NCBI GenBank assembly: GCA_012513515.1
Contig: JAAZCA010000005.1
Span: 29,792 to 93,791 of the forward strand
Origin: Myxococcales bacterium
Lineage (GTDB): Bacteria > UBA10199 > 2-02-FULL-44-16 > JAAZCA01
Length of the DNA: 64,000 nt
Direction: 5' to 3'
This document shows positions 1 through 64,000 of the stretch, in pieces; the stretch's first letter is position 1, and the number at the start of each line of letters is the position of its first letter. The position numbers and the translations under genes were made by a program. The notes below the pieces were generated by a model, which was not told where the DNA came from, ran no database searches, and saw only the letters and a program-made list of their open reading frames with translations.

Positions 1-274
1 GGGAGCCTCCTGCGCTCGCCAACCCTCTTCCGCCCGCAGCGAAAAAATAATAAAAAGTCACTTCAAGAAATACGGCAAGAAGTTCAAACAGAGCGACTAC
101 AATTCGAACCCGGTCGAAAAAGTGGAAGTGATCTCACAGCAGGAGATCCACAAAAAACTCGTGGCGATAGAGGCCTTCATAACCCTTAAGGACGGAACGG
201 TAAAACTCATCCACGCGACCGTTGAAAGGGGACCGGTCGGCTGGCGCTTCGTCTCATGGGAAAACGCAGGCTGA
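1..274 (+). CDS. C-terminal end of an unidentified protein (partial)
   Basis: An open frame enters from the left edge (codons from base 2) and stops with TGA at 272-274. The visible 90 residues are rich in Lys, Gln and Asn, then alternate in a way that suggests beta strands (roughly VEVISQQEIHKKLVAIEAFITL followed by a strand-turn-strand ending WRFVSWENAG). The shape resembles the end of a small secreted or lipoprotein domain, but I do not recognise a family. The start lies outside the window. Its last 68 bases overlap the 3' end of the convergent comEC gene. Confidence 0.55.
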   Translation, partial: GASCARQPSSARSEKIIKSHFKKYGKKFKQSDYNSNPVEKVEVISQQEIHKKLVAIEAFITLKDGTVKLIHATVERGPVGWRFVSWENAG

Positions 275-2699
275 TGTCGCTGCCGTCGCTCACCGCCTCA
301 ACCATTCCATCCCTGTCGGTTTTTATAATCCCTTCCGGATAACGCCACGAATCCTTCACGAAGGGCCTTACCCAGCGCGGACGTTCGTCTGAAAGAATAA
401 CATAATCAGGATCGAGCCTCTGAATCGATCTCTCTATTTTTTCCACATCGTATTTCCCCATCGAAGCGGCAAAGAGAAGCGCATTGGAAGGAACCGGGGC
501 CCTGGCGGAATCTCCCTGCATCAGAATATTCACCTCATCGTGGATGATGTTGAGGGATATGGAATATTCGCCGCGTCTCGCGCCAAAGTCGCGCATCTGG
601 TTTATGAATTCAAACCCCACTCCGGAACGAATTTCGCGCGTCACTTCCGCAGGCAGAACTTTAAGAGCATTGCCCTCCGACTTTATCCACTGCAGGAAGG
701 AGGAAAATTCCGCACCGTCGGCATCGGGGCCGGAAGCCGAACCGACTATGATTTCCTCCGGCGAAAAATTTTCGATCATATAACGAAGCCCCTTGAAGCG
801 CGTCACCTTCGGAGCGGTGACAACAATTGCAGAAAGTCGATGAACCCCCATCGACCAGAGAGCCGGGGCAACGATTCGCTCGCCTATGTCGAAATTTTCC
901 CCGGAATTGCCTCCTCCATCCACTAGGATATCGCTTCCTCCCGGAAGACGAAGCAAGGCCGACTGCCCTTCCCCGACGTCGAAAAAATAAATCCGCAGAC
1001 GGGTCTCAAAGAGAGGGAGCACCCTCCAGTATAGAGCATCGCCTAAAAGGAGGAGCGCAAAAAACGCAGGCAGGATGAATCTCATCGATCTTCCTTTTAA
1101 AATATCGGATGCGCTTATGGATATCAGAAATAGATATAAGAGCGACAACTCCAAAGCGGTGGGAGCGAAATTCAGGATCCCCCACGAACCGTGCTCGGCG
1201 GAAAAATTTGAAATCGAGAGAAGAGCCCCCGCCGGAATCGCGACGAGATGCCAGATCACCGCAGCTAACCATTGCGAAAATAGCGCCACGAGCGATGCGA
1301 TAAATGCAGCCGGAACCAGCGCGAAGGCTGCAACAGGAATTGCCACTATATTTGTAAAAAAACCCAAAAGTGTTACGATCTTGAAGTGGTAGGCAACCAG
1401 CGGAGAAACCGCTATCGTGGCTGCAGCGGTTACCGAAGATGTGGATATCAGGGACGAGGCGATCCTGCGGGCCCATCTTGATTTGAAAAACCCAACGCAG
1501 CGCGCCTTCAAAAAAATCTCAAAGCGGCGGGCAAAGATGGCTATTCCCAACACCGCTGTCACTGAGAGCTGAAAGGAAATGTCGAAGAGAGAAAGCGGCA
1601 TAATGAGAAGTATGAGCGCCACCGCAATCGCCAACGTATTGAGGAGATCCTGCCTGCGCCCGACAAGCATTCCAAAGAGATAGACGGTTATCATTATTCC
1701 GGCGCGAATCGATGAAATCGAATATCCTGTTATCACCACATACGACCATATCGCAGGAAGCGTAGCTAACGCCGCAATTCTCTGAACCGGCATGCACAGC
1801 AAAAGAAAAGAAATCCTACCGATAGAAATTTTTATGAGAAAAAAAATGAATGCCGAGACAAGCCCCACATGAAGACCCGATATTGCGAAGATATGCGATA
1901 TCCCCGCCGCCGAAAATTCGCGGCGCAAATCGCCGCTGAAGAGATCCTTCTTGCCAAGCGCTACTGCCTCTATCACGCCCCTGCGCTCCTCTGAAATAGA
2001 TGTGGGTATGGAGGCCGCAATATTGTTCCTGGCCCAGTTAATCGCGCGCTGTAAAATAGAGCTGTCTTCGCCGATGACTTCAAACTGGCCGTAGATCATG
2101 CCCGTCGCACCTATTCCACGCGAACCGAGAAATCTTCCGTATTCGAATTTGCCGGGGTTATCATTTTCATCCGAATCAAAAAACCTGCACCTGAAGCGCA
2201 CCCGTTCTCCCTCTTGGGGAAGAAGCTTCGCCCTCGATGCGAAAAATCTCGCGCGTCCAGAAACAGAGGAAAGCGCCATCTCCGCACATTCACAGTTCTT
2301 CAGATCTATATCGGCGCTGCATCCGTTTCGCCTTCGCTGTGGAACTCCGGAAACGACCCCCTCGCAAAGACAAGATACGCTAGAATCCGGCGAAATCCCA
2401 TCAAGTCCGATTGAGTTTTGCGCATGAATCGATGCGGATGCGCCGATGGCGAAGGATGCGATGAGGGCAAAAGACACTGAGGCCAAAAAATTCCAGCGGA
2501 ACCACGCACACGCGATCAGCGATATAAATGAAGCAACGCCAAGGACCAGCATTGCACCAAAAAATTCAGAGGGTATGAGTCTGGAACTATACGCGCCAGT
2601 CGCGAGCGACGAGGCGAGGAGGAGCATCGGCCGGTATGTATTCCAGCGCGAAGCAGATATCGCTGTAGAGAGCTGAGACTTCCCTTTCGACTCCATCAT
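207..2699 (-). CDS. comEC: ComEC/Rec2-type DNA uptake channel with a degenerate metallo-beta-lactamase domain
   Basis: An 830-residue polytopic protein of the ComEC/Rec2 family, which forms the inner-membrane channel through which single-stranded DNA enters during transformation. Residues about 25-75 hold the first membrane segments, 95-200 the soluble OB-like region, 225-540 the competence membrane domain (EERRGVIEAVALGKK, ISHIFAISGLHVGL and SIRAGIM motifs are typical), and 569-800 a metallo-beta-lactamase-like domain. In that last domain the DVGxG and DGGG motifs remain, but the usual HxDxDH ligands are replaced (VVTAPKVTRFKGL, 626-638) and the later HHGS motif is missing (LLFAASMG, 741-748). 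The channel may work but the nuclease part is probably inactive. The start overlaps the upstream gene by 113 bases; ATG at 2699 or 2696 is possible. Confidence 0.9.
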   Translation of the reverse strand: MMESKGKSQLSTAISASRWNTYRPMLLLASSLATGAYSSRLIPSEFFGAMLVLGVASFISLIACAWFRWNFLASVSFALIASFAIGASASIHAQNSIGLDGISPDSSVSCLCEGVVSGVPQRRRNGCSADIDLKNCECAEMALSSVSGRARFFASRAKLLPQEGERVRFRCRFFDSDENDNPGKFEYGRFLGSRGIGATGMIYGQFEVIGEDSSILQRAINWARNNIAASIPTSISEERRGVIEAVALGKKDLFSGDLRREFSAAGISHIFAISGLHVGLVSAFIFFLIKISIGRISFLLLCMPVQRIAALATLPAIWSYVVITGYSISSIRAGIMITVYLFGMLVGRRQDLLNTLAIAVALILLIMPLSLFDISFQLSVTAVLGIAIFARRFEIFLKARCVGFFKSRWARRIASSLISTSSVTAAATIAVSPLVAYHFKIVTLLGFFTNIVAIPVAAFALVPAAFIASLVALFSQWLAAVIWHLVAIPAGALLSISNFSAEHGSWGILNFAPTALELSLLYLFLISISASDILKGRSMRFILPAFFALLLLGDALYWRVLPLFETRLRIYFFDVGEGQSALLRLPGGSDILVDGGGNSGENFDIGERIVAPALWSMGVHRLSAIVVTAPKVTRFKGLRYMIENFSPEEIIVGSASGPDADGAEFSSFLQWIKSEGNALKVLPAEVTREIRSGVGFEFINQMRDFGARRGEYSISLNIIHDEVNILMQGDSARAPVPSNALLFAASMGKYDVEKIERSIQRLDPDYVILSDERPRWVRPFVKDSWRYPEGIIKTDRDGMVEAVSDGSDISLRFPMRRSASRPVPFQRSRG

Positions 2700-3237
2700 A
2701 TCTCTTGCTAGAACGAGAACCGGAGAGAATCAAGGCGAGTTTATCGCGCAACCCCATTAAAAATATTCTCACCTTTTCCGTCGGGCGTTGGTAGAAAAGC
2801 TGTATCGCTTTCCGAACATTTATATTGTTTACCCAGAACTCTCCGCTCTGAAGTTCGAAATTTATTCCGCCTGTAACGCGCTCGTATATATTCATCAACC
2901 GGGAATGAATCTTCTCCTGAAGGGCTCCCACCTTCGCATTGAACTCCGACATCCCTTTTCCACCTCTCGACCAGATATCGAGCTGGTAAAGCTGCAGACC
3001 TCGGGAGACGCCGCAGAGAAACTGGATGTCGCTTCTCTCCTTGTCGATCATATCCTCGATATCCACATCGTTTACGTGGATTCTGCCATTCTCCTCGTAG
3101 GTCCACTGCTCGTTGGGTCCGGCCCTGAAGGTCACACGATGATCAAGAGGAAGATCGCTGGCAGAGGTGGTCCTGCCACTTCCGCCTGACCTGCCAACCG
3201 CATCGGATTTCCTGAATCTGTTTATAAGGTCGACCAT
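2587..3237 (-). CDS. Unidentified protein upstream of comEC
   Basis: A 216-residue soluble protein that I do not recognise. The ATG at 3237 (protein starting MVDLINRFRK) is chosen over an upstream TTG at 3273. No signal peptide or membrane segment is visible; the N-terminal 30 residues are Gly/Ser-rich. Two stretches, around residues 50-90 and 125-170, share a pattern: an aromatic residue, then G-[RE]-[IF]-x-V-N, two short residues, [IV], a charged pair, then a hydrophobic helix. A third copy appears in the next upstream gene (3275-3661). The 3' end runs 113 bases into comEC in another frame, so the two are probably translated in a coupled way. Confidence 0.6.
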   Translation of the reverse strand: MVDLINRFRKSDAVGRSGGSGRTTSASDLPLDHRVTFRAGPNEQWTYEENGRIHVNDVDIEDMIDKERSDIQFLCGVSRGLQLYQLDIWSRGGKGMSEFNAKVGALQEKIHSRLMNIYERVTGGINFELQSGEFWVNNINVRKAIQLFYQRPTEKVRIFLMGLRDKLALILSGSRSSKRYDGVEREVSALYSDICFALEYIPADAPPRLVARDWRV

Positions 3238-3274
3238 TTTATACCTTGGGGAAAAGAGGGCACAGACCCTCAAA

Positions 3275-3661
3275 TTACTTATCGGCCATGAGGCGACTCA
3301 AAGTTGCTTCGTAGTCGGCATAAAAACTCTTTCCCTCCTCATCCTCCTTTAAAATTTCCACAAGCGAGTGAAGGGCGAGAACCTGGGCCTCGGAAAGCTC
3401 CATGTTCTTTAAGCTGTGACCTCTGAAGAAGATCTCACCCCTGAGGCGATCAAAATGGATAGAGGCTACCTCACCCTCCATTATGAAGGTGTAGGTCATG
3501 CGATCCTTATAGGCCGCAAGCATGCTATCGACCTGCTTTCCGGAAGGATTTCGGACCGGGCGCGCCCGCCCTCCCATCCTCCTCATGATCTCGAGCGGAG
3601 AGGAAAGATTCGGATCTGACCTGACTTCCTCAGCTCCAATCTCTTCGTATCCCCTGTTCAT
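3275..3661 (-). CDS. Unidentified small protein, same operon as comEC
   Basis: A 128-residue soluble protein of unknown function. The ATG at 3661 has a clear Shine-Dalgarno (GGGAG, 8 bases upstream), so I prefer it to an in-frame upstream start at 3691. The C-terminal half (IHFDRLRGEIFFRGHSLKN and the helix after it, ending MADK) resembles the two repeated stretches of the downstream gene 2587-3237. The N-terminal part is polar, with an arginine-rich segment RRMGGRARPVR. The two genes and comEC run in the same direction, so they probably form one transcript. Nothing in the sequence tells the function. Confidence 0.6.
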   Translation of the reverse strand: MNRGYEEIGAEEVRSDPNLSSPLEIMRRMGGRARPVRNPSGKQVDSMLAAYKDRMTYTFIMEGEVASIHFDRLRGEIFFRGHSLKNMELSEAQVLALHSLVEILKEDEEGKSFYADYEATLSRLMADK

Positions 3662-3943
3662 TTTAGGATCTCCCTTCTTTCCCGCATTCATGCGTTTGCA
3701 GAAAGCATGCCAGAGAGACGTAAAACAAAACCTTCTAACTATATGTTAATTATATCTTTTTCACTTTGAGAGGGCTGCTGGTGCGTCTCAAAGAGGGAAA
3801 CGTGTGAGACGGGATGGAAGTATTTTGACGCTTTAGCAATCCCTTCCAGGGGGATTCCGAAGGAGAGAGAGACTTTGTATCCCCCCAAAAAATCGCTGGA
3901 TATCGGACAATCATGCGTATTAAGGGAGTAAGAGCGGAGAGAT

Positions 3944-4276
3944 TTGGAAATACATAGCCTTTCTCTCCCCCGAGGAGGAAATATCGAAACCAGGGAAGGA
4001 ACAAAATTTCAGAGAATGGTATGGCGGGAGATCGCAAAAATTCCGTTCGGAAAGACGATCAGCTACAAAGAGCTCGCAAGGAGAATCGGTCACCCGAAAA
4101 GCTGTCGGGCTGTCGCCAACGCCTGCGGCGCAAATCCGCATCCTGTAAAAATACCCTGCCATCGGGTGATAGCGTCAGACGGATCCATAGGAGGATTTTC
4201 GCTCGGCATCGAAAAAAAGATCGCCCTTCTGAAAAAGGAAGGGATCACTTTCCCGCAGCGGCGGCGGAGCTCTTAG
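3944..4276 (+). CDS. ogt: Methylated-DNA--protein-cysteine methyltransferase, short form
   Basis: Suicide repair enzyme that moves the alkyl group from O6-alkylguanine to its own cysteine. The 110-residue protein is only the C-terminal catalytic domain: FQRMVWREIAKIPFGKTISY, then the helix-turn-helix with RAVANACGANP, the acceptor motif PCHRV (Cys near residue 71), and the closing FSLGIEKK. The cysteine is present, so it is not an alkyltransferase-like (ATL) protein. The usual N-terminal domain of about 60-70 residues is missing, because a TAA lies at 3929. Start is TTG at 3944 with GGAGA just upstream. The last 32 bases overlap the convergent membrane protein gene. Confidence 0.85.
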   Translation: MEIHSLSLPRGGNIETREGTKFQRMVWREIAKIPFGKTISYKELARRIGHPKSCRAVANACGANPHPVKIPCHRVIASDGSIGGFSLGIEKKIALLKKEGITFPQRRRSS

Positions 4277-5324
4277 CGTTTTTCTTATCCATCCAAGCTC
4301 TGTAGGCGAGAAAGACGATCGCGAACAAAATCATACCGACGCTCAGGAGCTGATAGAAATCCGGATAGCTCTGACCATAGAAGATGGCCAGCGCATAAGT
4401 CGCTATCAGGCCGGCGATGACGCTTGAGGAACGATTGGCCGGAACCGTGAAGGTATTCTCACGCTTGTCGAGATAGATGAGGGTGCCAAAGATGCCCGTC
4501 CCCTGTGAAAAGAGCCCTATCAGCAAAGTATGGATGAAATACGGAGTCTTTGGAAGACCGACGAATCCCCACCACAGCTGACCGGGGACGCTCTCCCTTC
4601 CGGAGCCAATGCCGAACAGGGCGATGATAAACATCGAGACGAGGAGCAGAGGCATCGCAATGAGTTGTTCTTCGACGTAGTAGCGCATCTTTTCCGCGTA
4701 GTCACTGCTCTTGGCGAAAGTGCTCATCATATATAGCCTGAAGAAATATCCGACCAGATATACGATTATGTCGATGGCACAGACTATGGTCATCGCCGAT
4801 CCGCCATCACCCATAAAAGCTACGAGCAGCGCGCCCATGCTCAAAGCGGAGGCTACCCACGAGGGCCAGTACACATTTCGCCTTCTCTTTTTCACGATCG
4901 TATCGACGATCGGAGCTATGACCAGAACGCCGCCGCGCATGAGGAGCATGGCAAAAACTATGCTCACTCCGCTGAAGGTGTATGCAAGCGTAGTAGTGAT
5001 GATCTGAGAGGAGGTGCAAATGCCTGATATCACGGTGAACCAACGTGGACGCGGAATGGAATAACCGAGAAAATTAAAATGCGTGGCGTATTTCCACCAA
5101 CCGGCAATCGTGATTATCACGTATATCGAGATAAAACCAGCAACGATCGCCATCGGCTGGATCTCCACGCCCGTGAAACCGACTCCGTTCATCCCCGCGA
5201 AAAATCCGCGGGTGATCATTTTCGTCATCATGGAGTACGGGACATACGAGGCGAAATATCCAAAACAGAGGGCCGCTATCCCAAAAACCGCCAACTTCTT
5301 TTTTATTTCACGAAACAGCTGCAT
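4245..5324 (-). CDS. Polytopic membrane protein, possible metabolite transporter
   Basis: A 359-residue protein with about ten predicted membrane segments and a short, basic, probably cytoplasmic tail (DKKNAKSSAAAAGK). The arrangement (paired five-helix halves, SGVSIVFAMLLMRGGVLV near residue 120, RSSSVIAGLIATYAL near 300) recalls the drug/metabolite transporter fold, but I cannot place it in a named family. It lies 48 bases downstream of nupC and probably belongs to the udp-nupC operon, so a role in nucleoside or sugar movement is possible but inferred only from position. Confidence 0.7.
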   Translation of the reverse strand: MQLFREIKKKLAVFGIAALCFGYFASYVPYSMMTKMITRGFFAGMNGVGFTGVEIQPMAIVAGFISIYVIITIAGWWKYATHFNFLGYSIPRPRWFTVISGICTSSQIITTTLAYTFSGVSIVFAMLLMRGGVLVIAPIVDTIVKKRRRNVYWPSWVASALSMGALLVAFMGDGGSAMTIVCAIDIIVYLVGYFFRLYMMSTFAKSSDYAEKMRYYVEEQLIAMPLLLVSMFIIALFGIGSGRESVPGQLWWGFVGLPKTPYFIHTLLIGLFSQGTGIFGTLIYLDKRENTFTVPANRSSSVIAGLIATYALAIFYGQSYPDFYQLLSVGMILFAIVFLAYRAWMDKKNAKSSAAAAGK

Positions 5325-5372
5325 GTTGATCTCCTTATTATGATGATAAGAGAGGAGCGTTAGCGAAAATTT

Positions 5373-6653
5373 CTACCCTATCAATATACCGGCTATAGTC
5401 GCAGTAAGACAGGAAACTATCGCGCCTCCGAGCATAGCGCGCATCGCTAGCTTGGAAAGATCGCTGCGGCGCTCGGGGGCCAATGCCGAAAGACCGCCTA
5501 TCTGAATTCCTATCGAAGCGAAGTTAGCAAAACCGCAGAGCATATACGTACCCATGATCTGCGCCTTGGGCGTGATGGCGCCACTTTCGATCAACGGGGC
5601 GAGCTTGGCGTAGGCTACGAACTCATTCAGCGCCAGCTTCGTCCCGAGAAGATTCGCAAGCTCGAAGACATCCTGCCTCGGAACACCCATCAAAAAAGTA
5701 AGCGGGGAAAAAATCGTCCCCAGAATAGTCTTCAAACTTCCGGGGAAGTACCCTTCGTACTCCCCGTTGGCCATTAAAGCGCCTCCCAAAAGCGTGCCGT
5801 CGATGAGCCTGTCCAGAACGAGGAGAAGCTTATCGATAAAGGCGATGAGCGTAATGAATGCGATAAGCATCGCCGCCACATTGAGCGCCAGATGCAGCCC
5901 GTCGTAAACCCCTCTGGAAGCGGCATCAAGGACGTTGCTGCCGACGTCGATCTTCGGCAGGCTGACGCTTCCCGCAGTTTCGGAGACCTGAGTTTCAGGA
6001 AAGATTATCTTCGCAACCATGAGGCTCGCCGGAGCAGCCATCATCGATGCGATTATTATGTGCTGCGCAGGAATTCCCATCGCTATATACCCGGCCATGA
6101 CGCTTCCGGCTATCGTTCCGAAACCGCCGACCATTATAGCGCAAAGTTCCGACATCGTGCAGCGATTGAGAAAGGGCCTTATCAGTAGGGGAGCCTCTGT
6201 CTGTCCCAGAAATATATTGGCAGAACAGGAAAGAGACTCAGCGCCGGAGGTCTTCATAAGCCTGGACATCACCCACGCAAAAATTTTGACTATCTTCTGC
6301 ATGATTCCCAAGTAGTAGAGAATCCCCATGAAGCACGCAAAAAATATTATTATCGGCAAAACCCTGAAAGCGAACTGAAATCCGAAAATGTCCGCCTTCG
6401 AAGGATCCACTATGTAACCAAAAAGAAATTTAGTGCCGTGATCGGTGAGCATGAGGAAGGAGGTGACCTTCATGGCAAACCATTGTATCGCATCATTTCC
6501 ACGTGGCCAGCTGATCAGCAGAAGTCCCATTCCAAACTGGATGGAAAAACCCACTATGAGGGTTCTGAAATTGATCCGTTTCTTGTTATTGGACATCAAA
6601 AATGCCAGGGCAAACAGCACGATAATTCCCAGCACTCCCATGTAGCGCTCCAT
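5373..6653 (-). CDS. nupC: Concentrative nucleoside transporter, NupC family
   Basis: A 426-residue inner-membrane symporter of the CNT family that brings in nucleosides using the proton or sodium gradient. The order is that of the family: N-terminal helices, a gate region (TSGAESLSCSANIFLGQTEA, about residues 135-155) and a C-terminal domain with LNEFVAYAKL and ALCGFANFASIGIQIGGL-like sequence (about 330-400). The GQTEAP and ANFASIG signatures are conserved. It lies 10 bases after udp, so uptake and cleavage of nucleosides are probably co-expressed. Confidence 0.93.
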   Translation of the reverse strand: MERYMGVLGIIVLFALAFLMSNNKKRINFRTLIVGFSIQFGMGLLLISWPRGNDAIQWFAMKVTSFLMLTDHGTKFLFGYIVDPSKADIFGFQFAFRVLPIIIFFACFMGILYYLGIMQKIVKIFAWVMSRLMKTSGAESLSCSANIFLGQTEAPLLIRPFLNRCTMSELCAIMVGGFGTIAGSVMAGYIAMGIPAQHIIIASMMAAPASLMVAKIIFPETQVSETAGSVSLPKIDVGSNVLDAASRGVYDGLHLALNVAAMLIAFITLIAFIDKLLLVLDRLIDGTLLGGALMANGEYEGYFPGSLKTILGTIFSPLTFLMGVPRQDVFELANLLGTKLALNEFVAYAKLAPLIESGAITPKAQIMGTYMLCGFANFASIGIQIGGLSALAPERRSDLSKLAMRAMLGGAIVSCLTATIAGILIG

Positions 6654-6663
6654 CTCCCCTCCG

Positions 6664-7509
6664 TTATAGCCCCATCGACGGGGACCAGAATTTTGCTTTT
6701 CCCTTCGCCCTGTCTATCTCATCGAGAACACCGAAAGCGCCGAGCGCGATTTCGATCACCCTCTTCTCTCCCGCGGCCATGTCGGCCGGATCTATCCAGA
6801 CATTCTCGCGCCTGTCCGCAATGACGAGACAGACCATCCCCGCCCTGTGTCCGGCCATATTCGAAAGGGTAAAAAGACATGATGATTCCATCTCAAAGTT
6901 GCAGACGTTCATCCGGGCAAGTTTTTTCGGAATCTCCTCATCGCGAATGGGAAAACCGGGGACCTTGCGCCCCTGCAGACCGTAGAAACCACTGCCTGTT
7001 GCAGTCAAGCCGACATGATATTGCAAGCGCATTCGATTTGCAGACTCTATCAGAGCGAGGACGACCTCATGATGTGCCACCGCAGGATATCCCTCGAAGA
7101 CAAAAGCCGTGGATGTATTCTCCAGGCGCACTGAACCGGTGGAGATCACCTGATTGTTAAGCAAAACCCCCTCGCGAAGCCCCCCGCTTGTTCCAACTCT
7201 TATGAATGTCGGATTAGCGACGATCTGCGAAAGTTCTATCACAGCGATCTCGGTGTTGTCGGGTCCCATGCCAGTGGCCATCACGCTTATCGGAAGCCCT
7301 TTGTACTTTCCGGTGATAGTTACATACTCACGATTGCAGACCGGAGGATTCTTTTCGTCGAAGTATTCGGCAACCTTGTAAACGCGCGCCGGATCTCCGC
7401 ACATCATTATATAGGGCGCCACCTCGCCCGGGGCGAGCCCTATGTGATACTGACGCCCTTCCGCCGTAGAGGCCAGCTCGGCCGATTTCATCTTGCTCTT
7501 CATCGCCAT
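6664..7509 (-). CDS. udp: Uridine phosphorylase-like nucleoside phosphorylase
   Basis: A 281-residue member of the PNP/UDP phosphorylase family: it splits a nucleoside with phosphate into base and ribose-1-phosphate. Recognisable are the phosphate-binding MMCGDPARV, MGPDNTEIAVIEL, IRVGTSGGL near residue 104-112, and FEMESSCLFTLSNMAG near 205-220, where Glu-Met-Glu contacts the ribose. The uridine-type signature is better than the purine type, though the base specificity cannot be settled by eye. ATG at 7509 has GGAGG 4 bases upstream. It is followed 10 bases later by nupC. Confidence 0.88.
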   Translation of the reverse strand: MAMKSKMKSAELASTAEGRQYHIGLAPGEVAPYIMMCGDPARVYKVAEYFDEKNPPVCNREYVTITGKYKGLPISVMATGMGPDNTEIAVIELSQIVANPTFIRVGTSGGLREGVLLNNQVISTGSVRLENTSTAFVFEGYPAVAHHEVVLALIESANRMRLQYHVGLTATGSGFYGLQGRKVPGFPIRDEEIPKKLARMNVCNFEMESSCLFTLSNMAGHRAGMVCLVIADRRENVWIDPADMAAGEKRVIEIALGAFGVLDEIDRAKGKAKFWSPSMGL

Positions 7510-7555
7510 AAATCCTCCAGTCGTTCTGATTGGTTAGATAGCCGGATAGAATCCA

Positions 7556-8218
7556 CTAGTCAACGCGCAGATGGAATTTCTTGAGAAAGCTGTGGCGATG
7601 AACCGGCGTGATGCCGTGTAGTCTGATCTCTTCAAAATGCGCCCGGGTTCCATACCCCTTGTGCAAAGCGAAGGAAAAACAAGGGTACTCTTCGGAAAGC
7701 CGCGACATGATGCTATCCCTGAAGACCTTCGCCACAACAGAGGCCGCGGCTATCGTGTGAGACTTATCATCCCCTCCGATGATAGGAAACTGTTCGACCG
7801 AAATACTGTCAATTTTATAAGGTCCGTCAACCATGACGGCATCGGGTTTCATCGCAAGGCCATCCAGCGCGCGCGACATAGCGAGCAAAGAGGCCTGATG
7901 AATGTTGACCCGGTCGATCTCCTCTGGGGAAACAGAGGAGATGGAATAGGCCAGAGATCTATCGACTATCTCAGAATAAAAAAACTCACGCCTTTTGGCT
8001 GTGAGCTTTTTAGAATCCCTCAGTCCTTCCAACCTGAAACCCTCGGGAAGAATGACGGCCGCTGCGACCACAGGACCCGCCAAAGGCCCGCGACCGGCCT
8101 CATCGACGCCTGCTATCGCAAGAAAACCTTTTTTGCGAAGAAGATCTTCGAAATCAAATGGCGAAGTTTTACTCTCCCGCCTTCTCTTCGGACTGCGGGG
8201 CTTCGGCTGCGTCTTCAT
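7556..8218 (-). CDS. rnhB: Ribonuclease HII
   Basis: Cuts the RNA strand of RNA-DNA hybrids and removes single ribonucleotides from DNA. The 220-residue protein carries [20 protein letters not shown] (near 36-55, with catalytic Asp and Glu), [11 protein letters not shown], and the later VDGP and [16 protein letters not shown] motifs; HKGYGT near the C-terminus is also typical. The N-terminus has an extra basic stretch of about 20 residues ([16 protein letters not shown]). The start lies inside the end of rplS in another frame (50-base overlap), and no later start was found in frame, so the overlap is real or the start is a rarer one. Confidence 0.93.
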
Positions 8219-8606
8219 CCGTTGCGATTCCCCCGTCTTCCAACAAGTATTCGCGCTGACCCTCTTTGATCCTTGCGGCCTTACCGCTGAGCTCCCTCAG
8301 GTAATAAAGTTTGGAACGACGAACGCTCCCTGAGGTCACCACTTCTATCTTTTCGACCTGCGGCGAGTGAAGGGGAAAAACCCTTTCAACTCCAACACCG
8401 AAGGAAATTTTTCTGACGGTAAAGGAAGAACTGACCCCCGCCCTGCGGCGCTTTATGCAAACACCTTCGAATATCTGGATTCGCTCCTTCTCACCCTCCT
8501 TGATACGGCAGTGAACTTTTAAGGTATCGCCGGGTCTAAAGCTGGGACGATCTCCGCGAAGGCCGCTTTTATCGATTTTTTCCATTATGTTCATAACCGG
8601 CTCCAT
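8169..8606 (-). CDS. rplS: Large ribosomal subunit protein L19 with acidic C-terminal tail
   Basis: Ribosomal protein L19, at the interface of the two subunits. Residues 20-120 carry the family motifs [29 protein letters not shown] and [22 protein letters not shown], then [21 protein letters not shown]19 is usually about 115 residues; here a tail of about 27 residues (from [18 protein letters not shown] on) rich in Glu, Asp and Ala follows. The tail coding region holds the start of rnhB. It lies just downstream of trmD, the usual neighbour. Confidence 0.96.
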
Positions 8607-8678
8607 CCTCTCTCTCCCCTCCTACGGGGCCTTTAAAGCTCGGGGCTTCTACCCACTTAACCCCTATTTGTCAACTAT

Positions 8679-9401
8679 TTAGCTCGGATGTTTTTTGGAT
8701 GTACCCGAAAAAGTCTCCCGGCATTCGAACTTTGCGATGAGGTCGGGCCGCCTCTCCGAGGTCCGGCGAAGACTCTCCTCATGGCGCCATCTCTCTATAT
8801 CTGCATGATTTCCTGAGAGAAGTACTTTGGGAACCGCAATCCCCCTAAAAACCTCGGGACGGGTATAATGCGGATGTTCGAGAAGCCCGGATTCGAACGA
8901 TTCCAGTTCCGCGGAGGCCTCATTGCCAAGGGCTCCAGGGAGGAGGCGTATCACCGAGTCGGCGATCACCATCGCCGGTATCTCACCTCCGCTAAGGATG
9001 TAATCACCGATGGAAATTTCCCTCTCCACCACGAGATCTATCGCCCTCTGGTCTATGCCTTCGTATCTTCCGCAGATCAGGATTATTTGGTCCAGCTGCG
9101 AGAGCTCCCTCGCGAGCTTCTGAGTAAAAGGCTCTCCCTGCGGCGCGAGCAGTATACATTGAGAATTCTTTCCACGAGAGATGCCCTCAACCGCTTCGAC
9201 GAGAGGCCCGGCCATCATCACCATTCCGGCGCCCCCTCCGTAAGGTGAATCATCCACGCTTCTGTGTTTGTCTTTCGAGTGCTCCCTTATATCGTGAGTC
9301 TCGATCTCGACGATCCCCTTTTGCCTGGCGCGTTTGATTATCGAATCGGTGAAGGGGGAATCGAACATCTGCGGAAAAATTGTAAGTATGTCTATTTTCA
9401 T
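8679..9401 (-). CDS. trmD: tRNA (guanine-N1)-methyltransferase TrmD
   Basis: Methylates N1 of G37 in tRNAs, guarding against frameshifting. The 240-residue protein begins [13 protein letters not shown], has the knotted SPOUT-fold motifs [16 protein letters not shown] (about 48-63), [14 protein letters not shown] (about 113-126) and [17 protein letters not shown] (about 132-150), and YTRPEVFRG near 175. All are family signatures. It sits 5 bases after rimM and before rplS, the standard rimM-trmD-rplS order. Confidence 0.97.
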
Positions 9402-9406
9402 TTCAT

Positions 9407-9955
9407 CTATCCCTGATCCAACATCCCCTCCATCGGGCGGATGGTCATTACTTTTTTCGCAATATCTATATTGCGGATCACTTCGGAGATCGCCGGCACC
9501 ATGATCTCACTTCCGCGCTTCGCGCCATCGGGAAGAATTTCGTATACATCATTTTCGCCCGCTGTAAATATCCGCACTATTTCTCCTACCTCGATTCCTT
9601 CTTCGGTTACGACTTTCATCCCAAGAATCTGATAGCTGTAGTATTCACCTTTTCCGAGCTGAGGAAGCCTTTCTTCCTCTATGAATATCAGGCTGCCGTT
9701 CAGCGTTTTCGCCGAATTTCTGTCTGAAATCCCGTCGAAGCGCACGATGGAAAAAGAGCCCTGGGTGCGAAGACCCACGACAGCGAACTTTTCAAATTCG
9801 GATTTGCCATCCCTTGACAACAAAAGATGCTCGCCCTTTGAGACCGGGCAGCTTCCGCTAGCCCAGATGACCTGACACTCGCCCTTAAGAGCGACCGCCC
9901 TGCCCACCCGTCCGCATTCGACGAGGCCGGTTGATTTATTGGATTTGCTGCACAC
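9407..9955 (-). CDS. rimM: Ribosome maturation factor RimM
   Basis: Assists assembly of the 30S head by binding S19. The 182-residue protein has the N-terminal RimM domain ([17 protein letters not shown], near 16-32, diverged but recognisable; [21 protein letters not shown] near 73-93) and the PRC-barrel ([22 protein letters not shown] near 105-125, then [11 protein letters not shown]). It is placed between khpA and trmD, its normal position, with 5 bases to both neighbours. Confidence 0.94.
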
Positions 9956-9960
9956 GGAAA

Positions 9961-10206
9961 CTATTCCAGAATCTCTAACACCGAAGGCTTGCGTATCTTG
10001 GTAGATGCAGCGGAAAGGATCGTGCGAAGAGCCCTTGCAGTCCTGCCCTGCTTGCCAATGACTTTCCCAAGATCCTCTTTGGCGACCTTGAGTTCAATTA
10101 TGTTAGTCTGCTCCCCATCCACCTCGGTAACCTCGACCGAATCTGGTTTATCGACAAGAGCCTTGGCGATCATCTCAATAAGCTTGCTGATCGATTCCTC
10201 GGACAT
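9961..10206 (-). CDS. khpA: KH-domain RNA-binding protein KhpA
   Basis: Small RNA-binding protein of 81 residues with a single KH domain: [17 protein letters not shown], then the nucleic-acid-binding [18 protein letters not shown] loop (about 49-66). The ATG at 10206 is chosen because GGAGG lies 5-7 bases upstream; an in-frame upstream start exists but its extra residues are unrelated to the family. It lies between rpsP and rimM as in most Gram-negative genomes. Confidence 0.95.
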
Positions 10207-10238
10207 ACGACTTCCTCCTTGAGGGAATCTCAAATATT

Positions 10239-10472
10239 TTAGATGTTCTTGATCAGCTTGGAAACCGTCTCGGTGGGCTTTGCACCCTTGCTCAGCCAAT
10301 AAGCTATGCGTTCCTTATCAGCCACGACACGCTTCTCCTTGCTGCTCACATCATAGGTGCCAACAAGTTCGACAAAGGAGCTGTCCCTCGGTTGACGCTC
10401 GTCGGAAACCACTATGTGGTAAAAAGGAGCATTTTTCTTTCCACGCCTTGCCAGCCTGATCTTCACAGACAT
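10239..10472 (-). CDS. rpsP: Small ribosomal subunit protein S16
   Basis: Ribosomal protein S16, 77 residues. Typical motifs are [20 protein letters not shown] (3-22), [19 protein letters not shown] and the C-terminal [13 protein letters not shown]. Length is close to the family norm (about 80). It is followed by khpA and preceded by ffh, the standard ffh-rpsP arrangement. Confidence 0.97.
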
Positions 10473-10523
10473 ACTTCCTCCAGAATCTTTTTAATTAACT
10501 CGGGTAAAGGGCGAGAGCTGTTA

Positions 10524-11864
10524 TCAAGAAAAGGCTTGTGTAGTCAAGCCTTTAAAGAGTTTTTTCATACCGCCCTTGGAAAACTTCCTCATCATCTCGG
10601 AATATAGCTCGAACTCCTTTATAAATCGGTTCAGATCAGTGACTGAAACCCCTGATCCTAAAGCGATTCTTTTACGCCTAGAGCCGTTTAAAAGTTTGGG
10701 GTTCGAACGCTCCGACTTCGTCATGGAGGATATCATCGCCTCCTTGCGCCTCAGCTCTTTTTCAAGCGTAACCGGGTCAATTTTATCGGCAATAACCCCA
10801 AAACCGGGGATCATACCCATAAATTTCTCCAACGGACCCATTTTTTTCATCATTTTCAGCTGTTCTACGAAATCATCGAAGGTAACTCTGCCGCCGGAGA
10901 GCTTTTTGGCTATCTGCTCGGCCTCTCCCTGATCGACGTTCGCCTGCACCTGCTCAACCAGGCTCACGACATCACCCATACCGAGTATGCGCCCCGCCAT
11001 GCGCTCCGGATAAAAGGGTTCCAGGTCCTCAATTCGCTCCCCGGTGCCAACATATAATATCGGCTTACCAGTCACGGCCTTGACCGAAAGCGCCGCCCCT
11101 CCCCTTGCATCTCCATCGAGTTTGGTGAGGACCACGCCAGTAATCTCGAGAAGCTCGTTGAACGCTTTGGCTGCTTTCACGGCATCCTGCCCGGTCATGG
11201 AATCGGCGACATAAAGGATCCTCTGAGCCTCGACCTTTTTGGAAATCTCGCTGACCTCATCCATCATCAGCTGATCGATGTGAAGCCTGCCAGCGGTATC
11301 TATTATCAAAGTATCGTACCCGAATCTCTCCGCATGTCTTCTCGCCTCTTTGGCGATCTTTACAGGCTTGGTCTTGGGATCGGCATCGATGAAATCCACA
11401 CCGCATTTTTCCGCCATGATCTTAAGCTGTGAGATGGCGGCAGGCCTGTACACATCGACGGAAACAAGCAGAGGTCTTCTCCCGATCTTCTTGCAAAGGA
11501 GGGCGAACCTCGCAGCTGTTGTCGTCTTGCCGCTTCCTTGAAGACCGACCACCATCGTGACGAGAGGAGGAGAAGAGGCAAAATCGAATGGCTGATGCGC
11601 TTTCCCGAGCGCGATTACCAATTCGTCGTGAACAATTTTCGTGAACTGCTGGGCCGGCGTGATAGAGGAAAGGACCTTTTCACCCACGGCCTGCACGGAG
11701 ACCTTTTCGACGAAATCCTTCACAACCGCGAAATGCACATCGGCGGAGAGAAGAGCCAGCTTGATTTCCCGCGCTGCAGCGAGCACGTCGGACTCTTTCA
11801 GCTTACCCTTGCCGGACATCGCATCGAAGGTTTTTGAAAAAGCTGTCTTGAGATTTTGGAACAA
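10524..11864 (-). CDS. ffh: Signal recognition particle GTPase Ffh
   Basis: Targets nascent membrane proteins to FtsY together with 4.5S RNA. The 446-residue protein shows the N domain (about 1-90), the GTPase with GLQGSGKTTTAARFAL (P-loop, 107-122), DTAGRLH, TKLDGDARGGAALS, and the C-terminal M domain beginning near 300, with GGRVTFDDFVEQLKMMKKMG and the methionine-rich segment ending GGMKKLFKG. It follows glmM by one base on the same strand. No SRP RNA gene was found in the window. Confidence 0.97.
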   Translation of the reverse strand: MFQNLKTAFSKTFDAMSGKGKLKESDVLAAAREIKLALLSADVHFAVVKDFVEKVSVQAVGEKVLSSITPAQQFTKIVHDELVIALGKAHQPFDFASSPPLVTMVVGLQGSGKTTTAARFALLCKKIGRRPLLVSVDVYRPAAISQLKIMAEKCGVDFIDADPKTKPVKIAKEARRHAERFGYDTLIIDTAGRLHIDQLMMDEVSEISKKVEAQRILYVADSMTGQDAVKAAKAFNELLEITGVVLTKLDGDARGGAALSVKAVTGKPILYVGTGERIEDLEPFYPERMAGRILGMGDVVSLVEQVQANVDQGEAEQIAKKLSGGRVTFDDFVEQLKMMKKMGPLEKFMGMIPGFGVIADKIDPVTLEKELRRKEAMISSMTKSERSNPKLLNGSRRKRIALGSGVSVTDLNRFIKEFELYSEMMRKFSKGGMKKLFKGLTTQAFS

Positions 11865-11865
11865 T

Positions 11866-13239
11866 TCAACCCTCCAAACCTATCTCGGCATTGATAGCAT
11901 CGGCAATTGCAGCGACCAGATCGCCTATCTGAGATTCGTTTTCACCTTCCACCATCACTCGCGCGATATTCTCAGTACCGGAATATCTGACCAGGAGACG
12001 GCCGTGTTTGCCAAGCGTTTCCTCTGTCTTTTTGATCTCCGCGGCGACGCCCTTCATCCCTTCGAAGGGAACTTTCTCCCTGACAGGAACGTTTATTATC
12101 TTTTGGGGAAAGGGTTTGAAACTTTCAGCGACCAGCTCCGAAAGCCTCTTTCCATTCTGACGCATGATCGAAAGAACGCGAAGCGCTGCCAGAATCCCGT
12201 CTCCCGAAGTAGTATGATGAAGGAATATCACGTGGCCGCTGTTCTCTCCTCCCAGATTGTATCCCCCGCTGCGCATCACCTCCATGATGTATCGGTCTCC
12301 GACATCCGTGCGCAGAAGCTTGATTCCTTTTCGGGCGAGCGATATTTCAAGCCCCATATTGCTCATCGTCGTGCCGACGACGGTATCCTTTGCAAGCGAA
12401 CCCTTCGAATGAAGATGGAAGGCACATATGGCAATAAGAGCGTCTCCATCGACGAGGGCGCCGTTTTCGTCGCACATGATTACCCTGTCGGCATCGCCGT
12501 CCAAAGCTATCCCAACATCAGCCCCCTGCTCACGCACTATCCTGCACATCTTCGCCGGATGGAGGGCTCCGCAATCCACATTTATATTGAGCCCGTTCGG
12601 CTGATTGAATATCGCATGGACGCGCGCGCCAAGCTCGGAGAAAATGGTAGGAGCCACCTTGTAACCGGCGCCATTGGCGCAATCCAAAACTATGTTGAAA
12701 CCATCGAGCGTCAGCTGCGTAGGAAAGGTACCCTTGATGTACTGTATGTAACGTCCGCCTGCGTCGTCTATCCTGTACGCCTTCCCCATCTCGAGGGGAG
12801 GAACTCTCAACCTGTCGAGATCTCCGCTAAATATCATGCGCTCCATGTTGAACTCGGTCTCGTCGGGAAGCTTGAAACCCTGGTTGTCAAAAAACTTGAT
12901 GCCGTTGTATTCCACAGGATTGTGCGAGGCGGAAACCATAACCCCGGCTCTCGCGCGCATGCTGTGAGCTATAAATGCTATTCCCGGAGTGGGAAGCGGC
13001 CCCACGAGCATGGCATCCACTCCCATCGAGCAGATTCCGGCAACCAACGCCGACTCGAAAACGTAACCTGAGAGCCTGGTGTCTTTTCCTATGACTATCC
13101 TCTTGAGCCCTGCGGCATTGCAAAAATGATTCGCTATCGCCTGCCCAAGTTTCACAGCAGTGCAGGAGTCCATGGGATAGCTGTTTGCTATGCCGCGAAC
13201 CCCGTCGGTGCCAAAAAGTTTTCTTCCGTTGTGATACAT
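11866..13239 (-). CDS. glmM: Phosphoglucosamine mutase
   Basis: Interconverts glucosamine-6-phosphate and glucosamine-1-phosphate for peptidoglycan and lipopolysaccharide synthesis. The 457-residue protein begins MYHNGRKLFGTDGVRG, has the phosphoserine loop GVMVSASHNPVEYNGIKFF (about 98-116), the metal loop ALDGDADRVIMCDE (about 240-253) and the substrate loop GGENSGHVIF (near 325). The ATG at 13239 has a GAGGGG Shine-Dalgarno; an in-frame start further upstream would overlap ispH and adds residues foreign to the family. Confidence 0.96.
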   Translation of the reverse strand: MYHNGRKLFGTDGVRGIANSYPMDSCTAVKLGQAIANHFCNAAGLKRIVIGKDTRLSGYVFESALVAGICSMGVDAMLVGPLPTPGIAFIAHSMRARAGVMVSASHNPVEYNGIKFFDNQGFKLPDETEFNMERMIFSGDLDRLRVPPLEMGKAYRIDDAGGRYIQYIKGTFPTQLTLDGFNIVLDCANGAGYKVAPTIFSELGARVHAIFNQPNGLNINVDCGALHPAKMCRIVREQGADVGIALDGDADRVIMCDENGALVDGDALIAICAFHLHSKGSLAKDTVVGTTMSNMGLEISLARKGIKLLRTDVGDRYIMEVMRSGGYNLGGENSGHVIFLHHTTSGDGILAALRVLSIMRQNGKRLSELVAESFKPFPQKIINVPVREKVPFEGMKGVAAEIKKTEETLGKHGRLLVRYSGTENIARVMVEGENESQIGDLVAAIADAINAEIGLEG

Positions 13240-13258
13240 ATCGCCCCTCTGCCAAACG

Positions 13259-14119
13259 CTATTCCGATTCGGTGAGCTTCGCCACGACACGGTCGATCAC
13301 CCAACTGGGAGTCGAAGCCCCCGCTGTTATTCCTATCGTCGTGGCATCTTTGAAATCGTCCATTGAAATCTCATCATCGGTTTCGATGAAAAATGTAGCA
13401 GCGCCGCACTCCCTCGATATTTCCGCAAGCCTGTTTGTGTTGGAGCTGTTTCTCCCCCCAACCACCACCATCGCATCGACGCGCCTCGCCAAATCCCTTA
13501 CCTCCTCCTGCCTCATTCCAGTGGAACGGCATATAGTATCGAAGACGAGGCACTCGGGAAATCTCGACTTTATAAGGGCTACAAGCTGCTCGAATTTTTC
13601 TCTCTGCTGCGTGCTCTGCGAGACGACGCAGACCTTCCCAAGGTCGGGAGGAAGGGCCTCCACTTCGGCAGCGGTGTTCACGCAAGCTCCACGGTCCTCC
13701 GCAAAACCGAGCAGTGCCTTTACCTCAGGGTGCTCCTTATGGCCGATGATTATGATAAAATAGCCTTTTCTCAGATGGCCTCGAACCGTCCCTTGGATGC
13801 GCCCCACGTCCGGACATGTCGCATCGCAAATTACAGCTCCGCACTTCTCCAGCCGTTTTCTTTCTTCAGGCGGAACCCCATGGGTTCGTATCACGACAGT
13901 ACCGGAGAGCTCGACAGGTATTTCATCTATAACGCAGATCCCCTGTTGCTCCAGCATTTCAACAGCCTGTGGATTGTGTATCAGCGGACCATAGGTATGG
14001 ACGGGATGATTTTCCGGATGATTCTTGGCGACATCGAGGACCTTGTCGAAAGCCCTTCTGACTCCCCAGCAAAACCCGGCTGAAGTAGCGACTATGATGG
14101 TCTTTTTAGTCATTTTCAT
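13259..14119 (-). CDS. ispH: 4-hydroxy-3-methylbut-2-enyl diphosphate reductase IspH
   Basis: Last enzyme of the MEP isoprenoid route, giving IPP and DMAPP. The 286-residue protein starts MKMTKKTIIVATSAGFCWGV, and has the three cysteines for the 4Fe-4S cluster (SAGFCWG near 18; DATCPDVG near 104; DTICRSTG near 200), plus THGVPPEE and GRNSSNTNRL near 222-231. ATG at 14119 or the third-residue ATG (14113) both fit; the gene overlaps the nusB stop by up to 14 bases, implying coupled translation. Confidence 0.96.
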   Translation of the reverse strand: MKMTKKTIIVATSAGFCWGVRRAFDKVLDVAKNHPENHPVHTYGPLIHNPQAVEMLEQQGICVIDEIPVELSGTVVIRTHGVPPEERKRLEKCGAVICDATCPDVGRIQGTVRGHLRKGYFIIIIGHKEHPEVKALLGFAEDRGACVNTAAEVEALPPDLGKVCVVSQSTQQREKFEQLVALIKSRFPECLVFDTICRSTGMRQEEVRDLARRVDAMVVVGGRNSSNTNRLAEISRECGAATFFIETDDEISMDDFKDATTIGITAGASTPSWVIDRVVAKLTESE

Positions 14120-14546
14120 TTTCTCTATCGGCCTTTTTCGGAAGGGAAGAGGTCTTGGCTATATTATCAAGTATGCCGTTGACAAAGGCGCCGCTTTCGG
14201 AAGTTCCAAAACGCTTCGCTATTTCCACGGCCTCGTTGATAGAGACTTTGATCGGGATGTCCACCCTGAACAAAAGTTCATACACTGAAACCCGAAGCAC
14301 GCTCTTGTCTACGGCTGCCATCCTCGATATTTTCCAGTTCGTAGAATTGTCCGAAATGGAGGAGTCTATCTTCTCGATATTGGAAACGACTCCGTCAAAA
14401 AGAACGTTGGCAAATTCCACAACCTCGGATGAAAACTCGTTGCCCCTCCAAAAGTTGTTCCTGACCATGCGAGCATCTTCTCCGCCAACGTCGAGTTGGT
14501 AGAGCATCTGAACCACGCATTCCCTGGCTTTTCTTCTAATTCCCAT
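14106..14546 (-). CDS. nusB: Transcription antitermination factor NusB
   Basis: Binds boxA RNA with S10 and supports antitermination in rRNA operons. The protein is 146 residues: N-terminal MGIRRKARECVVQMLYQLD, central VDKSVLRVSVYELLF (near 86-100), and PIKVSINEAVEIAKRFGTSESGAFVNGILD near 104-133. All match the family. The ATG at 14546 is chosen because the extra upstream in-frame residues belong to another frame of ribH. Directly follows ribH (2-base gap), as in many deltaproteobacteria. Confidence 0.96.
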   Translation of the reverse strand: MGIRRKARECVVQMLYQLDVGGEDARMVRNNFWRGNEFSSEVVEFANVLFDGVVSNIEKIDSSISDNSTNWKISRMAAVDKSVLRVSVYELLFRVDIPIKVSINEAVEIAKRFGTSESGAFVNGILDNIAKTSSLPKKADRENEND

Positions 14547-14548
14547 CG

Positions 14549-15016
14549 TCAGCCTATATTTCTCAGGACGTTGGCCATCTCTATAGCAGCCAACGCGGCT
14601 TCGGAACCCTTGTTGCCCTGCTTCGTGCCGGCCCTCTCTATCGCCTGTTCGAGGTTGTCGGCCGTGATAACTCCAAAGCTGATAGGAATTCCGCTGGAAA
14701 GCATCGTCTGCGCTAGACCGCGGGCAGACTGATTGGCCACGTGCTCGAAATGAGGAGTCGAACCCCTGATTATCGCACCCAGGCAAATGACGGCGTCGTA
14801 TTTTCCACTTTCAGCCAGCTTCTTCGCCGCAAGCGATATCTCCATGGCACCGGGGACTTTGACGAGAACCGCATTCTCCAAATCTCCACCGCTTCTGGAT
14901 ATCACATCCATCGCCCCATCGACGAGCCTGGAGGTTATGAAATCGTTAAATCTGCTCACCACGACCGCCATCCTCAAACCCTTCGACGACAGGCCCCCTT
15001 CAATTATCTTCGGCAT
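14549..15016 (-). CDS. ribH: 6,7-dimethyl-8-ribityllumazine synthase
   Basis: Condenses the ribBA and ribD products into lumazine, the penultimate step of riboflavin synthesis; the enzyme assembles as a pentamer or 60-mer. The 155-residue protein has [19 protein letters not shown] (about 16-34), [15 protein letters not shown] (near 53) and [18 protein letters not shown] (near 77-94), with the catalytic His of TPHFEHV, and [19 protein letters not shown] near 110. ATG at 15016 has GGGAGG 8 bases upstream. Follows ribBA by 25 bases. Confidence 0.96.
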
Positions 15017-15041
15017 ATCATATCCTCCCAAAGCATCCGCT

Positions 15042-16277
15042 TCAAACCTTCTCCAACAGATGCCCCATTTTTTCACGCTTTGTTTTCAGATAGAACTCGT
15101 TGTACTCCCCTGGTTCAATCTCTATCGAAACCCTTTCGACTATCTCTATGCCATATCCAGAAAGCCCTACCACTTTCTTGGGATTGTTAGTCATCAAACG
15201 CAGCTTGCGGATTCCCAGATCGACCAAAATCTGCGCGCCAATGCCATAATCGCGAAGGTCGGCTTTAAATCCCAATTTTTCGTTAGCCTCGACCGTATCA
15301 AAACCCTGGTCCTGAAGAGCGTATGCGTTGATCTTGTTGTGAATCCCTATTCCACGCCCCTCCTGGCGAATGTAAAGCAGCGCGCCCCGCCCTTCAGCCG
15401 AAATCATCTCCAGGGATTTTTTCAACTGCGCACCGCAGTCGCATCTGCTCGAACCAAAAACATCGCCGGTCAAGCACTCCGAATGAACTCTGACCAAGAC
15501 TGGCTCACCGCTGGAAAGATCCCCCTTAACGAGGGCGATGTGCGCATGCGAATCTATGTCGTTGGTATAGGAAAAAATCTTAAAACCCTCATCGCAAAAG
15601 ATGGGGAGCTTCGCACCAGAGCTGCGGTGAACCAGGGATTCTTTCCTCATCCTGTATCGAACGATATCCTCTATGCTCACTATGGAAAGGGAGTGCTTCT
15701 TCGCAAATTTTTCAAGATCGGGCATGCGCGCCATCGAACCGTCATCGTTCATGATCTCGCAGATTACTCCCGCGCTCTTCATTCCGGCGAGCCTGGCAAG
15801 ATCAACGGAGCCCTCGGTCTGTCCAGTCCTAACCAAAACTCCGCCTTTTTTGGCGCACAGAGGAAAGATGTGACCCGGCCTGACCAGATCCTCAGGCTTC
15901 GCACCGTCGGCGATCGCGGCGAGAATTGTCGTGGCGCGATCGGCGGCTGAGATGCCGGTGGTAGTGCCGTGCTTCGCATCTATCGAAACGGTAAATCCGG
16001 TATGAAAGGCGGAGGTGTTTTTGCCGACCATCATCGGAAGATCGAGTTTTTTCGCGTCTTCATCGGTGATGGTCAGACAGACAAGCCCGCGTCCAAATTT
16101 AACCATGAAGTTGACAGCCTCGGGAGTAATCATCTCCGCAGCCATTGCGAGGTCGCCCTCATTTTCGCGGTCCTCGTCATCGACGAGTATCACCATCCGC
16201 CCCGCCCTGAAATCGGCGAGAGCCCTCTCCACCGCTGCGATGCTGCCAGCGTGCTCTTTGAAATCTATAACGGCCAT
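15042..16277 (-). CDS. ribBA: Bifunctional 3,4-DHBP synthase / GTP cyclohydrolase II
   Basis: Supplies both precursors of riboflavin: the N-terminal half makes 3,4-dihydroxy-2-butanone 4-phosphate from ribulose-5-phosphate, the C-terminal half opens GTP. Length 411. N-terminal motifs are [16 protein letters not shown] (about 33-48), [20 protein letters not shown] and RPGHIFPL; C-terminal ones are [23 protein letters not shown] (zinc cysteines near 260-273) and [19 protein letters not shown] (near 295-313). Both active sites look intact. It follows ribE by 2 bases. Confidence 0.96.
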
Positions 16278-16279
16278 GA

Positions 16280-16930
16280 TTAGAATCCGTGTTTCTTGAG
16301 AAATTCCTCTGTAATCTTCGACCTCTCCGAATACTGCTCGCTGTCGAGAAAGCCAAGTTTCTCAACATACTTGCCGATTATGTCAACTTCTAAGTTGACC
16401 TCATCTCCGATGCGCATCGAGTGAAATGTCGAGTTTAGCTTGGTGTGTGATATCACCACCACGCTGAAGGAGTTCCCTCCGCATCTCGATATAGTCAGGC
16501 TTACCCCATCCACCGCGATCGAACCCTTTTCGACCATGTACCTGGAAAGGTTGTGCGGAATTTCTATGCTGAACTCCTGAAACCCTGTTTTAGTAATAAT
16601 ATCAATAACTTTTCCAACACCATCGACGTGTCCCTGCACCAGGTGGCCGCCAAAACGCCCCCCCGCCTGCATCGCCCGCTCGAGGTTTACACGCATCCCA
16701 GGCTTTAGCTTGCCCAGTGTGGACCTCGAAATCGTCTCAGGTGAGACATCTGCCCAAAAACATTTTCCGAGCCGGGAAGTGATCGTCAGACAGCAGCCAT
16801 TGACTGAAATGGAATCGCCGACATTGCATCTTTCGATGTCAAATTCGGATGCTATTTCGAGGAGGAGCACATCATCTCTTTTTCTGGCGGAGCGAACCTC
16901 GCCAACTCCCTCAATTATTCCGGTGAACAC
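16280..16930 (-). CDS. ribE: Riboflavin synthase, alpha chain
   Basis: Converts two lumazines to riboflavin and the diaminopyrimidine. The 216-residue protein has the tandem lumazine-binding domains: [18 protein letters not shown] (1-18), [15 protein letters not shown] (near 37-51), then the second repeat with [14 protein letters not shown] (near 96-109) and [14 protein letters not shown] (near 137). The 5' end overlaps the end of ribD by 20 bases, so the two are translationally coupled. Confidence 0.96.
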
Positions 16931-18038
16931 CGCCGCCCCCTCTCACGACCGAACCCTCGATGACAAAGTTGTCTCCAAATCGCTGTATCGAAACGCCGGA
17001 GAGTTTCACAACTTTATCAATGCTCGGTATCGCAATACCGGGGAGAAAATCCTTCCCTCCTCCCCCGATGAAAACAGGAGCCATGCAGACCACCATATGG
17101 TCCACCAGCTTGCGTTTTATGAAATCGGAAAAAAGTTCTCCACCACCCTCGAGAAGTATGGAAGTAATTCCAAGTTCCCCTAGCTTCTGAAGCATGTGGG
17201 GCAGAAAAACGCGCCCCGAACCTGTGGCACGACACCTCATCACAGTGAAGCCATTTTTCTCTATCCAGCGAACTCTTGATGCAGGGGCCTTCGCAGTTGT
17301 GGCGAAGATGCAGCTCTGCTTCGGACGGCGAAAAAGCCTCGCGCTGCGAGGTATGTTTAGAGCGCTGTCTACTACTACAGCCACCGGCATGAGGCCGTGC
17401 CAATTCTTCAGCCTGACGTTCAGGCGAGGGTCATCCTTGCGGACGGTCCCTCCCCCTACCATCACCGCATCGACCGTACCGCGAATTCTATGCACATAGT
17501 TTCTACATTCTTTGTTGGTGATCCACTTCGATTCTCCGGTAGCGACGGCAATCTTTCCATCAAGAGAGAGCGCGGTCTTAGCCGTAACGTGGGGAACGCC
17601 GCTGATCATAAAGCGATTGTAACGATCATTCAATTTAACGCAGCTTTCTTCCAGTATGCCGACCGATACATCGATCCCTTTATCCTGCAGTGCCCTGATC
17701 CCCTTGCCATTTACGAGAGGATTCACATCCCTGGTTCCGATGAAGACACGCTTGATTCCCGCCGTAGCTATCGCATCGACACAGGGGGGCGTTTCCCCGT
17801 GATGGACACAGGGCTCCAGAGTGACATACATATCCGCCCCTCTCGCTTTCGACCCCGCATCCTCTAGGGCATTCACCTCCGCATGAGGCGTGCCCGCCTT
17901 TTTGTGGTATCCCTCCCCGACTATCTTTCCGCCCTTGACTATGACCGCTCCCACCATCGGATTTGGTGAAGTTCTTCCAAGCCCCTCGAGGGCCAGAGCC
18001 AGGGCCCATCTCATGTAGGATTCCCTTTTGCTCGACAT
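16911..18038 (-). CDS. ribD: Bifunctional riboflavin deaminase-reductase RibD
   Basis: Deaminates and reduces the pyrimidine intermediate of riboflavin synthesis. The 375-residue protein has an N-terminal cytidine-deaminase domain with the zinc signatures HAEVNALEDAG (near 49) and TLEPCVHHGETPPC (near 73-86), and a C-terminal reductase with SLDGKIAVATGESKWIT (near 150-166) and the ILLEGGGEL substrate motif near 316. It lies directly after nrdR (1-base gap) in the nrdR-ribDE-ribBA-ribH-nusB order. No FMN riboswitch sits before it. Confidence 0.96.
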   Translation of the reverse strand: MSSKRESYMRWALALALEGLGRTSPNPMVGAVIVKGGKIVGEGYHKKAGTPHAEVNALEDAGSKARGADMYVTLEPCVHHGETPPCVDAIATAGIKRVFIGTRDVNPLVNGKGIRALQDKGIDVSVGILEESCVKLNDRYNRFMISGVPHVTAKTALSLDGKIAVATGESKWITNKECRNYVHRIRGTVDAVMVGGGTVRKDDPRLNVRLKNWHGLMPVAVVVDSALNIPRSARLFRRPKQSCIFATTAKAPASRVRWIEKNGFTVMRCRATGSGRVFLPHMLQKLGELGITSILLEGGGELFSDFIKRKLVDHMVVCMAPVFIGGGGKDFLPGIAIPSIDKVVKLSGVSIQRFGDNFVIEGSVVRGGGGVHRNN

Positions 18039-18039
18039 C

Positions 18040-18498
18040 TCATTTCTCCCTATTGAGAAGCTCGTTGAGCTCTGACATGAACTCGTTTATATCCTTGAAT
18101 GATCTGTAGACAGAAGCGAAGCGCACGTAGGCAACTTCATCCAACTTGTGCAGTGCAGCCATAACACGGGCGCCTATGACGGAACTCGGCACCTCTGAAT
18201 CCCCCTGCTCCTGAACCCACCGCTCGATATCGTCGGCCACCGAGTTGATAGTCTCCATAGAGATCGGGCGTTTCTCGCAGGCCTTTTTAACTCCACCGAC
18301 TATCTTCATGCGATCGAACGCCTCCCGACGACCGTCTTTTTTAACGACGGCGGGTAAAGGCTCCTCGACCCTTTCATAAGTCGTGAAGCGCTTGCCGCAG
18401 ACCTCGCACTCGCGCCTTCTGCGGATGATGGCTCCATCCTTGGAAACCCTCGAGTCGATGACCTTGCTTTCAACAGTTGGACAAAATGGGCATCTCAT
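18040..18498 (-). CDS. nrdR: Transcriptional regulator NrdR
   Basis: Repressor of ribonucleotide reductase genes, sensing ATP/dATP. The 152-residue protein has a zinc ribbon [17 protein letters not shown] with the second pair [13 protein letters not shown] (near 31-44), then the ATP-cone ([19 protein letters not shown] near 51-69). Length and motifs match the family. It starts 3 bases after the glyA stop, in the usual glyA-nrdR-ribD arrangement. Confidence 0.96.
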
Positions 18499-18501
18499 CT
18501 T

Positions 18502-19743
18502 TTACCTGTAGAGCGGAAAAGCGTCACAAAGTTCCCGCACCTGGGATTTTATAGATGTCCGCAAGCTCTCGCTGGAAAGATCGGAAATAACATCCGCGAT
18601 CCAGTTTCCGACGATATTCATCTCAGACTCTTTCATGCCGCGCGTTGTCATCGCAGGAGTCCCTATTCTGATGCCGGAAGTAATAAAGGGAGATCGAGTT
18701 TCCCTCGGGATCGTATTCTTGTTTACGGTTATGCCCGCATCTCCAAGCGCAGCCTCGACCTCTTTGCCGGTTACATCCTGGGCGGTCAAATCCAACAGCA
18801 GCAGATGGGTATCGGTGCCGCCGGAAACTATTCTGATTCCTCTCTTGGAGAGGGCTTCTGCCAGCGCCCTGGCATTCGCCACCACCTGTTTGCAATAGGT
18901 CGTGTAGGCGGGCTGCAGGTCCTCTAGAAATGCCACCGCTTTGGCAGCAATAACGTGCATCAGCGGACCTCCCTGCAGGCCGGGAAAGATCGATTTGTCG
19001 ACGGCCTTGGCGAATTCCTCCTTGCACATAACCATTCCACCGCGCGGACCGCGTAGGGTCTTGTGGGTGGTCGTAGTTACAAAGTGACAATGTGGAATCG
19101 GACTTGTGTGAAGGCCCGTTGCAACGAGCCCGGCGGGATGGGCTATGTCGGCCATCAGGTATGCGCCGACCTCGTCAGCTATCTCACGAAATTTCGAAAA
19201 ATCTATATCGCGTGAATAAGCCGATGCGCCGCAAACTATCAGCTTGGGCTTGTTCTTGTGTGCAAGTTTTCTGACTTCATCGAAGTCGATCAGTTCTGTT
19301 TCAAGATTAACGCCGTACGGAATCACCTTAAAATAAGTTCCGGATATGCTGACGGGGGATCCGTGCGTAAGATGCCCTCCGTGTGAAAGATTCATTCCAA
19401 GAAGAGTGTCCCCCGGCTTGAGTATCGAATAATAGACGCAGAGATTTGCCTGGCTGCCTGAGTGGGGTTGAACGTTGACGTGATCGCAGCCAAAAAGTTT
19501 TTTCGCGCGATCCCTTGCGAGATTTTCTGCTACGTCGACAAACTCGCAACCCCCGTAATACCGCTTCCCCGGATACCCCTCGGCATATTTGTTCGTCATC
19601 ACTGAACCGAGCGCGTTCAAGACATTCTTAGAAACGAAATTCTCCGAAGCTATAAGCTCGAGCTTGTGTTCCTGCCTGCCGAGCTCGTCGGATATGGCCC
19701 TGGCAATTTCCGGATCAAAGTTTTTTAGGTTTTCCGAAATCAC
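18502..19743 (-). CDS. glyA: Serine hydroxymethyltransferase
   Basis: Pyridoxal-phosphate enzyme exchanging serine and glycine with tetrahydrofolate, a main source of one-carbon units. Motifs of the 413-residue protein: [15 protein letters not shown] near 28, [18 protein letters not shown] near 50, [15 protein letters not shown] near 88, and the lysine loop [15 protein letters not shown] near 222-236 (Lys is the PLP Schiff-base residue). The start chosen is GTG at 19743, because AAGGAGG lies 6 bases upstream; the next in-frame upstream codon has no ribosome site. A 108-base gap separates it from rpiB. Confidence 0.96.
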
Positions 19744-19851
19744 GGTTCCCTCCTTTTTGAAATGTGTCAGACGCAAAGCGAATCAGATTGCGCTTGGCTA
19801 TCATAGGGTTTCAAAAAGGGCAAGGATAGTAAGGAAGGTAAAAAGCGGTTA

Positions 19852-20286
19852 TTACAGCTCTATTTTGGCTATCCGAGGTTCGTGGCGCCCGCCTTCAAAC
19901 TGGGTCATCAGAAAAACGTCAGTCAACAGAACCGCCATATCGAAGGCGGTTATCCTAGCGCCTATGCAGGCCACATTGGCATCGTTGTGACGCCTGGCGA
20001 GTTCCGCATCGACCTGGTCGCGCAGAACCGCCGCCCTGACTCCGCGATAGCGATTGGCCGCCATGCACATGCCTATGCCGGAGCCGCAGACCAAAAGCCC
20101 TCTATCGCATTCCCCGCGGGAAACCAGACCTGATACCTCTTTGGCGTAATCAGGATAATCGGATTTTTCGGCGCTGCGCGGGCCACAATCGATGACAGTT
20201 TCGCAGCGCGCCTGCAAATGCTTCTTCAGATGTTCCTTGAGTTCAAAACCTGCGTGGTCTGAGCCTATGGCGATCTTGAATTGCAT
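19852..20286 (-). CDS. rpiB: Ribose-5-phosphate isomerase B
   Basis: Interconverts ribose-5-phosphate and ribulose-5-phosphate. The 144-residue protein shows IAIGSDHAGFELKEHLKKHL (5-24), CGPRSAEKSDYPDYAKEV (near 34), the active-site LLVCGSGIGMCMAANRYRGVRAAVL (63-87) and RRHNDANVACIGAR (near 98-111). The Cys and His of the active site are kept. The gene touches the ACP-like gene upstream. In related genomes fabF usually stands between acpP and rpiB; here it does not. Confidence 0.96.
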   Translation of the reverse strand: MQFKIAIGSDHAGFELKEHLKKHLQARCETVIDCGPRSAEKSDYPDYAKEVSGLVSRGECDRGLLVCGSGIGMCMAANRYRGVRAAVLRDQVDAELARRHNDANVACIGARITAFDMAVLLTDVFLMTQFEGGRHEPRIAKIEL

Positions 20287-20534
20287 CAGTTGTTCCTCTT
20301 TGAGATCAGGTCAATGGCATCTTGCACGGAGGAAAGATTCTCGGCGATTTCATCGTCGATATCCAATTCAAACTCCTCCTCGAACGCCATGACTATCTCC
20401 ATGAAATCGAGATGGTCGGCGCCAAGGTCATCTATAAAGGATGACTGCAAGGAGATGTCCTCCTCGGAAAGGCCGAGTTGGTCAGCGATGATCTCCCTGA
20501 CTTTCCCCGCTACTTGTTCAAGAGGCAGGTTCAT
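20286..20534 (-). CDS. Acyl-carrier-like protein lacking the phosphopantetheine serine
   Basis: An 82-residue acidic protein with the whole acyl carrier fold: LEQVAGKVREIIADQLGL, the helix-II entry DLGADHLDFMEIVMAFEEEF and a closing IDDEIAENLSSVQDAIDLI. In ordinary ACP the helix-II entry reads DSL, where the serine carries 4'-phosphopantetheine. Here the codon at 20412-20414 is CAT, giving His41, so the protein cannot be primed in the normal way. It lies between rpmF and rpiB, with the usual plsX-fabHDG and fabF genes absent. Possible roles are a repurposed scaffold (ACP partners include SpoT and cysteine desulfurase in known bacteria) or a relic. The rest of the sequence does not look decayed. 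Confidence 0.8.
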   Translation of the reverse strand: MNLPLEQVAGKVREIIADQLGLSEEDISLQSSFIDDLGADHLDFMEIVMAFEEEFELDIDDEIAENLSSVQDAIDLISKRNN

Positions 20535-20543
20535 GTTTGTGGA

Positions 20544-20726
20544 CTATATCTCCTGACCGACGATTTCGCGGCCCTTGTAAAAACCGCAATGGATGCACAC
20601 CCTGTGAGGAAGCTTGGACTGCCTGCACTGGGGACATATCGAAAGGTTCGTCGGTTTTCTCTTTGAGTTGGCCGCACGGCGCATATTTCTTCTGCTCTTC
20701 GATTTTTTTCTCTCTGGGACTGCCAC
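20544..20726 (-). CDS. rpmF: Large ribosomal subunit protein L32
   Basis: Ribosomal protein L32, 60 residues. It begins MAVPERKKSKSRRNMRRA (the canonical VPKRK-type start), and has a zinc-ribbon pair CPQCRQSKLPHRVCIHCG (near 31-48). Length fits. It follows yceD and precedes the ACP-like gene; in typical relatives plsX would follow rpmF. Confidence 0.97.
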   Translation of the reverse strand: MAVPERKKSKSRRNMRRAANSKRKPTNLSICPQCRQSKLPHRVCIHCGFYKGREIVGQEI

Positions 20727-20809
20727 AGCATTCTCCTTTCAAAAACGTTTCAAAAATAGCGCCCCAATTACATTAATAAAGGGCGCATGTCCAGCATCTA
20801 ATGAAAATC

Positions 20810-21376
20810 TCAGCGTTTTTGCCCACCTACCAGCTTTAACCCCTTGAGGGGCGCCCAGCGAGGGTCGACCTCCTTCTCCGCACAGGAACACTTCCCGTCG
20901 TTCAGATTCTGACCGCATCGCTGACAGAGCCCGGCGCAATCCTTTTTACACAGGTGCTTCATGGGGATCTGAAGTATCACCTGTTCCCTAATGATATCGG
21001 ATAGATCGATATAGTCTCCCTCGTAGAAGCCGAACTCCAGCTCCTCGCTGGAGAGCTCCACTTCGCCGTTTTCCTCCCTGCCGAATTCGTCGTCATCGGT
21101 GGAGGAGGGAATAAGCAAAACGCTTATCTCCACCCCCTGCCTGCTGTCATACTCGCAGAGGCATCTGTCGCAATCACGGCGGGTGGAATACTCGACATTT
21201 CCCTTTATATCGACATTGTCGCCGATCCTCTCGAGTAAAATTTCCGCACTGGCGGCTGCGCCACGAAGATGGGCCTCTCCGACTGCATCGGAAAGAAGAT
21301 CATCAAGCCAGCGATCCTGCTCTGTAGCGGAGATCTTAAGGCCATCTTGCGGTATGTCGTCTAAAAATATTTCCAT
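20810..21376 (-). CDS. YceD/DUF177 family protein
   Basis: A 188-residue protein of the YceD family (DUF177), which in many bacteria is coded next to rpmF and in E. coli is linked to 23S rRNA synthesis. The central part has a cysteine pair RDCDRCLCEY (near 67-76), an acidic strand region, then DLSDIIREQVILQIPMKHLCKKDCAGLCQRCGQNLNDGKC (near 123-162), of which the CxxxC-x3-CxxCG cysteines may bind zinc. The start ATG has no Shine-Dalgarno; the predicted promoter at 21386-21414 would start transcription about 3 bases before it. Confidence 0.9.
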   Translation of the reverse strand: MEIFLDDIPQDGLKISATEQDRWLDDLLSDAVGEAHLRGAAASAEILLERIGDNVDIKGNVEYSTRRDCDRCLCEYDSRQGVEISVLLIPSSTDDDEFGREENGEVELSSEELEFGFYEGDYIDLSDIIREQVILQIPMKHLCKKDCAGLCQRCGQNLNDGKCSCAEKEVDPRWAPLKGLKLVGGQKR

Positions 21377-21385
21377 ATATGAACC

Positions 21386-21414
21386 TGTATATAGACCTGT
21401 TTATTCATCTGCAA
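21386..21414 (-). promoter_or_regulatory. Predicted sigma70 promoter of yceD-rpmF
   Basis: On the minus strand: -35 TTGCAG (21409-21414), 17-base spacer, -10 TATACA (21386-21391). The expected start is about 21379, three bases before the yceD ATG at 21376, so the mRNA would be nearly leaderless. Read by eye. Confidence 0.45.
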
Positions 21415-21463
21415 TTGCGCTAAAATCAACGCACAGCGCCCAAACAGAGCTTAAAACATTTTT

Positions 21464-21817
21464 CTATTTTTTTATCGGCCGGTTCTTCTCGTCCACGAAG
21501 ATCTTCCTGGGCTGAAAATTTCTGACCTCAGACTCATCGTAATCCCCATAGCCGCCGATGATTATCTTATCGCCCCGATTTATCAAAAGCGCGGCAGCCC
21601 CGTTTATGGATATCGTTCCAGAGGCGGGAGCCCCTTCGATAACATAGGTCACCAAACGTGCGCCGTTTGTCACATCCCATACATGGACCTGCTCATACTC
21701 GAACAGATCCGCGGCATCCATAAGGACCCTGTCTATGGTTATGGAACCTTCATAATCCGCAGAGGCATCGGTAACGGTAGCCCTGTGAATCTTTGATTTC
21801 AGCATTCTCCTGCGCAT
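21464..21817 (-). CDS. panD: Aspartate 1-decarboxylase
   Basis: Makes beta-alanine for pantothenate and CoA. The 117-residue proenzyme starts MRRRMLKSKIHRATVT, which matches the family start, and holds YEGSITID near 23-30, where self-cleavage at Gly-Ser gives the pyruvoyl cofactor. Tyr58-like YVIEGAPASGTISINGAAA near 57-75 is also typical. The longer start (ATG 21817) fits the family best and has no Shine-Dalgarno; the predicted promoter would start transcription at about 21821. Confidence 0.95.
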   Translation of the reverse strand: MRRRMLKSKIHRATVTDASADYEGSITIDRVLMDAADLFEYEQVHVWDVTNGARLVTYVIEGAPASGTISINGAAALLINRGDKIIIGGYGDYDESEVRNFQPRKIFVDEKNRPIKK

Positions 21818-21827
21818 AGCGCGGGAA

Positions 21828-21855
21828 CCTATACCGAAGGCTTAATACATGTCAA
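21828..21855 (-). promoter_or_regulatory. Predicted sigma70 promoter of panD
   Basis: On the minus strand: -35 TTGACA (21850-21855), spacer 16, -10 TATAGG (21828-21833). The expected start, about 21821, lies only four bases before the panD ATG, so the transcript would be leaderless or nearly so. The panD region has no Shine-Dalgarno in the proper place. Confidence 0.55.
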
Positions 21856-21907
21856 CCGATGGATTATCTTATGAAATCTCTGAAAAGCTAGCTGCAACAA
21901 ATAACTT

Positions 21908-21971
21908 CGACCATGGACAAGTGACCATCGACCAAAACCATCGATCGCAGCTGGTCAATGGTCCATTGTCG
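21908..21971. repeat. Imperfect inverted repeat, about 20-base arms
   Basis: The arm 21908-21927 (CGACCATGGACAAGTGACCA) is nearly the reverse complement of 21952-21971; about 16-17 of 20 positions pair, with a 24-base loop. The motif gaccat/ggtcaatgg recurs within it. It may be a mobile intergenic repeat. Confidence 0.5.
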
Positions 21972-21987
21972 CTGATCTTTGATCAGC
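21971..21987. repeat. Small perfect hairpin GCTGATC-TTT-GATCAGC
   Basis: Seven-base perfect arms (21971-21977 and 21981-21987) around TTT, followed by ATTTT. It could act as a weak terminator on the plus strand, though no gene ends there; more likely part of the repeat field. Confidence 0.4.
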
Positions 21988-22034
21988 ATTTTGTAAGACT
22001 GGATTATATTCGAAAATATCGTTATTAAGATTAA

Positions 22035-22070
22035 AATTACGATGAAGATTAAGATTACGATGAAGATTAA
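22035..22070. repeat. Tandem 18-base repeat, two copies
   Basis: Units 22035-22052 and 22053-22070 match at 17 of 18 bases (consensus GATTACGATGAAGATTAA). A degenerate partial unit precedes them and GATT follows. Confidence 0.6.
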
Positions 22071-22094
22071 GATTCGGGGATGACAATCACGCCG

Positions 22095-22123
22095 TCATTC
22101 TCGCATGATTTAAGCGGGAATCC
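22095..22123. repeat. Extragenic palindrome of the GTCATTC...GCGGGAATCC type
   Basis: ATTCTCGC (22097-22104) can pair with GCGGGAAT (22114-22121), with one G-U, around a 9-base loop. The form resembles short extragenic palindromes scattered through deltaproteobacterial genomes; copy number cannot be judged from one window. Confidence 0.4.
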
Positions 22124-22201
22124 CGTTCCAACCGTTCACCAGTCACAAGTCACGGTCGTTGCGGGGATGACAAGCGCATAGCTTTTAGAGGCGCCCTGAA
22201 T

Positions 22202-22230
22202 TTGCTGATTTTTCAAAGGTTACTTATAAG
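22202..22230 (+). promoter_or_regulatory. Predicted promoter of the reductoisomerase-like/amrB pair
   Basis: -35 TTGCTG (22202-22207), 17-base spacer, -10 TATAAG (22225-22230). The expected start near 22237 leaves a leader of about 48 bases with GGGAG before the chosen TTG at 22285. Confidence 0.45.
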
Positions 22231-22284
22231 TTAAAGAACTTTATCCGGATGCCAGTTTTATATTGAAAGTTGGGAGAATACCTC

Positions 22285-23271
22285 TTGCAGAAGACCTTTT
22301 ACAAAGCTAGATCACTGAGTACTATGAATACCGCTGATGAAAAAATAGTGATCTTCGGCTTCGGTGCACAGGGGCGAGTCCAAGCCCAGAACCTCCAAGA
22401 AAGCGGCCTCGATGTGACAGTCTCCCTCAGGCCCGAAAGCCCCCGTATAGAGGAGGTGCGCAAGCTTAAACTCACCTGTCGCACCGATCTAAAAAAAGCG
22501 GCCTCCGAAGCATCCATATGCGCCATCATGCTTCCGGATAGCCAGCAGGCTGAATTTTATTCCCAAATCCTTCAGGAGAATCTAAGGCCTGGCGCCGCGA
22601 TCCTTTTCGCGCACGGTCTAGCGGTACACTACGGCATGATCGCGCCAAGAAATGATATCGACGTTATCCTGGTGGCCCCCCTCGCTCATGGAATCGCTGT
22701 GAGAGAGGAGTTTCTAGCTGGATCCGGAGTCCCCTGCGCGGTAGCGGTGGCACAGGATTTCACTGGAAGGGCCTTCGATCGTGCGCTCTTTTATGGAAAG
22801 GGAATAAGCAAAGATGGGCCCTTCATAAAGTCCACCTTTCGCGAGGAGGTGGAGACCGATCTTTTCGCCGAACAGGTAATACTCTGCGGAGGGCTGCCCG
22901 AGCTCATCCGCGCCTCATTCGAAACCCTCGTCTCAAACGGCTACAATCCAGAAATAGCATACCAAAGCTCCTTACGAGAGCTCCATCCGATACTCTCCCT
23001 CATGGAAAAACATGGCATAGAGGGGATGAGGAGAAGGATAAGCGACACGGCAAGGTTCGGAGCGGTCACGAGGGGAAAGAGGATCGTCGATTCAAAGACC
23101 AGGGTTGAAATGAATAATCTGCTATCGGAAATAAAATCTGGAAAATTCATCGAAGAGCTCAAGAAAGAGACGGCCTCGGGATTTTCGCAGACAGAAAGTT
23201 TGCTGGCAGATGACGCCTCCAGCGAATTCGAAAAGGTGCACCGTAAATTTGTAGAGGGAAAATTGAGATGA
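22285..23271 (+). CDS. Ketol-acid reductoisomerase-like protein with altered active site
   Basis: A 328-residue homologue of ketol-acid reductoisomerase (IlvC): Rossmann N-domain with FGFGAQGRVQAQNL (24-37), middle LFAHGLAVHYG (107-117) and a C-terminal knotted domain with FREEVETDLFAEQ (185-197). D192 and E196, two metal ligands, are kept. But the conserved lysine of the PKGPGH motif is Leu133 (VAPLAHG), one metal glutamate is Ser228, and SNTAE has become SDTAR (R257). It probably no longer makes the classical reaction. TTG at 22285 is chosen because GGGAG lies 8 bases upstream and the residues after it align with normal IlvC N-termini; TTG 22270 is possible. Its stop overlaps the start of amrB (ATGA). 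Confidence 0.75.
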   Translation: MQKTFYKARSLSTMNTADEKIVIFGFGAQGRVQAQNLQESGLDVTVSLRPESPRIEEVRKLKLTCRTDLKKAASEASICAIMLPDSQQAEFYSQILQENLRPGAAILFAHGLAVHYGMIAPRNDIDVILVAPLAHGIAVREEFLAGSGVPCAVAVAQDFTGRAFDRALFYGKGISKDGPFIKSTFREEVETDLFAEQVILCGGLPELIRASFETLVSNGYNPEIAYQSSLRELHPILSLMEKHGIEGMRRRISDTARFGAVTRGKRIVDSKTRVEMNNLLSEIKSGKFIEELKKETASGFSQTESLLADDASSEFEKVHRKFVEGKLR

Positions 23272-24071
23272 AAAGAGAGCCGGCGGTAGCAGGGTCTTTC
23301 TATCCCGGAACTTTCAGCGCGCTGACAAAAACCCTGAAGCGACTGATTCACCCGGTTGAAAATCCAAAGAAGGTCATATGTGCAATCGCGCCGCACGCGG
23401 GTTACGTCTATTCCGGAGAGGTCGCAGGAAGGATCTTTTCAGAGATATCCGTTCCGGAAAAGTGCATAGTACTTTCTCCCAATCACCGCGGCTACGGAGC
23501 CCGCGCCGCGATAATGGCGAAGGGAAGCTGGGCAATTCCTACAGGTGAAATCCCCGTGGATGAGGATATATCTTCCTCGCTTCTGCGAGAATCCACGGGG
23601 CTACGCGATGACATGAGCGCACATCTGCAGGAACATTCTCTGGAAGTTCAGCTCCCCTTTCTTCTTGCGCGGCAGCCAAAACTCAGAATAGCCCCGATAA
23701 CGATTTCACTGCTTGGGGCGGCGGGGTGCGCCGAGCTTGCATCTGCCATCGCCAGAGTGGTTTCGAAATGCGACGAGGATATATTGATAGTCTGCAGCAC
23801 AGACATGAATCACTTCGATGCTCAAGCGGAAACGATGGAGAAGGACAGGATGGCCATAGAAAAAGTCTTGGATCTTGATGCATCAGGGCTTGTTGAAATC
23901 TGCTCCAGCAGATCCATAACCATGTGCGGCGTTATCCCTACCGCAGTGGCAATCATGGCATCCCTTGAACTCGGGGCAAAAAAAGCGACTCTGGTCGAAC
24001 ACAAGACCTCCGGCGATGTTACGGGGGATTACACCTCGGTAGTCGGATACGCCGGATTCACAATAGAATAG
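23268..24071 (+). CDS. amrB: Memo family protein (AmmeMemoRadiSam system protein B)
   Basis: A 267-residue protein of the Memo family, related in fold to non-haem iron dioxygenases. The likely metal residues are all visible: APHAGYVYSGEVAG (His near 43), LSPNHRGYG (His near 71), STDMNHFDAQ (His near 184) and MCGVIPTAVA (Cys near 223), plus EHSLEVQLPFL near 124. In other genomes Memo lies with AMMECR1 and a radical SAM protein; neither is next to it here. Its start overlaps the stop of the reductoisomerase-like gene by four bases, so the two are co-translated. Confidence 0.9.
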   Translation: MKREPAVAGSFYPGTFSALTKTLKRLIHPVENPKKVICAIAPHAGYVYSGEVAGRIFSEISVPEKCIVLSPNHRGYGARAAIMAKGSWAIPTGEIPVDEDISSSLLRESTGLRDDMSAHLQEHSLEVQLPFLLARQPKLRIAPITISLLGAAGCAELASAIARVVSKCDEDILIVCSTDMNHFDAQAETMEKDRMAIEKVLDLDASGLVEICSSRSITMCGVIPTAVAIMASLELGAKKATLVEHKTSGDVTGDYTSVVGYAGFTIE

Positions 24072-24086
24072 GATGACCATTTTGCC

Positions 24087-24115
24087 TTGACGCAGCCCGC
24101 TGCTTTCCATACTTA
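24087..24115 (+). promoter_or_regulatory. Predicted promoter of gltX, leaderless
   Basis: -35 TTGACG (24087-24092), 17-base spacer, -10 TACTTA (24110-24115). The expected start, 24122 or so, nearly coincides with the gltX ATG at 24124, and no Shine-Dalgarno precedes that ATG. Confidence 0.5.
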
Positions 24116-24123
24116 ATCTCCCC

Positions 24124-25506
24124 ATGAAACCACGCGTACGATTTGCACCGTCACCAACCGGCTCTCTCCATATCGGAGGGGCCAGAACCGCTCTCTTCAA
24201 CTGGCTCTTCGCCAGACACCACGGGGGCACATTCATACTCCGTATAGAAGACACGGACCTCGAGCGTTCCACGAAGGAATTCGAGAAATCGATCCTCGAT
24301 GGAATGAAGTGGCTCGGGATGGACTGGGATGAAGGCCCGTTCTACCAGACGGAGAGGATGAATCTCTACAAGACGCATGTTCAAAAACTCCTCGATGATG
24401 GGAAGGCCTACAGATGCACATGCACCCCTGAAGAGCTGGAAGCAAAGCGTCAGCAGGCCCTAGCCGAAGGCCGCAAACCCAAGTATGACGGGAAATGCAG
24501 GAACAGCGACTCGAATCCGGATCTACCGGCAGCGATAAGGTTCAAGGCCCCTCAGGATGGCGCCACTGAATTTCACGACATCTGCAGAGGAACGATAAGG
24601 TTTGAAAACATAGAGCTCGACGATCTCATCATCGCCAGGAGCGACGGCAGTCCGACTTACAACTTCACAGTCGTAGTCGATGATGTGACGATGAAGATAA
24701 GTCACGTCATACGCGGCGACGACCACATCAACAACACGCCGCGACAGGTTCTGCTGTACAAAGCATTGGGTTTCGAAGTACCGGAATTCGCCCATCTTCC
24801 CATGATACACGGACCTGATAAAAAGAAACTCTCTAAAAGGCATGGCGCCGCGTCGGTTATCGAATATAAGGAGATGGGCTATCTTCCACACGCGCTGGTC
24901 AATTATCTGGCCAGGCTAGGATGGTCTCACGGAGACCAGGAAATTTTCACCATCGAGGAGCTGATCAGGAACTTCGATCTGGATTCCGTTGGGAATTCGC
25001 CCTCGGTATTCGATATGGAAAAACTCGGCTGGGTGAACAGAGAGCATATGAACAAGCTCTCCAATAATGAGCTTGCCGACCAAGTCGTTCCATTTTTGGA
25101 AGGAATCGGCTTAAAAATAGACGACCGCTCGTACGCCAGCGCAGCGATTGCGACAGAGAGAGAAAGAGGCAGAACTTTAAAGGAACTCGCGGATATCTCC
25201 GCATTCTATTTTCGCGATGAAATAGTCATCGATGAAAAAGCCGGCTCGAAGTGGCTTGGAGAGGCGGGCAAGTCGTTGTTAGCTGAAATCCTCATTCAAT
25301 TGGAAAAGCTCGATCAATTCACAATCAATTCGATAAAAAATGTCATCGACTCAATCGCTGCTCAAAAAGCTCTCAAGATGCTAGACGTGGCCCAGCCGAT
25401 AAGGGTCGCGTTGACCGGCACCACCGTCAGCCCGGGCATATACGAAGTGCTAAGTATTTTAGGAAAAGAGCGAGTCGTGAAGAGGATCAGGGCCGCGATC
25501 GGATAG
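24124..25506 (+). CDS. gltX: Glutamate--tRNA ligase
   Basis: Charges tRNA-Glu (and perhaps tRNA-Gln if no glutaminyl ligase or GatCAB step exists elsewhere). The 460-residue class I synthetase has FAPSPTGSLHIGGART (5-20, HIGH-type), the cysteine-rich insert YRCTCTPEELEAKRQQ (near 97-112) that ends with a single CRN motif, NFTVVVDDVTMKISHVIRGDDH (near 180-201) and the KMSKS-type loop KKLSKRHGAAS near 237-247. The ATG has no ribosome site, matching a leaderless transcript. It converges with the cold-shock-like gene after only 9 bases. Confidence 0.96.
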   Translation: MKPRVRFAPSPTGSLHIGGARTALFNWLFARHHGGTFILRIEDTDLERSTKEFEKSILDGMKWLGMDWDEGPFYQTERMNLYKTHVQKLLDDGKAYRCTCTPEELEAKRQQALAEGRKPKYDGKCRNSDSNPDLPAAIRFKAPQDGATEFHDICRGTIRFENIELDDLIIARSDGSPTYNFTVVVDDVTMKISHVIRGDDHINNTPRQVLLYKALGFEVPEFAHLPMIHGPDKKKLSKRHGAASVIEYKEMGYLPHALVNYLARLGWSHGDQEIFTIEELIRNFDLDSVGNSPSVFDMEKLGWVNREHMNKLSNNELADQVVPFLEGIGLKIDDRSYASAAIATERERGRTLKELADISAFYFRDEIVIDEKAGSKWLGEAGKSLLAEILIQLEKLDQFTINSIKNVIDSIAAQKALKMLDVAQPIRVALTGTTVSPGIYEVLSILGKERVVKRIRAAIG

Positions 25507-25515
25507 ATCCACAGT

Positions 25516-25836
25516 TCAGTAGACTTTTATTTTGATTACCCGATCCCCTTCCGAAGTGCGGCTCCTGTCAAAGCCGACGCGTTTCCCCACGACGAGATAT
25601 TTCTTATCCCCTTTCGGGCCCACCAGTGCTGCCTCGTCGAGATTGAAATAGAGGTCCACTCCCTTCGCATCCTTTATGACACCGTACCCCTGTCGCGGAT
25701 AAAAGCTCGATACACTACCCTTGGGGAAAAGATCGTTTTCCTCAACAAACTGCAACTCAGTTTCCCTCTCGATAGCGAACGGAACTGGAAGCCAGTTCGG
25801 ATCCCTCACATCAAATTTCGGGGCGTCATTTTTCAT
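25516..25836 (-). CDS. Small protein with a cold-shock-like domain, end of the pil operon
   Basis: A 106-residue protein. Residues about 39-106 follow the order of the cold-shock fold: KGSVSSFYPRQGYGVIKD, then LYFNLDEAALVGPKG, then YLVVGKRVGFDRSRTSEGDRVIKIKVY. The classical RNP motifs are only loosely kept, so nucleic-acid binding is likely but unproven. The first 38 residues, RDPNWLPVPFAIERE, are unrelated to anything I know. It starts 3 bases after the pilQ stop, so it may be co-transcribed with the pilus genes. Confidence 0.6.
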   Translation of the reverse strand: MKNDAPKFDVRDPNWLPVPFAIERETELQFVEENDLFPKGSVSSFYPRQGYGVIKDAKGVDLYFNLDEAALVGPKGDKKYLVVGKRVGFDRSRTSEGDRVIKIKVY

Positions 25837-25839
25837 ATA

Positions 25840-27333
25840 TCATCTTACAAACTTGTTACCCTTGCGCTTCGTAACGGCTGCTGCCTTCTTCACCCTAGCC
25901 TCGTCCTGCTTTTCAGGATTGATTATGGGTTCCAGGTAGAAATCTTCCCTGAGGCGTTCAACCTCTCTGATCCTCATCTGCGCGGGGTCCGTTCCATGAA
26001 CTCGTATTATCGTCGGTCTTATGAAAACCATGAGTTCTGTGTTCTCGGTCTCCTTATCCTTTGACTTGAAAAGATTGCCCAGCACTGGAATCTTATGCAG
26101 ATAGGGCACCCTCCTCCTAGTCAGCGTATCGTGATATCGCGAAAGCCCACCTATGACCGTGGTCTCTCCGTCCTTAACAAGGACCGTTGTGGTTGCGGTG
26201 TTATCGACGATTATCGGGACGCCCTGAATCGACCTTCTAAAATCCGGCGTCGATGTGATGGCCTCGATGTTCAACTTCACATAATCATCCACCGTAATCT
26301 GTGGCGTAACGGTGAGTTCGACGCCGGTTTTGATCTCGTCAAGCCCGCTCGTTCCAGTCGACGTACCCCCGCCTCCGGAAGTGCCTATGTTGACCGTACC
26401 GCTCCCCTGAACTAGCAGAGTTGCACCGCTGCGGATATTGGCGGCCTGACCGTTGGAAGTGACAACCGACGGATCAGAGATAACATAGATGTCGCCCCTT
26501 TGCTCGGCGGCTAGTATCTGAATGTCCAGTTGCGTCTTCTTGAAAAGCGAGCCTATCATGAGCCCGCTCGTAGGATTCGCTACAGGCAGATCGACATTCA
26601 GATTTCGCTGCGAATCAGCCTGACCTACCGATTCCACTCCTCCAAATCGGAATGCCGAGCCATCCCCTCCCCTGGAAGCGCCCCACTGAATGCCCAGCTG
26701 TTGGCCGAAGCTTCTGGTAGCTTCCAAAATCTTCGATTCGATGAGGACTTGGGCATCGCGTATATCGACATCCCCGATGAACCTTCGAATGTTGTCGAAG
26801 TTGGAGATCAGCTCCTTGATAATCAGTGAGTTGGTCCTAGCATCGGCTACCACGGAGCCGCGCGAAGAAAGCAATTTCTGAACCTTTTCCAGCATATCCG
26901 GGGCAGGCGCATAGCGGAGCCTGAAAGTTTCAGTTTTTAGATCCTCGCCGGATTCCTTGAACTGGTCATCTTTGCCGATCCTCACGACCTTGCCCTCGAC
27001 TGCATATTCGAGGTTGTTGGCACGGATTACTGCATTTAGCGCGTCTGCTATTCTGATGTTCCTGAAACTGACATTGACAACTCCTTCTATGCCTTCAGGA
27101 ATGATAATGTTGATGTCGGCAACCCAGGAGAGAAACTGAATAACCTCACGCAGCGACGCCTGACGAAAAGAGACATCGTATCTCTGATTATTTGTAATTC
27201 CGAAAAAGTTCTCAGTAGAAACCCTGCTTATACTACCCGTGTCAACTTCCGGCATGGCTGCGTGCGCAGGCAAGAGTCCCAAAATCCCCATCAGGGCAAC
27301 TGAGAGAACAACAGTAAAAATGTGTCTTCTCAT
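25840..27333 (-). CDS. pilQ: Type IV pilus secretin PilQ
   Basis: Forms the outer-membrane gate through which the pilus passes. The 497-residue protein has a signal peptide ending HAA (MRRHIFTVVLSVALMGIL...), one STN-like domain (FRQASLREVIQFLSWVADINI about 45-65), a secretin N1-like domain (FRLRYAPAPDMLEKVQKLLSSRGSV about 124-148), and the conserved core (VLIESKILEATRSFGQQLGI, GQAANIRSGATLLVQGSG, and VKDGETTVIGGLSRY near 393-407). The N-terminal AMIN domains of longer PilQ proteins are absent. ATG at 27333 has a strong SD (GGGGGA). Last structural gene of the pilMNOPQ cluster. Confidence 0.94.
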   Translation of the reverse strand: MRRHIFTVVLSVALMGILGLLPAHAAMPEVDTGSISRVSTENFFGITNNQRYDVSFRQASLREVIQFLSWVADINIIIPEGIEGVVNVSFRNIRIADALNAVIRANNLEYAVEGKVVRIGKDDQFKESGEDLKTETFRLRYAPAPDMLEKVQKLLSSRGSVVADARTNSLIIKELISNFDNIRRFIGDVDIRDAQVLIESKILEATRSFGQQLGIQWGASRGGDGSAFRFGGVESVGQADSQRNLNVDLPVANPTSGLMIGSLFKKTQLDIQILAAEQRGDIYVISDPSVVTSNGQAANIRSGATLLVQGSGTVNIGTSGGGGTSTGTSGLDEIKTGVELTVTPQITVDDYVKLNIEAITSTPDFRRSIQGVPIIVDNTATTTVLVKDGETTVIGGLSRYHDTLTRRRVPYLHKIPVLGNLFKSKDKETENTELMVFIRPTIIRVHGTDPAQMRIREVERLREDFYLEPIINPEKQDEARVKKAAAVTKRKGNKFVR

Positions 27334-27334
27334 T

Positions 27335-27712
27335 TTATATCCCCCCACCTATACTCAGGATAAATACATCATCAACCCTTCTCAGCCTCACCTTCTCCCT
27401 TTCAATGAGATCGACTCTATAACCGGCTATCCTATCGCCAGGTTTCACCAGATATCCGCTTATCAGGGCGTATGCGTCCTCATCATCGCGATAGACTATC
27501 CCGCTTAACTGAAGTTCCTCGATAGAGAGATCCTCCGCTGAAGATGTTCCGCTTGAGAACGGATCGACATTGGTTTGGGCCGATCCTTCCGATACGCTGC
27601 TGCTGAACTCTTCCCACTGAAAATCGGAAAGCGACTGGGAAAAGGCAACCCCTCCAATTGCCAATACTGCCAAGAAGAGCGCGATGGAAAGATACATTTT
27701 ATTTATCTTCAT
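27335..27712 (-). CDS. pilP: PilP-like periplasmic pilus assembly protein
   Basis: A 125-residue protein linking the inner-membrane PilN/PilO pair with PilQ. It has a signal-like start MKINKMYLSIALFLAVLAIGG, ending near AFS, and a C-terminal beta domain (SIEELQLSGIVYRDDEDAYALISGYLVKPGDRIAGYRVDLI) that matches the PilP core. Classical PilP is a lipoprotein; here the cleavage region has no cysteine. ATG at 27712 has GGAGA 5-6 bases upstream. The stop overlaps the ORF start of pilQ region by a few bases. Confidence 0.85.
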   Translation of the reverse strand: MKINKMYLSIALFLAVLAIGGVAFSQSLSDFQWEEFSSSVSEGSAQTNVDPFSSGTSSAEDLSIEELQLSGIVYRDDEDAYALISGYLVKPGDRIAGYRVDLIEREKVRLRRVDDVFILSIGGGI

Positions 27713-27728
27713 TAAGATCTCCATAAGG

Positions 27729-28316
27729 CTATACTTTCGGAATAAGCAGCACGGTATCCAGAGTGACCTTTAGAACCGTCTCCTTTTCCCCTTCCGAACG
27801 CATCGCAAAAGATTTGACGAGTAGCGGACGCCCGAGGCTTTCTATGGTTCTCAAGTAGTCCCTGATAGCCGTATATTTCCCTTCCATTTCGACAGTGATA
27901 GGAACAGAGCTGAAATTTTTCTCGTCTTTTCTTGCCCCTATTTCAACCTTGATGATCTTGGCTTTGCCGGCAATTTTTCTATTCGCGATCATATCGGCGG
28001 TGGAGTTGAGTTCTTCCGTGAAGTCCACGACCTTTCTCTCGAGGATTTTTTTCACATACGGATCCGTGTTGCTCGGCACCTCGGGTTCGGCAGTTATCGT
28101 TTCCAACTGGCTTCTGGTCGCATCGATCAACTTTCTGGTCGCATCTATCTGCTGCATCTGCCCGGCGAGATCATACTTCATCGCTCTGTTCTTAGCTGAA
28201 GTCGGCTGCCACATGGTTTCCAGAAAGATGACCAAAATCACAACGAGTGCAGCAAGGAATATTATTTTCTCCCTGAGGTTCGGCTCATCGTTCAAATTTA
28301 TTTTTTTTGCTAGCAT
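27729..28316 (-). CDS. pilO: Inner-membrane pilus assembly protein PilO
   Basis: A 195-residue bitopic protein of the PilO family, which pairs with PilN to carry PilP. N-terminal transmembrane segment near residues 17-36 (IIFLAALVVILVIFLE), a coiled-coil region, and the periplasmic C-terminal domain with VPITVEMEGKYTAIRDYLRTIESLGRPLLVKSFAM (near 133-170), the usual PilO signature. It follows pilN by 3 bases. Confidence 0.9.
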   Translation of the reverse strand: MLAKKINLNDEPNLREKIIFLAALVVILVIFLETMWQPTSAKNRAMKYDLAGQMQQIDATRKLIDATRSQLETITAEPEVPSNTDPYVKKILERKVVDFTEELNSTADMIANRKIAGKAKIIKVEIGARKDEKNFSSVPITVEMEGKYTAIRDYLRTIESLGRPLLVKSFAMRSEGEKETVLKVTLDTVLLIPKV

Positions 28317-28319
28317 GGT

Positions 28320-28889
28320 TCAGTAATCCACCCTGGTTGGATAAGTGTCTATTTCATATCTTATGTTTCCGCTCCCGTCCGGAGAGAGATTCGAACTTAT
28401 CAGCGATGTCCCAGTGAACATCTCATGGGACTCCAGCTGAAGTATCATCGATCTGAGGCTGCTCTGCGTCTTGGCATGGCCGTTGATCCTGAGCATATTG
28501 TTGCCATCGGCGTCCTTTACGACGTTTACAGAGTCCAGCCAAACCTTAGGAGGAAGGCTCCTGGTGAGAGCATTTAAAACTGCTGACCATCTCGGTCTAT
28601 TCTGAACCATAGAAGAAAGATCCTCCTTGGCCGAAATTCCTATGTTTCTTCGGCTAACCTTCTGAATCCTGGAGAGGTTCTCTTCCTTTTCGGCCTCTAT
28701 CAACATCGCCTTCTCCTTCGCACTGGCGAGGGAGCGGCCCAAGTAGTAGTATCTGGCAAACTGAAGCCCGTGCATCAAAAGCAAAAAAACGCACCATCCT
28801 CCCAAAGCGATGAGCATCGTCTTGTAGGTAAAACCCTTCCGGCTCTGAGCCAAAAAATTCATCCGGTGCAATGTGTCTATATCAGCCAT
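28320..28889 (-). CDS. pilN: Inner-membrane pilus assembly protein PilN
   Basis: A 189-residue PilN-family protein; its cytoplasmic N-terminus binds PilM. The start MADIDTLHRMNFLAQSR is followed by a transmembrane segment near 27-46, a helical linker, and the periplasmic domain with SAVLNALTRSLPPKVWLDSVNV (near 103-124) and RSMILQLESHEMFTGTSLIS (near 146-165). It is placed between pilM and pilO with short spacers. Confidence 0.9.
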   Translation of the reverse strand: MADIDTLHRMNFLAQSRKGFTYKTMLIALGGWCVFLLLMHGLQFARYYYLGRSLASAKEKAMLIEAEKEENLSRIQKVSRRNIGISAKEDLSSMVQNRPRWSAVLNALTRSLPPKVWLDSVNVVKDADGNNMLRINGHAKTQSSLRSMILQLESHEMFTGTSLISSNLSPDGSGNIRYEIDTYPTRVDY

Positions 28890-28895
28890 TTTCCC

Positions 28896-30002
28896 TCACG
28901 GCAAAGCCAAGCCAACAGCAGCTACATAGGATGGGGCCTCATCCAAGATAGAGCCCTGTAGAATATCCGGCGGACAGAGGGCTACAAATGGATTGCAGGC
29001 CTTGGCCTTATGCCCAAGCGTCCTCTCGATATGCCTTACAAGCCCCGGGTAGCGCACGCCGATGTCGCAAACATGTATAAGATCAACCTGTTCAACATCG
29101 TACTGGATACAAAATGCATCAATGGATCTCTGAATCTCTATTACGAAGTTGCTGTAGAAATGAGTCATCGATGCCATGAACCTCGAATTGAAATCCCCCT
29201 CGGCGACCTTGGCCCATTCTTCTGAAGAGGAATCGGACGGAGACTGTTTAATCCAAAGCGCCAACATCTCCTCGATCTTAGTCTCCGGAACTCCGACGTC
29301 GCGGACGAGGTTCTTCTTCAAGGTGCCCTGACACATATTTGGAAGCGGGCGCGAAAAAAGAAGCTCGCTCCCCTTCATCACAGTGAAAATTGATATGCTT
29401 TCACCATACACGACACAGACATGATATTTGTCGTCATTCAAAACACCGTTGAGGGTGAAGGCTGCAAGGATGGCTGTAGCAGCCGGTTCGAGCGACACGA
29501 GCTTCAACCCGAGCGCTTTTACCCTCTCAGCATAGTTCGCTATGGCTTTTCGGGAAACACCAAATGCCATGACCGCAATCTTCCCCTCTTCAGGAATTTC
29601 CTGTAGCGGGCTGAAGCCGACGACATATTCCTCTATCGGCACCTCTATGTTTTCTCTGAAATTCCATCTGATGGCCTCCCTGACGTCGCCGTCGGGCATC
29701 TTCGGGAATACCATCCTCCGGATTTTAAGGCTGGGATCCTCGACGTTGACGGCCACCTTCTGCAAGCCGCCGCCGACCCTCGCCACAGCTCTGACGAAGT
29801 CTCTCTGTTGCTCGATGGTTGGCTGCGCGAGATTGAAGGCCACCCTCTCAAAGGCCTCCAGTTTGAAAACTCCCTGGGGGCTCTTTGCCAGCCGGACGAT
29901 GCGGGCCTCGCTCCCCTCGAGGTGAATCCCAAGCCTCTCAGGTTTTTTATGCAAGAGAGCCCGCGCCTTCTTCACAATATCTTTGTAGTTCAATTTTTTC
30001 AC
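28896..30002 (-). CDS. pilM: Actin-like pilus assembly protein PilM
   Basis: A 368-residue cytoplasmic actin-fold protein; it recruits PilN and is part of the inner-membrane platform. Visible are a beta-strand start ERLGIHLEGSEARIVRLA (22-39), VNVEDPSLKIRRMVFPKMPDGDVREAIRWN (near 84-113) and ALGLKLVSLEPAATAILAAF (near 164-183). The classical GIDIGS motif is weak (LGIHLEGSEA), so nucleotide binding may be reduced. It starts at the stop of the upstream TPR gene (1-base overlap). Confidence 0.88.
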   Translation of the reverse strand: MKKLNYKDIVKKARALLHKKPERLGIHLEGSEARIVRLAKSPQGVFKLEAFERVAFNLAQPTIEQQRDFVRAVARVGGGLQKVAVNVEDPSLKIRRMVFPKMPDGDVREAIRWNFRENIEVPIEEYVVGFSPLQEIPEEGKIAVMAFGVSRKAIANYAERVKALGLKLVSLEPAATAILAAFTLNGVLNDDKYHVCVVYGESISIFTVMKGSELLFSRPLPNMCQGTLKKNLVRDVGVPETKIEEMLALWIKQSPSDSSSEEWAKVAEGDFNSRFMASMTHFYSNFVIEIQRSIDAFCIQYDVEQVDLIHVCDIGVRYPGLVRHIERTLGHKAKACNPFVALCPPDILQGSILDEAPSYVAAVGLALP

Positions 30003-30718
30003 TATTCGAGATCCATCAGCCGACTGCGTACGGAATCAATTACATTTCCTGGGAAATTCCCGCCTACGCTCAAAAACCTTTTGTAGTATTCCGCGGCCTT
30101 AGCCTTGTCGCCACGCACATCGTATAGGAACGCCAAGTTAAAGTTTGCCTCAGGATACGCGGGGGAAACTTTCAAGGCCTTTGTAAAATAATCGATTGCA
30201 GAGGTGTTGTTACCCAACTGCATATCAAGAACTGCAACATTGTTGAGTGCCTCCATGTAGTCGGCTTTGAGTTCTATCGCTTGCATATAATATTCCCTGG
30301 CCTTTTCATCGTTGCCGCGTTTCTTCTCGACCATGCCCAGGTTATTCCAAATCTCCGGGTCGCCTTTCTGCAGATTCAGCGCAGCTGAAAGATTGCTCCA
30401 AGCCGCGTTGTAGTCACCGTTCCTGTATGATTCGATCGACCTTTTCTTGAGAAGAGCGACATCGGATTCCTGAGGCTGTTGAGCTTCGGTAGTCGGCTGC
30501 CTCGGCGCAACTGCAGCAACATCGCCGGGTTTCGGTTTAAGGCGCAGATAGGCGAATATCCCAACCGAGATGGCAAGCAGAATGGCTAGAACTACCGTCC
30601 TCTTAGAAAAGCGGTTCTTCGATAATTCGGCGGCCCCCTCGATACTCGAAACGCCGGAACCGATAGAATCCTTCTGGGCTTCCTGCGCCTTCTTCAACGC
30701 TTCATGAATCAGAGACAT
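30002..30718 (-). CDS. TPR protein with one membrane segment, GspB/ExeB-like start
   Basis: A 238-residue protein. It begins MSLIHEALKKAQEAQK, an amphipathic start shared with ExeB/GspB-type partners of ExeA. After that come a transmembrane segment near 42-60 (VVLAILLAISVGIFAYL), a proline/glutamine-rich linker, and four or so TPR motifs (SYRNGDYNAAWSNLSAALNL to PAYPEANFNLAFLYDVRGDK, about 95-215). ATG at 30718 has GGGGGAG upstream. It lies between the ExeA-like ATPase and pilM, which suggests an accessory role in pilus or secretin assembly. Confidence 0.8.
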   Translation of the reverse strand: MSLIHEALKKAQEAQKDSIGSGVSSIEGAAELSKNRFSKRTVVLAILLAISVGIFAYLRLKPKPGDVAAVAPRQPTTEAQQPQESDVALLKKRSIESYRNGDYNAAWSNLSAALNLQKGDPEIWNNLGMVEKKRGNDEKAREYYMQAIELKADYMEALNNVAVLDMQLGNNTSAIDYFTKALKVSPAYPEANFNLAFLYDVRGDKAKAAEYYKRFLSVGGNFPGNVIDSVRSRLMDLE

Positions 30719-30732
30719 CTGCTCCCCCAAAA

Positions 30733-31587
30733 TTAAGCGGACATTACAAGTCTTTTGATCATCGCCCACGGCGAGACGCGCTCCCTGCCCCGCCAGTCGA
30801 TGAGAGCCGTCTTCACATCATCCCTTGCAACTATGTACTGTCCCTTCACATATGCCGACATCAGCGCCTTGTCGCAAACTATGTTGATTAGGCGCGGATA
30901 CCCCTTCGTCTCTTTGTGGATCAGCTTGTACGACGCCGGCTCAAAGAAGAGCTTTCCTCCTCCGCCGGCGATGGAGATCCTGTGATTTATATAACGCATC
31001 ATCTCGGTCTGCGTCAGCGCCGTAAGATGAAACCTCGTTGTGATTCTCTGATCGAGCTGTCTAAGCTCGTGCGTCTTCAGTTTTTTGAGAAGTTCAGGCT
31101 GACCGACTAAAAGTATCTGCAGAAGTTTCGTCGAAGCAGTCTCGAGGTTGGTCAGCATTCTGATCATCTCAAGCGCCTCAATGGAAAGATTTTGCGCTTC
31201 GTCGATGACGACGAGGGCATTTCTCCCCTCTGCATGCATCTTCAGTAGAAAGTTGTTAAGCCCTTCGATCTGTTTCTGAGGCGAGTTGTAGCGGATATTG
31301 AGGCCGAAGTCCTTCGTGATCGACTTCAAAAGCTCTTCCACAGAAAGAAGCGGATTTATCAAAAGCGCCGTGGCCATGGATGGATCCAGGCGCGCCATCA
31401 AAACACGGGACATCAAGGTCTTTCCGGTACCGACCTCCCCGGTCAACATGGAAAAACCGTTGCGGTTGTTTATGCCGTAGATGATCGTATCAAGAGCCTG
31501 CTCGTACTGTTTGCCCATGAAAAGATATTGGATATCCGGGGTTATCGAAAAGGGCTTATCGGATAAACCAAAGAAATTCAAATACAT
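30733..31587 (-). CDS. ExeA/GspA-like AAA ATPase
   Basis: A 284-residue AAA+ ATPase. Motifs: MYLNFFGLSDKPFSITPD at the start, Walker A GEVGTGKTL (near 46-54), Walker B VVIDEAQN (near 122-129) and QITTRF/ETKGYPRLINIVCD (sensor regions near 180 and 229). In Aeromonas, ExeA and ExeB help insert the secretin through peptidoglycan; this gene, followed by a TPR/ExeB-like gene and pilMNOPQ, likely does the same for PilQ. The peptidoglycan-binding domain of full-length ExeA is absent. Confidence 0.88.
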   Translation of the reverse strand: MYLNFFGLSDKPFSITPDIQYLFMGKQYEQALDTIIYGINNRNGFSMLTGEVGTGKTLMSRVLMARLDPSMATALLINPLLSVEELLKSITKDFGLNIRYNSPQKQIEGLNNFLLKMHAEGRNALVVIDEAQNLSIEALEMIRMLTNLETASTKLLQILLVGQPELLKKLKTHELRQLDQRITTRFHLTALTQTEMMRYINHRISIAGGGGKLFFEPASYKLIHKETKGYPRLINIVCDKALMSAYVKGQYIVARDDVKTALIDWRGRERVSPWAMIKRLVMSA

Positions 31588-31611
31588 AGACCCTCCCTTT
31601 GACAGCGGCAG

Positions 31612-31639
31612 TCTATACTTTTTTCATCCTTTTTGCAAA
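31612..31639 (-). promoter_or_regulatory. Possible promoter of the ExeA-like/pilMNOPQ operon
   Basis: On the minus strand: -35 TTTGCA (31634-31639), 16-base spacer, -10 TATAGA (31612-31617). The leader then has GGGAGG just before the ATG at 31587. Confidence 0.35.
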
Positions 31640-31686
31640 GAAAATTGTAATGAATTCAGGGGATTACCTACAGATCTGCACAGCTA

Positions 31687-33198
31687 CTACGGGCAATAGG
31701 TCGGGGCGGTCAGGCTGGTTCCGTCGAACATGGTAAATGTATGCGTAAAACAGCCGTTATTTGGGGGATTGTTGAACTGATAGCGGTCCACCGTCGCGGT
31801 TGACCCCCCCCCGATATAGACATCGGTGACATCCGCATCGACGTCATTGTTCGTGGTCTGATTCCAGATAGTAACCCCGTTTACCACTATGCCTGTGAGT
31901 CGGCGCTGCCCCGGAAGACCGGTCCATTTGGTCCTTATTCTGTCGATAACGATTCCGGCCGGACAGGTATTTACCCAGCTCTGCCCTATGAGACCTTTGT
32001 CGCTGACCCTCATTCCAGAGGTATGTACCGAAAGGCAGGATGCCATATCCTGCGCATAGAAATTCACCGGAACGGTGAGTTCGCTGTTGTCCCTCATGAT
32101 GTAGGTCACCGAAAAGTTTCTTCCCACTATGCTGTCATTAAAGGTTATGTAGTTCTGTGGGAAACTCTGACCTGGAGAGAATAGAAGTGGGTTGAAAAAA
32201 TTTGCCAGAGTCCCGCTGGGAGCGATTCCGAACCATCTCCAAGCTCCATTTATAAAAATATTGCTCATCGTTATGATAGGTGCCGCCGGAAGCCAGGAAA
32301 GGCGCATCGCCTTTATCCCTATGGAGGTCGGTGGAGAACAGGCGTTAGTGAGCGTTCCTCCTATAATGCGGGTATTATTTGTGAAACCAGGATATGCCGC
32401 CGAGAGATCCGCCTCGAGGCATGCAGCCTCGTTATCGGCGTGAAACTGGTAGAATACATTTTTCGAAGAACCATCGCTCATCGTGTACAGGACGTTGAAA
32501 TTTTGCGTCGGCAGCTCGGTGCTGAACCGTATTCTGGTCTGAGGAACAGAGGAACAGGAATTTATCGTGTAATCCGTTATGTCGATTGGCGTGCCGGGGG
32601 GTGCGCCAGGGGAATAATTCTGATAAACACTTGTGCCGCCAAGTGCAATTATAACTGTATTATCTCCGCTGAGCGGAGTCCAGCTCACAGTCATAGAGGC
32701 GATCGTTATGCTATTGGAGCAGGTGTTTTTGAGAACAGCACCGACTATTTCATAGGGCCACCAAATCGTGTTCATCGCAGCCCCTGAGATATCAACCTGC
32801 AGGCAGTCCGACATATTGCCGCCGGAGATTGGACCCTGAATCGAAAAACTCGGATTGGAACTCCCGAACATAGCGCTGACATCCGCGGTGCTGGTCAGTT
32901 TACCCGTGGCATCGTCGTATGCTACCGTAAAACGACCGGAACCAAGATAACGCACGTCGCCATCCGGATTTATTCCGTCATCGAGCCTCTTTAAGGCGTA
33001 CTCCATCCCCGCATGAACAAGATCAAATGACTGTTCGGAGACGAGGTCATTGGTCCTTGCAATGGATCCTGTTGCAACCATGTGGGTGACGACCCCTCCC
33101 ATCAGAGACAGGATGGCTATGATGATAAAGACCGCCACGATAGCGACGCCGGAGTTTGACCCTAATTTCGAAAATTTAATTTTTGGAAAATGAGACAT
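31687..33198 (-). CDS. PilX-like minor pilin with three copies of a cysteine-bracketed domain
   Basis: A 503-residue envelope protein. The N-terminus is that of PilX-type pilins: short basic leader, then SGVAIVAVFIIIAILSLMGG (17-36) and a helix to about residue 75. After a spacer come three tandem repeats at about 132-258, 260-387 and 388-503. Each begins C-L-x-x-[DH], has a second Cys 24-28 residues later, then an [SK]W motif and an [FV]xxxYxMxD[GN][ST]-like strand. A single copy occurs in the paralogue at 34713-35414. I do not recognise the domain. It is the last gene of the pilin cassette and overlaps PilW (33176-33685) by 23 bases. Probable role: tip adhesin or tip scaffold of the pilus. 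Confidence 0.75.
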   Translation of the reverse strand: MSHFPKIKFSKLGSNSGVAIVAVFIIIAILSLMGGVVTHMVATGSIARTNDLVSEQSFDLVHAGMEYALKRLDDGINPDGDVRYLGSGRFTVAYDDATGKLTSTADVSAMFGSSNPSFSIQGPISGGNMSDCLQVDISGAAMNTIWWPYEIVGAVLKNTCSNSITIASMTVSWTPLSGDNTVIIALGGTSVYQNYSPGAPPGTPIDITDYTINSCSSVPQTRIRFSTELPTQNFNVLYTMSDGSSKNVFYQFHADNEAACLEADLSAAYPGFTNNTRIIGGTLTNACSPPTSIGIKAMRLSWLPAAPIITMSNIFINGAWRWFGIAPSGTLANFFNPLLFSPGQSFPQNYITFNDSIVGRNFSVTYIMRDNSELTVPVNFYAQDMASCLSVHTSGMRVSDKGLIGQSWVNTCPAGIVIDRIRTKWTGLPGQRRLTGIVVNGVTIWNQTTNNDVDADVTDVYIGGGSTATVDRYQFNNPPNNGCFTHTFTMFDGTSLTAPTYCP

Positions 33199-33685
33199 AA
33201 TATCTGTTCCTCAGGTATATGCCGCTGGAAGTCTCAACCACTCCGTGCGCAGATGAACTGACTTTGACAGAAATCCCTATCCTGTAAACCTTAGTAGGAT
33301 TCGATGTTGAAACGCCGCCAGAGGTATAGTATGAGAATCCGCTGCCCGGCGCCAAATCCGAGGCAAGCTGTTTTCCATTTCTCAAAAGGTCCACACCTGA
33401 AATTTGGTAAGCGACCTGATTGCCGAGCGCATTTTTAAAAGTGATACTGCTGGATGATATCGAAGAGATATCAGCTGCCGGGTTGGCTATTCCCCTGAGT
33501 TCATTGCTCATGATATTTACAGCAAGCCTCGCCCCCTGCAGAGCTTCACGCCTCTCCGTAACAAGGCTGAACGAATCCATTCCAGAAATTAAAATTCTCC
33601 CCATTACGAGAGAGATCGCGGCTATGATGATCATAGTCAGCAATATCTCGACCAGCGTAAATCCTTTGCGCGATTTGATTTTCAC
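33176..33685 (-). CDS. PilW-like minor prepilin, second cassette
   Basis: A 169-residue type IV prepilin. Leader MKIKSRKG, then FTLVEILLTMIIIAAISLVMG (8-30) with the prepilin-peptidase cleavage point Gly-Phe and Glu+5. The C-terminal part is Ser/Gly-rich and lacks disulfide-forming cysteines. The gene order FimT, PilV, PilW, PilX marks it as the PilW-type member. A paralogue stands at 35428-35952. Confidence 0.85.
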   Translation of the reverse strand: MKIKSRKGFTLVEILLTMIIIAAISLVMGRILISGMDSFSLVTERREALQGARLAVNIMSNELRGIANPAADISSISSSSITFKNALGNQVAYQISGVDLLRNGKQLASDLAPGSGFSYYTSGGVSTSNPTKVYRIGISVKVSSSAHGVVETSSGIYLRNRYYVSFSKN

Positions 33686-33701
33686 AAAAAGCTCTCCAAC
33701 T

Positions 33702-34163
33702 TCATGGACAAGGGGAAAATCCCCCGCCCCCTGAAACCTCAGATGGAACCATATCTGTCACAAGCGTTGTAAGGGTCACCGCCTCCCCCGCACTTCCTCC
33801 CCAGGATGTAGTGACCTGAACTTTTTTATAACCCGTGTCTATCACAGACTGGGACATATCAGACGGATTCACGTAATTTACATTTACCGAACGTGAAAAC
33901 TGCCACGAACCGGAATTCACCGATGATGCACCCTGCGACACGACTGACGCATATCCAGATGATCCGCCATCGGCCTTGGCCTGCACGATCTCTTCCATTT
34001 TCTCCCTGGAGAGCTTTACCGCAACTACCGTTAGGTCGGCCTTTAAAGCCTCTTGCGTAAGGTTGCCGAATAAATATCCAAATCCGAAAAATGCTATGCC
34101 GACCACGACCATTATCAATACCGATTCCAGGAGAGAAAAACCTTTTGCGTTCCTAAAATTCAT
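33702..34163 (-). CDS. PilV-like minor prepilin, second cassette
   Basis: A 153-residue prepilin: MNFRNAKG leader, then FSLLESVLIMVVVGIAFFGFG. The later part, LSREKMEEIVQAKADGG and DTGYKKVQVTTSWGGSAGEAVTLTTLV, resembles the PilV-like paralogue at 35960-36370. ATG at 34163 is chosen because AAAGGATC lies 6 bases upstream and the leader length fits a prepilin; longer in-frame starts exist. Confidence 0.82.
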   Translation of the reverse strand: MNFRNAKGFSLLESVLIMVVVGIAFFGFGYLFGNLTQEALKADLTVVAVKLSREKMEEIVQAKADGGSSGYASVVSQGASSVNSGSWQFSRSVNVNYVNPSDMSQSVIDTGYKKVQVTTSWGGSAGEAVTLTTLVTDMVPSEVSGGGGFSPCP

Positions 34164-34229
34164 ACGAGATCCTTTTTTCATTCTTTCATTTTCCCGTACC
34201 GGCAAGCGAGATAGCCGCATAATTTTTCT

Positions 34230-34697
34230 TCATGGAGAAGAGGTCGTGACAAATCCGGTCTCGGATCTCACCGTTATCACCTTCGTTACGCCTGACTGGG
34301 TGAGGACTATAGTAGAATCGGAAGCGATATCCGGAACTCCCACTGAATTAAAGGTTATGGTCGGAGGAGAGCCGACAAAAACGACGGGTGAAATGTCGAT
34401 CAGCAAGCTGCCGGAACCCAGAGGATCTTTTGCGGGAGATCCTGGAATCCCTTCGAATATCTCATAATTCGCGGAGTCTATCGCGCGAAAACCGTAGGTG
34501 GAACCATGAGTCATGGCAAAATCCTGCGCCAATTGAATGTTGGACTGGAGCTTCCTGGCTATCGCATCGAGATCGGCGGCTGGAACATCGAAGGCTACTA
34601 CGGCCGCTACCGCCATGATCCCCAAAAGAACCATGACCGCAACGAGCTCGACTATAGTAAAACCCCCGCACCCCTTGTGTTTGGATCCGAACTTCAT
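34230..34697 (-). CDS. FimT/GspH-like minor prepilin, second cassette
   Basis: A 155-residue pseudopilin. Leader MKFGSKHKGCGG, then FTIVELVAVMVLLGIMAVAAV. The globular part (IQLAQDFAMTHGSTYGFRAI, NYEIFEGIPGSPAKDPL) matches the GspH/FimT fold and closely resembles the gene at 36367-36870. It opens the second minor-pilin cassette after the short PilX-like gene. Confidence 0.85.
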   Translation of the reverse strand: MKFGSKHKGCGGFTIVELVAVMVLLGIMAVAAVVAFDVPAADLDAIARKLQSNIQLAQDFAMTHGSTYGFRAIDSANYEIFEGIPGSPAKDPLGSGSLLIDISPVVFVGSPPTITFNSVGVPDIASDSTIVLTQSGVTKVITVRSETGFVTTSSP

Positions 34698-34712
34698 AAC
34701 CGCCCCCAAAAA

Positions 34713-35414
34713 CTATGGCAGAGTGACAGATCTGCTCTTAGCGCTGGAATCCGTAAAGGTGACAGATATGTCTATCGTCTTACCTGAAATGCCAGAGGAA
34801 AATTTGATAAAATTAACTACCGCCGAGCCAGTAATTCTGTAATCCAGGATGTCGATCGGAGAACCGGAAGATATCCCGGACATATCATCATAGACATCGA
34901 TGCCGTCTATCCTGATTCCCCTTACAGTCTCCCCCAGATTTGGAGAAATGGAAAAGGTCATCTTATCTATATTGATTGCATTTAAGCATGTTTTGTCGAT
35001 AACAACGTTCTGCAGCTCATTACCCGAAGAACCGCCAACGACAGCTCCGGAAATATCTATCTCTGCGCAATCCCCCGCGAGCAAATCGGTGGTGATCGAG
35101 TGCGTGCGCTGAACATCGGAGGCAACACCTACAGCTGTGATCTTTCGTTGAAGCGGAGCAATACCGGTTGTAAACTTTGCTTGGCCTAGGACCTTATTGT
35201 TGACTATTGGATAGCCTCCCTCTTTTATTTCCCTCAAAGCATATTCAAATGCCGCCTGAACGGCATAAAAAGCGTATTCGCGTTTTATGCTCTTCATCCT
35301 CGACTCCTGGTCCATTGAAACGAGCGCTACAAGCGCCGCCCCCAAGACACCGAGAATGATCAGCGTAAAAAGAGTGCCGATTATTGAAACGCCCTTGTCG
35401 TTCACAAACTTCAT
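34713..35414 (-). CDS. PilX-like minor pilin with one cysteine-bracketed domain, first cassette
   Basis: A 233-residue membrane-anchored protein: MKFVNDKGVSIIGTLFTLIILG start with a long helix to about 60 (YAVQAAFEYALREIK, a PilX trait), then a domain of about 115 residues starting at C116 (DCAEIDISGAVVGG), second Cys143, and VTFTDSSAKSRSV at the end. This is one unit of the domain that occurs three times in 31687-33198. ATG at 35414 has AGGAG upstream. It overlaps no neighbour and precedes FimT of the second cassette. Confidence 0.75.
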   Translation of the reverse strand: MKFVNDKGVSIIGTLFTLIILGVLGAALVALVSMDQESRMKSIKREYAFYAVQAAFEYALREIKEGGYPIVNNKVLGQAKFTTGIAPLQRKITAVGVASDVQRTHSITTDLLAGDCAEIDISGAVVGGSSGNELQNVVIDKTCLNAINIDKMTFSISPNLGETVRGIRIDGIDVYDDMSGISSGSPIDILDYRITGSAVVNFIKFSSGISGKTIDISVTFTDSSAKSRSVTLP

Positions 35415-35427
35415 CGGAAAATATCTC

Positions 35428-35952
35428 CTACTCAAAATTGCTGTACATAAACGACCTCGGGAAAACGTTCGTCCTAAGATGTATGCTGCCGGCACCTGCC
35501 GGCGCCTCAACGGTAAAATCTATATTGATAAGGCGCACGAGATGCGCCCATATCGTTCTGGTACCATCAGACTTCAAATAATCGAAATCTAAATAAACAA
35601 CGTTCCCAGCCAGGAAATCTTCGTCACGATATATGCACGGAACACTCAATCCTTTTTTGCTCGCCGTGTAGCTTTTAAAATTGGTTGAAACTCCATCGAC
35701 GTCGCGAAAGCCAAATTTGTTATCCGCCATCCATGTTATTTCGTCTGAATCTATCATCAGAATCTCATCGACCATCCTCTCCATTGCGAGCCTTGCGGTC
35801 TGCGACGCATCATGCCTGTTGACTATCAGCGAGTACACGTCGAGACCCGAGGTGAGAACTTTAGCGGCAACGCCGGCAATCACCCCCACAACGACGACGG
35901 TGAGCACCGTCTCGATGAAGGTAAACGCCCTTTTGGAAAGCAGCCTTCTCAT
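35428..35952 (-). CDS. PilW-like minor prepilin, first cassette
   Basis: A 174-residue prepilin: MRRLLSKRA leader, then FTFIETVLTVVVVGVIAGVAA. The cleavage site has Ala instead of Gly before the Phe. The rest (RLAMERMVDEILMIDSDEITW, FKSYTASKKG) matches the PilW order, and the paralogue is 33176-33685. It ends 14 bases before the PilX-like gene. Confidence 0.83.
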   Translation of the reverse strand: MRRLLSKRAFTFIETVLTVVVVGVIAGVAAKVLTSGLDVYSLIVNRHDASQTARLAMERMVDEILMIDSDEITWMADNKFGFRDVDGVSTNFKSYTASKKGLSVPCIYRDEDFLAGNVVYLDFDYLKSDGTRTIWAHLVRLINIDFTVEAPAGAGSIHLRTNVFPRSFMYSNFE

Positions 35953-35959
35953 TCTTACC

Positions 35960-36370
35960 TCAGTAATTGGAGATTATGGTAGGAATCGATACCCTCTGAT
36001 TTGCAGCCTGTCCCCATACAACTGTAACTGTAACCCTCTTATATCCTGAAGAGGGTTCCGGCGTAATCAAATCGGACGATGCAACTTCGGCTATGTTTGT
36101 GCTCCTCGTGTAAACGCTTAAATCACCTGTAAATGTTTCGTTCGGATAGGCGTTCGATGTGATGGATCCATACCCCGAGGTAACCTTAGCAAGTATTATT
36201 CTCTCTAATTTTTCACGCGCAAGATTCGACGCAATAACATTCAAGTCTATCTGTATCGCTCCACGGGTGGCGTTTTCAAAAAGGGCCATGATGCCCACCA
36301 TGCCGACCGAGATAATGACCACGGTCAAAAGAAGCTCGATCAAGGTAAAACCCCTGCGGCATAACTTCAT
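35960..36370 (-). CDS. PilV-like minor prepilin, first cassette
   Basis: A 136-residue prepilin: leader MKLCRRG, then FTLIELLLTVVIISVGMVGIM. The rest, IASNLAREKLERIILAKVTSGYG and SSGYKRVTVTVVWGQAANQRVSI, parallels 33702-34163. The start overlaps the FimT-like gene stop by 4 bases (ATGA-type), indicating coupling. Confidence 0.86.
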   Translation of the reverse strand: MKLCRRGFTLIELLLTVVIISVGMVGIMALFENATRGAIQIDLNVIASNLAREKLERIILAKVTSGYGSITSNAYPNETFTGDLSVYTRSTNIAEVASSDLITPEPSSGYKRVTVTVVWGQAANQRVSIPTIISNY

Positions 36371-36870
36371 CTATCCTCCACACACATCCTGCAGCTGCAG
36401 CTGGTTCCATAGTCGAGTATATCGATGAGCACCGCCCCGGTATTTTCTATCACGTATATTCTGCGTCTGGCGCCGCTGTCGGCCAGCACTTCTATATTAC
36501 CTCCGCCTCCCATAGTAGGCTTTCCAAGTTTATTGAACTCGACTTGAAAGTTATTCGCCAGTGCGATGCTCCCGAAGTCGCTGACATTTTCCACCATCAA
36601 ATTCTTTTCGAATGGATCTATAGCAGGATTGGATGGAATCCCATCGTAGACGGTATACCCTCCCCCCTGCGTAAACTTAACACCATGAGGAGATCCTTTT
36701 GAAGTCGCCATCTGCTGAGCAAAGCGTATATCCGATTGAATTTTTCTGGAAAGTGAGTCAACCGAAACGTTGCCTATGTCACCGGTGTAGGAGATGAAGA
36801 GGGCCGCAATCACTACCAGCATCCCCATGACCAGAACCAGCTCTATCATTGTGAAACCGCTCGAACGCAT
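36367..36870 (-). CDS. FimT/GspH-like minor prepilin, first cassette
   Basis: A 167-residue prepilin: MRSSG leader, then FTMIELVLVMGMLVVIAALFI, and the FimT-like part IQSDIRFAQQMATSKGSPHGVKFTQGGG with YTVYDGIPSNPAIDPF. It ends with a cysteine cluster CSCRMC. Paralogue at 34230-34697. It follows pilA and a strong terminator (36882-36930), so it is expected to be expressed at lower level than the major pilin. Confidence 0.86.
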   Translation of the reverse strand: MRSSGFTMIELVLVMGMLVVIAALFISYTGDIGNVSVDSLSRKIQSDIRFAQQMATSKGSPHGVKFTQGGGYTVYDGIPSNPAIDPFEKNLMVENVSDFGSIALANNFQVEFNKLGKPTMGGGGNIEVLADSGARRRIYVIENTGAVLIDILDYGTSCSCRMCVEDR

Positions 36871-36881
36871 CTTTCACCTCA

Positions 36882-36930
36882 AGAAAAAAAGGGAAGCCGA
36901 GCGCTAGAAACCTCGACCTCCCTTTTAAAT
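36882..36930 (-). terminator. Intrinsic terminator after pilA
   Basis: Minus strand: AAAAGGGA pairs with TCCCTTTT, an inner CGAG/CTCG helix, then a T run (plus strand A run at about 36883-36889). Placed between pilA and the minor pilins, it would limit readthrough. Confidence 0.6.
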
Positions 36931-36984
36931 CTCAAAACAGTGCACAGCGCAAGCGACTGACAACGCTCGCCCATCAACCAAAGC

Positions 36985-37368
36985 TCACTGGAACGTGCCG
37001 TCCGTAATGTTATACGTAAAGGTCGTAACAGCCGTACCATCGTTGAAGGAATAGGAAGTCGCAGATGCCTTGGTCCAACTCGTATCATTGACCCCGTTCG
37101 AAAGAATGGTATCAAAGCATGTCACGCACGCACCGTTTGCATTGCTATCCAACGTTGCTGGATATGAACCAGAACCGCCGTTTGTAACCATGTCATTAGC
37201 CCTGTAAAGAGCTATCCCTGAGCGGACCGCGCCGACAACACCCTGCATCGAAGCCTGTTCAGCCGAAGTAGAGAGATCGAGGAATCTCGGGAGGGCGGAA
37301 ATTGCCAATATGCCCAATATCGTGATAACCAGAATCAACTCAATCAACGTAAACCCTTTGCGACTCAT
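36985..37368 (-). CDS. pilA: Type IV major pilin PilA
   Basis: The likely main subunit of the pilus fibre, 127 residues. Leader MSRKG, cleavage, then FTLIELILVITILGILAISALPRFLDLS (6-33), the long hydrophobic helix, followed by a short globular part with two cysteines (NGACVTC). It has its own promoter (37427-37455), a Shine-Dalgarno GGGGGAGG, and a downstream terminator, all expected for the most abundant pilin. The sequence is close to MSHA-like pilins. Confidence 0.92.
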   Translation of the reverse strand: MSRKGFTLIELILVITILGILAISALPRFLDLSTSAEQASMQGVVGAVRSGIALYRANDMVTNGGSGSYPATLDSNANGACVTCFDTILSNGVNDTSWTKASATSYSFNDGTAVTTFTYNITDGTFQ

Positions 37369-37426
37369 AAAATCCTCCCCCTTGTTTAAATGGCACTTAT
37401 TATATTATTCAATGCTAACTTTCGAG

Positions 37427-37455
37427 ATTATAGTCCCATCCGCAAAAATTGTCTA
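37427..37455 (-). promoter_or_regulatory. Predicted sigma70 promoter of pilA
   Basis: Minus strand: -35 TAGACA (37450-37455), 17-base spacer, -10 TATAAT (37427-37432). The expected start near 37420 leaves a leader of about 52 bases with GGGGGAGG. No sigma54 GG-N10-GC element was found. Confidence 0.6.
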
Positions 37456-37488
37456 GCCGATATTGACCAATAATTACAAAAAGTTAGA

Positions 37489-37851
37489 TCACCAGTATTC
37501 ATAACCGGCAGATGCGCTCCTAACCCACCCTGTGACCTTATCATACTGATATGGCGTCTCAAATGGGTCTATGATCGCTCCGGCCTTATTCAGCGTCAGA
37601 TTATGAAAAAAGCGCCTCGGGATATCCTCACCAGGGAACTTGTATTCGCTGGATATCATCTCGGCGAGATCCTCGGGGTTTCTGCCATTGACCGCCTTGA
37701 ATAGGTTGATCGATGTCCGGAGGGCCTGCAACTGGTAGAACATCGCCTTTTGATTGCTCAGCTGGCGTTCGAAATATATCGTTATGCTCATAATCGCAAC
37801 AGTCAGCAGCGCAACAACGATCAGCGCAATTCTTTCAGAATTTCTCTTCAT
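37489..37851 (-). CDS. Pseudopilin-like membrane protein without prepilin leader (copy 1)
   Basis: A 120-residue protein with an N-terminal transmembrane segment (ALIVVALLTVAIMSITIYF, near 8-26), a helix, and a C-terminal GspG-type module IIDPFETPYQYDKVTGWVRSASAGYEYW. It has no Gly-Phe/Glu5 prepilin-peptidase site. The copy 2 gene is directly upstream at 37887-38252. The pair probably form an inner-membrane part of the pilus machine. Confidence 0.7.
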   Translation of the reverse strand: MKRNSERIALIVVALLTVAIMSITIYFERQLSNQKAMFYQLQALRTSINLFKAVNGRNPEDLAEMISSEYKFPGEDIPRRFFHNLTLNKAGAIIDPFETPYQYDKVTGWVRSASAGYEYW

Positions 37852-37886
37852 ATATATAACCTCCTAGATATGCTCAATTTTTACTA

Positions 37887-38252
37887 TCACCAGCGAGTGT
37901 ACCCCTCAGTTGTAGACCTGACCCATCCCGAAACTGGATCGTATTGATATGGGTTGCCAAATGGATCTCGCAGCATATCCGCATCATCATCATACAGATA
38001 TTCCAGATAAGGCTTGGTTGAATTTTCAGTGGTATACTTACTTTTTTCGAGTTCAACCAGGTCGGGCGGAAGCTGTTTGTTTATAACCGCATAAAGCGAT
38101 ATTGCAGAGCGAAGCATCGAAAGCTCCTGTATCAGCAGCCTTCTCTTTTGAACTGTCGCCCTGCCGGCGTATATTCCGGCCCCAAGAACCAGACTCAACA
38201 TCACTACGACCGAGATAAGTACGACCTCAAAAGTGGATCTTTTCTTTTTCAT
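37887..38252 (-). CDS. Pseudopilin-like membrane protein without prepilin leader (copy 2)
   Basis: A 121-residue paralogue of the next gene: transmembrane segment near 8-28 (EVVLISVVVMLSLVLGAGIYA) and the same tail LRDPFGNPYQYDPVSGWVRSTTEGYTRW. ATG at 38252 is chosen because GGGGGAGAG lies just upstream; a longer in-frame start exists within the pilC end. It follows pilC by 11 bases. Confidence 0.7.
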   Translation of the reverse strand: MKKKRSTFEVVLISVVVMLSLVLGAGIYAGRATVQKRRLLIQELSMLRSAISLYAVINKQLPPDLVELEKSKYTTENSTKPYLEYLYDDDADMLRDPFGNPYQYDPVSGWVRSTTEGYTRW

Positions 38253-38263
38253 CTCTCCCCCTA

Positions 38264-39487
38264 TCAGTGCATCCCACCGACCACGGAAGACATATTCCAT
38301 ATGGGAAGGAAAATTGCCAGCGCTAAAAGCGCGACAAACGCAAAAATGCCAACTAAAAGTATCGGCTCCAGAAGCGTCGTGAGATTTTTTATCGTATGAT
38401 CGACTTCCAGATCAAAATGCTCGGCTACGGTGGAAAGCATCTCATCGAGGGCGCCCGCCCTTTCCGCGACGGCCGCAGTTTCAATCATGACCGGAGGAAA
38501 ATAGGTCTGCCGCGACATAGCTTCGGATAAAGTCGTGCCTCTTTTGATATCGTCCCTCACCTTCAAAATTTCCAAACCGAAGGCCGCATTGTCTATAACG
38601 TTGGCGACGACCTCGAGACTGCGAGGCATCGCCAGTCCGCTGTGGTAAAGGGCCGCCAAAATATGCCCAAACCTGGAGTTGGCAACCTTCAGGTTGAGTG
38701 GACCAAACACTGGCATCTTTAGCCTCAGGGCATCCATCTTAAAACGTCCGACCTTGGTGGTATAGAACCTTCTGAAGGCGACAAAACCGGCCATGGCGGC
38801 ACCGAGGACGAGATACCAATAATTTCTCATGAAGTTGCTGATTCCTATCAGAAGCTTTGTCGGAAGCGGAAGCTCGGCGTCGTACCTACCATAGAACTCG
38901 ACAAATCTCGGAACGACCAGTGTCATCAGGGTGGCGACGGCAACGACAAGAAAGAATATTACTATTTTGGGATACAGGGTAGCACCCTTAACATTTTTCT
39001 TAATCTCATAATCCTTTGAAAGAAGGGCTGAGAGTTTGCTGAGAACTTCTTCCAGTATTCCAGCCTCCTCGCCTGCGGCCAGCATTGAAACGTAGAGTTC
39101 GTTGAATATCTGAGGATGTCTTCCGAATGCCTGTGCAAGAGTTGATCCGGAACCTATGTCTGAACGCACCCTTATCAGGGCGTTGCGAAGGGTTCTGGCG
39201 CGGATTTGTTTGATCATCGTATCCAAAATGGTATCAATGCTAACTCCCGCTTTGAAAAGCGTATAGAACTGGCGAGTGAAGATCATTATATCTTCCTGCC
39301 TGACCTTGTTAAAAAGATCCGTAAACATCTTCAGTGAAAAAAAAGTCTTGGAGACCTCCTTGACCGAGATGGGGACCATCCCTTCCCTAAAAAGTCCCTC
39401 CTTAAGCTCCACTGAAGAAACCGCCTCGATCTCGCCAGAGATCAGAACTCCATCTTTGTCGCGAGCCTTGTATATGAATGTCGGCAT
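38264..39487 (-). CDS. pilC: Type IV pilus platform protein PilC
   Basis: Inner-membrane platform that turns ATPase motion into pilin polymerisation, 407 residues. It has the T2SSF repeats: FTRQFYTLFKAGVSIDTILDTM (near 68-90), LSKLSALLSKDYEIKKNVKGATLYPKIV (near 145-172), then membrane segments near 175 and 222, and the second repeat with SRFGHILAALYHSGLAMPRSLEVV (near 265-288) and AERAGALDEMLSTVAEHFD. It is followed by pilB upstream with one base between. Confidence 0.94.
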   Translation of the reverse strand: MPTFIYKARDKDGVLISGEIEAVSSVELKEGLFREGMVPISVKEVSKTFFSLKMFTDLFNKVRQEDIMIFTRQFYTLFKAGVSIDTILDTMIKQIRARTLRNALIRVRSDIGSGSTLAQAFGRHPQIFNELYVSMLAAGEEAGILEEVLSKLSALLSKDYEIKKNVKGATLYPKIVIFFLVVAVATLMTLVVPRFVEFYGRYDAELPLPTKLLIGISNFMRNYWYLVLGAAMAGFVAFRRFYTTKVGRFKMDALRLKMPVFGPLNLKVANSRFGHILAALYHSGLAMPRSLEVVANVIDNAAFGLEILKVRDDIKRGTTLSEAMSRQTYFPPVMIETAAVAERAGALDEMLSTVAEHFDLEVDHTIKNLTTLLEPILLVGIFAFVALLALAIFLPIWNMSSVVGGMH

Positions 39488-39488
39488 A

Positions 39489-41182
39489 TCAGCTATCCTC
39501 TCCTGTGACTCTCAAAACCTCTTCAACGGTGGTGATTCCGTCGATGATTCGCTGGACCCCCTGTTGCCGCATATCCTTGATCCCTCTCGACGTAACGTAA
39601 GAATCAAGCTCCGCCTCATTGGCACCGCTCATGACGAGTTGCCTCAGCTGCATATCCATATCGACAACTTTGAATAGCCCTATCCTTCCCGAATAACCAC
39701 TCATCCTGCAGAATTTGCATCCGCGCCCTCTGAATAATTTCGTACCATCGGGAATTGAAAGTGCAGACATCTTCACCGGATCGGGCTCAACCGGAGACTT
39801 GCACTTGGAACATATTTTTCTGACGAGCCTCTGAGACATAACCCCGACTAGAGCCGATGCTATCATAAATTTTTCAACGCCGAGATCCTCAAGCCTTGAA
39901 ACGGCGCCCAAAGCGGTATTCGTATGGATGGTCGAAAAAACGAGATGCCCGGTGATTGCAGCTCGAACAGCCATATCGGCCGTCTCCTGATCCCTAACCT
40001 CGCCCAACATTATTATGTCCGGGTCCTGCCTCAAAATAGATTTCATCGCAGAACCGAATGTCATGCCGGCTTTCACATTTACCTGCGCCTGATTGACCCC
40101 CGGGATTTCATTTTCTATCGGATCTTCGATGGAGACTATATTTCTGTCCTGTGAATTAAGACGCTGAAGAGCCGCATAGAGAGTCGTGGTCTTTCCTGAT
40201 CCGGTGGGGCCTGTCACGAGGAAGATTCCGTAAGGGCGGGATATTATATTTTCGAAGGTCTGTTTCTGCAGGTCGTCAAAACCCAGAGAGTCCACTCCCA
40301 GCGATTGTTCCTTCGTAAGCAGCCTGATCACAACTTTCTCACCGTACATCGTAGGATAAGTAGACACCCTCATGTCGAGGTTTTTGCCGCTCATCCTCGC
40401 TCTCACTCTTCCATCCTGTGGAATGCGCCTCTCGGCGATATCCATTCCACCTATGATCTTGATTCTGGTGATTATCGGAAGGTGAAGCTGTTTTTTAAGA
40501 ATGAGCCTCTCCTCAAGAACGCCGTCAACTCTGTTCCTGATTTTAAGTGTTTTCTCCGCTGGCTCGATATGGATGTCGCTGGCCCCTTCCTTCGCCGCGG
40601 TCGCCAAAAGCCTGTTGACCTCGGCTATCACCTGAGAACCCGACGCCATTTCCTTGAGCTGCTCGGCCATGTCTTCAACGGACTCGGAACCGTATTGAAT
40701 TATTTCAATTTCATCCTTCCCCTCGCCGGTTCCATCCATAGCCCGATAATTCTCAGCTATGAGTTGATCGATCTCATCCTGAGCTGCAAGCATCGGCTGA
40801 ATGCGGCAGTTGAGCGCCGCCCTGACGTCATCGAGCGCAAAGACATCGAGGGGATCGGCCATAGCGATGGTTAGCGTATCCTCTATTTTGAACATCGGCA
40901 TGAAATGATATTTCTTGGCAAGGCTCATCGGAACGAGCTTCACCGCATCGGAATCGATCGTATAGTCACCGAGGGCGACAAAGGGAATGTTGAGGCGTTT
41001 GCTCAAAAATTCAAATATCTGTTCGCGGTCGAGAAAACCCTTGCGAATAAGTATGTGACCGAGGTTTCCGCCAAGGTTTTTTGAGTCTCCTGAACGACGG
41101 CCAGCTGATCGGCGCTTATCAGGCCGGCCTCAACGAGCTCCTGCCCAAGGTTATCAAGAATTTTAAAGGTATTCTTTGACAT
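39489..41182 (-). CDS. pilB: Pilus extension ATPase PilB, frameshifted near the N-terminus
   Basis: Hexameric ATPase that drives pilus extension. The core frame carries Walker A GPTGSGKTTTLYAALQ, Asp box, Walker B PDIIMLGEVRDQETADMAVRAAITGHLVF and the zinc-like CSKC...CKFC cluster near the C-terminus. The T2SSE_N domain is split: the ATG at 41182 (GGGGG upstream) reads LGQELVEAGLISADQLAVVQ in one frame, then stops at 41003, while the ATPase needs the -1 frame. The change point fits the A6 run at 41077-41082 (plus-strand T6). Joining the frames there gives a normal PilB N-terminus (LGGNLGHILIRKGFLDREQ). It may be a real mutation, a sequence error, or programmed slippage. Confidence 0.85.
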
Positions 41183-41205
41183 GGAGCCCCCACGAAACGG
41201 GCGGC

Positions 41206-41235
41206 ATATTACCAAACAGATATAGGCAAGGTCAA
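41206..41235 (-). promoter_or_regulatory. Predicted sigma70 promoter of pilB
   Basis: Minus strand: -35 TTGACC (41230-41235), spacer 18, -10 TAATAT (41206-41211). The expected start near 41199 leaves a short leader before the ATG at 41182. Drives the pilB-pilC operon. Confidence 0.5.
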
Positions 41236-41281
41236 CTTATTGAAGCCCTGCGCAGCGGACTATCCTTTTATTTAGGACTCT

Positions 41282-41289
41282 GATATACA
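41282..41289 (+). promoter_or_regulatory. Extended -10 promoter of the GT-C-like gene, leaderless
   Basis: TGATATAC (41281-41288) with TATACA at 41284-41289 gives the TGn-TATA form, needing no strong -35. The start would fall at 41296-41297, that is on the ATG itself. No Shine-Dalgarno lies ahead of the ATG. Confidence 0.35.
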
Positions 41290-41296
41290 GGTCGCT

Positions 41297-42958
41297 ATGT
41301 CATACTTCAAAGAAAGAGCCCCTTCCGGAATGATCTTGTTCATGGCCCTCCTCGGGCTAATTGTGGCCGCAGGATTTACCAAGATCTCCGGCTACGACAT
41401 ATGGTGGCACCTCAAAACCGGCGAGATAATTTTCAGCACGAGGCAGATCCCCTTAAATGATATATTTTCCTACACGGCCATGGGAAATCCATGGGTAAAC
41501 CATGAATGGCTCTTTCAGGTCATGGCGTGGCTGCTCTATTCTAAGATAGGACTTTCCTCCCTAACACTTCTGCAGTTCGGCATAGTAGCGGCGATGTCGA
41601 TATTCCTGTACTCGACATTTCTCCGGACTACTGAATCGAAGATCGCAGCGATGTTCGGCACAGCACTGACAACGCTATCGGTGGCCGACAGGGTGATGAT
41701 GCGCCCATTTCTTATAGGACTAATGCTAACCGCTTATTTCCTTTTCCGTCTTCATTCGTACGTAACAAAAGACAAGGGCTCTCTTTTTGAACTTCCATTC
41801 TTAACCATCCTCTGGGTCAATGTACACGCAGGAGGAATGATAGGACCATCCCTCATACTGGCCTTCGCCGCAGGGGAAAGCTTGCAGCGTCTGATCGCCA
41901 TCAAGACGAAATGGGGAGCCCAATCACCCTCCTCTCCTGACATCATCCGCAAGTTGTGGCTAGTCGGGATCACCAGCACGGTCGCTGCGATCATCAACCC
42001 GTTCGGCACAGAGACATACACATTTTCGACATCCCACTTTCAAATGAAAGCGATACTCTCGTTCACTCAGGAATGGATTCCCGTACTCGATCCAAGGCTA
42101 GACGGCGTATTTTCTCAGATATTATTCCGAATACTGCTCCTGCTCACACCCTTATCATTCGTAGTCAACAGAAGAAGCGCCCGCCTTTCACACCTCGGAA
42201 TATGGGTGATCGCATCTATGATGGTGCTCAAGGGAAGAAGGTTTACCGCTGACTACGCAATAATGATGACCCCCATAATATTCCTCAACTTTAGGACGCT
42301 AGCCGGCAAATTCAGGGTCACCGCCGGGGCTGAAAACCTGAGAAGATGGGGAAGCGTCCTGATAGTTTCGGTAATTTCACTCATAGCCGTTCGCGACGGC
42401 ATCCCAGCGACAATACGCGGAGGAACAGCCGGAGAACTGGGTCTAGGGATCGTCAGCAACTTTCCTTCCGGAACAGCCGACTTTTTGGAACGCGAGGGGA
42501 TACATGGCAGGATGTTCAACGAGATGGGCCTGGGAGGATATCTCATCTTCCGGCGATGGCCGAAAGAATTGGTATTCATAGATGGAAGGACTCCTGTCTA
42601 CGGAGATGAGTTCTATCTCGAATACATGGACATCATCCAAAACCCCAGAAACCTAGAGGCTCTGCTCAAAAAATATGGTATCGACTATATGGTATTCAAC
42701 GCCTATCAGGCTTGGAGCATGCGACACATGCACCGCTACATATCGACGAGGCCGGATTGGAAGCTGGTCTATGCGACAAGCCATGGGTTCGTATATCTGA
42801 AAGACAAGCCTGAATATCGTGAGAAAATAGAACGCCTCTGGATTCCGGAACATCCTCTGGTAGAAGAGATGAAACGCATAGGCGAGATCAAAGTAAAAAA
42901 AGATATGAAAGATATCGGCGATTCTGATATTGTACCCGAAAACAACAGGGGGAAATGA
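41297..42958 (+). CDS. GT-C-like polytopic membrane protein coupled to pilT
   Basis: A 553-residue protein with about twelve membrane segments and a soluble C-terminal part (about 390-553). The N-terminal GYDIWWHLKTGE motif (about 32-43) followed by WVNHEWLFQV (near 64-73) is a signature of a GT-C-fold group of unknown function, related in layout to PMT/oligosaccharyltransferase-type enzymes. The acidic residue in the first loop (Asp34) is where such enzymes have their catalytic acid. The stop overlaps the pilT start by 4 bases, so co-expression with PilT is expected. A role in pilin glycosylation is possible but only inferred. Confidence 0.65.
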   Translation: MSYFKERAPSGMILFMALLGLIVAAGFTKISGYDIWWHLKTGEIIFSTRQIPLNDIFSYTAMGNPWVNHEWLFQVMAWLLYSKIGLSSLTLLQFGIVAAMSIFLYSTFLRTTESKIAAMFGTALTTLSVADRVMMRPFLIGLMLTAYFLFRLHSYVTKDKGSLFELPFLTILWVNVHAGGMIGPSLILAFAAGESLQRLIAIKTKWGAQSPSSPDIIRKLWLVGITSTVAAIINPFGTETYTFSTSHFQMKAILSFTQEWIPVLDPRLDGVFSQILFRILLLLTPLSFVVNRRSARLSHLGIWVIASMMVLKGRRFTADYAIMMTPIIFLNFRTLAGKFRVTAGAENLRRWGSVLIVSVISLIAVRDGIPATIRGGTAGELGLGIVSNFPSGTADFLEREGIHGRMFNEMGLGGYLIFRRWPKELVFIDGRTPVYGDEFYLEYMDIIQNPRNLEALLKKYGIDYMVFNAYQAWSMRHMHRYISTRPDWKLVYATSHGFVYLKDKPEYREKIERLWIPEHPLVEEMKRIGEIKVKKDMKDIGDSDIVPENNRGK

Positions 42959-44019
42959 CGATGACATTAACATTAAGAGACCTTCTTATCCACACCATAG
43001 AAAAAAAAGGCAGCGACCTCCACATAAACACCGGCCTCCCGCCTCAGGTGAGGATAGACGGAAAGCTGACACCGATCGGCGACTCTCCGCTATCTCCGGA
43101 ACAGGCGAAGGAGCTTTGTTATGAATGCCTGAACCAGGAACAGGTCATGCATTTCGAAACCGAGAGATCGATAGATCTATCGTTTCAAATAGAGGGGCAC
43201 TCCAGGTTCAGGGCGAACATATTCTGGGCGCTCGATACCGTCTGCGCAGCCTTCAGGCCGATACCGCTCCAAATTCCCACCCCAGATACCCTCGGCATTC
43301 CCGCCTCTGTGCTGAATCTGATAAACAAGCCGAGAGGGCTGGTGCTCGTAACCGGTCAGACTGGAAGCGGAAAATCCACGACACTGGCCTCTATGCTTGA
43401 ACAGATAAATCAAAACAGCCATGAACATATAATAACCATAGAGGATCCGATCGAATACCTATTCACGCAGAAAAAGTCCCTTATCAATCAGAGGGAAATA
43501 GGACGCGATGCCCACGGCTTCAGCCAAGCCTTGCGATACATACTGAGGCAGGACCCCGATGTAGTTTTGATCGGCGAGATGCGCGATTTGGAAACCATTC
43601 AGAGCGCCATAACGGTCGCTGAAACCGGCCACTTGGTCTTTGCGACGCTGCACACCAATTCCGCCGTTCAATCGGTGGACAGGATCATCGATGTTTTCCC
43701 GCCGCACCACCAGAACCAGGTAAGAACTCAGCTTTCATTCATGCTCGAAGGCGTCGTCTCACAGCAGCTTCTACCCAAAATCGGCGGGGGGAGAACCTTG
43801 GCCATGGAAATTCTGTTGCCGAACTCAGGAATAAGAAATCTCATCAGAGAAGGGAAAACCCACCAGATCGCAGCACAGATGCAGATGGGACAACAGCACA
43901 GTGACATGGTGATGATGGATCAATCGCTGGCCAAACTTGTAAAAGCCGGAATTGTGGATCACGATGAGGCGCGCCGAGCGGCTATAAACGTTGAGGACTT
44001 CAACAGTTATATGCTCTGA
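42955..44019 (+). CDS. pilT: Twitching motility ATPase PilT
   Basis: Retraction ATPase of the pilus, 354 residues. Walker A GQTGSGKSTTLASMLEQIN (near 131-149), Asp box EDPIEYLF, Walker B VVLIGEMRDLETIQSAITVAETGHLVFATLHTNSA (near 202-236) and the AIRNLIREGKTHQIAAQMQ motif (near 286-304) are characteristic of PilT. It follows the GT-C-like gene with ATGA overlap and is separated from pilB by that gene. Confidence 0.96.
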   Translation: MTMTLTLRDLLIHTIEKKGSDLHINTGLPPQVRIDGKLTPIGDSPLSPEQAKELCYECLNQEQVMHFETERSIDLSFQIEGHSRFRANIFWALDTVCAAFRPIPLQIPTPDTLGIPASVLNLINKPRGLVLVTGQTGSGKSTTLASMLEQINQNSHEHIITIEDPIEYLFTQKKSLINQREIGRDAHGFSQALRYILRQDPDVVLIGEMRDLETIQSAITVAETGHLVFATLHTNSAVQSVDRIIDVFPPHHQNQVRTQLSFMLEGVVSQQLLPKIGGGRTLAMEILLPNSGIRNLIREGKTHQIAAQMQMGQQHSDMVMMDQSLAKLVKAGIVDHDEARRAAINVEDFNSYML

Positions 44020-44050
44020 CCGGCTGCCCCCCTTGCAAAGCCTATTCTGC

Positions 44051-44080
44051 TTTACATTTAAGAGGGACTTTTGATATGTT
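44051..44080 (+). promoter_or_regulatory. Possible promoter of the yebC-ruv operon
   Basis: -35 TTTACA (44051-44056), spacer 18, -10 TATGTT (44075-44080). The leader of about 40 bases contains GGGGGAG before the ATG at 44128. Confidence 0.35.
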
Positions 44081-44127
44081 CGCGCGGACTCAAGGACATA
44101 GTTTCTGCTATCCACAGGGGGAGTTGT

Positions 44128-44871
44128 ATGTCAGGTCACAATAAATGGTCTACAATCAAACATAAAAAAGGGGCTGCCGATGCGAAAAGAGGCAAAATCT
44201 TCTCAAAGCTCATTAAAGAAATCTCTGTCGCCGCACGGGTCGGGGGCGGTGATCCAAATAGCAACCCAAGGCTTCGCACGGTACTCGACAAGGCGCGTAC
44301 TGCCAATATGCCCAACGATAACATTACAAGGGCAATCAAACGAGGTACTGGTGAACTCGAAGGCGTCAGCTATGAGGAAGTCACCTTTGAAGGTTATGGC
44401 CCAGGCGGAGTCGCCGTACTTGTTGAAACGATGACCGACAACAGAAACAGGACGGTCGCGGAGCTCAGGCACATATTTTCGAAGCGGGGTGGAAATCTCG
44501 GCGAGGCTGGATGCGTGGGTTGGATGTTCAACAAACAGGGAGTGCTCACCTTTGATATGTCGGTAGGCGAGGAAGCTCTGATGGAGACTGCCCTTGAAGC
44601 CGGCGCCGAGGACATAAAAGATGATGAAAACACGCTTACCGTGATCACCTCCCCTTCAGTCTTCGACAAAGTCAAAGCGGCCTGCACCTCCAAAAACCTC
44701 GCATTTATAGAAGCGGAAATCAGCATGATTCCGCAGAACACTGTCAAACTGGAAGGCGGCGATGCGGAAAAGATGCTGAAGCTCATGGATGATCTCGAAG
44801 ACCATGATGATGTCCAAAACGTGTACGCCAATTTCGATATAGATGCGGAGACGATGGAACAATTCGCATAA
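44128..44871 (+). CDS. yebC: YebC/PmpR family regulator
   Basis: A 247-residue protein of the YebC/TACO1 family, linked to translation at polyproline-type or difficult sites and, in some species, transcription. Motifs: [25 protein letters not shown] at the start, [21 protein letters not shown] near 46-66, [20 protein letters not shown] near 85-104, and [20 protein letters not shown] at the end. ATG at 44128 is chosen over an upstream in-frame start since the family always starts MSGHNKW and GGGGGAG precedes it. It is the first gene of the yebC-ruvCAB group. Confidence 0.96.
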
Positions 44872-44880
44872 CCAGAGAGA

Positions 44881-45402
44881 ATGCCGATGCGCGTCCTAGG
44901 GATAGATCCGGGAAGCAGGACAACTGGATATGGCATAGTGGAAATATCTCAAGGCAAAGTTCATCATGTAGACAACGGCGGGATTTCGCCATCCCCCTCA
45001 CTCCCCTTTGCAGAGAGGCTTAAGCAAATTTATCGGGGTCTGCAAAAACTGATAGAGGATCATAGACCCGATGCCGTCGCGATAGAAAACATCTTCGTCG
45101 CGAAAAATGTTAAAAGCTCGCTGATTCTGGGGCACGCCAGAGGGACAGCGATGCTGGCGGCTTCGATAGCCGGAGTCGAAGTCACAGAATATTCGCCCCG
45201 AGAGGTTAAACAGGCGGTCGTTGGAACCGGCAATGCAACCAAGGATCAAATTCAGCGGATGGTGAAAGTAATGTTATCACTCCCAGAAGTGGCATTCGAA
45301 GATGCCTCCGACGCCCTCGCTGTAGCCATATGCCACTGTAATGCGGAGAGCTATAACAGTAAACTCAAAAGCGCCCTAAAAAAGGGGACCGTTAAAAGAT
45401 GA
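44881..45402 (+). CDS. ruvC: Holliday junction resolvase RuvC
   Basis: Endonuclease that resolves Holliday junctions. 173 residues, with LGIDPGSRTTGYGIV (Asp near 8), AIENIFVAKNVKSSLILGHARG (Glu near 66) and DASDALAVAICH (two acidic residues near 140), which make up the catalytic site. The stop overlaps ruvA by 4 bases. The yebC-ruvC-ruvA-ruvB order is standard. Confidence 0.96.
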   Translation: MPMRVLGIDPGSRTTGYGIVEISQGKVHHVDNGGISPSPSLPFAERLKQIYRGLQKLIEDHRPDAVAIENIFVAKNVKSSLILGHARGTAMLAASIAGVEVTEYSPREVKQAVVGTGNATKDQIQRMVKVMLSLPEVAFEDASDALAVAICHCNAESYNSKLKSALKKGTVKR

Positions 45403-45992
45403 TATCCATGCTAACAGGAATTCTCGTCCAAAAGAGTCCGAACCACTGCACGGTGGATGTCGGAGGGGTCGGCTACAATGTTCACACATCGCTTTCGACC
45501 TACAGCACCCTTCCCGAGATAAATGAAAAAGTATCGCTCGCAATACATACATATGTGAGAGAGGACCAGCTCCAGCTCTTTGGATTTTTTACCAGCGATG
45601 AAAAACTTATTTTCCAGAGGTTGATTTCAATATCGGGAATAGGCCCCAAGCTTGCTATGTCCATACTTTCCGGCCTTCCCCCTCACGCCCTTACCAGAGC
45701 TATAGAATCAGGCGACAGCGCCAGGCTATCATCCATACCCGGCATAGGTAAAAAAACTGCCGCGCGGATAGTTATCGAACTTAGAGATCGCATCGGCAAA
45801 GATCTGGCCAGCGTATCAAGCGCTGCCGGTGAACATCCCTCAAGCATAAAGGAGGATGCCATATCGGCATTGGTGAATCTCGGCTACAGGAGGCCTGAAG
45901 CGGAGCGCGTAATTTTCGCCATCGCCGACATCGACAAGATGCGCATCGAAGATGCCATAAGAAAGGCGCTCCAGGAGTTAAACCGCGTATGA
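45399..45992 (+). CDS. ruvA: Holliday junction branch-migration protein RuvA
   Basis: Binds four-way junctions and loads RuvB. 197 residues: domain I with [20 protein letters not shown] (near 7-26) and [12 protein letters not shown] (near 48-59), two helix-hairpin-helix motifs [16 protein letters not shown] (near 76) and [17 protein letters not shown] (near 110), and domain III at the end. Overlaps ruvB start by 4 bases. Confidence 0.96.
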
Positions 45993-47020
45993 AGGAAAGA
46001 GGAGAAAATATTTTAAGCGCGATCGATATCTTCGAAGAAGATAAAAAAACAGATCTCAGCCTTCGGCCGCATAATCTCACAGAATACATTGGACAGCAAA
46101 AACTCAAGGACCGCCTTTCGCTTTTCATAGAGGCCGCCAAGAAACGAGGAGAACATCTCGACCATGTCCTTTTCTCAGGCCCTCCCGGGCTTGGAAAGAC
46201 GACGATGGCAAATATCATCGCAAATGAGCTCGGAGTCGATATCACCACGACTTCCGGACCCGTGATAGAGAGAACGGGAGATCTCGCCGCCATACTGACA
46301 AACCTGAAAGATCACGATGTTTTGTTCATTGATGAAATTCACCGCCTCAACAATGTCGTCGAAGAGGTGCTATACCCGGCTATGGAGGATTTCAAGTTGG
46401 ACATCCTGGTCGGACAGGGTCCATCAGCAAAGACCATCAAGTTGGACTTGCCGAGATTCACACTCGTTGGGGCAACCACTCGCTCCGGGCTTCTAACCTC
46501 CCCGCTTCGGGATCGTTTTGGCGTAAGCGCCCACCTGGATTTCTATCCCCCGCAGGACCTACAGTACATAGTGGTACGATCGGCGAAGATACTGGGAGTC
46601 GAGATAGATCCCTACGGCGCTTTCGAAATAGCCAAGAGGTCCCGCGGCACACCCAGAATCGCAAACAGACTCCTGCGAAGAGTCCGCGACTTTGCCCAGA
46701 TAAAAGCTCACGGCTACATCGATCTCTCCGTGGCATCGGACGCACTCCAGATGTTGGATGTCGACGAAAAGGGATTCGACGATATGGACAGAAGAATCCT
46801 GAAGACTATCATCGAAAAATTTTCAGGCGGACCGGTTGGGATAGACACAATATCTTCTGCGATCAACGAGGAGAAGGATACCATCGAGGATGTCTACGAG
46901 CCATATCTGATACAGTGTGGCTACCTCAACAGAACTCCGCGGGGGAGAACGGCGACTAAGCTTGCTTACGACCACTTAGGGCTGCCATTTGGAGACTCCA
47001 AACAAAAGCCTCTCTTCTAG
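45989..47020 (+). CDS. ruvB: Holliday junction ATPase RuvB
   Basis: Hexameric motor of branch migration. 343 residues: [20 protein letters not shown] (near 20-39), Walker [17 protein letters not shown] (near 56-71), Walker [12 protein letters not shown] (near 104-114), sensor [11 protein letters not shown] (near 149-159) and C-terminal [27 protein letters not shown] (near 275-302). Full family length. Confidence 0.97.
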
Positions 47021-47024
47021 CACC

Positions 47025-47396
47025 ATGAAAGCGTTCCTCAGAAAAACAGCCGAAGGGTTTCTCTCGCTGGTAACTCCGACCAGGCTCGCCGTAATACTTA
47101 TATCATCCTTTTTCTTCTGGTTTCTGGCATTTGGAGACCAGGGGCTCTATCAGCTGAAAGAGCTCATGGAAATGAAATCGAAGCTTTCGCTCGAGCAGAA
47201 GAAGATAAACGAAGAGATAGATCACATCGCCAAACAGAAAGAAATTCTCTCCGATCCAAAAAAACTCGAAATGGTGATAAGAAACGAGCTCGGATATATC
47301 AAACCGGGAGAAGTCGTATTCGAAGAAAAACCTGCTGAATCAAAAAAACAAACTGCCGAAGCGGAAAATGATGAGGTTATTAAATCGGCAGAGTGA
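47025..47396 (+). CDS. ftsB: FtsB/DivIC-type cell division protein
   Basis: A 123-residue bitopic protein: transmembrane segment near 23-40 (LAVILISSFFFWFLAF), a coiled coil near 46-80 and a conserved GYIKPGEVVF near 91-100, as in FtsB-type septum proteins. The C-terminus is rich in Lys and Glu. ATG at 47025 is chosen since it directly follows ruvB and puts the transmembrane part in place. Its end overlaps the convergent gspN by 17 bases. Confidence 0.85.
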   Translation: MKAFLRKTAEGFLSLVTPTRLAVILISSFFFWFLAFGDQGLYQLKELMEMKSKLSLEQKKINEEIDHIAKQKEILSDPKKLEMVIRNELGYIKPGEVVFEEKPAESKKQTAEAENDEVIKSAE

Positions 47397-48288
47397 ACGT
47401 CCCTATCTTTATAAGAGGACGCGCAAGTCTTCCAGTTATCGAAAGAGGATATCTTCCATCTTCACCCTTCTGTTTTTCGACTATGAAGAGGAATGGGAGC
47501 GCCTTTTCCAGGGTCTCAGAAGCCTTAAAGGTTCCATTGAGATTAAAACGGTAATTTGCAATATCATTGGAAAGAAATATTTTCCCTGTGATGTCGAGCT
47601 CCAGATCCCCTCCGGACAGTTTAAAAGATAAAACGGTTACAGTTCCTTTGCCTATTTCGAGCTTTAACAGGGAGCCTCTGCCTTTTGAAATAACCAGGTC
47701 GGGAAGCGGCATCTCAAGTTCCCCGAGCTTCGCATTGGTGGCTGCAATTTTTATGTCATCCAAATGGAGTTCCAGCTTCCCCTCCGAACGGATTGGCCTC
47801 TGCCTGTCTATTTTCAAATCGACCCTGCCGTCTATCTGGCTGGATATGGGCATCTTCGTAGAAGCGCCGACAACATCGAAATTTTTAAGATCGACATCAT
47901 CGAGCGACATGTTGAGCAAAATCTCGTCGGCGCTCTGTACTGCGCTTCCCGAAATCTCCCCGCGACCTATGTCGAGGTCAAAGGATATTTTGGGGCTTCC
48001 AAAAATCAGCGAGGTAAGAGAGGCCCGCCCCTTCGCCCTATTCACCTTTAAGAGCTCGGCGCCACCTTCGTCAAGAGACTTTACCTTCAAACCCCTCACA
48101 TCTATTCCGGTAAACCAGTAGGGCGAAAAATCTTCTACGACTATTTCATATTTATTTGAAAGCTGCTGCTCTATCGCAGCGACTATCCTGTCCTTGAGTA
48201 TCGAATAAGGCAGGCTCCAATACAAAAAAATCACAAAGCTCACAAAAAACAGCGAAATGTAAAGAGCATATTTAAACATTTTGTTCAT
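47380..48288 (-). CDS. gspN: Type II secretion protein GspN
   Basis: A 302-residue GspN-type protein: short cytoplasmic start, one transmembrane segment near 6-26 (YALYISLFFVSFVIFLYWSL), and a long beta-rich periplasmic part with SPYWFTGIDVRGLKVKSL (near 53-70). It is last in the gsp cluster, the usual place in Deltaproteobacteria. The exact role is less known than that of other Gsp proteins. Confidence 0.82.
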   Translation of the reverse strand: MNKMFKYALYISLFFVSFVIFLYWSLPYSILKDRIVAAIEQQLSNKYEIVVEDFSPYWFTGIDVRGLKVKSLDEGGAELLKVNRAKGRASLTSLIFGSPKISFDLDIGRGEISGSAVQSADEILLNMSLDDVDLKNFDVVGASTKMPISSQIDGRVDLKIDRQRPIRSEGKLELHLDDIKIAATNAKLGELEMPLPDLVISKGRGSLLKLEIGKGTVTVLSFKLSGGDLELDITGKIFLSNDIANYRFNLNGTFKASETLEKALPFLFIVEKQKGEDGRYPLSITGRLARPLIKIGTFTLPI

Positions 48289-48893
48289 CAGAGGTTCTCC
48301 GCAGCCCCCTCGAGCAGTCTGTATGTTGACACGGTGAAAGAGACATCGAGTTCCTGCTTGTTATCAAACCTGGTCTTAACTGAAAGCGATTTGAGATTCA
48401 GCGTAGTACTGGGATTGTTCTCTATGGCGTGCAAGTAATTGATAAGCTCATTGAGGGTGACCTTGCGTAGCCTCACGTCAACTGAGGCTTCATCAAAAAC
48501 TTCGGAGGGCGCAGCAGCCCTCTCCTTCAAAGAATCTATGCGGTCTTTCAGGCCGTTTTGCTCGGCAAGAGTTTCCAAGGTCGTTGAAATCGAAGAATCG
48601 AATCCTCCGCCGATTGAGACCCTCATCTGCTTGAGCTTGGCGGCATTTTGATCGTAATTCTCAAGCGCGCGCATGACTTCACGCAGCTGAGTTCTGCCCT
48701 TGTCGGCCTCCCGCTCCAGGCTCGCTATCCTGCTGGAAGCGACTGTAACAGGAAGGACCAAGACGAGAATGACCACAACCGCGGCAGCGGCCATAGCGAA
48801 GGTCTGCTCGCGCGGATTCATCCCCAGATAGACGCTGTAGAGGCTGTCCAACCTAAATTTCTCTATGGTGAATCTCCCGAGTCGTAGCGCCAC
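48288..48893 (-). CDS. gspM: Type II secretion protein GspM
   Basis: A 201-residue inner-membrane protein: helix near 29-53 (TFAMAAAAVVVILVLVLPVTVA), a coiled coil (SLEREADKGRTQLREVMRALEN), and a ferredoxin-like end with VTLNELINYLHAIENNPSTTLNLKSLSVKTR (near 147-177). It partners GspL in the platform. Spacing to gspN is one shared base. Confidence 0.88.
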   Translation of the reverse strand: MALRLGRFTIEKFRLDSLYSVYLGMNPREQTFAMAAAAVVVILVLVLPVTVASSRIASLEREADKGRTQLREVMRALENYDQNAAKLKQMRVSIGGGFDSSISTTLETLAEQNGLKDRIDSLKERAAAPSEVFDEASVDVRLRKVTLNELINYLHAIENNPSTTLNLKSLSVKTRFDNKQELDVSFTVSTYRLLEGAAENL

Positions 48894-48896
48894 GGA

Positions 48897-50513
48897 TCAA
48901 CTCCCCTGTTTTACGGAAGCGGCAAGGTCCATCGAAAGTTTGAATTTAACCTCTCCCTTTACTCCCTTGCTGACATTTCCCGTGCTGACATTTGCAAATT
49001 TGCTGGACTTGTCGAATGTCTGTTTCACTACATCGACAGTCTTGAAATCATCGACTACGCCAGAGAGCGTAACTCTTCCCTCGCCTATGCTGAGATCCAC
49101 CACCTCTATCTTCAGCTGATCCCTCGGAGGAAGAGCCTCAGAGATATCCTTCATGATATTGAGCGGTGAAGCGCCAACCATCGAATTGAGCTGGGCGATT
49201 CTCTCATCGACCTCCGCTTGTTTTGACTTTATGAGGGAAAGCGCCGCTTTCGGAGTTCCCAAGGCCCGAACCGGCGTGTCCGGCATCGCCTGTTTGACTA
49301 TCGTAGTAACATCATCGCGAAGTTTGTCGACTTGTCTTTTCACCGAATAATATTTTGCGCTGAAATTTACAAGAGCGAGAAAAATAATTGCACCGGCCAC
49401 GATCGCAACTTTGCGAACGCTCCCGCCCAACTTTTCAACATCCCCCTTGAAAGCAAACTCCCCCTTGCGAAGGTTCACATCAGGGCCGCTCCCGGCAACC
49501 CCCTTAAGGGCGAGGGCCAGTGCCTGTGATATGACATGGCGGTGAGCCTCTCCTCTATCTATTTTGGAGAAGTGAAAATCGAGGCAGTTGAGATAAGTGA
49601 CGTTCATCTTCATGACATCGGATAGATATCTGTCAAGCCCCGGCAATCTTGAAGACCCTCCTGAAAGATAGATGCCTTCTACAGGAACATCCTCCATCTC
49701 CCTGAATGTAAAAAGAGTCTGCCTTAGATGCAGCAGGAATTCATCTAGAACTCCACGGATGGCTGTGACAACACCCTTTGAAATGTCATCCATGACCTCA
49801 TCGTCAACTAGGGGGATCTGCCCCATCTCTATTTTCAGACGCTCGGCCTCGTCGTAGGGTACGTTGAGCTGCTTAGCTATCGCCTGCGTTATCGTTTTTC
49901 CTGCAATGGATATGGCCCTGATGTAACCGAGATTTCTCCCGTGGCAGATGGTAACGGTACTCTTCTCGTGGCCGATATCCAGTATGGCATAGGCCCCCTC
50001 AGGTGGAACCATCCCCAAGTTGACCAGATTGACAAAATCTATCCCTTCCACGCAGACGTATCTCGGGTCTATGCTGACAGATTCCAGGGTCGAAAGTTCT
50101 TTGGCGAGGTCGAGCTTTTGAACATAAACCGCCATGATCCTGGATGTATTTTTCTCCTGCCACAGAACCGCATAGTCCAGAGTCACCTTCTCAATATCGA
50201 ATGGGATAAAGCTCTCTACCTCAAAAGAGATCGCCTCATCTATTTTTTTCGAACTGCTAAATGGAAAGGTAAGAAGCCTTGAGGTCACCTTCTGGGCTGG
50301 GAAACCAACGGCCGCCACCTCCCAAGCGATGTTAAAATCATCTATCAATCCCTGCAGAGCGATGGCCCTCGATTCGTCAGGGGTCAGGAGTTCATTGTAT
50401 TGAACGGGGCGTTCATAAAATTCCACAAATGAAAAACTCTTAAAGCCCCGCTCTATGACGGCCACTTTTACGGAATAACTCCCGATATCGATTCCTATAA
50501 CCCTCTGTGGCAT
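48897..50513 (-). CDS. gspL: Type II secretion protein GspL (PilM-PilN fusion type)
   Basis: A 538-residue platform protein. The first 330 or so residues are a PilM-like actin fold (VIGIDIGSYSVKVAVIERGF at 4-23; LDIGHEKSTVTICHGRNLGYIRAISIAGKTI; LSGGSSRLPGLDRYL near 300). A transmembrane segment near 380-400 (IVAGAIIFLALVNFSAKYYS) leads to a PilN-like periplasmic end. This fusion layout is found for GspL in many Deltaproteobacteria. It follows gspK by 71 bases. Confidence 0.9.
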   Translation of the reverse strand: MPQRVIGIDIGSYSVKVAVIERGFKSFSFVEFYERPVQYNELLTPDESRAIALQGLIDDFNIAWEVAAVGFPAQKVTSRLLTFPFSSSKKIDEAISFEVESFIPFDIEKVTLDYAVLWQEKNTSRIMAVYVQKLDLAKELSTLESVSIDPRYVCVEGIDFVNLVNLGMVPPEGAYAILDIGHEKSTVTICHGRNLGYIRAISIAGKTITQAIAKQLNVPYDEAERLKIEMGQIPLVDDEVMDDISKGVVTAIRGVLDEFLLHLRQTLFTFREMEDVPVEGIYLSGGSSRLPGLDRYLSDVMKMNVTYLNCLDFHFSKIDRGEAHRHVISQALALALKGVAGSGPDVNLRKGEFAFKGDVEKLGGSVRKVAIVAGAIIFLALVNFSAKYYSVKRQVDKLRDDVTTIVKQAMPDTPVRALGTPKAALSLIKSKQAEVDERIAQLNSMVGASPLNIMKDISEALPPRDQLKIEVVDLSIGEGRVTLSGVVDDFKTVDVVKQTFDKSSKFANVSTGNVSKGVKGEVKFKLSMDLAASVKQGS

Positions 50514-50584
50514 AGCATTATCCGCCTTTAATTTCCCTGCGAGAATAGCACAGCCGAACTGTCATATCAAACTGGTTAATATCG

Positions 50585-51892
50585 CTAATAGATCCTCCAG
50601 TACAGGATCTTCCATTTTTTGGGGTCCTGATTCTCAACATCAAGAACGGCCTTTATTCTAACCGTGGTATCTCCAGCCTGCCCAGCCAGTTTTAACGTGA
50701 AGAACCTGCTGCTTGAAGTGAGGTAGCTGGCGAAGGTGGAACCTCCCCGCATTCCGGTCTGCCCGGTCCCCTGATCTTCATCGGTCGTACCGCGAATAGC
50801 CTTGTCCAAGGCATCGGCTATTTTCGATACGGCCTGATCACCTATCCCGCTATCCGCGCAGGCGGTGTTGATGGAATCGTAGAGACGATTCATCTCATCA
50901 ACGTCGCCTGTTCTCACGGGGGGAAGATCCGGCGTAGAGGATATGTATCTCACGATCAGACTTTCAACGATTTCCCTGGGCGCGGTGCATGGATTTATCT
51001 TACCATCGCCATAGATGGTAAAATTTTCCTGCAGCTCCGGAAACCATAGATCCGTAACGCCGTCGATCAGATAAGCCTCCAGTAGCGTTATCAATTTTGA
51101 GTTTCTGGGTTGATATGGAACTCCGAGTCTGTCGTAAATCGATCGTTCCGCTCCGCCGATGCGACCGCTTATCTCATTTATCTCACCATCCGTATCAATC
51201 CAGTCACCTATGTTGTCCACTATCTGCGAAATCTGCACCCCAGAGTCCTCAAAGAGGGCTTCATATTTTTTATCTGAAAGAAATTTATAGAGATACTGTT
51301 TGTATTCGTCGAATGGACTGGGTTTGCCATCCCCTGCAGATGTCTTGCTCAGCCCCACAAATCCATTCAAATTGATTTTTGTCCCCTCGTCGATGCATTC
51401 GCCGTCGAAGTCACCCTCGAATTCGAGAAATTCAGAGGCCATTTTTTCTGCGGATACCGAGGCGCTGCGCTGAAGGCGCTCTATCTTATCCTCGATCTGA
51501 GATTCCTCTCCGCCTTCCCCTTCATCCTCTTCACCACCCGCCCCGCCCATGAGCCCCTCCAAACCGCCACCTGTGAAGACGGCTCGTATCAATCCCGTCG
51601 AAAGAGGAAACTGCTGACAGAGCGGCATATTAGCGGCTCCCCCAAGATATTGAGAGAGGTTCTGACTCTGCACGATCTGGCGAAACATCCTGTCGAACTT
51701 TAGTTCCAGCAGCATGAAGCTGTATGCGGACTTGGCGAGGTAATACGATTGAAGCCTGTCTCTCTCGTTCATAGCAAGGTTGTAGTTAACATTCGTGTTG
51801 TACGCGAATTCAACCAGAACGGTGGAAAGAACCACGATGGCCGATAAAACCAGCATGAGAGCTACACCTTTTTTGTTAAACACTCTTTTCAT
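50585..51892 (-). CDS. gspK: Type II secretion minor pseudopilin GspK
   Basis: A 435-residue large pseudopilin, probably the tip of the pseudopilus. Leader MKRVFNKKG, then VALMLVLSAIVVLSTVLVEFA, and the alpha-helical insert with metal-type acidic residues: an acidic stretch (GGEEDEGEGGEESQIEDK) near 120, and WIDTDGEINEISGRIGGAE near 223. The GspK helical domain with NPCTAPREIV near 305 is typical. ATG at 51892 is the second of two nearby starts. Confidence 0.9.
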   Translation of the reverse strand: MKRVFNKKGVALMLVLSAIVVLSTVLVEFAYNTNVNYNLAMNERDRLQSYYLAKSAYSFMLLELKFDRMFRQIVQSQNLSQYLGGAANMPLCQQFPLSTGLIRAVFTGGGLEGLMGGAGGEEDEGEGGEESQIEDKIERLQRSASVSAEKMASEFLEFEGDFDGECIDEGTKINLNGFVGLSKTSAGDGKPSPFDEYKQYLYKFLSDKKYEALFEDSGVQISQIVDNIGDWIDTDGEINEISGRIGGAERSIYDRLGVPYQPRNSKLITLLEAYLIDGVTDLWFPELQENFTIYGDGKINPCTAPREIVESLIVRYISSTPDLPPVRTGDVDEMNRLYDSINTACADSGIGDQAVSKIADALDKAIRGTTDEDQGTGQTGMRGGSTFASYLTSSSRFFTLKLAGQAGDTTVRIKAVLDVENQDPKKWKILYWRIY

Positions 51893-51909
51893 CAGCATGG
51901 TCCTGACAT

Positions 51910-52608
51910 TCAAAGCCCTATCGGGTTCTCCCACAAAGCCAGCATGACAGCGGTTGAAAGTGTAATTTCTGCCCCATCATCGTCCGGATCCGGAAACGCA
52001 ATCCCGATCCTCACAGCCATGGGCAACTTCATACTCCAATCCACCATCTCGCTGTTCCATGTCTTCATCCACTCGCGTTTGGCAGGATGGTAGTACTCGA
52101 GGTTGAATTCCCTTATTCCCTCGACAAGAACGAGTGGCTTCCCCTTTACATCGGTGGTGTTATCCAGCCACGGATCGGCACGCCGGATGAGATTGTAGAC
52201 CCCGGGTTCATCGGATGGAACCACCTCGTAAGAAATTTTGACCTGATCGCATTCCTTGGCCTGTTTGTATAGCCGCATGTGCGAAAGGGATGTAAACTTA
52301 AGTAAATCCTGAGCACCCTGGTCATCCCCTATGAAAAAAGTTTTGGCGCCGGAGGTGAACGCCGCCTGTTCTGACCCTGCCCCCTCACCTGCAACTTTCT
52401 TGCTGAGAAAGGCCACTGCGAGGTCGTCGGATATCTTGCGCAGCACTACCCGGCCATTTTGAAAGACCGAGTCCCTAAGCTCGGTGCGCTCTTTAGCCCT
52501 GAAACTTTGGGAGGAAGACGACCATATCAGGGTCATGATGACCCCCAGTATCGCCACGGCGATGAGGACTTCCAACAACGTGAATCCTTTTTGCAAAATA
52601 TTTTTCAT
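51910..52608 (-). CDS. gspJ: Type II secretion minor pseudopilin GspJ
   Basis: A 232-residue minor pseudopilin. Leader MKNILQKG, then FTLLEVLIAVAILGVIMTLIW, followed by RAKERTELRDSVFQNGRVVLRKISDDL, LVEGIREFNLEYYHPAKREWMKTW and PMAVRIGIAFPDPD (GspJ features). ATG at 52608 is used; an earlier TTG would overlap the gspI stop. It is last in the H-I-J-K row of pseudopilins. Confidence 0.9.
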   Translation of the reverse strand: MKNILQKGFTLLEVLIAVAILGVIMTLIWSSSSQSFRAKERTELRDSVFQNGRVVLRKISDDLAVAFLSKKVAGEGAGSEQAAFTSGAKTFFIGDDQGAQDLLKFTSLSHMRLYKQAKECDQVKISYEVVPSDEPGVYNLIRRADPWLDNTTDVKGKPLVLVEGIREFNLEYYHPAKREWMKTWNSEMVDWSMKLPMAVRIGIAFPDPDDDGAEITLSTAVMLALWENPIGL

Positions 52609-52622
52609 TGTTCCGACAAACC

Positions 52623-53099
52623 TCAAAGTTTGACTATATGGGTAACCACATCTACTGATTGTTCTTCACCAAGCTCCAACCACTTGATCTTCAGTTTCAA
52701 CTCCCTCACGGTTTTGGATATTTCTTTCGTCAATTGCTGGCCGATCATCTGCTGAAAACCGCCCTCTTCGCCGGTCATGGGAGCTGGCAGCTCAACTTTT
52801 TTGACTTCCATCTCCCAAGAATAGTCTTCATAGGGCTCGTCGAATTTTCCCTCTTCACTTTTCTCATCGGGAAACTCATTCATCTGTATACCCTTGTGGA
52901 GTTCAACTTCGATCTCAACCATCTTCTGCCTTGCCAGCATGGTGGCAACCGTCATCCTCTCGGCGCGACCACTCGTTATCAGCGTATTCCCGGAAAAATC
53001 CATCAATGCCAAAAGGGATACCGCCAGTATCGCCATGGCGACCATCACCTCGAGCAGAGTAAAACCGTGGGATTTTTTTGAGGGACCGTCGAGCATCAT
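52623..53099 (-). CDS. gspI: Type II secretion minor pseudopilin GspI
   Basis: A 158-residue pseudopilin. Leader MMLDGPSKKSHG, then FTLLEVMVAMAILAVSLLALMDF, and TVATMLARQKMVEIEVEL, all typical. The 5' end overlaps the gspH stop by four bases. It is followed by gspJ. Confidence 0.92.
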   Translation of the reverse strand: MMLDGPSKKSHGFTLLEVMVAMAILAVSLLALMDFSGNTLITSGRAERMTVATMLARQKMVEIEVELHKGIQMNEFPDEKSEEGKFDEPYEDYSWEMEVKKVELPAPMTGEEGGFQQMIGQQLTKEISKTVRELKLKIKWLELGEEQSVDVVTHIVKL

Positions 53100-53773
53100 T
53101 CCTCCAATGACCTGTAGGAATCTTCTATGCTGACCCGCCCGCTTATGGGACTTGTCTTTAGCGAATAAATCAACTCGTCATCCTCGTCGCGAAAATTTAT
53201 TATGGCGCTCTGAACATAGCCGTTTGGGAAAAAATAAATCTCCGCCTGACCGGAATCCATTGGGAAATTTCTGTGTTCGACGTAGATATCCTTGAAGAAA
53301 ATTCCATCAGGAAGTTTGCTCGGCTTGAGAAGATAAGAATCTACCTGGGTAAAAACCGGTTCCTTTCTTTCCACAGGAGGAATGTTTTCAGCCCCAGGCA
53401 CAAGGGGATTAACTTCGGCGGTTTTCTGAGATCCCGCTTTTTCCTCTTCCTTTTTGGAATCCTTCTTTGCATAAGGGCGAGAAGAGGAGCTTTCATCCTC
53501 CTTGATTATCGTGACCGGATCGGAGGTCGCCTCCACCCAGTAAGCGTTCTCTGAGATATCCAGAACAAGCTTCACGTATATGCCCTCAGTGGCCGATTTG
53601 TTATAGATATATCTTATTGTGGAGCCCATCTTGGCAGTCGCCTTCTTCATGTTGAGATCGAGCATGTCGTCCATATTACCCATTACGATACCAAGTATTA
53701 GACCAAGAACCGCCAAAGCGACGATGATCTCAAAGAGAGTGAATCCGGAATGTCTGCGTATGATTTTTTTCAT
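53096..53773 (-). CDS. gspH: Type II secretion minor pseudopilin GspH
   Basis: A 225-residue pseudopilin, longer than most GspH. Leader MKKIIRRHSG, then FTLFEIIVALAVLGLILGIVMG. A middle insert rich in Lys, Glu, Ser and Pro (about 88-130) separates the head strands YVKLVLDISENAYWVEATSDP and AEIYFFPNGYVQSAIINFRDEDDELIYSL. A strong terminator (53785-53829) lies between gspG and this gene. Confidence 0.88.
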   Translation of the reverse strand: MKKIIRRHSGFTLFEIIVALAVLGLILGIVMGNMDDMLDLNMKKATAKMGSTIRYIYNKSATEGIYVKLVLDISENAYWVEATSDPVTIIKEDESSSSRPYAKKDSKKEEEKAGSQKTAEVNPLVPGAENIPPVERKEPVFTQVDSYLLKPSKLPDGIFFKDIYVEHRNFPMDSGQAEIYFFPNGYVQSAIINFRDEDDELIYSLKTSPISGRVSIEDSYRSLEE

Positions 53774-53784
53774 CTCGAATGAAT

Positions 53785-53829
53785 TTAAAAATGGCCGACC
53801 CGGACCGGAAGTTCCGACCGGGCCGGCCT
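53785..53829 (-). terminator. Intrinsic terminator after gspG
   Basis: Minus strand: a long G+C-rich hairpin (GGCCGGCCCGGTCGG arm, arms roughly 53793-53829) followed by a T run (plus-strand A run near 53786-53790). Situated directly after gspG and before gspH-N. Confidence 0.65.
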
Positions 53830-53845
53830 AGATTTTTTAAAAATA

Positions 53846-54295
53846 TCAGTTCATGGCATCAGAAGAGCTTATATCGGCATCAGCCCCTTCCCCGCCTTCC
53901 TGGCAGTCGGCGCCAAGAGAATAAATCTCATAGGGATGTCCCTGTTGGCCTGGCTGAAAGTACTGATAGTCGCACCCGAATGGATCCTGAGGAAGCCTTC
54001 CCCCTTTGAGATAGCCGTTAGGGGGATATCTCTTGGGAAGCCTTCCTATGGTGGGTCGCTCAACGAGGGCGGCAAGCCCCTGCTCGGTGGAAGGATAATA
54101 CCCGTTATCCCTTCTGAAGTGTTCCAGAGCCTCTTCAAAAACCTTTATCTGCGACATCGCAGTCTTCTGCTTTGCCTCATCAAGGCTATCCATCACGTTG
54201 ACAGTAACGACTGTAGCGATAAGACCAAGGATCGTGATAACGACCATGATCTCGATAAGCGTCATACCTCTCACATCACCCCAAAACTTCCTCAT
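53846..54295 (-). CDS. gspG: Type II secretion major pseudopilin GspG
   Basis: A 149-residue major pseudopilin. Leader MRKFWGDVRG, then MTLIEIMVVITILGLIATVVTVN; Met replaces the usual Phe at +1. The C-terminal part has DNGYYPSTEQGLAALVERPTI (near 74-94), PQDPFGCDYQYFQPGQQGHPYEIYSLGADCQ (near 115-145), as in the calcium-binding GspG head. It is preceded by gspF and followed by a strong terminator. Confidence 0.93.
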   Translation of the reverse strand: MRKFWGDVRGMTLIEIMVVITILGLIATVVTVNVMDSLDEAKQKTAMSQIKVFEEALEHFRRDNGYYPSTEQGLAALVERPTIGRLPKRYPPNGYLKGGRLPQDPFGCDYQYFQPGQQGHPYEIYSLGADCQEGGEGADADISSSDAMN

Positions 54296-54331
54296 TTCAC
54301 CCCTCCTTGTGTAAAGTTTAATGACTGTATT

Positions 54332-55558
54332 TTATCCCAGCTGATTGAGCTTCATGATCGGTAGCAATATCGACAGCACTATAAAAGAGACCACCGCTGC
54401 CATAACTATTATCATGAGAGGCTCGAGAAGCGTAGTAAGCGTTGCTAAAGTGTTATCGACCTCCGAATCGAAAGTATCCGCCACCCTTTCAAGCATGCTC
54501 TCAAGTTCGCCCGTCTTTTCACCGATCGCTATCATGTGTGTCACAAGCGGCGGAAATTCCTTGCTCCTCTTGAGAGGGTCAGCGACACTCTGTCCTTCCC
54601 TTACGCTGTCGCGCGTCTGCTCTATCACATCGCGAAGCCTGGTATTTGTAACTATATTTCGAACTATGTCCATAGAAACAAGAAGAGGAACTCCGCTGGC
54701 AAGAAGCGTTGCAAGCGTGCGCGAAAATCTTGCGATTATGATCATCCTGTTGAGCTTGCCAAAAAGCGGAACCGTTAAGGCTTTGCGATCCCACAGAGCT
54801 ATGCCGGCAGGAGTTTTCAGATACTTTTTCACTCCGTATACAAGCAGGGGGACTCCAATCGCAAAGATGTACCAATAATTTGAAATGGCGCCGCTGACTC
54901 CCATCAAAATCTTCGTGGGAAGAGGAAGCGTCGCACCTGTATCCTCAAATATAGCGGTCACCTTCGGAACAACGACAACCAGAAGGGCTATCATGAGCAG
55001 CAATCCGACCACCGACATGATGACTGGATATATCATAGCCCCGATGACCTTGCTGCGCAACTTAGCCTGTCCTTCGGTAAAATCGGCAAGCCTCTGGAGA
55101 ACTACATCTAGAGTACCGCTGTTCTCTCCGGCGTTTATCATGTTGACATAGAGGTCCCCAAATACCTTTGGATATCCCTTTAAAGCATCGGACAATTTGC
55201 TGCCCTCTATGACCTTGTCCTTGACGCGGGCAAGTATGCTGCGCAGCTTCGGATTTTCAACCTGATCCACCAAGGCGGTCAGGGCGTCGACAAGCGGGAT
55301 ATTCGCATCTAAGAGGGTGGCTAGCTGTCTGGTCATAACAGCGACCTCCTGGACCTTGATCCTCTGAAAGTATTTCGAAAAATCGATCTGCATCCCGAGG
55401 CCGACCTTTTGCTTCATCGCCCCTTCTATGCCAAGAGAGGTCGGAAATATATTCATTCGGCGCAACTTGACTCTGGCCGCACGTTCATTTTCCGCATCCA
55501 CCGTCCCGGCGGCGCGCTTGCCTTTCGAATCTATTCCTACATATTGAAAAACAGGCAT
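54332..55558 (-). CDS. gspF: Type II secretion platform protein GspF
   Basis: A 408-residue polytopic platform protein, homologue of PilC in the same window. Repeated T2SSF motifs: MTRQLATLLDANIPLVDALTALVDQVENPKLR (near 73-104), LQRLADFTEGQAKLRSKVIGAMIYPVIM (near 151-178), membrane helices near 170 and 220, then second repeat with FSRTLATLLASGVPLLVSMDIVRNIV (near 271-296) and KTGELESMLERVADTFD. It follows gspE by 15 bases. Confidence 0.95.
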   Translation of the reverse strand: MPVFQYVGIDSKGKRAAGTVDAENERAARVKLRRMNIFPTSLGIEGAMKQKVGLGMQIDFSKYFQRIKVQEVAVMTRQLATLLDANIPLVDALTALVDQVENPKLRSILARVKDKVIEGSKLSDALKGYPKVFGDLYVNMINAGENSGTLDVVLQRLADFTEGQAKLRSKVIGAMIYPVIMSVVGLLLMIALLVVVVPKVTAIFEDTGATLPLPTKILMGVSGAISNYWYIFAIGVPLLVYGVKKYLKTPAGIALWDRKALTVPLFGKLNRMIIIARFSRTLATLLASGVPLLVSMDIVRNIVTNTRLRDVIEQTRDSVREGQSVADPLKRSKEFPPLVTHMIAIGEKTGELESMLERVADTFDSEVDNTLATLTTLLEPLMIIVMAAVVSFIVLSILLPIMKLNQLG

Positions 55559-55573
55559 CCGCTACATCCCTTT

Positions 55574-57271
55574 CTAAACGCTGTCTTCCTGCGTCACTCT
55601 CATAACCTCGGCTATCGACGTCATGCCGAGAAGAACCTTCTGCGCGGCATCCTGGCGAAGAGTTTTCATTCCCTGGGCAACGGCCACGTTTTTTATCGTC
55701 GCAGCATCGGACCCCTTCATCAGCTCAGCCCTCACATTGTCGGTAACCATCATGATCTCATGTATGGCCATTCGTCCCGAGTACCCGGTCTCCATGCAGA
55801 CAGGGCAGCCGACGGGCTTGAATATCTGGCGGCCCTTCAGATCTTCTAGCTTCAGTCCGATCTGAGCGAGTTCCTCTTCGTCGGGAACGTACTTTCTGGC
55901 GCAGTCCCTGCAAACCGTACGCACCAGCCTCTGCGCAGCGATTCCGAGAACGGACGATGCGACCAAAAACGGCTCGACCCCCATCTCAACAAGCCTCGTT
56001 ATCGAGCTTGGCGCATCGTTCGTATGAAGCGTTGAGAGAACCAAGTGACCCGTCAGCGATGCCTGGATGGCGACTTCAACCGTCTCACGGTCGCGAATCT
56101 CGCCGACGAGTATGATATCCGGATCCTGCCTGAGAAATGCGCGAAGCCCGGAAGCAAAGGTCAGATCGATCTTCGGATTCACTTGCATCTGATTCACGCC
56201 ATGCAGCTGATACTCGACGGGATCTTCAACCGTAAGTATCTTCACATCGCCCGTATTGAGCCTGGAGAGAGCCGAATACAGGGTGGTCGTCTTTCCTGAA
56301 CCGGTAGGGCCGGTGACGAGCAAGATCCCATTGTGATAACTTAGAAGCTTTTTGAATATTCCAAGATTTTCACGGGAAAAACCGAGGGACTCCACGTCGA
56401 GCAGAATCGCGCTCGCATCGAGGAGCCTCATCACCACGCTCTCGCCGTGCGCCGTGGGAATAGTGGAAACGCGAATGTCGATATCCTTTCCCGCGATTTT
56501 GATGCGTATTCTACCGTCCTGCGGCATCCTCTTCTCGGCGATATTCAACTGACTCATAATCTTTACGCGGGAGATAATGGAATTCTGTGCGCGCTTTGGC
56601 GGAGTCATTATGTCGTACAAAATACCGTTGATCCTGAACCTGATTTTAAGTTCCCGTTCAAATGGCTCTATGTGAATATCGCTGGCCTTCTGCTTCACGG
56701 CTCTAAACAACAGTGAGTTAACAAGACGGATGATGGGAGCCTCATCGTCGGCATCAAGCAGATCGACCGGCTCGTTGAAATCGTCGGCGATCTCGGTCCC
56801 TTCGTCGAGCTCGCTCATCTGATCTTCGCCAGAGCCCGTGGCCTTATTGTAAACCGCGTTGATCGCGTTGACTATCTCATACGAGCTGGCGATAACCGGT
56901 TTTATATCACAGCCAAAAAGTATCCTGAGATCATCGAGCGCGAAAAAATTGGTCGGATCAGCGATGGCCACATGAACCAGATTTCCTTCCTTGCGAAGCG
57001 GAAGGACCTCATTTTGCTTGGCGTAGTTTATCGGAAGATTGGAGATCAGATCGGTGGCTATCGCTTCCACGTCAATTTTATTTTCGTATGGAAAACCGAG
57101 TTGGATCGAGAGCGCTTTAAGTATATCCTCCGAGCGAAGAAATTTTAGCTGAACGAGGGCGTCACCCAGTTTGATCCCTCGCTCGCGCTGAACGGCGAGG
57201 GCCTGCTCCAACTGATCTTCAGTGAGAGAGCTTGTTTCCAGCAGAATTGCGCCTAGGCTTCTTTCCTCCAT
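55574..57271 (-). CDS. gspE: Type II secretion ATPase GspE
   Basis: A 565-residue ATPase that drives the pseudopilus. N-terminal T2SSE_N domain (1-150), Walker A VTGPTGSGKTTTLYSAL (near 318-334), Asp box, Walker B DPDIILVGEIRDRETVEVAIQASLTGHLV (near 385-413), and the zinc cluster CRDCARKYV / GCPVCMETGYSGR (near 450-500). It is close in layout to PilB. Full family length; no frameshift. Confidence 0.96.
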   Translation of the reverse strand: MEERSLGAILLETSSLTEDQLEQALAVQRERGIKLGDALVQLKFLRSEDILKALSIQLGFPYENKIDVEAIATDLISNLPINYAKQNEVLPLRKEGNLVHVAIADPTNFFALDDLRILFGCDIKPVIASSYEIVNAINAVYNKATGSGEDQMSELDEGTEIADDFNEPVDLLDADDEAPIIRLVNSLLFRAVKQKASDIHIEPFERELKIRFRINGILYDIMTPPKRAQNSIISRVKIMSQLNIAEKRMPQDGRIRIKIAGKDIDIRVSTIPTAHGESVVMRLLDASAILLDVESLGFSRENLGIFKKLLSYHNGILLVTGPTGSGKTTTLYSALSRLNTGDVKILTVEDPVEYQLHGVNQMQVNPKIDLTFASGLRAFLRQDPDIILVGEIRDRETVEVAIQASLTGHLVLSTLHTNDAPSSITRLVEMGVEPFLVASSVLGIAAQRLVRTVCRDCARKYVPDEEELAQIGLKLEDLKGRQIFKPVGCPVCMETGYSGRMAIHEIMMVTDNVRAELMKGSDAATIKNVAVAQGMKTLRQDAAQKVLLGMTSIAEVMRVTQEDSV

Positions 57272-57301
57272 ACCCCGTTCAATCCCCCTTTAAACGATCG
57301 A

Positions 57302-59689
57302 TCAATAACCGAAATCAGGCGACCCCTTTTGATTCAGCTTCGGCGTCCCCGGCGCCGTGCTTTGCTGTGGCGCTAACTGAGGAGGCGGAGCCAAATACTG
57401 CATCTGCGGAGCGCCGTCAGCGCCCAGCGGTGCGACGGTTATCACGGGCTGCGAAACGGCCAGAGGTGCAGTCCCCGGCTGCTGATAGTTCTGCCCTGAA
57501 GATGAAACGGGAACTGCTGGTCTGGGAGCGTAGTCGAGCAAATCAGCCCTATGAGCGGCAAGCGATTCGTTAATCTGCCTCTGCTGCCTTCTGCCAAAAT
57601 TATTTGAAACGAAATCATTGCGCTGCTGAATCTTTCTCTTGGTAATTTCCGCGAAGTCCGAAGGATCGCGAATGACGTACGGAGTTATGAAGACAAGAAG
57701 ATTCGTTTTATTTCCCTGTTTACTCCTGTACTGAAAGAGCCAGCCGAGAATAGGAATATCGCCAAGCAGAGGTATCTTGCTCCTGTTGGAAGTATCCATA
57801 TCTTCCATCAAACCGCCCAGCACCACGGTCTGGCCATCCATGGCGACGACTGTGGTCTGAATTTCCCTTTTGGTAGTATCAGCGGCGCCGGTGTCAGGAT
57901 TTGGGACCGAGGTAAAATTCGAAAGTTTATGGTGAATCTGGAGCCTCACCGAATCCCCTTCGGTGATCTGCGGAGTGATCTTGAGCATCAAACCGGCCTC
58001 CAATGGAGTCGGCTCGAAAGTCGTGGTTCCGGCATTGGCGATCGTAGTGGATTTTTTGGCATAGATGGTCTTGCTGACATCGATGCTCGCCTCCTGATTG
58101 TCGAGGGTGAGAATATTCGGCGTCGAAACGATATTGGCCTGCGACTGAGTCTGAAGAAAATTCAGAAAAGCGGCAAAAGCCGGGATGGTGAGCTCCTGCG
58201 AACCGCCGCCGCTGCTCGGTATATCGATCGTGATAGTATCCCTTGAAAGAAGACCGCCCAACAAACCAGGCTGCGAAAAAAGACCGGTGGGTGTAAAAAA
58301 CTGAGCGGGGTTCATCCCGCTGAAACTCGAACCTCCGAAACCGATCAGGCTGCCGGCCGTTCCACCGCCATAGCCGGTAGCGCCGGCGGTAGAACCACGC
58401 GTAACGGACAATTCCATGACTATGGACTCGAGATAGACCTGCCGCCTAGGGACATCGAGTTTGGAGATCAACTCGTCGACCAGTCTCTTATAGTCTTTGG
58501 CCGAAGAGGTAATTATAAGCGCGTTGGTAGTTTCATCTGCACCTATCTTTATTTCGTCTCCAAAGCTCGCAACGGCTGTTCCGGCCGCACCCTTGCTTCC
58601 ATCACCCTTTGCAGCCCCCTTTGCAGTACCCATCGAACGCGCCCCCGACGTGATAGCAGAAAGGGTTTCAGCCATCTCCATAGCGTTGGCGTATTTCAGG
58701 TAATGCACATGGATGTTGCCCCCCTCCCCCATATCGAGGGGAACATCCAGCTTGGCAATGACCTCTCTGACTTTTCCTATAGCCCTCTTGCTCGCATAGA
58801 CGATGATGGAATTTGTGCGTTCGTCGGCTATGATTTTTGAAACCTCTTTCAACTCTTCCAATTGGGAACCGGTCGTCGCCCCTCTCCTTGTTGTAGCTGT
58901 CGGTCTGGCTGTCGTCCCCCTGGAGGACTGCTGTTCTATCTCAAAAATATTCAACACAGTCGCCGCGACCTGCGTAGCATCCGCATAATTTATCGGCACG
59001 ATTTCAAGAACCTGCTGTGGCCCCTCCTGATCGAGCTCCTTGATGATCTTCATGAGGCGATCGATGTTAGTTCCGGAATCCGTAATCACCAGGGTGTTGG
59101 TAGAGGGATAGGCAAACATATTTCCATTTTTCGAAATCAGATCCTTGATTGCGCTGGACATATCAAGGGCGCTGATATTCTGAAGCGAGATAAGCCTGGT
59201 CACGTAGCTGTCGGTCTCAGGCGTGCTGTCAACGTAGATCGGAATGGGCGACGATATCGCATCCTTGAGCGCAACTATCTTAATGATCCCCCCGGGCCCC
59301 GTCACTGTAGTAAAACCGCCGACCTCGAGGGCCGAAAGAAAGGCCTGATACGCCTCCTCTTTGGTCATCTTCCTCTCGGAGAGAATCGTGACCTTTCCCC
59401 TGATTTTGTCGTCGATGATGAAATTTTTTCCGGTCGCCTTGCTGATCTGTTTGATTATGTCCTTTATGTCCTGGTCCTGGACATTGAGATAGACCAGATC
59501 ATCCTCCTCAGCAGAGGGCGAGACGGGGACAGGATCCTGCTCCAGAGGAACGGTTCTCACGTCCCCCGCCTGAGGGAGCCTTACCGTGCGCCCCCCTTCT
59601 TCATCCTGCGCAAGGGAAAGCACAGGAGAGAGGATAAGCGTAAAAATGAGTAAAAACGCCAATGTATTTTTAACGTATCTCATATTCAA
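57302..59689 (-). CDS. gspD: Type II secretion secretin GspD
   Basis: Outer-membrane channel of the type II system, 795 residues. Signal peptide to about residue 27 (SLAQ), N0 domain with VYLNVQDQDIKDIIKQISKATGKNFIID (near 67-94), three N1-N3-type modules, glycine-rich N3 loops with RGATTGSQLEE, and the secretin core with VRLQIHHKLSNFTS and VVAMDGQTVVLGGLM (near 590-640). The C-terminus is Pro/Gln/Ala-rich. Its 5' end overlaps the end of gspC by 20 bases. Confidence 0.95.
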   Translation of the reverse strand: MNMRYVKNTLAFLLIFTLILSPVLSLAQDEEGGRTVRLPQAGDVRTVPLEQDPVPVSPSAEEDDLVYLNVQDQDIKDIIKQISKATGKNFIIDDKIRGKVTILSERKMTKEEAYQAFLSALEVGGFTTVTGPGGIIKIVALKDAISSPIPIYVDSTPETDSYVTRLISLQNISALDMSSAIKDLISKNGNMFAYPSTNTLVITDSGTNIDRLMKIIKELDQEGPQQVLEIVPINYADATQVAATVLNIFEIEQQSSRGTTARPTATTRRGATTGSQLEELKEVSKIIADERTNSIIVYASKRAIGKVREVIAKLDVPLDMGEGGNIHVHYLKYANAMEMAETLSAITSGARSMGTAKGAAKGDGSKGAAGTAVASFGDEIKIGADETTNALIITSSAKDYKRLVDELISKLDVPRRQVYLESIVMELSVTRGSTAGATGYGGGTAGSLIGFGGSSFSGMNPAQFFTPTGLFSQPGLLGGLLSRDTITIDIPSSGGGSQELTIPAFAAFLNFLQTQSQANIVSTPNILTLDNQEASIDVSKTIYAKKSTTIANAGTTTFEPTPLEAGLMLKITPQITEGDSVRLQIHHKLSNFTSVPNPDTGAADTTKREIQTTVVAMDGQTVVLGGLMEDMDTSNRSKIPLLGDIPILGWLFQYRSKQGNKTNLLVFITPYVIRDPSDFAEITKRKIQQRNDFVSNNFGRRQQRQINESLAAHRADLLDYAPRPAVPVSSSGQNYQQPGTAPLAVSQPVITVAPLGADGAPQMQYLAPPPQLAPQQSTAPGTPKLNQKGSPDFGY

Positions 59690-60620
59690 GTGTGGTGGGC
59701 TGGCCCTGCCTTATCAGGTCCAGCGCTATGCTCTTTTGATCCTTGAGCTGATTAAAAATTTCAAAACCCCTTTTGATATCCAGTTCGAGGCCATTGATTT
59801 TTTGAAGGACATCCCCTCTCCTGAGGCCGAGCTTAGCAAATAGGGAACCATTCTTCACCGACAAAATCTTCATCCCCGAAACTCTGTTTCCCGAAAAATT
59901 CGGCACCGCTCTTATGTCCGTGTAGAGCTTATCAAGATTCTGAAGGGCATTCTCTACCTCGCGCTGATCCACCGCAAACTTCCCCCCCTCCTGAACGACG
60001 GTAAGATCTTTTTTCTCACCCTTGTCAGCCGGAGCGGCAGAGGCAAGCGCATCTGCCGGAGCACCGAATATGCTCGGCCCCCCGTCAGCCATCACCTCCG
60101 CATATTCTAGGCGTTCGCCGTTTAAAAATTCGATCCGGTCCGGCTGAACCAGGACGAGCTTCGTGTTCGGGGCGAAGCTCTCCTCATCCCCTACGGCATA
60201 GACGTTGAAAGTCGAGCCTCCCTTCCCGGTCCCGCCCGTGATAGTGGCGGTGGACCTCTTGTCGCGCCCGGCACCCACGACCAGAACTCCTATCACTTTG
60301 ATCCCGAGGCTGGTGGGAACAGCCTGTCCTGAAATATAACTTTCGTCGCTATCACTTTTAGACTCCCTCTCTACAGGCGCGTCCGGTGCCCTCTCCGAAG
60401 GGTCAAACATATTGCGCTCTACTATCACGCTATAATCCGAGAGCGGCCTGCGCTCGCTTTGGACAGGAGGGGCGTCAGCAACGGTTAAAACCCCTATCGA
60501 CTTCTTGACCTCAAGGCTTTTGCCTACATAGACGCTGGTGATCCTGGCCAAAAAAAACGAGCAAAGCAGCACACCTATAAGATCTATAATCCACGAGTAC
60601 TGGCGAAAAAAACCACCCAT
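59670..60620 (-). CDS. gspC: Type II secretion protein GspC
   Basis: A 316-residue inner-membrane protein that connects the platform with the secretin. Membrane segment near 11-28 (WIIDLIGVLLCSFFLARI), homology region (SLGIKVIGVLVVGAGRDKRSTATI, near 104-127), and a C-terminal PDZ domain with NFSGNRVSGMKILSVKNGSLFAKLGLRRGDVLQKINGLELD (near 240-285). GGGGAG Shine-Dalgarno upstream. First gene of the gsp cluster, behind the promoter at 60644-60649. Confidence 0.93.
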   Translation of the reverse strand: MGGFFRQYSWIIDLIGVLLCSFFLARITSVYVGKSLEVKKSIGVLTVADAPPVQSERRPLSDYSVIVERNMFDPSERAPDAPVERESKSDSDESYISGQAVPTSLGIKVIGVLVVGAGRDKRSTATITGGTGKGGSTFNVYAVGDEESFAPNTKLVLVQPDRIEFLNGERLEYAEVMADGGPSIFGAPADALASAAPADKGEKKDLTVVQEGGKFAVDQREVENALQNLDKLYTDIRAVPNFSGNRVSGMKILSVKNGSLFAKLGLRRGDVLQKINGLELDIKRGFEIFNQLKDQKSIALDLIRQGQPTTLEYEIR

Positions 60621-60643
60621 TAAGCGGCTCCCCTTTTGCGGGC

Positions 60644-60649
60644 ATTATA
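60644..60649 (-). promoter_or_regulatory. Predicted -10 box of the gsp operon
   Basis: Perfect TATAAT on the minus strand at 60644-60649. The -35 region is poor (TTTTAA at spacing 17). The expected start near 60637 gives a leader of about 16 bases with GGGGAG. Confidence 0.4.
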
Positions 60650-60700
60650 CATATGGTCGCAATAAGTTAAAACAGAAAAATACTTAAAAATAACAATATC

Positions 60701-60720
60701 TTTTGCCACTTGCGGCAAAA
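60701..60720. promoter_or_regulatory. Inverted repeat upstream of gspC, possible operator
   Basis: TTTTGCC and GGCAAAA, seven-base perfect arms with a 6-base spacer, at about -60 from the predicted gsp start. No T run follows, so a terminator is less likely. Confidence 0.35.
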
Positions 60721-60923
60721 CTTTTCACAAAAATTTTGGATGGGCCTGTCAAAAGCTTTAGGGTAGAAGATTATACATATCAATAGTATAGCGGCTATTT
60801 CAAAACTTAGTATGTAACAATAGGGGCTAGCACGCTAATTTAAAAATGATTAAGTTTGGAAATTGATGATTGGCGCACTATAAATCAACCCGTTGGCCAG
60901 CAATAGTTACAGGATTTTATCAG

Positions 60924-62894
60924 TCACAAGGTCGGCCGGGGCGAACCCTCCTGCAGAGCGGAATCTCGTTCGATGGGTATAAAAAATTTAAACGAAGCCC
61001 CGTTCTCCTCGTGGCTTTCTACCCATATCCTCCCGCCATGCATCTCTATGAACTGCCTCGCCAGCGACAACCCTAGCCCGGTTCCGCCAAAGCTCCTGGT
61101 GATAGAGCTGTCGGCCTGGCGAAACATCTCGAATATCTTGTCGTGCTGGTCTTCCGGGACTCCTATGCCGCTGTCAGTAACCTGAAACAAGACGAGATCC
61201 CCCCCATGTCTCATCCTCAAATTGCCGTTACCCTTTGGAAAGACGTCGGAATTCGAATTCTCGAGCGTAACCTCGACCCTTATCCAACCCTTAGGCGGGG
61301 TGAACTTATTGGCATTGGCCATAAGGTTCAGGATAACCTGCTGTATCTTTCTCTCGTCCCCTTTCACGATCGGAATCTCGGGATCTATGCTGAGCTCAAA
61401 GAGCTGAGACTTTCTTTTTATCAGCGGGGAGATGGTCGCCACCACGCGCCTTACGGTTTCTTCGATGCTGAAGGAGGTAATGTCTAACTCCATACGGCCG
61501 GATTCTATCTTGGTTAAATCGAGGAGACTGTTGATCATCTCGAGAAGATCGGCGGCATTGTGGAGCACCTCCTTGACGCTGTCGCGCTGCTCCTCAGAAA
61601 GCTCGCCCATCACCTCCTCCATGAGTAGCTCTGAAAAGCCTATGATGGCGGTTAGAGGTGTACGAAGTTCGTGGCTCATGGTCGCCAGGAACTCCGACTT
61701 AACATCGTTGGCCCTCTTCAAGTCCTCGTTCATCCTGCGAAGCCTATCAACCATAGCCGCCGCCTCGAGGGAAAGCGCGGCCTGGTTGGCGAAGGACTCC
61801 ATAGTGGCGACCTGTTCATCCTCAAAAAACGGATATTTGCTAAAGCCTATAAGAGCCCCAAGGACGTTCCCCTCCAGGACGAGGGGAAGGGCTATCATCT
61901 TTCGCACACCCATCAGGTGTTGAAGCTTTTCACACCTCTCAGGGGAAAGGTTGGATGTAAAGCCACCGAAGATCTCGTGAATCTCCCTCCTGAAAACTAT
62001 CCTGTGTTTCGATATCTCGCGCATTATCTGGTTGTTTTCCAAAAGTTCCGAAAGGGGAAATTCCATTCCGTCCGGAGAGGCGCCGAGAATCTCGGAAATC
62101 TCGGCCGTGCGCGGGTGCGTGCCGGGGGTGTACAGGCGAATCATGTCCCTCTTCCTGTCGAAGTGCAGAAGTATCGCCGATTCCAGCTCAAGCCCCTGCA
62201 AAACCCCGGCAAGGAGCTGATGTATGACATTGCTAATCACCGCCACGCTCCTCACCGCAGCCCCCACGCTGTGAAGAGCGGTCAGTTCTCTATTTCGTTT
62301 TTCGAGCGCCCTCTCCCTCTGCTGGGAGAAAAAAATCGAGACCTTGACGGTATAGATGACCGCAGCCATGAATATCACGAGAAGCGTGAAGTGCGCCGCC
62401 GATGTGTAGGTCGGAATCGGAAGTCTGCCGCCGTAATTATAAATCAGGGGCGGAAAAACGCCAAATTTACAGAGGAGCAGAAAAACGCCATATGTCAGAC
62501 CGGAAAAAACAGCGATCAATCCTGCTAGATAATGATTGTATATAAATCCCGCTGTCATCGCATAGAATAGGTAGAGGATGAAATTTGAGCTGTGCGGCCC
62601 CCCTGTCAGGTAGATGACCGCAGTTATAGCGACCAGGTCGCTCATCAGCTCAGCTATGAAAGAGGATATCAGAAACCTATCTCTGATGACGTTATAGTAG
62701 GCAATTGCGGTGACAAAAAAACAGCAGAGTATCAGCAGCCCAGCCCCTATGGCCTGGGCGAGGATCCCGCGTGTGAAAAAGAGAAAGAAGGCCCAAAAGC
62801 CGACAAATGCTAAAATCCTCAATTTGGTAGTAAATATGTGGCGCCGGCGATAGTCGGGCACGAAGGTATCTATCAGGTTCTCACGGGAGATCAT
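60924..62894 (-). CDS. Membrane-bound histidine kinase with GAF domain
   Basis: A 656-residue sensor kinase. The N-terminal third holds about six membrane segments (residues about 25-195, PilS-like but not matched by eye), a coiled coil, a GAF domain near 210-375 (LMGVRKMIALPLVLEGNVLGALIGF), then HisKA with FLATMSHELRTPLTAIIGFSELL (phospho-acceptor His408) and HATPase_c with NLMANANKFTPPKGWIRVEV, DSGIGVPEDQHDKIFEMFRQ and GGTGLGLSLARQFIEMHGGRIWV. No receiver domain and no response-regulator gene is next to it. Its proximity to the gsp operon is suggestive only. Confidence 0.9.
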   Translation of the reverse strand: MISRENLIDTFVPDYRRRHIFTTKLRILAFVGFWAFFLFFTRGILAQAIGAGLLILCCFFVTAIAYYNVIRDRFLISSFIAELMSDLVAITAVIYLTGGPHSSNFILYLFYAMTAGFIYNHYLAGLIAVFSGLTYGVFLLLCKFGVFPPLIYNYGGRLPIPTYTSAAHFTLLVIFMAAVIYTVKVSIFFSQQRERALEKRNRELTALHSVGAAVRSVAVISNVIHQLLAGVLQGLELESAILLHFDRKRDMIRLYTPGTHPRTAEISEILGASPDGMEFPLSELLENNQIMREISKHRIVFRREIHEIFGGFTSNLSPERCEKLQHLMGVRKMIALPLVLEGNVLGALIGFSKYPFFEDEQVATMESFANQAALSLEAAAMVDRLRRMNEDLKRANDVKSEFLATMSHELRTPLTAIIGFSELLMEEVMGELSEEQRDSVKEVLHNAADLLEMINSLLDLTKIESGRMELDITSFSIEETVRRVVATISPLIKRKSQLFELSIDPEIPIVKGDERKIQQVILNLMANANKFTPPKGWIRVEVTLENSNSDVFPKGNGNLRMRHGGDLVLFQVTDSGIGVPEDQHDKIFEMFRQADSSITRSFGGTGLGLSLARQFIEMHGGRIWVESHEENGASFKFFIPIERDSALQEGSPRPTL

Positions 62895-62923
62895 TTGGTG
62901 GGGAGTATTATCAAGGGGTTGTG

Positions 62924-62932
62924 ATTATAGCA
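62924..62932 (-). promoter_or_regulatory. Extended -10 promoter of the histidine kinase
   Basis: TGCTATAAT on the minus strand at 62924-62932 is the full extended -10. The expected start near 62917 gives a leader of 23 bases without a clear Shine-Dalgarno before the ATG at 62894. Confidence 0.45.
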
Positions 62933-63018
62933 AGAGATTCGGTCCACAAACCGTAAGCAAACTCCTTGACTTTGCTTCGGAATCCCATTAGTAACGCCGG
63001 GCTTTCAAGGAGGAAATC

Positions 63019-63228
63019 ATGGCAAGAGTTACGGTTGAGGATTGTCTTGAAAACGTTGAAAATCGCTTCGCGCTTGTACACGCAGCAGCGCTTAGAACGA
63101 AACAACTCTACAAGGGGTCCCGTCCGATCGTCTCCTGCAAAAACAAGGAGGCTGTAACCTCGCTCAGGGAAATCGCCGAAGGCAAGGTTCGGATCGTCTC
63201 CGATGATCTGACCCCATCTGAAAAATAA
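63019..63228 (+). CDS. rpoZ: RNA polymerase omega subunit
   Basis: The small subunit that helps assemble RNA polymerase, 69 residues: [30 protein letters not shown], then [17 protein letters not shown]. Both are classic. GGAGG lies 5 bases before the ATG. A weak TTGACT...TAGTAA promoter lies at 62966-62994. Confidence 0.95.
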
Positions 63229-63323
63229 GATATTCCATAAAATTTTATTTTTTGAAATATTGCAGGCGGAATGGCGCGCTCTTTTCAAATTTGCTGAGGG
63301 AACTTTCTCTTCGTTGCATACAT

Positions 63324-63409
63324 GCCGGAGTGGCGGAATTGGCAGACGCAGCAGACTCAAAATCTGCCGAAGCTTACCCTTCGTGCCGGTTCAAGTCCGG
63401 CCTCCGGCA
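63324..63409 (+). tRNA. tRNA-Leu(CAA)
   Basis: Acceptor GCCGGAG (63324-63330) pairs with CTCCGGC (63402-63408), the D arm and a class II variable arm (CGAAG...CTTCG) are present, and the anticodon stem GCAGA/TCTGC brackets the loop CTCAAAA, so the anticodon is CAA. Discriminator A at 63409; the CCA end is not encoded. Confidence 0.93.
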
Positions 63410-63475
63410 CAATCCGGCTCTTTTTACAAAAGGGCTGGATTGAAAATAGCATTGGAAAATAGAAAATGGAGGCGA

Positions 63476-63844
63476 ATGTCTTTTCCTTTTGAAAGATTGG
63501 ATGTGTATCGAAAATCGATAGACGTTATCGAAAAAATCGAAGACATCTGCGAGTCTCTAAAGGGAAAGATAAGCCGTTCACTCCAGGATCAGTTTAGCAG
63601 AGCAGCAATGTCTATAGCGCTTAATATTGCTGAAGGAAATGGGAAGGGACACAAAGCGGAAAAAAGACAGTTTTTCTGGATAGCTCGCGGTTCCTGTTTT
63701 GAATGCATACCTATAATCCAAATCCTTCACCGGAAAAAACTGTTAACTGACATTCAACACTCCGACTTATTTGAATCGCTCGAAATTATCGCTAAAATGT
63801 TAACAAATTTAATAAAGTCGGTTGAGAAAAACTTGGAAGGCTGA
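63476..63844 (+). CDS. Four-helix-bundle protein of the 23S rRNA intervening sequence family
   Basis: A 122-residue protein, starting MSFPFERLDVYRKSIDVIEKIED. The rest is helical with SRSLQDQFSRAAMSIALNIAEGNGKGHKAEKRQFFWIARGS (near 35-75), the pattern of the four-helix-bundle/IVP family, often found inside 23S rRNA genes or as stand-alone copies. GGAGG lies 4 bases before ATG 63476. It lies between two tRNAs. Function unknown. Confidence 0.9.
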   Translation: MSFPFERLDVYRKSIDVIEKIEDICESLKGKISRSLQDQFSRAAMSIALNIAEGNGKGHKAEKRQFFWIARGSCFECIPIIQILHRKKLLTDIQHSDLFESLEIIAKMLTNLIKSVEKNLEG

Positions 63845-63850
63845 AGTCGA

Positions 63851-63878
63851 TTGACAATTTTCTAATGCTATTTTCTAT
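63851..63878 (+). promoter_or_regulatory. Possible tRNA promoter with adjacent hairpin
   Basis: A perfect -35 TTGACA (63851-63856) and, at spacing 16, TTCTAT (63873-63878) precede the tRNA at 63898. A hairpin TCCCGCC-GCA-GGCGGGA (63878-63894) lies between, maybe an extragenic repeat or terminator for the gene ending at 63844. Confidence 0.35.
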
Positions 63879-63894
63879 CCCGCCGCAGGCGGGA
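63878..63894. repeat. Perfect hairpin TCCCGCC/GGCGGGA
   Basis: Seven-base arms at 63878-63884 and 63888-63894 with a GCA loop, followed by TTT. It may terminate the preceding gene on the plus strand or belong to a dispersed palindrome family. Confidence 0.5.
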
Positions 63895-63897
63895 TTT

Positions 63898-64000
63898 GCC
63901 GAGATAGCTCAGCTGGTAGAGCAGCTGATTTAGGCAGCCCTTATGAAAGCGGCTGCGCATGCAGACGGTTTCGTTAGGGCTGCGAATCCCTGGAGTGCGA
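63898..64000 (+). tRNA. 5' half of a tRNA, apparently interrupted by a group I intron
   Basis: GCCGAGA (acceptor), TA, GCTC-AGCTGGTA-GAGC (D arm), A, GCTGA (5' anticodon stem) and TTT (63898-63931) form a normal tRNA start. The next bases do not give the expected TCAGC stem partner. Instead GCAGCCCT (63934-63941) pairs with AGGGCTGC (63976-63983), and directly after, GAATC (63984-63988) pairs with the exon GATTT, ending in a U-G pair. That is the P1 form of a group I intron. The intron would lie after position 34, so the anticodon is UNN. The 3' half lies outside the window. A mere tRNA fragment (integration scar) is the alternative. Confidence 0.5.

Follow-up and report, generated by a model that had tools for sequence, protein, structure and literature searches.

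An acyl carrier protein gene lacking the phosphopantetheine serine, conserved across a family of little-known bacteria

That acyl carrier protein (ACP) also binds partners with no part in lipid synthesis is long established; in most bacteria these activities are inseparable from its essential carrier role. AcpP of E. coli activates MukB (of MukBEF) equally as apo- and holo-ACP (PMC8602292), so in this role a bacterial ACP can do without phosphopantetheine. In apicomplexan mitochondria the FASII system of fatty-acid synthesis has been lost from the compartment, and the phosphopantetheine serine of the mitochondrial ACP (mACP) is replaced by Phe in Plasmodium and by Cys or Gly in Toxoplasma (PMC8547962). 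The Plasmodium falciparum protein is nevertheless essential; it binds the LYR protein Isd11, a contact to which Phe113 contributes (PMC8547962).

The acpP gene described here lies in a window of 64,000 nucleotides, the whole stretch of DNA that was analysed, and its family (f1) appears to offer a bacterial counterpart to the mACP of the malaria parasite: FASII and the phosphopantetheine serine have been lost, yet ACP has been kept. The apicomplexan protein belongs to a eukaryotic organelle, whereas that of f1 is encoded by a bacterial chromosomal acpP, with four different residues at the site and an altered holo-ACP synthase (AcpS) as well. The independence from phosphopantetheine proposed for f1 is shared with the action of E. 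coli AcpP on MukBEF, although E. coli AcpP, unlike the f1 protein, retains Ser36 and its FASII role. Evolution itself seems here to have separated the roles of ACP, with FASII and then the prosthetic-group site lost and the protein retained, probably for another, carrier-free job in this family of little-known bacteria. The family is defined by four genomes of four genera (G000 to G003), one of which, G000, is the window genome (1.79 Mb, 99.3% complete). The sister families are f2 (G004 to G007) and f3 (G008), and the phylum set comprises 46 genomes.

The acpP gene and its locus

The open reading frame (20534..20286) begins with ATG and contains neither a stop nor a frameshift. Its product matches Pfam PF00550 with an E-value of 1.9e-12 (47.7 bits against a cut-off of 20.8) and NCBIfam TIGR00517 with 83.7 bits (curated cut-off 70.45). 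AlphaFold predicts the four-helix ACP fold with a pLDDT of 92.6, and the top PDB matches of the model in Foldseek are ACPs, with TM-scores mostly of 0.8-0.95. This protein shares its fold, its synteny and every invariant residue except one with canonical bacterial AcpP as defined by TIGR00517. What it lacks is the serine at the start of helix II, the site of 4'-phosphopantetheine attachment: the motif reads DLGAD-H-LD, with His where E. coli ACP has Ser36, and the FASII partners of the canonical protein were not found in the genome. The earlier note, made from the window alone, had read codon 41 (20414-20412) as CAT and had argued that holo-ACP could not form by the known route; the codon is as it described, and with the serine replaced the protein is, judged from its sequence, unable to become holo-ACP by that route. 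The gene is accordingly best described, from gene order and sequence, as an acpP orthologue by descent whose product would not be a functional carrier. A mis-annotated start or a pseudogene is ruled out by the intact frame and the full conservation. The genome holds no second carrier protein detectable with PF00550 at E<=0.001, and relaxing the threshold to E<=10 added a single match, a 25-position stretch of noise, so that the second, serine-bearing acpP that the earlier note wished to have sought was not found.

Table 1. Features of the acpP locus in the window
Feature	Position	Strand	Evidence or remark
acpP orthologue, His for Ser36, 82 aa	20286..20534	-	Pfam/NCBIfam profiles, AlphaFold fold, sole carrier protein found in genome
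Codon 41, CAT (His), phosphopantetheine-serine position	20412..20414	-	Asp, Thr, Glu in the family's other three genera
rpmF (ribosomal protein L32), upstream neighbour	20544..20726	-	Pfam PF01783
yceD (DUF177), conserved upstream neighbour	20810..21376	-	Pfam PF02620, synteny
rpiB, downstream neighbour	19852..20286	-	Pfam PF02502
glyA, conserved neighbour, used for synteny and family tree	18502..19776	-	Pfam PF00464
nrdR, conserved neighbour	18040..18498	-	Pfam PF03477 and PF22811

Gene order places acpP in the same position as its orthologues. The order yceD-rpmF-acpP-rpiB-glyA-nrdR-ribD is common to f1, f2 and f3, with small differences in other families of the phylum. In G000 the TGA of acpP and the ATG of rpiB share one base; in G001 there is a gap between the two genes. 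A deltaproteobacterial contig (L044) has the order yceD-rpmF-plsX-fabH-fabD-fabG-acpP-fabF-rpiB-glyA (gene names by sequence inspection), and the ancestral order thus held plsX-fabH-fabD-fabG between rpmF and acpP, and fabF between acpP and rpiB. By this comparison the window locus appears to be the old FASII cluster from which plsX, fabH, fabD, fabG and fabF are gone and in which acpP has been left in place.

Loss of the serine and constraint on the gene

Serine is found at the site in none of the four f1 genomes, the residue being His in G000, Asp in G001, Thr in G002 and Glu in G003. It is present in all 32 other acpP genes extracted from the phylum, those of f2 and f3 included, and in all 80 acpP loci from other lineages in the genome collection. 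Eleven positions are invariant among the 32 serine-bearing ACPs; ten of these are kept in all four f1 proteins, among them the helix II acids Asp35, Asp38, Glu41, Glu47 and Glu48, and Ser36 is the one that is lost, in 4/4. An ACP-only tree is too short to resolve the families, and a tree of five neighbouring genes was therefore used; in it f1 forms one clade (support 99/97), with f3 beside it and f2 next. One loss of the serine at the base of f1, followed by drift at the site, would explain these data. Sequencing error or a lone mutation is ruled out, since the four genomes were assembled separately and each has a different residue. In the literature searched, no bacterial acpP without the serine was found, which is weak evidence of absence.

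Constraint on the gene is the same with or without the serine. Mean amino-acid identity of ACP is 0.56 within f1 and 0.55 among three serine-bearing sisters. Dividing changes at codon positions 1+2 by those at position 3 gives 0.44 for acpP in f1, 0.42 in the serine-bearing sisters and 0.44 for the adjacent rpiB; with about 60% of four-fold sites changed, synonymous divergence is near saturation, and this ratio is no formal dN/dS. The serine-less acpP is not decaying and is under normal purifying selection, equal to that on its serine-bearing sisters.

These results bear on most of what the earlier note had proposed. It had described the rest of the protein as well conserved and free of stops and frameshifts, which holds at ten of the eleven invariant positions, and it had named a lone mutation or a decaying gene as the findings that would speak against it; neither was found. 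Its question whether His41 is fixed in relatives has a divided answer, the residue itself varying and the serine being absent throughout. It had suspected one odd gene, where the change is family-wide, and had missed the loss of the FASII cluster.

Fatty-acid synthesis and AcpS in the phylum

Genome-wide profile searches for PlsX, FabH, FabZ and ketosynthase found none of these FASII enzymes in G000. PlsX is missing from all 46 phylum genomes, FabH and FabZ from f1, f2 and f3, and ketosynthase from G000, G002, f2 and f3. LpxD is likewise absent from 46/46. No acyl-phosphate route is thus visible, nor any lipid A pathway of the usual type, and the latter is ruled out as a use of ACP. Much of the phylum has two acyltransferases, one of family PF01553 in a reading frame of some 850-950 aa (the size of PlsB) and another the size of PlsC; from family and length, these would fit phospholipid synthesis from acyl-CoA.

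G001 carries a type I synthase (FAS-I) of the fungal/CMN type (L177:2-12468, G001:C45), with FAS_meander, MaoC, acyltransferase, Fas_alpha_ACP, ketoreductase and ketosynthase domains. Its own ACP domain (PF18325) is invisible to PF00550. It is followed directly by an AcpS-type transferase with an intact Glu and by a fused acyl-CoA carboxylase of 1852 aa. Synthases of this type, whose best-known examples come from fungi and CMN actinobacteria, are also found at L232, L233, L234, L235, L236, L238 and L239, and several of these genomes lie outside the order. G000 and G002 have neither a ketosynthase nor a second transferase by the profiles that detect the G001 system, and appear to be without a fatty-acid synthase of either type. 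In G003 a 6068-aa open frame (L237:1-18207, G003:C8) holds six PP-binding carrier and four ketosynthase domains, as in a polyketide-type megasynthase; G003 is also the sole serine-less genome whose AcpS keeps its Glu.

The earlier note had asked for AcpS to be sought, and a single one is present in G000, in the gene order pdxJ-acpS-nnrD-tsaE (genes named by inspection), and its place downstream of pdxJ is conserved. It scores 93.6 bits against TIGR00516 (holo-ACP synthase; cut-off 59.8), and its fold is predicted with a pLDDT of 89.8. The metal of V. cholerae AcpS sits at the CoA pyrophosphate, bound by Asp8 and Glu57, and Lys61 is in contact with CoA; in the B. subtilis AcpS-ACP complex Arg14 of AcpS contacts Asp35/Asp38 of ACP (PMC3447402). 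The G000 protein keeps Asp8, Arg14 and Lys61, but of the metal-binding pair Asp8 and Glu57/58 the Glu is replaced by Gln. Asp8, Arg14, Arg21 and Lys61 are invariant among the AcpS proteins, and mean AcpS identity within f1 is 73%. In the motif AAKEAF.KA the Glu (Glu57 position) is Gln in G000, G001 and G002 and Glu in G003. In f2 (L187, L194, L195, L208) it is Gln in G004 and His in G005, G006 and G007; it is intact in G008 and in the 11 AcpS of the same type that were compared from outside the order. Mapped on the tree of neighbouring genes, this pattern requires more than one change. In Sfp-type transferases, replacing the third metal-binding residue, here taken as equivalent to the AcpS Glu, with Ala abolishes activity (PMC4103896); no account of what Gln or His does at this position in AcpS was found in the literature searched. 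The f2 ACP retains its serine, but the only AcpS of f2 has Gln or His for the metal-binding Glu, and for that reason the f2 ACP may also be unmodified. Neither acpP nor AcpS was found in G026-G029 (families f12 and f13), where acpP was sought in G028 and G029 also at E<=10; the loss of both genes there is apparently complete.

Possible roles of the serine-less ACP

The combination that marks the apicomplexan mACP, a serine replaced, FASII lost and the gene retained, is found at the window acpP. The reading that we favour, with a probability of about 0.72, is that after the loss of FASII the vertically inherited ACP stayed as a phosphopantetheine-independent protein-binding module, the serine having become dispensable because the rest of the FASII cluster was lost; a kept function without a prosthetic group, as the earlier note had suggested, is thus the best account of the gene. 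The loss of FASII would date from the base of the phylum or earlier, with ACP and AcpS retained for some other role; the chemistry of AcpS would have relaxed in this order, and the serine would then have been lost in the f1 ancestor, leaving the site free to vary. ACP would act as an adaptor that docks by its acidic helix II on a partner protein, at a basic surface, and stabilises or regulates that partner, residue 36 being irrelevant to the contact. Against this account, loss of AcpS chemistry and loss of the serine are not exactly matched, since AcpS keeps its Glu in G003 and the f2 AcpS lost it while the f2 ACP kept its serine; and the helix II acids may be conserved for the fold or for metal binding, not for docking.

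A decaying relic, kept by its position in an operon of ribosomal proteins or because its translation is coupled to that of rpiB, would accord with the loss of FASII and with the one-base overlap of acpP and rpiB in G000. It is disfavoured as quite improbable: frames are free of stops and frameshifts across four deeply diverged genera, constraint equals that on functional sisters, the two genes stand apart in G001, and coupling would not conserve amino acids. Rather improbable, too, is a carrier or synthase that the profiles missed and that AcpS serves. The type I synthases of G001 and other phylum members, with an ACP domain that PF00550 does not detect, lend this some substance; yet G000 and G002 yielded neither ketosynthase nor second transferase, the stand-alone AcpS of G001 has Gln though a separate intact-Glu transferase adjoins its FAS-I, and the serine-less ACP would stay unexplained even if such a synthase were present.

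If ACP is instead a binding module, its partner is the point on which accounts differ. The earlier note had suggested SpoT or cysteine desulfurase, and the comparison favours neither. A RelA/SpoT protein is present in 46/46 genomes, which would allow a service of ACP in ppGpp control, but it is equally present in the ACP-less G028 and G029; its presence with or without ACP does not discriminate, and SpoT is a very improbable partner. A role for phosphopantetheine-free ACP in stabilising cysteine desulfurase or some other Fe-S factor, of the kind that Plasmodium mACP plays via Isd11, has that precedent in its favour, as well as the binding of E. coli ACP to IscS via Asp35 and Asp38 (PMC13343975), both of which are kept in f1. 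The Plasmodium complex works, however, through a LYR protein. The E. coli ACP fails to bind IscS when it carries S36T, and IscS is stimulated by ACP only in its acylated form (PMC13343975), so that to accept the f1 protein an IscS-type desulfurase would have to differ at its interface; we regard this partner as unlikely.

AcpS itself is one candidate partner, since it stays conserved although no substrate for it is visible, and is missing from the genomes that lack ACP. As a specific form of the binding-module reading, it is possible, though we hold it tentatively, that AcpS, with Gln or His for Glu57, is a pseudoenzyme that serves as a structural or regulatory subunit bound to ACP, the two persisting as a non-catalytic pair. 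In G000 and G002 AcpS is retained although no serine-bearing substrate is visible, and its Arg14 and the ACP residues that Arg14 would contact are all invariant. The catalytic Glu still present in G003 tells against such a pair, and the joint absence from G026-G029 would be expected equally of an enzyme and its substrate. That the serine-less ACP and an AcpS without its metal ligand were repurposed together, as pseudo-carrier and pseudo-transferase of one complex, is a slightly more doubtful proposition still; a non-catalytic ACP-AcpS pair, if true, would mean that the most basic module of lipid synthesis has been put to a new purpose.

Elsewhere in the window, at 25516-25836 on the reverse strand, a 106-aa protein with no Pfam match adjoins a secretin-like pilus gene and is conserved in f1, f2 and f3.
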